The notes under the pieces were generated by a model. That model made no database searches. It was not told the DNA's origin and saw nothing but the letters and a program-made list of their open reading frames with translations. A program made the position numbers and the translations under genes. DNA of 21,518 bases, taken from IMG/VR virus record IMGVR_UViG_3300025889_001103, positions 1-21,518 of that record; one strand, given 5' to 3'. Origin of the DNA: a virus. Shown here one piece after another: positions 1 to 21,518 of this stretch (position 1 is its first letter; each line of letters begins with the position of its first letter).

Positions 1-156
1 AAAAAAAGAATCTTATCGGGTGAGAAATCAACTACCATAGCTGCTGACTATGGAGTGAGTGCTGGACACATTAGAAAAATGAAAATTGCTTTAGTAAATC
101 CAGATAGTCCTAATGGTAGATGGAAAAGTATTTTTAATAATCAAAATGCTAACTAG
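1..156 (+). CDS. C-terminal end of a helix-turn-helix protein (5' truncated)
   Basis: The frame is open from base 1 to the TAG at 154-156, giving 51 residues of a protein whose start lies outside the window. The segment TIAADYGVSAGHIRKMK reads as a helix-turn-helix: a small-residue first helix, the GVS turn and a recognition helix. It is followed by NGRWKSI, similar in layout to the NGKRW tail of the next gene. Such modules occur as the C-terminal DNA-binding part of phage HNH endonucleases and as small free-standing regulators. Without the N-terminus the choice cannot be made. The stop codon lies inside a 12-base perfect palindrome at 153-164. Confidence 0.6.
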   Translation, partial: KKRILSGEKSTTIAADYGVSAGHIRKMKIALVNPDSPNGRWKSIFNNQNAN

Positions 157-164
157 TATACTAG
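153..164. repeat. 12-base perfect palindrome overlapping a stop codon
   Basis: CTAGTATACTAG is its own reverse complement and covers the TAG stop of the preceding gene. It directly precedes the structured non-coding region. It could be a protein-binding site or simply chance; nothing else identifies it. Confidence 0.4.
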
Positions 165-411
165 GCCGACTTTTCTTTCCAAGAAGTATAACTTCTTGGT
201 TCTTCTTTTAGGTCAGAAAGTCAAGTCCCCTTCTAGATGCTAGTGCGCTAGGCACAAATCATCTAGAGGAACCAGACCTAAAAGACACTTCTTTTGAGGC
301 TCACAAACGCTCACAAGTCCCTAGAAGGAGCTGTAGTGATTTAACTGGAGAAGAAAGATAAACTTACTTCTTGTCGTGGAGGTGATATAGTCGGCAAACA
401 CCCTTGTCCAC
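165..411 (+). ncRNA. Candidate structured non-coding RNA
   Basis: This stretch has no convincing gene but many complementary segments. Hairpin A pairs 179-187 with 191-199 (nine base pairs, three-base loop). Hairpin B pairs 204-214 with 275-285 (eleven base pairs) and encloses hairpin C, 230-239 with 260-269 (ten pairs including one G-T). A small CTAG/CTAG or GTGC/GCAC hairpin sits at the tip of C. Near the 3' end, 376-384 can pair with 399-402 plus 407-411. The loop of that hairpin holds AGTCGGC (389-395), which is fully complementary to GCCGACT at 165-171, so a long-range closure or pseudoknot is possible. CTTCTAG at 230-236 can alternatively pair with CTAGAAG at 321-327, competing with hairpin C. 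Base composition is more GC-rich than the A-rich leader that follows. Pairings are read directly; function, class and strand are inference. Confidence 0.45.
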
Positions 412-468
412 TCATACAACAATAAATACAACAAAAAAAATAAAAGTCAAATTTCAAATAAAAATAAA

Positions 469-759
469 ATGATTGGTGCTACTAAACTAAACGAAAAACA
501 GGTGGCTGAAATAAAAGAGTTATTTCAAACCACCAACTTAACAGACACGGAGATTGGAGCAATCTTCAATGTGAGTCGTCCACACATCTGGGCAATTAGA
601 AATGGAAAGAGGTGGAACTCTGATATAAAAACATTCTACACCAAAGTAGAACTGGATATGATGTTAGAGGCAGAGCGTCCATTTATCCTGGAAGAAAAAA
701 AATCTAAAAATATTTTTCAAAGTATTTGGCAGTTTATAAAATCTGTTGTTTCTTTGTAG
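469..759 (+). CDS. Small helix-turn-helix DNA-binding protein
   Basis: This 96-residue protein opens with KLNEKQVAEIKELF, followed by a helix-turn-helix in which DTEIGAIFNVSRPHIWAI leads into RNGKRW. That pattern (KL-x-E-x-QV-x-EIK, then I-x-x-x-F-x-VS-x-x-x-I-x-x-I-x-x-G-x-x-W) is characteristic of the DNA-binding module found at the C-terminus of many phage HNH endonucleases and in stand-alone phage regulators. No nuclease residues are present, so a regulatory role is more likely. The C-terminal third (from about residue 70) is charged, then hydrophobic (FQSIWQFIKSVVSL). The start ATG follows an extremely A-rich leader with no Shine-Dalgarno sequence, as usual in Bacteroidota. The frame is open back to 391, but the upstream part is Asn/Lys low-complexity, so the ATG at 469 was kept. 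Confidence 0.75.
   Translation: MIGATKLNEKQVAEIKELFQTTNLTDTEIGAIFNVSRPHIWAIRNGKRWNSDIKTFYTKVELDMMLEAERPFILEEKKSKNIFQSIWQFIKSVVSL
725..756 (+). promoter_or_regulatory. Bacteroidota-type promoter for the gene at 788
   Basis: TTTG at 725-728 is followed after 20 bases by TTTCTTTG at 749-756, which matches the -7 box TAnnTTTG except at its second base. The layout is the same as at 1060-1091, and both promoters drive the same leader sequence. The promoter overlaps the end of the preceding coding region. Confidence 0.5.
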
Positions 760-774
760 TGTTAAATCACACAA

Positions 775-795
775 AAAAACAGAAACTATGAAAAA
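775..795 (+). repeat. Leader repeat, copy 1
   Basis: Twenty-one bases (five A, CAGAAACT, ATG, five A) are identical to 1111-1131 and include the start codon. Together with the promoters they form a duplicated promoter/leader cassette, about 63 bases from -33 box to start codon. Confidence 0.75.
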
Positions 796-1054
796 TGTAA
801 TCCGTCTTCAGTTCCCCGCACCTAAAGTAATGGGTATGGTAGTAAATCGTCAAAGCAAACAAATCGCTCTTCAAATGGATTGGGGTAGTGCTGGTTTGGC
901 TGATGTAGTAATCAAGAAAGTCAAAGGTGGTTTCACCTATGAAGATAAGCAGATGGGCTTTACCCGTCAGTTTATCGGTAAGGATGGATTGGAATTCTTG
1001 ATGTGGGAATTTGAATTACCTGTAGTATTGAAAAATATTTTGAAAAGTTTGTAA
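788..1054 (+). CDS. Hypothetical small early phage protein
   Basis: I do not recognise this 88-residue protein. It starts MKNVIRLQFPAPKVMGMV and reads as a small alpha/beta protein with alternating hydrophobic strands (IALQMDW, ADVVIKKV) and a final helix-like stretch (LKNILKSL). A longer reading from a TTG at 746 is possible but would place the start inside the promoter. The ATG at 788 sits in a leader identical to that of the next gene and was chosen for that reason. The gene has its own promoter (725-756) and is followed within five bases by the promoter of the next small gene, so it looks individually expressed as an early gene. Confidence 0.75.
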   Translation: MKNVIRLQFPAPKVMGMVVNRQSKQIALQMDWGSAGLADVVIKKVKGGFTYEDKQMGFTRQFIGKDGLEFLMWEFELPVVLKNILKSL

Positions 1055-1059
1055 AAAAG

Positions 1060-1091
1060 TTTGGCTGGTAATTTTATCATCCTTACATTTG
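1060..1091 (+). promoter_or_regulatory. Bacteroidota consensus promoter for the gene at 1124
   Basis: TTTG at 1060-1063, a 20-base spacer and TACATTTG at 1084-1091 match the Bacteroidota primary sigma factor consensus (TTTG, then TAnnTTTG). Transcription would begin near 1096, giving a leader of about 28 bases before the ATG at 1124. Confidence 0.75.
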
Positions 1092-1110
1092 TATAGTAAT
1101 TGAAACACTA

Positions 1111-1131
1111 AAAAACAGAAACTATGAAAAA
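1111..1131 (+). repeat. Leader repeat, copy 2
   Basis: Identical over 21 bases to 775-795, including the ATG. The protein sequences after the first three residues differ, so the conservation lies at the level of the translation start region. Confidence 0.75.
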
Positions 1132-1282
1132 CTTTGTAAAAATCATCATCGCACTTGGTAAGAAATACGGACAGAACAGCCCCGAACAAATGAGGGCTTG
1201 GGTTTGTGAAACCCAAGAACAATTAGACAACTATGCTGAAATCTTCTTGGGGTCTAACTATGTAAAAAAACTTTCAAAATAA
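1124..1282 (+). CDS. Hypothetical 52-residue early protein
   Basis: A short frame reads MKNFVKIIIALGKKYGQNSP and then continues with EQMRAWVCETQEQLDNYAEI to a TAA at 1280-1282. It is supported by a consensus promoter (1060-1091), by a leader shared with the gene at 788, and by a one-base overlap of its stop with the start of the HNH gene (TAATG). The sequence is amphipathic: a basic, hydrophobic N-terminal helix and an acidic middle. I cannot assign a function. Small proteins of this sort in early phage operons often modify host functions, but nothing here shows that. Confidence 0.7.
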   Translation: MKNFVKIIIALGKKYGQNSPEQMRAWVCETQEQLDNYAEIFLGSNYVKKLSK

Positions 1283-1905
1283 TGGAAACTAAAGTTTGTT
1301 CAATCTGTAAGGAAGAAAAACCTTTGACCAAAGATTTTTTTTATATTAGAAAAGATTATCGTAGAAAACCCACTAAAATTGGTTGGCGTGCTGAATGTAT
1401 AGAATGTCGTTCAATTATTAATAATAACTACTATAAAAGTAATAATAAAAAACTTATTGATAATCAAAGAGAATATAGAAGTAATAATACTGAAAAATTA
1501 AAACAATATCGTAGAACTGATGCTTTCAAACAAAAAAATAACAGAAGAAGAAAAGAAAGAAGACAAACTGACTTAACATTTAAGTTTGAATGTAAAATAT
1601 TACGACATATTAAATCTGTTGAAAAAAGAACCGATTTTAAGAAAGAATGGGACGATGTTAAATCTATCTATGATATGTATGGTATTGTATATCATATAGA
1701 CCATTTAATACCTCAAAAATGGTTCAAACCTTCAACACCTAAAACTATTGTAAATGATATTAGAAATATTCAAGTTATAGACGCAAAATATAATCAAACC
1801 AAGTTAAATAGATGGGCTGACGCAGTCCCTTCTGATTATTTCAATATCGCAAAAAAATATATCAAAGCTGAATATATTGATAAAATATTTTCAAATAGGT
1901 ATTGA
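1282..1905 (+). CDS. HNH endonuclease with N-terminal zinc-binding cysteines
   Basis: This 207-residue protein has two CxxC pairs at C6/C9 and C39/C42 that would bind one zinc ion. A strongly basic middle (about 55-120, rich in Asn, Lys and Arg) follows, then a C-terminal HNH nuclease core. The core reads YHIDHLIPQKWF at 137-148 with H138, D140 and H141, then NDIRNIQ with N162, and N171/K174 (NQTKLNR). This is the beta-beta-alpha metal arrangement of HNH nucleases. Proteins of this type are common as free-standing homing endonucleases in phages; a packaging-associated HNH nuclease is less likely because it lies far from the terminase. Its start overlaps the stop of the preceding small gene by one base, suggesting coupled translation. 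The coding sequence is visibly richer in A and T than the genes beside it, consistent with recent mobility. Confidence 0.85.
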   Translation: METKVCSICKEEKPLTKDFFYIRKDYRRKPTKIGWRAECIECRSIINNNYYKSNNKKLIDNQREYRSNNTEKLKQYRRTDAFKQKNNRRRKERRQTDLTFKFECKILRHIKSVEKRTDFKKEWDDVKSIYDMYGIVYHIDHLIPQKWFKPSTPKTIVNDIRNIQVIDAKYNQTKLNRWADAVPSDYFNIAKKYIKAEYIDKIFSNRY

Positions 1906-1931
1906 CTTTAGGAACACTTGTATTATATTTG
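1902..1931 (+). promoter_or_regulatory. Bacteroidota consensus promoter for the gene at 1936/1954
   Basis: TTG at 1902-1904, a 19-base spacer and TATATTTG at 1924-1931 match the Bacteroidota consensus. The promoter overlaps the last codons of the HNH gene. Transcription should begin at about 1936-1938, on top of the first possible ATG. Confidence 0.7.
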
Positions 1932-1953
1932 AAGTATGAAAACAGAAAATAAA

Positions 1954-2226
1954 ATGGAATTCGCTACAGACACCCTGACTAATGTTGAAAAACAATTCAA
2001 CGACTACTTACACAAGGAACACAAACCCCTTATGGATAAGGCTTACAAACTATTCAGCCGTAAAGGACAATTCTACTTTGGTGGAATTTACGGATACAAC
2101 TACAAAGGTTATTCTGCCTTTAACAAAGACATCTTTACCTTGGCTCGTCAGTTTGAAAATGACTTTGCTGATATGAACGGAATTACTATGAGCGTATTGG
2201 ATAATGTAGAAATAAATGTGAAATAA
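1954..2226 (+). CDS. Hypothetical small early phage protein
   Basis: An ATG at 1936 would give 96 residues, but the promoter places the RNA start at about that base. The second ATG at 1954 is preceded by AAAACAGAAAATAAA, resembling the CAGAAA leader of the genes at 788 and 1124, so I prefer it (90 residues). Either is possible, the longer form as a leaderless message. The protein starts MEFATDTLTNVEKQFNDYL, is mostly helical and charged, and carries an aromatic patch (QFYFGGIYGYNYKGYSAF) in the middle. I do not recognise the family. Confidence 0.7.
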   Translation: MEFATDTLTNVEKQFNDYLHKEHKPLMDKAYKLFSRKGQFYFGGIYGYNYKGYSAFNKDIFTLARQFENDFADMNGITMSVLDNVEINVK

Positions 2227-2232
2227 TTTCAA

Positions 2233-2574
2233 ATGGGATATACGGCTCTTGATTGGTATATGGAATGGTTTAGCTATAAAATATTAGATAATGATGAAGC
2301 TAAACCAAAAAAAAGAGAAACTGGTTATTACAATTTCTTCCCCGAAGATGAAGATACTTTTACAGAGATTAGATTAAGTATAACTCAATTAAAACTTATT
2401 CATCATTTTCTATTAGAAAATTGGTATTCTAATGAAGAAATAGGAATGATTGCGGGTCAAGGGACACTTAAAAATATTATTGATGATATGGAAAGAAGAA
2501 TAGAAAATGAAAATAATAGAGAAAGTTTCCAAGAAAGATTTTTTAGAGTAGATAAAAATAACAATAACAAATAA
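2233..2574 (+). CDS. Hypothetical acidic early protein
   Basis: This 113-residue protein begins MGYTALDWYMEWFSYK, six bases after the preceding stop, and presumably shares its transcript. It has an acidic middle (FFPEDEDTFTEI), a long predicted helix (LSITQLKLIHHFLLENWYSN) and a highly charged Glu/Asn-rich C-terminal helix ending in Asn repeats. No motif or family is recognised. The coding sequence is AT-rich, like the HNH gene. Confidence 0.65.
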   Translation: MGYTALDWYMEWFSYKILDNDEAKPKKRETGYYNFFPEDEDTFTEIRLSITQLKLIHHFLLENWYSNEEIGMIAGQGTLKNIIDDMERRIENENNRESFQERFFRVDKNNNNK

Positions 2575-2584
2575 AAAAATAATT

Positions 2585-2881
2585 ATGAATAAGTGGAATG
2601 AGTTAGTAGAAGCGGCTTTTAGGGAGTTCCCTGAAACAAGAGACAGCAACGATGTGTTATGGGTAAAGGTAGTCAGAGGATTTTGTTCCGAACTTGGAAT
2701 TAATAATCTTGATGACTTATACTTGGGGATATTGAGAAATCAAATCCCCAACTCACACACCATAGCCGCAGCGGCATCTTGTGTTAGAAAAGAACATCCC
2801 GAATTACAACCAACAACCCGTAGTAAAGCACGGAAAGAAGAAATCAGACAAGAATATATTAACAATTATTATAACATCTAA
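2585..2881 (+). CDS. Hypothetical early protein, probably helical
   Basis: The 98-residue product starts MNKWNELVEAAFREFPETRD and carries an alanine-rich segment, NSHTIAAAASCVRKEHPEL, that resembles a short recognition-helix region followed by a basic tail (TTRSKARKEEIRQEY). Short phage proteins with this SHTIAAAA...VRKEHPEL layout are familiar to me as uncharacterised, so no function is offered. A nucleic-acid-binding role is possible from the basic C-terminus. It is separated from its neighbours by about ten A-rich bases on each side. Confidence 0.65.
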   Translation: MNKWNELVEAAFREFPETRDSNDVLWVKVVRGFCSELGINNLDDLYLGILRNQIPNSHTIAAAASCVRKEHPELQPTTRSKARKEEIRQEYINNYYNI

Positions 2882-2891
2882 AAAAAACAAA

Positions 2892-3113
2892 ATGACTATG
2901 AAAACAAAAGAAGAACAAATCGTATTTCAAAACCAATCACACTTGGTTCAAAAACACTTCCAGGATTGTGGAATCTGTCCCACTCTCTTTGATGTATGTA
3001 TCACCACTGACCTAATGGTAGAGTTCGCTACAAAGGGGTATTCAAAAGAGCTCCAAGCTCGTTTTGAAAAGATGGAAAGGTATTTGGATGAAGCGTATGG
3101 AAGAAAAAAGTAA
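2892..3113 (+). CDS. Hypothetical early protein, last gene before the terminator
   Basis: The 73-residue product begins MTMKTKEEQIVFQNQSHLVQ. The frame stays open further upstream into the previous gene, but the ATG at 2892 follows an A-rich leader just after that gene's stop and was chosen; the ATG at 2898 is an equal alternative. Two cysteines (DCGIC) and a third (DVC) are present, then an amphipathic helix (KELQARFEKMERYLDEAY). Nothing identifies a family. It is the last gene of the early block and is followed by a strong terminator. Confidence 0.65.
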   Translation: MTMKTKEEQIVFQNQSHLVQKHFQDCGICPTLFDVCITTDLMVEFATKGYSKELQARFEKMERYLDEAYGRKK

Positions 3114-3123
3114 GTAAAAAAAA

Positions 3124-3178
3124 AACTACAAGTTCTTTTCTCTCTTTTTTGTGTTCATTATTTTTATTACTTGTAGTT
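3124..3178 (+). other. Long-loop hairpin just before the terminator
   Basis: AACTACAAG at 3124-3132 is fully complementary to CTTGTAGTT at 3170-3178. The 37-base loop is almost entirely pyrimidine-rich. It abuts the terminator stem and may be part of a bipartite terminator, protect the 3' end of the early messenger, or belong to a small RNA. Confidence 0.5.
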
Positions 3179-3179
3179 C

Positions 3180-3209
3180 CCCCCACCTTAAAAAAGTGGG
3201 GGTTTTTTT
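3180..3209 (+). terminator. Intrinsic terminator ending the early block
   Basis: CCCCCAC (3180-3186) pairs with GTGGGGG (3196-3202) across a nine-base loop, followed by seven T residues. This is a textbook Rho-independent terminator, placed between the last early gene and the late promoter. Confidence 0.9.
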
Positions 3210-3210
3210 A

Positions 3211-3240
3211 TTTGTATTTTTGATAAATCTGGTATATTTA
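3211..3240 (+). promoter_or_regulatory. Probable promoter for the late structural block
   Basis: TTTG at 3211-3214, an 18-base spacer and TATATTTA at 3233-3240 fit the Bacteroidota promoter with one mismatch in the last base. TATTTTTG at 3215-3222 also matches TAnnTTTG but lacks a -33 box, because it would fall in the terminator. The gap 3114-3277 holds only this promoter and the terminator structures. Confidence 0.5.
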
Positions 3241-3277
3241 TTTTCAGTAGGAATTATTTAGTAAGACCAAAAAAATA

Positions 3278-3796
3278 ATGGAGCTGAAATCCTGGATTGA
3301 AAAAAATAACCAAGAACTCTATGATATAGTGAAAGGAATAATCAAAAATGAAGATGATGTCCCTGACCTATACCAATGTGTAATGGAGCAGATACTAACC
3401 AAGCCAGAAAAGTTCAACAAAGTTCCAGATGACCAAAAGGTCTTTTACTTTATCAAAATCCTTAAAAACAACTATTACTCCAAAACAAGTCCATATTATT
3501 ACAAAATGAAGAAAGACATAAGTAGATACTCCCCACTTGAAGAAAGTTCATTAGAAACGATTGTAGACACCTTATATGATGATGAACTACCCTCACTTGA
3601 TTGGGTCAAAGGACAACTTGATACATTGGACTGGTTTTCAAGGGATTTATTTTTACTATACATTGAGTTAGAGACAATAACCAAAGTATCACAACAAACT
3701 ACCATACCACTTAATAGTGTAAGTAGATACATTAAAAAAATTAAAGATATATTAAAAACCAGATGGGACTATGAACGAAAAAACTTGGACATTTGA
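3278..3796 (+). CDS. Sigma-70-like (ECF-type) transcription factor
   Basis: The 172-residue protein has the size and two-part layout of an extracytoplasmic-function sigma factor. Residues about 25-75 (DVPDLYQCVMEQILTKP, later VFYFIKILKNNYY) resemble region 2, which binds the -10 element. Residues about 118-165 resemble region 4: LDWFSRDLFLLYIELETI, then a helix-turn-helix (VSQQTTIPLNSVSRYIKKIK). The similarity is a pattern reading, not a database match. It is the first gene of the late block, directly upstream of the terminase genes, a usual place for such genes in Bacteroidota phages. It could redirect host RNA polymerase to late promoters; see the shared TTATATTA boxes. Its end overlaps the next gene by 26 bases. 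Confidence 0.65.
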   Translation: MELKSWIEKNNQELYDIVKGIIKNEDDVPDLYQCVMEQILTKPEKFNKVPDDQKVFYFIKILKNNYYSKTSPYYYKMKKDISRYSPLEESSLETIVDTLYDDELPSLDWVKGQLDTLDWFSRDLFLLYIELETITKVSQQTTIPLNSVSRYIKKIKDILKTRWDYERKNLDI

Positions 3797-3986
3797 AGAA
3801 TTAGAAGCCGCACAAAGATTTATGGGTAGGGGGATATTTCAACCCCAAGAAATAGATGAAATGTTTAATCTATACAACCGAATAAATGGAACAACCAAAA
3901 GACCAACTGGTTGTGGTAAGTGTGTAATAAATGTGTTGAAAAATTTACAAAACAGATATGAAGGACTCACCAGACAACGAGGATAA
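3771..3986 (+). CDS. Small TGCGKC-motif phage protein
   Basis: This 71-residue protein (MNEKTWTFEELEAAQRFMGR) has an N-terminal acidic helix, a segment EIDEMFNLYNRINGTTK, and then PTGCGKCVINVLKNL. The CGKC pair followed by a helix, in a small protein between a sigma-like gene and the terminase small subunit, is a recurring feature of Bacteroidota phages as far as I recall, but no function is established. The cysteines could bind metal or form a disulfide. It overlaps the sigma-like gene by 26 bases and the terminase small subunit gene by 29 bases, so the three are almost certainly translated from one message. Confidence 0.75.
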   Translation: MNEKTWTFEELEAAQRFMGRGIFQPQEIDEMFNLYNRINGTTKRPTGCGKCVINVLKNLQNRYEGLTRQRG

Positions 3987-4413
3987 AAAGGAAACAAGGG
4001 GGAGACCCCAAGGCTCCACCAAAGTCAAGATGAACCTTGTCCAAGTTGAAGAACTTATCAACGAAAGTATGAAGGTGATTATTGGAAATCACTACTCCTG
4101 GACTGAATATACCAACTGGGCTAAAAAGAAGTATGGTATATCAGGTCAGATGGCTAATGAATACTGGTTAAGAGTATGGACGCATCTGAAGGAAAAGTAT
4201 GAGTTGGATAGGGACAAACTCATCACCAAACACCTATCAAAATATTGGGGGATATATGACCAAGCAATTAGGAACAATGATTTATCCAATGCTCGTCAAA
4301 CCCTTGATGCTATTACTAAATTATTAGGTTTATCTGAACCCGAAAAATTGGATGTAAAGCAAGAACTTAAAATAAAGTTTAACTTTGGAACTGATGAAAC
4401 CCAAGAAGAGTAA
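3958..4413 (+). CDS. terS: Terminase small subunit (TerS)
   Basis: The small terminase subunit recognises phage DNA and presents it to the large subunit. The 151-residue protein starts with a charged tail containing RGRPQGSTKVKMN, an AT-hook-like basic stretch. A helical DNA-binding region follows (about 28-75, WTEYTNWAKKKYGISGQMANEYW), then an oligomerisation-type helical segment (DQAIRNNDLSNARQTLDAIT). The C-terminal LLGLSEPEKLDVKQELKIKF is the typical ending of this family in Bacteroidota phages. Position before the large subunit supports the call, although three frames intervene. It overlaps the genes on both sides. Confidence 0.8.
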   Translation: MKDSPDNEDKKETRGRPQGSTKVKMNLVQVEELINESMKVIIGNHYSWTEYTNWAKKKYGISGQMANEYWLRVWTHLKEKYELDRDKLITKHLSKYWGIYDQAIRNNDLSNARQTLDAITKLLGLSEPEKLDVKQELKIKFNFGTDETQEE

Positions 4414-4540
4414 ATCCACAGCTTTATCCACATTTCGTAAGAAACCAAAGAAGAACAACAAGGGGGTTCATAGTAAGACAAAAACATCAAACCACAAACA
4501 TAGTAAGAACTATAAAAAACTATCACGAGGTCAGGGATAA
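4394..4540 (+). CDS. Tiny very basic protein
   Basis: A 48-residue frame begins MKPKKSKSTALSTFRKKPKK, overlaps the terminase small subunit gene by 20 bases and ends in TAA at 4538-4540. About two fifths of its residues are Lys, Arg or His, and the end reads KNYKKLSRGQG. Small proteins with this GVHSKTKTS...NYKK...GQG layout occur beside terminase genes in related phages, to my recollection. It probably binds nucleic acid and could assist packaging or compact DNA; this is inference. The A-rich sequence and overlap make chance less likely than for an isolated short frame. Confidence 0.65.
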   Translation: MKPKKSKSTALSTFRKKPKKNNKGVHSKTKTSNHKHSKNYKKLSRGQG

Positions 4541-4599
4541 TGGAAATTGTAATAACTGACCCTGGTGATGAGGTTGACCCAATAACAGAGTGGATATGA
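4540..4599 (+). CDS. Possible 19-residue microprotein bridging two genes
   Basis: A frame of 19 codons (MEIVITDPGDEVDPITEWI) starts with an ATG whose A is the last base of the preceding stop (TAATG). It ends in a TGA overlapping the ATG of the methyltransferase gene (ATGA at 4596-4599). The fit at both ends mimics true translational coupling. The peptide is acidic and has no recognised family. It may be a genuine microprotein or a ribosome-coupling relay. Confidence 0.35.
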   Translation: MEIVITDPGDEVDPITEWI

Positions 4600-5486
4600 T
4601 AGATATTAGATTAGGAGATTGTTTTGAGCTCATCAAGGACTTACCAGATAATAGTGTGGATTTGGTGATTACCAGTCCCCCCTATTCTAACATCTTGTCT
4701 TATGGTAAAAATGTGTCCGTAAAAAAACCTGGTGATTATGTGGATTGGTTATTACCCTTGTTTCATCAGATACATAGGGTATTGAAACCCACAGGTTCAT
4801 TTATCTTGAATATAAATGATAATTGTGAAGGGGGATATAGAAACACTTATGTCTTTGATTTGATTAGCAGAAACGCAAAGGAAACCCCCCTAAAACTATA
4901 TGATAATTACGCCTGGGTAAAACCTAACTCATTACCTAACGGACAAAAGAAAAGATTTAGAAATATCACAGAATACATATTCCATTTCTGTAAGGATTCT
5001 AAACAAATGAAATTCTATATGGATAGGGTATTGATTGAACCACAAGAATCCACCCTGAAAAAACAAGAAAGTCCCATAGAATATAACCGATACAACTATG
5101 ATGATGATGGACGCAGAATATCAAAAAAATTGTTATTCAGAAAGAAGGCAAAATCTACTGATGAAAATGGGGTAAGTAATGATGACTTTTGGATGCGGTA
5201 CGCCCCCATCAAAATCCGTCCCACAAATGTCTTCAACTTTCCAACAGCATCAGCGTCCCGTGATAATTTGATAAAACACCCTGCTCCATTTCACAAGGAC
5301 TTACCTTGTTATTTTATCAACTTACTAACAGACAAGGGGGACACTATTTTAGATGTGTTTGCGGGTATAGGGACAACGGGATTATGTTGTGATGATAGGG
5401 AATTTATCGGGTATGAATTGAACCCCGTATATGCTGATTTCGCAACCAAAAGATTATCAACAATTCAAACCAAACTTGAACTATGA
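4596..5486 (+). CDS. DNA methyltransferase, beta class (N4-cytosine or N6-adenine)
   Basis: This enzyme transfers a methyl group from S-adenosylmethionine to DNA. From the ATG at 4596 it is 296 residues. The catalytic motif TSPPY is at about 26-30 and the cofactor-binding motif DVFAGIGTTG at about 253-262, followed by FIGYELNPVYADFA. Catalytic motif first and cofactor motif last defines the beta class; TSPPY is more usual in N4-cytosine enzymes, but the target base cannot be settled from sequence. A GTG at 4590 gives two more residues; the ATG makes a four-base overlap with the upstream microframe. The stop overlaps the terminase large subunit start (ATGA, 5483-5486). Lying between the two terminase genes, it probably modifies the phage genome before packaging or protects it from restriction. 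No restriction nuclease is adjacent. Confidence 0.9.
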   Translation: MIDIRLGDCFELIKDLPDNSVDLVITSPPYSNILSYGKNVSVKKPGDYVDWLLPLFHQIHRVLKPTGSFILNINDNCEGGYRNTYVFDLISRNAKETPLKLYDNYAWVKPNSLPNGQKKRFRNITEYIFHFCKDSKQMKFYMDRVLIEPQESTLKKQESPIEYNRYNYDDDGRRISKKLLFRKKAKSTDENGVSNDDFWMRYAPIKIRPTNVFNFPTASASRDNLIKHPAPFHKDLPCYFINLLTDKGDTILDVFAGIGTTGLCCDDREFIGYELNPVYADFATKRLSTIQTKLEL

Positions 5487-6715
5487 TTATTGATGTAGAA
5501 GGGTTTACACCATACACAAAACAACTGGAGTTCATCAAACAGATTGAAGACCCCCAATACAAGTTTATTACCCTATCTATTGGTAGACAATGGGGTAAGA
5601 CATTATTGGCTGAAAACCTGTTATTGAAATGGGCACTTGAAAAACCCAACCAAGTGTTAATGTGGGTAAGTCCAGTGTATTCACAAGCCCGTAAAGTGTT
5701 TGAAGATATTGAACGAGCTTTGGACGGAACACCCCTAATCAAAAACAAGAACAAGTCCAACTATGATATGAACCTATTGAATGGTAGTAAGATACTCTTT
5801 AGGTCAGCAGAAAGGGGGGATACTCTGCGTGGTTATACCCTTGATTATTTGATATGTGATGAGAGTGCCTATATTGATGATAAAATCTGGAATGAAATAT
5901 TGAAACCCACCATTTTGGTTAAAGGAAAAAAGGCATTATTCATTTCAACACCAAAGGGTAAGAACTACTTTTATTCACTACACATTAGAGGGTTAGACCC
6001 CGAACAGAAACAATACCTCGCTCTTGTTGGAAGCAGTTATGATAATCCATACATCAGTAAGGATGAGTTAGAGGAAGCCAGAAAGTCATTACCCGAAACA
6101 ATATTTCAGCAGGAAATTCTGGCAGAGTTTGTGGATAGTGGTGGTGAGGTATTCACCAATATTGATAGATATTGTCTGTTATACAACTATACCCCCAAGA
6201 AACCGAACACCCGTTATTATGCGGGGATTGACTTTGGTAGACAAGAGGACTATTCCGTCCTAACCATTTTATCCGATGAGCAAGAAGTTGTCCACATATA
6301 CAGAGACAGACAGAAGCCTTGGGACACCATCATAGCCGATATGGTAAACTTACTTAAACACTACAACGCACACGCATTTATTGAGGTCAATAGTATGGGG
6401 GATGTATTGTATGAACAGATTAGTAAGAAATACCAAAACATAACTCCGTTTCAAACCAGTCAATCCTCCAAGCAGGACATTATTGAAGATTTGATTTATG
6501 AGTTAAACAAGGGGGAGTTAAGATTACCCACAGAAACCCTTTTTTCACCCCTCTACAACGAGTTAAAGACATTTACATACGAATACTCACCGAAGACAAG
6601 AAAAGTGTCCTATAAATCAATTCCAGGGGCTCACGATGATACAATAATATCCCTGGCATTGTCCTTACATAGTTTAAGACAGAAGAAAACAAAGGGTTCG
6701 TATTTTATCTATTAA
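5483..6715 (+). CDS. terL: Terminase large subunit (TerL)
   Basis: This is the packaging motor: an ATPase that pumps DNA into the capsid joined to an RNase H-like nuclease that cuts the concatemer. Within 410 residues, the Walker A-type motif GRQWGKT is at 34-40 and Walker B LDYLICDE is at 120-127, with the catalytic D126/E127 pair. The coupling motif STPKGKN starts at 155. The nuclease domain shows GIDFGRQEDYSVL with D250, then FIEVNSMGD with E301 and AHDD with D385/D386, the usual acidic metal ligands. Length and motif spacing are normal. Translation is probably coupled to the methyltransferase by the four-base overlap. Confidence 0.97.
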   Translation: MIIDVEGFTPYTKQLEFIKQIEDPQYKFITLSIGRQWGKTLLAENLLLKWALEKPNQVLMWVSPVYSQARKVFEDIERALDGTPLIKNKNKSNYDMNLLNGSKILFRSAERGDTLRGYTLDYLICDESAYIDDKIWNEILKPTILVKGKKALFISTPKGKNYFYSLHIRGLDPEQKQYLALVGSSYDNPYISKDELEEARKSLPETIFQQEILAEFVDSGGEVFTNIDRYCLLYNYTPKKPNTRYYAGIDFGRQEDYSVLTILSDEQEVVHIYRDRQKPWDTIIADMVNLLKHYNAHAFIEVNSMGDVLYEQISKKYQNITPFQTSQSSKQDIIEDLIYELNKGELRLPTETLFSPLYNELKTFTYEYSPKTRKVSYKSIPGAHDDTIISLALSLHSLRQKKTKGSYFIY

Positions 6716-6733
6716 TAGATGAAAGGAACTAAT

Positions 6734-6748
6734 AAATTATATTATAAA
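6734..6748 (+). promoter_or_regulatory. AT-rich box, possible late-gene signal (copy 1)
   Basis: AAATTATATTATAAA is identical over 15 bases to 13903-13917 and lies eight bases upstream of the next start codon. Shorter versions precede the genes at 16400 and 20031. It could be a late promoter core or a translation enhancer. Confidence 0.4.
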
Positions 6749-6755
6749 TTAAGAT

Positions 6756-7528
6756 ATGGAAAATTTAGTCATAGAATACAATGGTCAAGATTATGAGGTT
6801 AAAGAACCCACACTTGATATGTTTATGAAATTAACCCTACTCAAAGAAATCCAGGAAGAAACGGACTTTAGAGTAGATGTGGTAAGTTTATCCACAGGCA
6901 TCAGTGAAGAAGATGTTAAAAAAGCCCGTTATGATGAGATTAAAAAAGCATCAGATTTCCTATCCCAATACTTTCTAAACTTAAATGAAAACTTCCACAA
7001 GGAGTTTGAGTTTGAAAACACCAAATACCGATTTATTGATTTACAGAATATCACCTTTGGTGAGTATATTGATATTGATACATTCTTACAACAACCCGAA
7101 CATTTAAGACAGACGAGCTTACACAAGTTCTTGGCTTACTTGTATAGGGAAGTTGATGAATCTAATAATTTAGTAGAATATAACATCAAGGACTTTGAAC
7201 CCCGAGCAGAGAAGTTTAGAAACCTTCCCGTAAAGTATTTACACGGGGCTCTGAATTTTTTTTTTATTTTAGAAAGGACATTACAAGAAAATACCCACTC
7301 TTATTTGAGGAAAAAGATGTTGATAAATCAGATAAAACAAATACCCCGAAATCTTTTGGTGAGCATTGGGGATGGTATGCTACAATCGTATTCCTGGCTA
7401 ATGAAGACATTACCAAATTGGATGAAATCACAAAATACCCCCTCTTCTATGTTTTTAACTTTCTTACATACATTAAGGAACTCAATAAAGAAAGGGATAA
7501 AGAAATGAAAAAACTAATGAAAAGTTAA
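6756..7528 (+). CDS. Phage structural or assembly protein read through a -1 frameshift
   Basis: The N-terminal part (MENLVIEYNGQDYEVKEPTL, later NITFGEYIDIDTFL and NLPVKYLHGALN) looks like a conserved phage tail or baseplate assembly protein. At 7256-7265 lie ten T residues. The initial frame continues to a TGA at 7506-7508 (250 residues) but becomes Ser/Lys/Asn-rich and unlike the first part. The -1 frame instead continues as YFRKDITRKYPLLFEE, then GEHWGWYATIVFLANEDITK and YPLFYVFNFLTYIKEL. It stops at 7526-7528, directly against the next ATG (257 residues in all). That frame is plainly protein-like. Three explanations remain: programmed -1 frameshifting on T-TTT-TTT, as in tail assembly chaperones; a phase-variable tract; or one missing T in the assembly. 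Exact function is not certain. Confidence 0.65.
7256..7265 (+). other. Ten-T slippery run, predicted -1 frameshift site
   Basis: In the initial frame it reads AAT TTT TTT TTT ATT, allowing tandem slippage by one base back. The +1 frame stops at once (TAG at 7270), and only the -1 frame gives the abutting end. A second T4 tract follows at 7267-7270. Confidence 0.6.
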
Positions 7529-8071
7529 ATGGCGGATTATTATAATTTTAAGAATATAATTGAGGATTTCAAACAGATTGAAAGACATCACAAACAGATA
7601 AACTCGTTTGGAGTTGGGGACATTAGACAACTAATATTTCTAACCCAAGATAGATTGGGTAAAGACAATATTGACCCCCCACAAGACAACACACCTACCA
7701 ACACAAACCAGGCACCCGTATATCCTTTGATGTATGTTGTTCCAAGTTTGGTTTCAAGGGACGCTGGTTTAATCACCTATAATTTTTCTGTAATCATTTG
7801 TGATATTACCAACAGAAACAACTATGATATTGAGGTTGATTTGTGGAGTGATACATTACAGATGGCTGAAGATGTATTGGCACAATTCAAGTATTCTGTA
7901 TTGGCAGCACAAGGGGACTATGAATCCAAATACTACATCAACTTACCAACATCTATAACACCCTTTAGTGAGGCTTATGAGGACTTATTGGTGGGTTGGA
8001 ACTTACAACTCCAAGTGGTTGTGGATTCACCATTAAACAGATGTATTGCTCCATTTAAGGAGTGGAAATAA
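7529..8071 (+). CDS. Probable tail-completion or tail-terminator protein
   Basis: The 180-residue protein begins MADYYNFKNIIEDFKQIERH directly after the previous stop. It has an N-terminal helix and a conserved-looking core (VYPLMYVVPSLV, YNFSVIICDI). A C-terminal beta portion follows, ITPFSEAYEDLLVGWNLQLQ and VVDSPLNRCIAPF. Proteins of this size and ending are typical next to neck proteins in Bacteroidota phages, and the position between the terminase and an HK97 gp10-like candidate suggests a tail terminator or completion role. This is inferred from pattern and context rather than a defining motif. It is one base away from the next gene. Confidence 0.55.
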   Translation: MADYYNFKNIIEDFKQIERHHKQINSFGVGDIRQLIFLTQDRLGKDNIDPPQDNTPTNTNQAPVYPLMYVVPSLVSRDAGLITYNFSVIICDITNRNNYDIEVDLWSDTLQMAEDVLAQFKYSVLAAQGDYESKYYINLPTSITPFSEAYEDLLVGWNLQLQVVVDSPLNRCIAPFKEWK

Positions 8072-8072
8072 G

Positions 8073-8654
8073 ATGGAGGAGGAGTTAGTATTTCTAAACA
8101 GATTTGGGGAATTATTCGTCAGTATAATCCGTGAAACTTTAATTAGGAATGACTATCCTTACGCACCTGGTTATGATGGTTCAGCATATACCTCTGGAAG
8201 AAAGGGAGAATACAAGGGACGAAACTTAACTGGAGTAGGAAACAAAGTTGCTGGTGTTGGATTTGGATTTCAACAGAACCTCTATGATAGTGTGGACTAT
8301 GAAATCAACCAAAACCAGGAATTAGAAATTGTTATGAATAGTTATTGGAGAAATGTAAACTTCGGTAGAGAGCCAGGTAAGTTTGTTCCAATAAAACCCC
8401 TACAATATTGGGCAGCCTTTAGATTGGGATTAAACGATAAAGAAGCCAAGAGTATGGCTTTTGGTATATCAAAGAATATCCAAAAGTTTGGAATCAAACC
8501 TACTTATTTTATGGACATTGCCATTGAGGAAATGTTGACCAGAGGGGTTGAAGAATTGGGTGAAGATTTTGAGGAAGCCATATCTAATATTATAGACAAT
8601 AAGTTGTTTGAAAAAGATATAGATTTTAATAAAGAATTAACAATAACATTATGA
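8073..8654 (+). CDS. Probable head-tail connector (HK97 gp10-like) protein
   Basis: The 193-residue protein starts MEEELVFLNRFGELFVSIIR one base after the previous stop; an upstream TTG start would only overlap the previous gene. The central part is YWRNVNFGREPGKFVPIKPL followed by QYWAAFRLGLNDKEAKSMAF and GIKPTYFMDIAIEEM. The order (Pro-rich strand, Trp-containing helix, then G-I-K-P-x-x-F before the last helix) resembles head-tail joining proteins of the HK97 gp10 group, where a P-x-F motif precedes the C-terminal helix. Function would be closing the head-tail interface. The stop overlaps the start of the next gene (ATGA at 8651-8654). Confidence 0.6.
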   Translation: MEEELVFLNRFGELFVSIIRETLIRNDYPYAPGYDGSAYTSGRKGEYKGRNLTGVGNKVAGVGFGFQQNLYDSVDYEINQNQELEIVMNSYWRNVNFGREPGKFVPIKPLQYWAAFRLGLNDKEAKSMAFGISKNIQKFGIKPTYFMDIAIEEMLTRGVEELGEDFEEAISNIIDNKLFEKDIDFNKELTITL

Positions 8655-10558
8655 GCATAAAAACAATAATAAATCAACAACCATTTTATACTCAACCAAC
8701 AAATTCCGAGCATATTTGGAACTTCAACAATCCGTATAGTCAAACTTATACAGATTACAAGTATATTGTGGACATTTATATTGACCCACTTGAATCAGCA
8801 AGTCCCACTCGTATTGGTAGATTAAGAATATCCCCCAATTCATACGGAAATGCGATTACAAATATTAAAGAAATAGTATGGAGCCACATTTACCCAAGTC
8901 CACAGATTTCGGGTAATCTATCTATATGGTCTGCTTCAACAGAGAGTTGGGTTAAGTCAATCCCAATAAGTATTGATGGTAATAAATTCAACATCGGTAA
9001 TGGATATGAAATACACAGATATAATGAATGTCCAGACCCATCCTATTTTGATATACCAAGACATATTGGTGAATACGGATTGTCCTTTGGTGAGGAGTAT
9101 TATTATGGGGGTGCGTTGGTTCAAAATCTACCCGCTCCTTATACCTATGGTTATGATGGGGACTATTCTGTAAACTGCGTATCCGCTTCATATCCAGGCT
9201 GTCCTAACCAGGTTCTTTGGAACAATATGAACGACATCCAGGACGCCTATGGTTCATATCTTTACTTTGAGCAGGGTGGGGGATATATCCACACCACATC
9301 AACAGGGACTCTAGTTACATCGGGTTCATCAAGCAACAACGCTGACTCTTATTCAGCAACAACAGAACCATCCAAAAACGATATTCTGTATGTCTTTTCA
9401 AATCAAACTGGTTGTGGACAGAAATACCAATGGAATATTGATGGTGGTGAGGTTGAAGGTTGGAACTTTATTGACTATTGGTGTAGGGAAGGTTGTGGCA
9501 CTTCTGAAACAACTCTATTGTGGCCTGGCACCAAGAATGTTGTGAATACCCTTTATTTTGATTCTACGAAAGGAAATCTACAAAATTGGGAAGAAGTATA
9601 CACCTATGCTTTGGGACTTACCAAAGACCCCACATTAAGTCCAAACGGATATTCAACAAATCAGTTCCTTACCATCAAAGGTAAAGAATATGGTGGATAT
9701 ACTTTGAGTGGTGTAAACATATCAAACGGATATGAGGTATTCCAACACAGAAGAAACCACCATCGTGATTGTCCGATTATACTGAATTGGTTTAACGGAA
9801 GGACTTTACCTGAAACCACTTATGGTGTGGATTGTGTGGTTGAGCTCACGGGTGAAACCAAGAGTGTTCTATCAATCAGAGATACAATAATTAACCCCTA
9901 CAAATTCACGGGGGGAACTGACTTTACTGAACATCAAAATTTAGGTGAAAAAATACTATCATTTGTTAGATTAATTGATGATGATATTAGATTTAGTGAT
10001 GTTGAATCTGTTGCTTATTATTTAAGTGTCCAAGAAGTAGATAAAGAGGATTGGGATAGTTATGGACTATCTGAAATACTCAAGTTTGACTTATACGATT
10101 CAAGTTGTTTTGAAACGGGACAGGCTCTACATTTTGTATTTCTTAACTCTGTTGGCACTTGGGATACAATAACCTTTGGACAGAAAAACATCCGCTCTTA
10201 TTCAAGTTCCAAAAAGACATTCAAACAAAACGGAATTAAAGACAGAACACTTTATCAACAATCGCCTTGGGAGATGGCTAATGTCCCCTACGATATGACT
10301 ACCAAAGTCATAGTGGACGCACAGAGTATCTATGTTGATGAAAATGATGTTCCAATTTTTAGGGATTTCTTTTTATCCCCTTATGTATTTTTATTAACAC
10401 CAATAACCAAGAAAAATCAAACACCAGCGTTTTTCCCATTCCCGATTACCATTACAACCAGTAGTGTATCGGAATACAAAAACCAATACAACAAGTTATA
10501 TCAGTATAGCTTGAGTTTTGAATATAATACACTTGAAGATTACAATAACTCACTATGA
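8651..10558 (+). CDS. Large tail or baseplate structural protein
   Basis: This 635-residue protein (MSIKTIINQQPFYTQPTNSE) is rich in Tyr, Ser, Asn and Gly with short beta-strand patterns and few long helices, as expected for an extracellular virion protein. The N-terminal 110 residues look like a self-contained beta domain (KYIVDIYIDPLES, RIGRLRISPN). The middle contains Cys/Gly/Trp-rich loops (QTGCGQKYQW, WCREGCGT). The C-terminal part has FGQKNIRSYSSSKKTFKQNG and ends FEYNTLEDYNNSL, a conserved-looking finish. No enzyme motif is visible. It is joined by four-base overlaps to the genes on both sides and, with the next gene, probably forms the distal tail or baseplate. Confidence 0.6.
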   Translation: MSIKTIINQQPFYTQPTNSEHIWNFNNPYSQTYTDYKYIVDIYIDPLESASPTRIGRLRISPNSYGNAITNIKEIVWSHIYPSPQISGNLSIWSASTESWVKSIPISIDGNKFNIGNGYEIHRYNECPDPSYFDIPRHIGEYGLSFGEEYYYGGALVQNLPAPYTYGYDGDYSVNCVSASYPGCPNQVLWNNMNDIQDAYGSYLYFEQGGGYIHTTSTGTLVTSGSSSNNADSYSATTEPSKNDILYVFSNQTGCGQKYQWNIDGGEVEGWNFIDYWCREGCGTSETTLLWPGTKNVVNTLYFDSTKGNLQNWEEVYTYALGLTKDPTLSPNGYSTNQFLTIKGKEYGGYTLSGVNISNGYEVFQHRRNHHRDCPIILNWFNGRTLPETTYGVDCVVELTGETKSVLSIRDTIINPYKFTGGTDFTEHQNLGEKILSFVRLIDDDIRFSDVESVAYYLSVQEVDKEDWDSYGLSEILKFDLYDSSCFETGQALHFVFLNSVGTWDTITFGQKNIRSYSSSKKTFKQNGIKDRTLYQQSPWEMANVPYDMTTKVIVDAQSIYVDENDVPIFRDFFLSPYVFLLTPITKKNQTPAFFPFPITITTSSVSEYKNQYNKLYQYSLSFEYNTLEDYNNSL

Positions 10559-13500
10559 TAGGATTAAGAACCACCATATCTGGCACAACTTACAATATTG
10601 ATGTATTTGACGATATTGATTTGAAGCTAAATTTGTCTTTCGCTGAAATACAAAATATTACATTAAGAAACTCCACTTATTCTAATACCTTTTATGTTCC
10701 TGGTTCAAAAATAAATAACCAGATTTTTCAATATTTCTTCAACATTAATTCAACATATACGGACTATGATGTTAGAAAAAAAATGGACGCTATTATTACC
10801 TATGATGGTTGGGATTTGATGACTGGTTATTTGAGGCTTAATTTCGTAAATATTGAAAACACAAATATAATTTATAATTTAACTTTCTATTCAGAGTTCG
10901 GTAATTTAATAGCGAATATTGGGGATAAGTTTATGCGTCAGTTGGACTTATCAGATTTAAGTCATCCGTTCAATACTCCCCAAGTTATTTTGGATGCGTT
11001 AAAAGACCCTGACCTGGTTCCCCCAACTGGCACAACCTATTCATACCAGGATGGTAGGACATATTGGTTATTGGCTAATTACGGATATGAGTATGACGAC
11101 AATGACCAACTGAATATTAACTCAACCCCTCAAATTGATTTCTTTGACGGAAATACGGCTGGTTATTTTGACTATATTGGAACTCCCGTTCATTACTACT
11201 ATTTCAAACCTTGCGTTCAGATTAGAGAGTTGTATTACCAAATATTCAAAGACGCTGGTTATGAAATTGAAAGTAATTTTATGGATACTGCGTATTTCAA
11301 AAGATACTACTTACCACAATCATTTAACTCTGAAGGTCTGTATCTAAATCAGGGTATTTTTCCAGAATATCAAACATCAGCTTCGGGGGATACAAGTGGA
11401 TTTACTTGGACTGATTTGGTTTATACGGGACTGACTGGAACCTATCAAAGAATTAGATTAACCCCCACTACTATTGTGGATAATGCGGGGATAAATAGTT
11501 TGAGTGATTGGACTATGAACTTGCCAGCAATCGGTAATTATAAACTCAAGTGGACGCTCAAAGGATACAACAGCGAACGAGTGCCAGAGTCCGTTGATTT
11601 ATCCACATATTTTAAGTTGTATTTTCATCAGATTGAAAGTGGTGTAGATGGAACAACTGGTAGAACTTTAGCCAATAGTGCGGACTATACATTACCTCCT
11701 GGTGCTGGTGTAAGCACGGGGGGTGAAATATCCTTTTTCGGTAATCCTATTTATAACTATTCTTTTGACTTCATCAATAGTGGTTTGGGTAGTTTGGTTA
11801 TTACCGAGTTCACCCTTGAGTTATTGTTGGCTCCAAAATCCATATCAGGAAATCTTGATTACGCCTTGGAGTTTCCAACAGATACATTCAAGCAGATTGA
11901 TTTTATCCGTTCTATTAACACTTTATTCAACCTTGTGGTAGTTCCGTCCACAGAGAAGACAAGAACTCTTCTGGTGGAGCCTATGGTGGATTATGTGGGA
12001 ACTGGTAGTGTCCTTGATTGGACAAGAAAAGTGGATAGAAGTCAACCCATACAAATCAGCCCCACCTCAATCATCTTTAATGGTAGTTTGAACTTCAAAT
12101 ACAAGTTGGATAAAGATTTTGGTAATGACCAATACAACAAAACAACAAACAAGATATTCGGTGAACTAATACACCAACTTGATACTGATTATAAAGATAG
12201 TATCATATCTTTTGATACTGGTTTATCCACACAAGTGGATTATACCCTATCCAATATAGCGAATCCAACTATTACCTTACCTTATTATTTTATAACAACT
12301 GAAGAAGACGATAATGGTATTACAAAACAATACTTTAACCCCTATGAAATAATACCAAGAATATTATTTAGGGGAACTAACTTACCAGGTGCCAATAGTG
12401 GAACAGAAGTCCCCTATCAACCCGATTGTGTTTGTTTGGATGTTGAGGTAGAAAACACAAATCCGTATTCTGCGTATATTACTTATATTGATTGTTATAA
12501 TAATCCACAAGGTATTAACATATCAGCATTTAATTCTGCGTTTTTCTGTTATTGCCAAGGTAGTTTAGAAGTGCCAGGTGGCTGTAATATTATTAATAAT
12601 GGAAATTGTGGTTCACTTACGGGAACCAGTATAATTGGAACAACCTGGTATTTAGATACTCAACCGATTGATATATTCCCTGTGAATAATAGGTTCACAA
12701 CTTACCCCTACGCTGTGAGTGGATTTTCACACTACACGAACTTTAATAGAACAAGTAAGTTTGATTTACCCGAATATTATTTTGCGAATTACGATGATTT
12801 ATATTCTGATTATTATTCGGATTATGTAGAGGACTTAAATAGTCCCGATAGTAGAATTTGGGATGGTTATATTTACCTAACTCCACAAGAAATAGCATCG
12901 TTAGATTTTAGGGAAAAAATCTTTATTGATAATACCTATTTTAGAATTAATAAAATAGAAGGTTATGACCCAACAACAACACAACCCGTAAAGGTTCAAC
13001 TTGTTAAACTCACAAGAAGTTATAATCCACACCCCACCGCTTATTATGACCTAATAGCTTGTGGAGCGTATCCAGATTTACACACAAATACGGACTTAAC
13101 CTTTGGTATTTGGAACTATTTAGGAAACTATTATTTAATAGATGGAAATTGTTATGAAGTAAGAAGGGGGGAATATAATTCCGCATATACTTACCAAAAA
13201 ATTGAAACCACTTATTCGGGAACTTCCTATATTCCAAATATCTATACCACTTGTAGTTGTGATGTTAAGATTACACAGAACACAATATACCAAGACCCTC
13301 CAGTAATACCAGTCACCCCAAGTTTAACACCAGTCACTCCTACGCCAACTCCAAGTGCTCACGATACGAATTACTACTACATTGTTGAAAGATGTGGATT
13401 AGCTTCACAGACCATCGCATACTCACCATCACCCGTAGTAATTGGTTCAGTTGTGAAGGTGTATATTTCTGGTCTGGGATACTTCTGTTATGTGGTTAAA

Positions 13501-13902
13501 TACCCAACATACATTACATCAAATAACTTGATTGTATCGTCTTATATTGATTGTGATAGTTGTAATGATGAACCTAATCCAACACCTACGCCAACAAGCA
13601 CGCCAACATCAACACCAGTAGTATCACCAAGTAGCACTCCCACCCCTACGCCAACACCAGATTGTTTACCTGAAATCATCTATGAGTGTTCTTCACCTTG
13701 TTGTGAAGGATTGTGTTGTTGTGATAATCCAGTTCCAGTTGTGGTATATGCGGCTCCAGGAGTTCTTCCGAGTGATGTGGGTGAGAACTTGTATACTGAT
13801 TGTGCGAGAACTACCCTATACAACGGAACATATCAATACGGAGGTGTTATTTATGACGCATCCCCAATATCAAGCATCTGTGTAATAGGTGGAGGATGTT
13901 AA
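10555..13902 (+). CDS. Large tail/baseplate protein with Cys-rich receptor-binding-like C-terminus
   Basis: The 1115-residue protein begins with a beta domain reading IDLKLNLSFAEIQNITLRNS and YSNTFYVPGSKINNQIF, a pattern seen at the start of baseplate or distal tail proteins in Bacteroidota phages. The central part continues as beta-rich tail protein. From about residue 620 it becomes Cys-rich (QPDCVCLDVEVENTN, FFCYCQGSL). After residue 825 there are two related Cys-bracketed units of about 70 residues (about 829-906 and 940-1003), each followed by a Thr/Pro linker (about 915-934 and 1008-1035). A tail with six cysteines in twelve residues (1045-1056) ends GYLEDNG-free at CVIGGGC. Linkers plus small repeated domains suggest surface attachment to the host or to glycans. 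It lies directly upstream of the tape measure gene, where baseplate proteins usually lie. Domain names are not assigned because no motif is diagnostic. Confidence 0.6.
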   Translation: MIGLRTTISGTTYNIDVFDDIDLKLNLSFAEIQNITLRNSTYSNTFYVPGSKINNQIFQYFFNINSTYTDYDVRKKMDAIITYDGWDLMTGYLRLNFVNIENTNIIYNLTFYSEFGNLIANIGDKFMRQLDLSDLSHPFNTPQVILDALKDPDLVPPTGTTYSYQDGRTYWLLANYGYEYDDNDQLNINSTPQIDFFDGNTAGYFDYIGTPVHYYYFKPCVQIRELYYQIFKDAGYEIESNFMDTAYFKRYYLPQSFNSEGLYLNQGIFPEYQTSASGDTSGFTWTDLVYTGLTGTYQRIRLTPTTIVDNAGINSLSDWTMNLPAIGNYKLKWTLKGYNSERVPESVDLSTYFKLYFHQIESGVDGTTGRTLANSADYTLPPGAGVSTGGEISFFGNPIYNYSFDFINSGLGSLVITEFTLELLLAPKSISGNLDYALEFPTDTFKQIDFIRSINTLFNLVVVPSTEKTRTLLVEPMVDYVGTGSVLDWTRKVDRSQPIQISPTSIIFNGSLNFKYKLDKDFGNDQYNKTTNKIFGELIHQLDTDYKDSIISFDTGLSTQVDYTLSNIANPTITLPYYFITTEEDDNGITKQYFNPYEIIPRILFRGTNLPGANSGTEVPYQPDCVCLDVEVENTNPYSAYITYIDCYNNPQGINISAFNSAFFCYCQGSLEVPGGCNIINNGNCGSLTGTSIIGTTWYLDTQPIDIFPVNNRFTTYPYAVSGFSHYTNFNRTSKFDLPEYYFANYDDLYSDYYSDYVEDLNSPDSRIWDGYIYLTPQEIASLDFREKIFIDNTYFRINKIEGYDPTTTQPVKVQLVKLTRSYNPHPTAYYDLIACGAYPDLHTNTDLTFGIWNYLGNYYLIDGNCYEVRRGEYNSAYTYQKIETTYSGTSYIPNIYTTCSCDVKITQNTIYQDPPVIPVTPSLTPVTPTPTPSAHDTNYYYIVERCGLASQTIAYSPSPVVIGSVVKVYISGLGYFCYVVKYPTYITSNNLIVSSYIDCDSCNDEPNPTPTPTSTPTSTPVVSPSSTPTPTPTPDCLPEIIYECSSPCCEGLCCCDNPVPVVVYAAPGVLPSDVGENLYTDCARTTLYNGTYQYGGVIYDASPISSICVIGGGC
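13300..13356 (+). repeat. Thr/Pro-coding repeat, linker 1
   Basis: Tandem imperfect copies of a Pro-Thr coding unit (ccaact, cctacg) encode VTPSLTPVTPTPTPS. It separates the two Cys-bracketed units of the baseplate-like protein. Confidence 0.7.
13577..13660 (+). repeat. Thr/Pro-coding repeat, linker 2
   Basis: A longer stretch of the same repeat encodes NPTPTPTSTPTSTPVV and STPTPTPTP. The segment CCTACGCCAAC occurs here twice and once in linker 1 (as CCTACGCCAACT), so the linkers can expand or recombine. Confidence 0.7.
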
Positions 13903-13917
13903 AAATTATATTATAAA
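13903..13917 (+). promoter_or_regulatory. AT-rich box, possible late-gene signal (copy 2)
   Basis: AAATTATATTATAAA, identical to 6734-6748, begins one base after the preceding stop and ends two bases before the tape measure start codon. If it is a promoter, transcription would start inside the gene, so here a role in translation initiation is easier to accept. Confidence 0.4.
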
Positions 13918-13919
13918 AT

Positions 13920-16352
13920 ATGGCAGAAAAAGAATTTGTATTTAAGGTCAAAGTTGTAGATGAAAGTGGAAATGTGGTTGAAAAAACCGCCAAAAACTTC
14001 CAGGACTTAAATAGTAGTTTATCTTCACTTAAAAAAGAATTAGAAAGTGCTGATTTCGGTAGTGAAAAATGGAATCAGTTAAATGAGGAAATACAGAAAA
14101 CAGAAAACACCATTTCTGACGCTACTGAAAAAGCGGAAAAGATGAAGGAAACCCAAAAGAGTTTGGGCGATACTTTGGGTGGAATACCAGGCCCCGTAGG
14201 ACAAGTAGTTCAGGGGATTAAAGGATTGGGGACAGCGTTTAAGGCACTCATAGCGAACCCAGTTGGATTGGTATTAGCCGCCATCGCCGCTGCTCTTACC
14301 TTGTTGTATAAAGCATTTACTTCAACCAAGGCTGGTGCTGAAAAAATGGAGCAAGTGTTTGCTGGTATTGGTGCGGTTGTGGATGTTCTTCGTGATAGAT
14401 TTTTGGTATTAGCGGGGGCTATTAAAAAGTTATTCACATTAGATTTCAGTGGATTCTTTAGTGATTTGAAATCAGCATTTACGGGTGTTGGTGATGAGAT
14501 TGAAAAGGAGTTCAAAGCGGCTGCGGCATTAAAGGCTGAACTACAAGCGGTTGAAGATGCTACTCGTGAACTGAACAAAACAAGAGCGGAACAAAACAAA
14601 AAAATAGCAGAAGCTAAATTGGTAATCAATGATGAAACCAAATCTATAGGTGAAAGACAAAAGGCACTTGAGGAAGTCCGTCAAGCAGAGATTTCTTTAG
14701 CCAAGCAGGAAGAGATATTGGCTCAAAGAAGATATGAAGCCATCAAGGCTCAAAACGCATTGTCGGATTCAAGTAAGGAGGCGTTGGATGAAGAAGCGGC
14801 TGCGTATGTCGCTTTACAGAATGCTCAACTGGCATCACTTCAAAAACAGAAGGAACTATTTGACCAACAAAAAGCGTTAAGGGACAAGGAAAGAGCGGAA
14901 CAAAAAGCAGCTGCCGACAAAAGAAAGGCTGAACTCAAAGCGGCATTTGATTTTGAAACTCAACTACGATTAGACAATGAAACAGATGCTATTAAAAGAG
15001 CAAAAAAAGAAGTTGAATTAAATAGAACTAAATTATTAGAACAATTAAATGACCTAAAAATATCAAATACCAAAAAGCAAGAATTAACATTATTAATTGA
15101 AGCTAATACCGCAGTTAAAAGACAACAGATAGAAACAGAATCTTATTTGAAGTCCCTTACCATTTTGAAAGAATTTAGAGCTAAATTAATAGCGGAAGAA
15201 ATTGTGTATTCAGATTCGGTAGTTAAATTAGCAGAAGATACGGCATTTCAACAATTACAACTATTTGACGAGATAATTTCAGCGGAATATGATGTTAATA
15301 ATGGAAGAGAAAAGTTCATAGCTGAATTTGAACAAAGAACCAGCAAAAATCTAAAAGCAGTAGAACAGGCTTACAAAAACTATTATGATACTTTAATATT
15401 CCAAGCTAAACAAGCCTACGCTGAAGATATACAATTAGGAGAACAAAGAGAGGCTGAAAGAAAATTTCAAAATGAAGAGGCTGAACAAGTGCGTGATAAG
15501 GAGCTCAAGGATATAAGGTTAAAGGCAAGAGAGGGTGTAATAACAAGAGAGGAAGCAGCAAAACAAATTCTTGAAGCTGAAGGAACTTTCCAGGTTAGAC
15601 AAAAAGAAATCAGAGATTATTTTGATAATTATGAGGTCAATAGAAAAATCCAACTTGACGCTCAAATTGTAAACCTTGAAAATGAAAAAACTAATAAATT
15701 AACAGGATTAGCTCAAAAAGTTTCTGACTTTAGAAAAAAGATTTCAGACCAAGAAGCAGCGGCAGAGCAAGAAAGAATGAAATTGGCTGTATCCGCATTT
15801 GATACATTATCTTCACTAGCGGGTCAAGAAAGTGATTTGGGTAAAGCTTTGGCAGTTGCCTCTACAACAATATCAACATACCAAGCGGCTCAAGCGGCAT
15901 ACGCATCACAACTTACCATTCCAACACCAGACGCTCCCGTAAGGGCTGCCATCGCAGCGGGAATAGCTATAGCTCAAGGTTTAGCCAGAGTGGCGCAGAT
16001 TGTTAAGGTTGAACCTGTTAAAGCAGCTGAAGGAGGTATTATTGGAGGTGTTGGTAGTGATACAATGGACAACATACCTGCTATGTTGAGTAATGGTGAA
16101 AGTGTAATCAACGCAAAATCTACAAGGATGTTCGCACCACTTTTATCAACAATCAATCAACTTGGGGGTGGTAAAAGTTTTCAGTATGGTGGACTAACAA
16201 GTAGTCAAACTCAAGTATCCCCCCAAACCGCATTATTAAACGATTTGATAAACTTACAATCGGGAGCTCCCACAAAAGCCTATGTGGTTGCCAACGATGT
16301 TTACACCCAAAGCCAACTGGATAGACAGGTGAGGAGTAGAAGTGTCCTCTAA
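13920..16352 (+). CDS. Tape measure protein
   Basis: The tape measure sets tail length and passes through the tail tube. This 810-residue protein opens with a beta strand pair (EFVFKVKVVDESGNVVEKTA). Coiled-coil segments follow (about 28-80), then a Gly-rich hydrophobic region at about 87-133 (GIPGPVGQVVQGIKGLG, NPVGLVLAAIAAALTLLY) that could insert in a membrane. A long Lys/Glu/Ala/Gln-rich helical rod covers about 190-620. A second hydrophobic Ala-rich region (about 640-700) and a C-terminal GIIGGVGSDTMDNIPAMLSN with GESVINAKSTRMF complete it; that ending is typical of tape measure proteins. At roughly 1.5 angstrom per helical residue the protein implies a tail of about 120 nm if fully helical, a rule-of-thumb estimate. 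No lysozyme or peptidase domain is visible. Confidence 0.93.
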   Translation: MAEKEFVFKVKVVDESGNVVEKTAKNFQDLNSSLSSLKKELESADFGSEKWNQLNEEIQKTENTISDATEKAEKMKETQKSLGDTLGGIPGPVGQVVQGIKGLGTAFKALIANPVGLVLAAIAAALTLLYKAFTSTKAGAEKMEQVFAGIGAVVDVLRDRFLVLAGAIKKLFTLDFSGFFSDLKSAFTGVGDEIEKEFKAAAALKAELQAVEDATRELNKTRAEQNKKIAEAKLVINDETKSIGERQKALEEVRQAEISLAKQEEILAQRRYEAIKAQNALSDSSKEALDEEAAAYVALQNAQLASLQKQKELFDQQKALRDKERAEQKAAADKRKAELKAAFDFETQLRLDNETDAIKRAKKEVELNRTKLLEQLNDLKISNTKKQELTLLIEANTAVKRQQIETESYLKSLTILKEFRAKLIAEEIVYSDSVVKLAEDTAFQQLQLFDEIISAEYDVNNGREKFIAEFEQRTSKNLKAVEQAYKNYYDTLIFQAKQAYAEDIQLGEQREAERKFQNEEAEQVRDKELKDIRLKAREGVITREEAAKQILEAEGTFQVRQKEIRDYFDNYEVNRKIQLDAQIVNLENEKTNKLTGLAQKVSDFRKKISDQEAAAEQERMKLAVSAFDTLSSLAGQESDLGKALAVASTTISTYQAAQAAYASQLTIPTPDAPVRAAIAAGIAIAQGLARVAQIVKVEPVKAAEGGIIGGVGSDTMDNIPAMLSNGESVINAKSTRMFAPLLSTINQLGGGKSFQYGGLTSSQTQVSPQTALLNDLINLQSGAPTKAYVVANDVYTQSQLDRQVRSRSVL

Positions 16353-16382
16353 TGTCTTAAAAATGGTATAAAATCAAACTAT

Positions 16383-16392
16383 TTATATTAAA
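16383..16392 (+). promoter_or_regulatory. AT-rich box, possible late-gene signal (copy 3)
   Basis: TTATATTAAA lies seven bases before the GTG start at 16400 and shares TTATATTA with the boxes at 6734 and 13903. The match is shorter, so the evidence is weaker. Confidence 0.3.
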
Positions 16393-16399
16393 GTATAAG

Positions 16400-18055
16400 G
16401 TGAAAATTGTTGAACTAACCATTGACGATGTTGAAGGGTTCATTGAAGCTATAGCTTTGGTAGAAAGACCCGCTCACGAATCAAACTTCTTTTGGTTCAA
16501 ATCTGATGAAACTCCCAAACAAATCTATGAGGTTTTGGATGAGGAACAGATGAGTGAACTGGCGTTTGCCATATCCCAATTAGGTGAATCTTTTGAACAG
16601 ATGGATGAGGATGGTTATTTCCTTTACAAGATTGAAGATGCCTTACCAACTCCCGAGTTATTCTATTCATCAGAACCAAACCCTGCTGGTGAAAATGAAT
16701 ACAATCCCCGTGTTAGATATGCGTATTCTGGACCCAGTCCCGCTGGTAGAGTATTCTGTAAGGAAATGCTCCGTGCTAATAGATTATACACCGAGAGTGA
16801 TTTATTGCTTTTATCTGACTTAAACCCAGTTGGGCCTGGTGGTTATTCAGTTCTTAATTGGAGGGGTTCATATAATTGTAGACATAAGTTCAAGAAACTT
16901 ACATTCTTACCCAAAGTTGAGGGTGGTAAGTTAATCAACAAATCAACTGCTAATAGAAGACAGATTGTATCAGAAGAAACTGGTGTGTTATATGATACAA
17001 GAACCACAGATACAATAGCATCAGCAAGTAGGGGGACAAGGGCTAATGGTAGTCCAAGCACTCAATGGCATCCAGGTGAACCCAGAGTTGGCGGTTTTTC
17101 GCAGGATTTTTCTTTAGTATCGGTGATTGACGATATACCCGTTTTTTCAAGTGAAGAAGATGCCAACATATTCGCATCAATAATCGGTTGTGAGGGTTCA
17201 CACAAACATATTCTAAATGACGGGACTGAAGGATGGATGCCTTGTTCTGCTGAAGATATGAGTGAAGGTGAAAAAGTATCATTTGATTATCACGATACTT
17301 TGAATACTGATAAAGGTATGGAATTAGCCAAAAAAGAAATTGAAAGCGGTTCAATTTTATACATTATATCGGCAGCTCAAGACGATAGTGATATGACTAC
17401 AAGAGCAGAAGAATTGGGAATACCAAAAAGTAGGATATATGCTACTGGTTCTAATACCAAAAAGGTTGAAAAAGTAAAAGAATTAGGAATTGTTAGACAC
17501 TATGATAATAATGAAGATGTAATCAAGGAATTAGGTAGTGTTGGTGTGAATTTTTCAAAATCTAATTTTTCTGATTGTTCTTGTAAGGACGGGTATGTAT
17601 CTGATGGAAATAGTTGTATTCCAATAGACAATACAAAAATGTTATTTTCCACAAATGAAGATAAAATGGAAATAACTGGAGCCGCTATGATTCCTAATAA
17701 ATTAATATTAAGAAGGGAAGAAAGTCCTTTCGGACAAGGTCAGTTTTACTATGTATTCTTTACAGAACAAACAATACGAAATCTTGCCGAGAAATTTATG
17801 GAATCAAAGTTATTAGATTCAACTAATATTGAACATATAGGTAGTCAAAAAGCAGATACTTATGTTAAAGAAAGTTGGATTGTTGAAGACCCTGATAGAG
17901 ACAAATCAGCAGCACTTGGTTTGTCTTATCCAAAAGGCACTTGGGTTATAACATCAAAAGTAAAAAACCCAGTTGTTTGGGAAAAGATAAAGAAAGGTGT
18001 TCTGAACGGATATTCAGTTGAAGGTTGGTTTTCAGAAAACTTATTATTTAGATAA
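16400..18055 (+). CDS. Head maturation fusion: MuF-like, HAD-like and XkdF-like protease domains
   Basis: The 551-residue protein starts at a GTG (no ATG fits) and combines several parts. Residues 1-30 (KIVELTIDDVEGFIEAIALV) form the usual N-terminus of XkdF-type proteins. Residues about 90-175 resemble the MuF-type head morphogenesis fold, with R-V-F-C (C120), YTESDL, GPGGY and N-C-R-H (C160, H162). Residues about 290-380 form a HAD-like domain: FDYHDTL with D296, IIS with S324, K355/K358 and HYDNN with D369; the second Asp of the DxD pair is His (H298). An EGF-like cluster follows (C393, C395, C406). The C-terminus (about 425-551) reads NIEHIGSQKADTYVKESW and NGYSVEGWF, the XkdF putative serine protease with H479 and S539 as candidate catalytic residues. 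It should process the prohead before packaging. The scaffold and capsid genes follow immediately. Confidence 0.8.
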   Translation: MKIVELTIDDVEGFIEAIALVERPAHESNFFWFKSDETPKQIYEVLDEEQMSELAFAISQLGESFEQMDEDGYFLYKIEDALPTPELFYSSEPNPAGENEYNPRVRYAYSGPSPAGRVFCKEMLRANRLYTESDLLLLSDLNPVGPGGYSVLNWRGSYNCRHKFKKLTFLPKVEGGKLINKSTANRRQIVSEETGVLYDTRTTDTIASASRGTRANGSPSTQWHPGEPRVGGFSQDFSLVSVIDDIPVFSSEEDANIFASIIGCEGSHKHILNDGTEGWMPCSAEDMSEGEKVSFDYHDTLNTDKGMELAKKEIESGSILYIISAAQDDSDMTTRAEELGIPKSRIYATGSNTKKVEKVKELGIVRHYDNNEDVIKELGSVGVNFSKSNFSDCSCKDGYVSDGNSCIPIDNTKMLFSTNEDKMEITGAAMIPNKLILRREESPFGQGQFYYVFFTEQTIRNLAEKFMESKLLDSTNIEHIGSQKADTYVKESWIVEDPDRDKSAALGLSYPKGTWVITSKVKNPVVWEKIKKGVLNGYSVEGWFSENLLFR

Positions 18056-18078
18056 AAAAAACAATAAACAAAAAACAA

Positions 18079-18999
18079 ATGAATAGACAAGAAATTATTA
18101 ACAAAATTAAAGCTATTTTTTCAAAACAGAGTTTCGCAATTTATAAAAATGTTGATGGTGTGGAATTTAGAATTGAAGAATTAGCAGTAGGTTCATCTGT
18201 TTATATTATTACACCAGAAGGGGAATTACCAGCACAAGATGGTGATATTCTTTTAGAAGATGGCACAAAAGTTTCAGTATTAGAGGGGTTGATTTCAACA
18301 TTAGATTTACCCGTTATGGATGATGCCAGCGTTCAAGAAGATATTACCGAAGGGGTTGATATGGATGAGGCAACTTTAACAGACGGAACGAAAGTGATGA
18401 CTGATGAAGGAACTTTTGAAGTAGGTAAGAAACTCTATGTTGTGGATGAAGCTGGAAACAAGGTCTTGGCTCCCGAAGGGGAACATACAACGGATTCTGG
18501 AATTGTATTGGTAGTGGATGCTGAAGGAACTATCACTGGGGTTAAATACCCCGACCAAAGTGGTTCAGGTTCTTTGGAATCTATGGCAGAAGCAACTTTG
18601 ATTGACGGAACTATTATTGAAAATGATAGTGATGAGTTCAAGGTTGGGGATGAGTTATTTATCAAGACAGAAGAAGGAAGACAACCCGCACCAGACGCTA
18701 TTCACGAAACTGATGGTGGTTTAATGATAGAAACAAAGGACGGAGTGATTATTAGTATTACTCCAAAAGAAGATGTTAAAGTAGAAGAAGTTATGGAAGC
18801 TTTTGCTTCCGCTTTGGAATCTTTACAGAGTGAAATCAAAGCTCTAAAAGAGCATAACAAAAACCTTACTGATAAATTCCAAAAATTCAGTAAAGAACCC
18901 GCAGCTGAAAAAATCTATGATAGAAAAGGATACATCGCTTATATGGAGCAAGAGAAATTTTCTAAATTGGAAAGATTGGCAGCATTAAGAAATAAATAA
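18079..18999 (+). CDS. Probable capsid scaffolding protein with triplicated beta repeats
   Basis: Between the protease and the major capsid gene, this 306-residue acidic protein fits a scaffold. After a basic helix (MNRQEIINKIKAIFSKQSFA) it has three related beta units at about 22-72, 96-156 and 170-228. Each contains a form of VGxxLYVxxxxG, then PxxG or PD, then an acidic GTxxxV/GLMIET strand. Units 2 and 3 begin with EATLTDGT and EATLIDGT. A predicted coiled coil at about 232-275 (VMEAFASALESLQSEIKALK) and a charged C-terminal helix (MEQEKFSKLERLAAL) complete it, the latter suiting binding to the capsid protein. The protease upstream may cleave it. The leader (AAACAAATG) lacks a Shine-Dalgarno sequence. 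Confidence 0.7.
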   Translation: MNRQEIINKIKAIFSKQSFAIYKNVDGVEFRIEELAVGSSVYIITPEGELPAQDGDILLEDGTKVSVLEGLISTLDLPVMDDASVQEDITEGVDMDEATLTDGTKVMTDEGTFEVGKKLYVVDEAGNKVLAPEGEHTTDSGIVLVVDAEGTITGVKYPDQSGSGSLESMAEATLIDGTIIENDSDEFKVGDELFIKTEEGRQPAPDAIHETDGGLMIETKDGVIISITPKEDVKVEEVMEAFASALESLQSEIKALKEHNKNLTDKFQKFSKEPAAEKIYDRKGYIAYMEQEKFSKLERLAALRNK

Positions 19000-19022
19000 A
19001 TTAAAAAAACAATAACAAAACT

Positions 19023-19961
19023 ATGAAAAAGCATAACTTTTCATTTGATTTGAGCACCCTTGGCACCTACACAGATGAAGTAGGTGGATTAGTTCTTCAA
19101 GAGTCAATCGTTAAAGGAACTACCGCTGATATTTGTTATATCCAGGCTGGTGTTAAAGGAACTCAATCAATCAACCTTTTATCTTCAAGTATTAATATTG
19201 GAACTGGCGGATGCGGATTTGATACAGACGCAAACTTAAGTGCTACTACTTGGACACAGAGAAATCTATCAACTCACTTGTATCAATACCAGGAACAATT
19301 ATGTCCTACATCTTTAAGAGATTACTGGGCAGGTATGTTCTTAAACAACCCAGCTTCAAACGAAGAACTCCCATTTTCACAAATGATTGTGGATTTGAAA
19401 GCAAAAGAAATCCAAAAATTTGTTGAAACAAAAGTATGGAAAGCTTCTATTGGTGGTGGAGACAACTTTGATGGTTTCTATTACACAATCGCAACTGGTA
19501 CTACTGGTGTAAACTATGTTGTAAGTCCTACAGCTCCTTCTTCAACTACAATGTTGACTTGTGTTGATGAGGTAATCGCAGCTTGTCCTGATGCTATTCG
19601 TGAGGATGACGACCTAGTTGTATTTATGTCCCCAGCGAACTATAACAACTATGTTGTTAATTTGCGTCAGAGTAATTTTTACGCTCCTTATGGAGACGCT
19701 ACTCAAGCAGGAACAGAGTTCATCACCTTCCATCCCGCAACACGAATCAGGGTGGTTGGAGTTTATGGACTCGCTTCAACAAACAGAATTGTTTTAGGTA
19801 AGTCATCACAGATGGTAATCGGTGTTGGATTGTTGGATGATACAGAGCGTATTGATATGTGGTATTCAAGAGACAATAATGTTGTAAGATTACAAGCACA
19901 ATTTAACCTTGCTTCAAACATCGCATTCCCAGAGAATTTCGTGACTAATAATTTAGCATAA
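19023..19961 (+). CDS. Major capsid protein, HK97-like
   Basis: The 312-residue protein begins MKKHNFSFDLSTLGTYTDEV and has the mixed alpha/beta composition and length of an HK97-fold major capsid protein. A peripheral-type helix (DLKAKEIQKFVETKVWKASI) is followed by LTCVDEVIAACPDAIREDDD and VVFMSPANYNNYVVNLRQSN. The C-terminus IDMWYSRDNNVVRLQAQFNL resembles the last strand-helix element seen in such proteins. The order protease, scaffold, capsid and the strong A-rich leader before the ATG support it. Codons here use more C and G at third positions than the surrounding AT-rich genes, consistent with high expression. Which residues are cut by the protease is not visible. Confidence 0.85.
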   Translation: MKKHNFSFDLSTLGTYTDEVGGLVLQESIVKGTTADICYIQAGVKGTQSINLLSSSINIGTGGCGFDTDANLSATTWTQRNLSTHLYQYQEQLCPTSLRDYWAGMFLNNPASNEELPFSQMIVDLKAKEIQKFVETKVWKASIGGGDNFDGFYYTIATGTTGVNYVVSPTAPSSTTMLTCVDEVIAACPDAIREDDDLVVFMSPANYNNYVVNLRQSNFYAPYGDATQAGTEFITFHPATRIRVVGVYGLASTNRIVLGKSSQMVIGVGLLDDTERIDMWYSRDNNVVRLQAQFNLASNIAFPENFVTNNLA

Positions 19962-19996
19962 AATAAACCATAAACCGATATAAAAATTAATAGTTT

Positions 19997-20008
19997 TTAT
20001 ATTAAAAA
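19997..20008 (+). promoter_or_regulatory. AT-rich box, possible late-gene signal (copy 4)
   Basis: TTATATTAAAAA lies 22 bases before the ATG at 20031 and contains the shared TTATATTA. It follows an AT-only hairpin (19980-19986 with 19994-20000). The 69-base gap here holds nothing else. Confidence 0.3.
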
Positions 20009-20030
20009 TTAAACTAAAAATAAAACAATT

Positions 20031-20570
20031 ATGAGTAATTATTCAAGCTGTCAGGTAAGCTCGGCGTGGAATCTATCCTGCTTAAGTTCAGTTGGAGGAT
20101 TAAAGGCTGTTTACCTTGGCGGAAACATTACAGGTTATACTGAAACTTCTGGTGAAATTTCACAAGTAGATGGTAGTGGTTCTGTGTATCTGTTTGAATT
20201 GGGTAAAAATGGTGGTTCTTCTTTAACAGAAACTATCAACAACTCCCTTGAAAATGGAACTCTGTTTTATCAGCAAGATTTGGTATTGGTTTTCGCTAAA
20301 TTGGAAACTGAACTTCGCAATCAAATTAAGCTTTTAGCACAGAATCGTGGACTAACTGCGTTTGTAGAAGATAATAATGGTAATATATGGTTCTTGGGAA
20401 CTGACTTTGATGGAGGATGGTTGTCTGCTGGAACAGCAGCGACAGGGGTCGCCTTTGGAGATTCTTCACAATACTCTATTACCCTTCAATTCTTTTCACA
20501 ATCACCGATGATGATGTTGGATGATACATTAGCTAATGTATTGTCTGGTATTACAATCGTAACCAGTTAA
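20031..20570 (+). CDS. Probable tail tube or major virion protein
   Basis: The 179-residue protein (MSNYSSCQVSSAWNLSCLSS) resembles a family common just downstream of major capsid genes in Bacteroidota phages. Its features are an N-terminal Cys/Ser-rich segment, ENGTLFYQQDLVLVFAKLET, NQIKLLAQNRGLTAFVEDNN, GNIWFLGT and the Gly/Thr turn GTAATGVAFGDSSQYSITL. The last part is a beta hairpin of the tail-tube type. I infer a tail tube protein by position and pattern; a head-decoration role is an alternative. An intrinsic terminator follows 18 bases after its stop, so it ends a transcript that begins at or before the capsid gene. Confidence 0.65.
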   Translation: MSNYSSCQVSSAWNLSCLSSVGGLKAVYLGGNITGYTETSGEISQVDGSGSVYLFELGKNGGSSLTETINNSLENGTLFYQQDLVLVFAKLETELRNQIKLLAQNRGLTAFVEDNNGNIWFLGTDFDGGWLSAGTAATGVAFGDSSQYSITLQFFSQSPMMMLDDTLANVLSGITIVTS

Positions 20571-20588
20571 TAAAAATTAACAAAAAAT

Positions 20589-20610
20589 AAGGGGGGGAAA
20601 CCCCCCTTTT
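20589..20610 (+). terminator. Intrinsic terminator with GAAA tetraloop
   Basis: AAGGGGGG (20589-20596) pairs with CCCCCCTT (20601-20608) around a GAAA tetraloop, followed by only two more T residues. It separates the capsid/tail-tube transcript from the fibre-region genes. The short T run suggests incomplete termination. Confidence 0.8.
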
Positions 20611-20626
20611 AGCCAATTAAAAATAT

Positions 20627-20908
20627 ATGAAAAGTAAGAGACAATATACTTGGGGATACATAGGAAAACTGCGTAAGTTTGACTATTTTGTGGATACTGA
20701 ACCAGAACTTTCAATAGAGGAAAGAAAAAAGCAGGTGTTCGCAGCTAAAGATAGTTGGAAAGCGGACTTTGATACTTTGCGTCCTATTCGTGTTGGTGGA
20801 TATGTTCCACAGACAACCCCCCCTCCCGTTGAAACTTACAATATAATAACGCAATCAGGCGATAATATTATTACCATATCTGGTGATTACTTAATTTGGA
20901 ATATCTAA
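20627..20908 (+). CDS. Hypothetical tail-fibre-region protein
   Basis: This 93-residue protein starts MKSKRQYTWGYIGKLRKFDY. Its first 65 residues are charged and probably helical (SIEERKKQVFAAKDSWKADF). The last part is a Pro/Thr linker (VPQTTPPPVETY) followed by two short beta repeats (NIITQSGDNIITISGDYLIW). Such S-G-D-N-I-I-T repeats are found at the ends of small phage tail-fibre accessory proteins, so an attachment or fibre-adaptor role is plausible, not shown. It lies three bases upstream of the next gene's ATG and probably shares its transcript. Confidence 0.6.
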   Translation: MKSKRQYTWGYIGKLRKFDYFVDTEPELSIEERKKQVFAAKDSWKADFDTLRPIRVGGYVPQTTPPPVETYNIITQSGDNIITISGDYLIWNI

Positions 20909-20911
20909 AAT

Positions 20912-21518
20912 ATGGGAAATTTAACTATACCTCAATTACCATCACAAACTTCGGCAACAGATTTAGATTTGTTGGTAATAGTTAATAGTGGAGAGACAAC
21001 AACTTCAAAAATAACAAGACAAGATTTATTAAGTAGTTCATCAGTAGTCCAGGCTTATCAAGAGCAAGTATCCACTTCCTATGGAGTTGGAATAACAACT
21101 GGGGCTGGTAATGCTGCTACCGCTGGTTCCCAAAATATGCTACAATCTTTAGCATTTTATGATAGAGGAAATATTGTGTATTCCGCAATCACAATAGGAG
21201 TGGGAACAATAACATCAACAAGCGACACCACAGAGTTCGGTATTTATACTTGCCAAACTTTACAAGATGGTAGTGGTATTCAACCAAAAGACCAAATAGT
21301 TTATTTGGGTAGTTTAACCTCTGGTGATTTGGGTTCAACTGGTTTCAAAACATTAACATTTCCAACTCCTATGTCTTTGGGAAATCCTGGTGTATATTTC
21401 TTATGTTCTGTAACCAGTAATCCTGGTAATACAACTCCATCTGTTAGATATAGAAACCCCATAGCATCAACTACGATTTCAGGTGTAATAGGAATGTTAT
21501 ATGGGTTCGTCCAAGAGC
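20912..21518 (+). CDS. Tail-fibre-like protein (3' truncated)
   Basis: The frame begins at an ATG three bases after the preceding stop and stays open to the last base of the window (202 codons, no stop). It reads MGNLTIPQLPSQTSATDLDL, then LVIVNSGETTTSKITRQDLL. The first part follows the classic tail-fibre start (short beta strand, IPQLPS, then DLDLLVIVNSG-like and a KITRQDLL segment). The rest is Gly/Ser/Thr/Ile-rich beta sequence (GDLGSTGFKTLTFPTPMSLG), typical of a fibre or receptor-binding protein. No collagen-like or lectin motif is visible in the portion available. Its end and any chaperone domain lie outside the window. Confidence 0.75.
   Translation, partial: MGNLTIPQLPSQTSATDLDLLVIVNSGETTTSKITRQDLLSSSSVVQAYQEQVSTSYGVGITTGAGNAATAGSQNMLQSLAFYDRGNIVYSAITIGVGTITSTSDTTEFGIYTCQTLQDGSGIQPKDQIVYLGSLTSGDLGSTGFKTLTFPTPMSLGNPGVYFLCSVTSNPGNTTPSVRYRNPIASTTISGVIGMLYGFVQE

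Follow-up and report, generated by a model that had tools for sequence, protein, structure and literature searches.

IMG/VR virus record IMGVR_UViG_3300025889_001103 was analysed over its full length of 21,518 bases, referred to here as the window, and has a phage-like gene order. A DNA methylase and the large terminase were named by Pfam, and we take a small terminase, capsid and tail genes to be present on the basis of sequence and position. TTG-spacer-TAnnTTTG promoter-like sites lie upstream of the genes at 1124 and 1936 and suggest a host in the Bacteroidota. Comparison with 50,697 phage records found no relative of the window capsid or connector, and among the matches listed the terminase reached at most about 31% identity; the phage thus represents an uncultivated lineage. 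The methylase (4590-5486), of the N6/N4 type, adjoins the terminase genes; no restriction enzyme was recognised close to it. Positions 3278-3796 encode a weakly sigma-factor-like protein (PHROG 1740, Sigma70 region 2), with TTG-spacer-TATATTTAT upstream of it; the two are candidates for a phage sigma factor and a promoter type.

The element described here occupies positions 165-413, with plus-strand genes on both sides. The view of the initial annotation that no gene explains 165-411 held across homologous loci, where every frame is broken by stops in nearly all cases and none is conserved. The features of the element are given below in plus-strand numbering.

165-413, minus strand (probable): conserved structured RNA, with 15 other contigs and covariance model R1
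165-171: arm a, GCCGACT, pseudoknot with 389-395
180-188: arm b, CAAGAAGTA, long-range helix closing the central domain, with b'
191-199: second copy of the b' sequence, local hairpin with 179-187, excludes b/b'
203-214: segment R1, TTCTTTTAGGTC, pairs with 275-285 (11 bp in the window)
222-229: unpaired motif 1, CAAGTCCC (GGGACUUG on the minus strand), invariant in the alignments
231-268: apical hairpin D, exchangeable cassette
275-285: segment C', GACCTAAAAGA, alternative partners R1 or R2
289-300: segment R2, TTCTTTTGAGGC, near-copy of R1
301-304: helix F, 5' arm TCAC, partner 336-339
309-312: hairpin E, 5' arm GCTC, partner 328-331
314-321: unpaired motif 2, CAAGTCCC, loop of hairpin E, invariant in the alignments
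328-331: hairpin E, 3' arm GAGC, partner 309-312
336-339: helix F, 3' arm GTGA, partner 301-304
365-373: arm b', TACTTCTTG, partner of arm b
376-411: hairpin h, 376-379/408-411 and 381-384/399-402, bulge 403-407, loop with a'
389-395: arm a', AGTCGGC, in the loop of hairpin h
422-450, minus strand: promoter-like element, TTG (450-448), 19 bases, TATTTAT (428-422)

Pairings and folding energy in the window

All pairings listed in the initial annotation were found in the window sequence. CCAAGAAGT (179-187) is complementary to ACTTCTTGG (191-199), TCTTTTAGGTC (204-214) to GACCTAAAAGA (275-285), TCTAGATG (232-239) to CATCTAGA (260-267), GCCGACT (165-171) to AGTCGGC (389-395) and CTTCTAG (230-236) to CTAGAAG (321-327), while GTGGA (376-380) can pair with TCCAC (407-411) and GGTG (381-384) with CACC (399-402). 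The octamer CAAGTCCC is present at 222-229 and 314-321; the repeat of GCTCACAA also exists, but its first copy lies at 299-306 rather than 300-307, a shift of one base. That description omitted three of the best-conserved helices, the long-range 180-188/365-373 together with 301-304/336-339 and 309-312/328-331.

The folding energy of the element has a z of -3.65, and 0 of 200 shuffles folded equally well. This test is weak by itself, because z is equally low or lower at a few other sites of the window (20501 on the plus strand, 2201 on the minus strand and 2601 on the plus strand), and covariation is the decisive test. Two of these other low-energy stretches, both on the plus strand, are 20501-20750 (z -5.0) and 2601-2850 (z -4.4).

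Homologues in viral contigs

Homologues were gathered by pattern scans of IMG/VR viral contigs. GATATAGTCGGCAAAC, picked first as a loop that looked conserved, returned 12 unrelated coincidences, because the loop varies together with its partner. A scan with the unpaired 15-mer AGAAAGTCAAGTCCC produced the first homologues, with the whole architecture in three contigs at 67-78% identity and a fourth cut by the contig end. After further patterns, the set comprised 15 contigs in addition to the window (L098, L108, L111, L119, L125, L129, L131, L135, L137, L138, L139, L140, L141, L142 and L143), of which three are nearly identical to another member, one is degenerate (L141) and one is mostly cut off (L111). 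L125 and L129 carry an identical copy, and L135/L140 and L098/L108 are close pairs. The degenerate copy (L141:3619-3853) is without arm a and hairpin h, and its locus is also without the 130-137 aa gene of its relatives.

The RNA is about 205-270 nt long across the family, and whole-record searches revealed one element per phage record, with no second strong copy. Covariance model R1 scores window 165-413 at 4e-48 and detects L131 (2e-23) and L138 (6e-16), neither of which was in its training set. The carriers are tailed phages, never cultured, that apparently infect Bacteroidota. A whole-region similarity search of phage and plasmid collections gave no DNA match, and no member was found in two pattern scans of bacterial genome contigs, or in 396 sampled genomes from the phylum of a Bacteroidales MAG, scanned with strict filters and without a positive control. 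Relatives of the terminase, searched as loci and as 20 whole records, all possibly fragments, contained no copy of the RNA, and the proteins of the neighbouring genes 469-759 and 785-1054 retrieved no usable relatives as queries.

Covariation supports a conserved fold

Pairs were scored for helices b/b', C (R1:C'), F, E and h on a MAFFT alignment of ten sequences built without regard to structure (alignment A1). Pairing was found in 95% of cells, compared with 44-51% when the partners were slid, and 19 of the 35 pairs were altered on both sides, compared with 1-4. Shuffling lowered the covariation score from 0.356 to 0.151, and sliding the partners lowered it to 0.04-0.10. RNAalifold recovered b/b', F, E and h unaided, and the minimum-energy fold of L098 alone also rediscovers the structure. 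Covariation in related contigs thus bears out the proposal that 165-411 is a structured RNA.

Helix b/b' is perfect over 8-10 bp in 12 of 12 intact homologues, with six of nine pairs altered on both sides. In the hand alignment, hairpins E and F each occur in six versions. Those of helix F are TCAC/GTGA, TCCC/GGGA, TCTC/GAGA, TTCC/GGAA, TGAC/GTCA and TTAC/GTAA (48/48 pairs), and those of hairpin E include GCTC/GAGC, GCTG/CAGC, ACTC/GAGT and GAAC/GTTC.

The proposed pseudoknot 165-171/389-395 was likewise upheld, its arms covarying in the homologues. Helix a/a' exists in three wholly different versions, GCCGACT/AGTCGGC (compared over six pairs as CCGACT/AGTCGG), AACTTG/CAAGTT and CCCTTT/AAAGGG. 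It could not be counted on A1, in which the arms shift by a few columns, and a set of arm-only sequences (A4) was used, whose hand-picked arms make the test lean towards structure; there, 9 distinct sequences were 100% paired and all six compared pairs of a/a' were altered on both sides, as were six of the eight pairs of hairpin h. Sequence comparison thereby establishes 165-413 as a member of a new family of structured RNA, backed by covariation and without an Rfam entry. In the predicted fold, the pseudoknot joins the ends, and b/b' encloses a domain with hairpins D, E and F.

Competing pairings and an exchangeable hairpin

The local hairpin 179-187/191-199, present in the window, has counterparts in few homologues, with similar hairpins in only 5 of 13 loci (the window, L125, L137, L138 and L141); in every intact homologue the arm 179-187 has its conserved partner at 365-373, which makes the local hairpin an alternative. 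The switch proposed between 230-236 and 321-327 did not survive comparison, being tied to one type of apical hairpin and absent where that hairpin has been exchanged (L108, L143 and L142). A better two-state candidate is suggested by the near-copies R1 and R2, which may compete for C'. The R1:C' pairing is strongest in the window, L143 and L137, with a compensatory change from T-A to A-T in L137, and a C':R2 hairpin appears in the minimum-energy fold of L098. R1 and R2 vary together in L119, L135, L139, L131 and L138; in the last two the A-rich part of C' is missing, and R1 and R2 are still near-copies.

Motif 1 lies beside hairpin D and motif 2 in the loop of hairpin E. Outside the RNA, CAAGTCCC or its complement was found at most once per locus in nine loci, and the phage therefore offers no repeated antisense target. 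Hairpin D looks like a cassette swapped between phages. The flanks of the RNA in L098 (5389-5613) and L108 (7438-7655) are 98-99.5% identical, for about 1.3 kb at one end and about 1.7 kb at the other, but the D hairpins are unrelated, as if a stretch of about 40-50 bases had been traded; the hairpins of L143 and L141 start like that of L108. The swap constitutes a natural experiment that marks the part of the RNA under changing selection.

Comparison with known RNA systems

Against the 4227 covariance models of Rfam 15, neither the window nor any of seven homologous loci reached a gathering threshold, and scans of window 1-800 and L098 with relaxed cutoffs turned up no credible hit within the element. 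Known riboswitches were dropped in the absence of an Rfam match. A group I intron was considered from homing-endonuclease-like genes nearby and from GATATAGTC in the window, which resembles the intron J8/7-P7 element; it was rejected, as the resemblance is missing from most homologues and there was no Rfam group I match even at E 10. No P3-P7-P8 core was recognised with the Rfam model. TCAAGTCCCC may resemble the tRNA T arm. No reverse transcriptase, as would accompany a retron, was found among the flanking genes searched, the contigs being fragments.

The pRNA of phi29 is a free-standing phage RNA with loop pairing. It differs from the present family, which has no Rfam match, is carried by phages whose large terminase is of the usual type and varies in position relative to the terminase. 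In preQ1-type pseudoknotted leaders, the loop of a 5' hairpin pairs with a downstream strand that may overlap the ribosome-binding region, a likeness shared by L131 and L138; here, however, the domain between is far longer and the downstream gene inconstant, and preQ1 reached a mere chance-level Rfam score elsewhere in the window. GOLLD and ROOL, found in phages and prophages, are large structured non-coding RNAs, neither with a known function; ROOL has multiple pseudoknots, and GOLLD combines a conserved with a variable part (PMC12286853). The present family resembles them as a phage-borne structured RNA with a pseudoknot and with conserved and variable parts. They are, however, about 660 to over 800 nt long, compared with about 250 nt here; their Rfam models gave no match, and no resemblance in sequence or architecture was seen. 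They also often lie near tRNA islands, whereas the 21.5 kb window, the one sequence scanned, contains no tRNA. Not many phage RNAs of comparable complexity have been described, and several of these lack an assigned function. Structured RNAs carried by phages were already known, and the novelty lies in the family, which sits in a lineage whose capsid and connector are unmatched.

A promoter-like element suggests the minus strand

The plus-strand reading of the initial annotation is disfavoured by a promoter-like element that suggests the minus strand. TATTTAT stands directly before hairpin h on that strand in 11 of 14 loci, including the window; L119 has TACTTAT, and TTG lies 19-22 bases upstream of TATTTAT/TACTTAT in nine loci. 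These positions were read from the sequences, the automated best-score column having chosen other spots. In other upstream regions, TTG-N18..23-TATTTAT lies on the gene strand in seven of eight cases, a weak test of orientation (p 0.07) for the motif on which the strand call rests. In most loci, though not in the window, the flanking genes are on the minus strand. Neither mean folding energy (z -2.46 plus, -2.70 minus) nor loop composition discriminates between the strands. The RNA is probably transcribed from the minus strand.

Interpretation and alternatives

The best explanation overall, which we hold with moderate confidence, is a stand-alone phage RNA gene on the minus strand. The structure is conserved by compensatory changes, and the RNA has no fixed cis partner gene, because the flanking genes differ among phages: a nucleotidyltransferase-like gene and a 130-137 aa protein in some, small helix-turn-helix-like and zinc-ribbon genes or divergent operons in others. 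Transcription of such a gene would probably begin near 415 from TTG-N19-TATTTAT, with hairpin h as the 5' end and arm a as the 3' end, and the pseudoknot would tie and shield both ends. Both GGGACUUG sites, which read CAAGTCCC on the opposite strand, could bind one and the same partner, be it a protein, a host RNA or a phage RNA, and hairpin D may be the variable part traded between phages, as if meeting a varying host component. Shuttling of C' between R1 and R2, and of b between its local and long-range partners, could provide two conformations. More speculatively, and with considerable doubt, the family may form an end-locked RNA class with the 8-base motif twice, whose D cassette is swapped under host selection and sets specificity for, or escape from, a host factor.

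The main rival, which we consider unlikely, is that the RNA, transcribed on the minus strand from the TATTTAT promoter, serves the next gene as a cis-acting untranslated 5' leader, with arm a near a start codon hidden or freed by the loop of hairpin h. The next minus-strand start codon follows arm a after 8-54 nt in eight loci. Arm a is 8 nt before ATG in L131 and L138, where it is purine-rich and Shine-Dalgarno-like, and 21-54 nt from the start in L098, L143, L135, L140, L142 and L129; L141, where the 130-137 aa gene is missing, has lost arm a and hairpin h. However, the distance is 150-310 nt in L108, L119 and L139, and no minus-strand gene follows in the window; a constant close position before a co-directional gene was thus not found. 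The downstream gene is also of at least three unrelated types, a TTG-N20-TATATTTG promoter separates the RNA from the gene in L098 and L142, and Bacteroidia ribosomes mostly do not use Shine-Dalgarno sequences (PMC9976891). A stand-alone RNA is preferred over a leader, though not strongly, because the start-codon distances and the types of gene downstream vary.

It is improbable that the element acts as DNA, in single-stranded or cruciform form, as a replication origin, packaging or recombination site. Near-absence of wobble pairs is unusual for an RNA and would fit a DNA or two-strand role: the hand-aligned helices contain one G-U and two A-C in 404 cells, a count that is no clean test of wobble rarity since the arms were hand-chosen for pairing. 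The helices thus covary almost without intermediates of the G-U or A-C kind, as though each strand counted, and the element is intergenic, near late genes, and can take either orientation relative to genes. A pseudoknot across 220 bases with an adjoining promoter-like element nevertheless suits RNA better, a duplex recognised by protein would not keep long-range complementarity, and placement relative to the terminase genes varies.

It is very improbable that the RNA serves the helix-turn-helix gene at 469 as a plus-strand leader or riboswitch, an idea raised in the initial annotation. That gene lies on the plus strand 55 nt downstream in the window, but the gene adjoining the RNA differs between phages; the homologue of the 469 gene is about 2 kb away in the opposite orientation in L119, L098 and L108, most loci have no close downstream plus-strand gene, and no TAnnTTTG element occurs on the plus strand within 200 nt upstream of the RNA. 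A chance structure or coding region, for which the few window places of equally low folding z might speak, can be practically dismissed in view of the covariation and of the stop codons that interrupt every frame in nearly all homologues.

Zinc-ribbon genes near the RNA

In most loci, small CxxC...CxxC zinc-ribbon proteins are encoded no more than about 1-1.5 kb from the RNA, for example at 1282-1905 in the window, at 14100-14441 in L131, in the flanks of L138 and L139, and in L129. Pfam gives them no name, and they often end in an LGY...QF..KYGI-like tail. On the strand opposite to the initial reading, arm a forms the Shine-Dalgarno-like AAAGGGG 8 nt before the start codon of such a zinc-ribbon gene in L131 (near 14441-14455) and in L138 (near 2133-2150), phages whose hosts for the most part do without sites of this kind.
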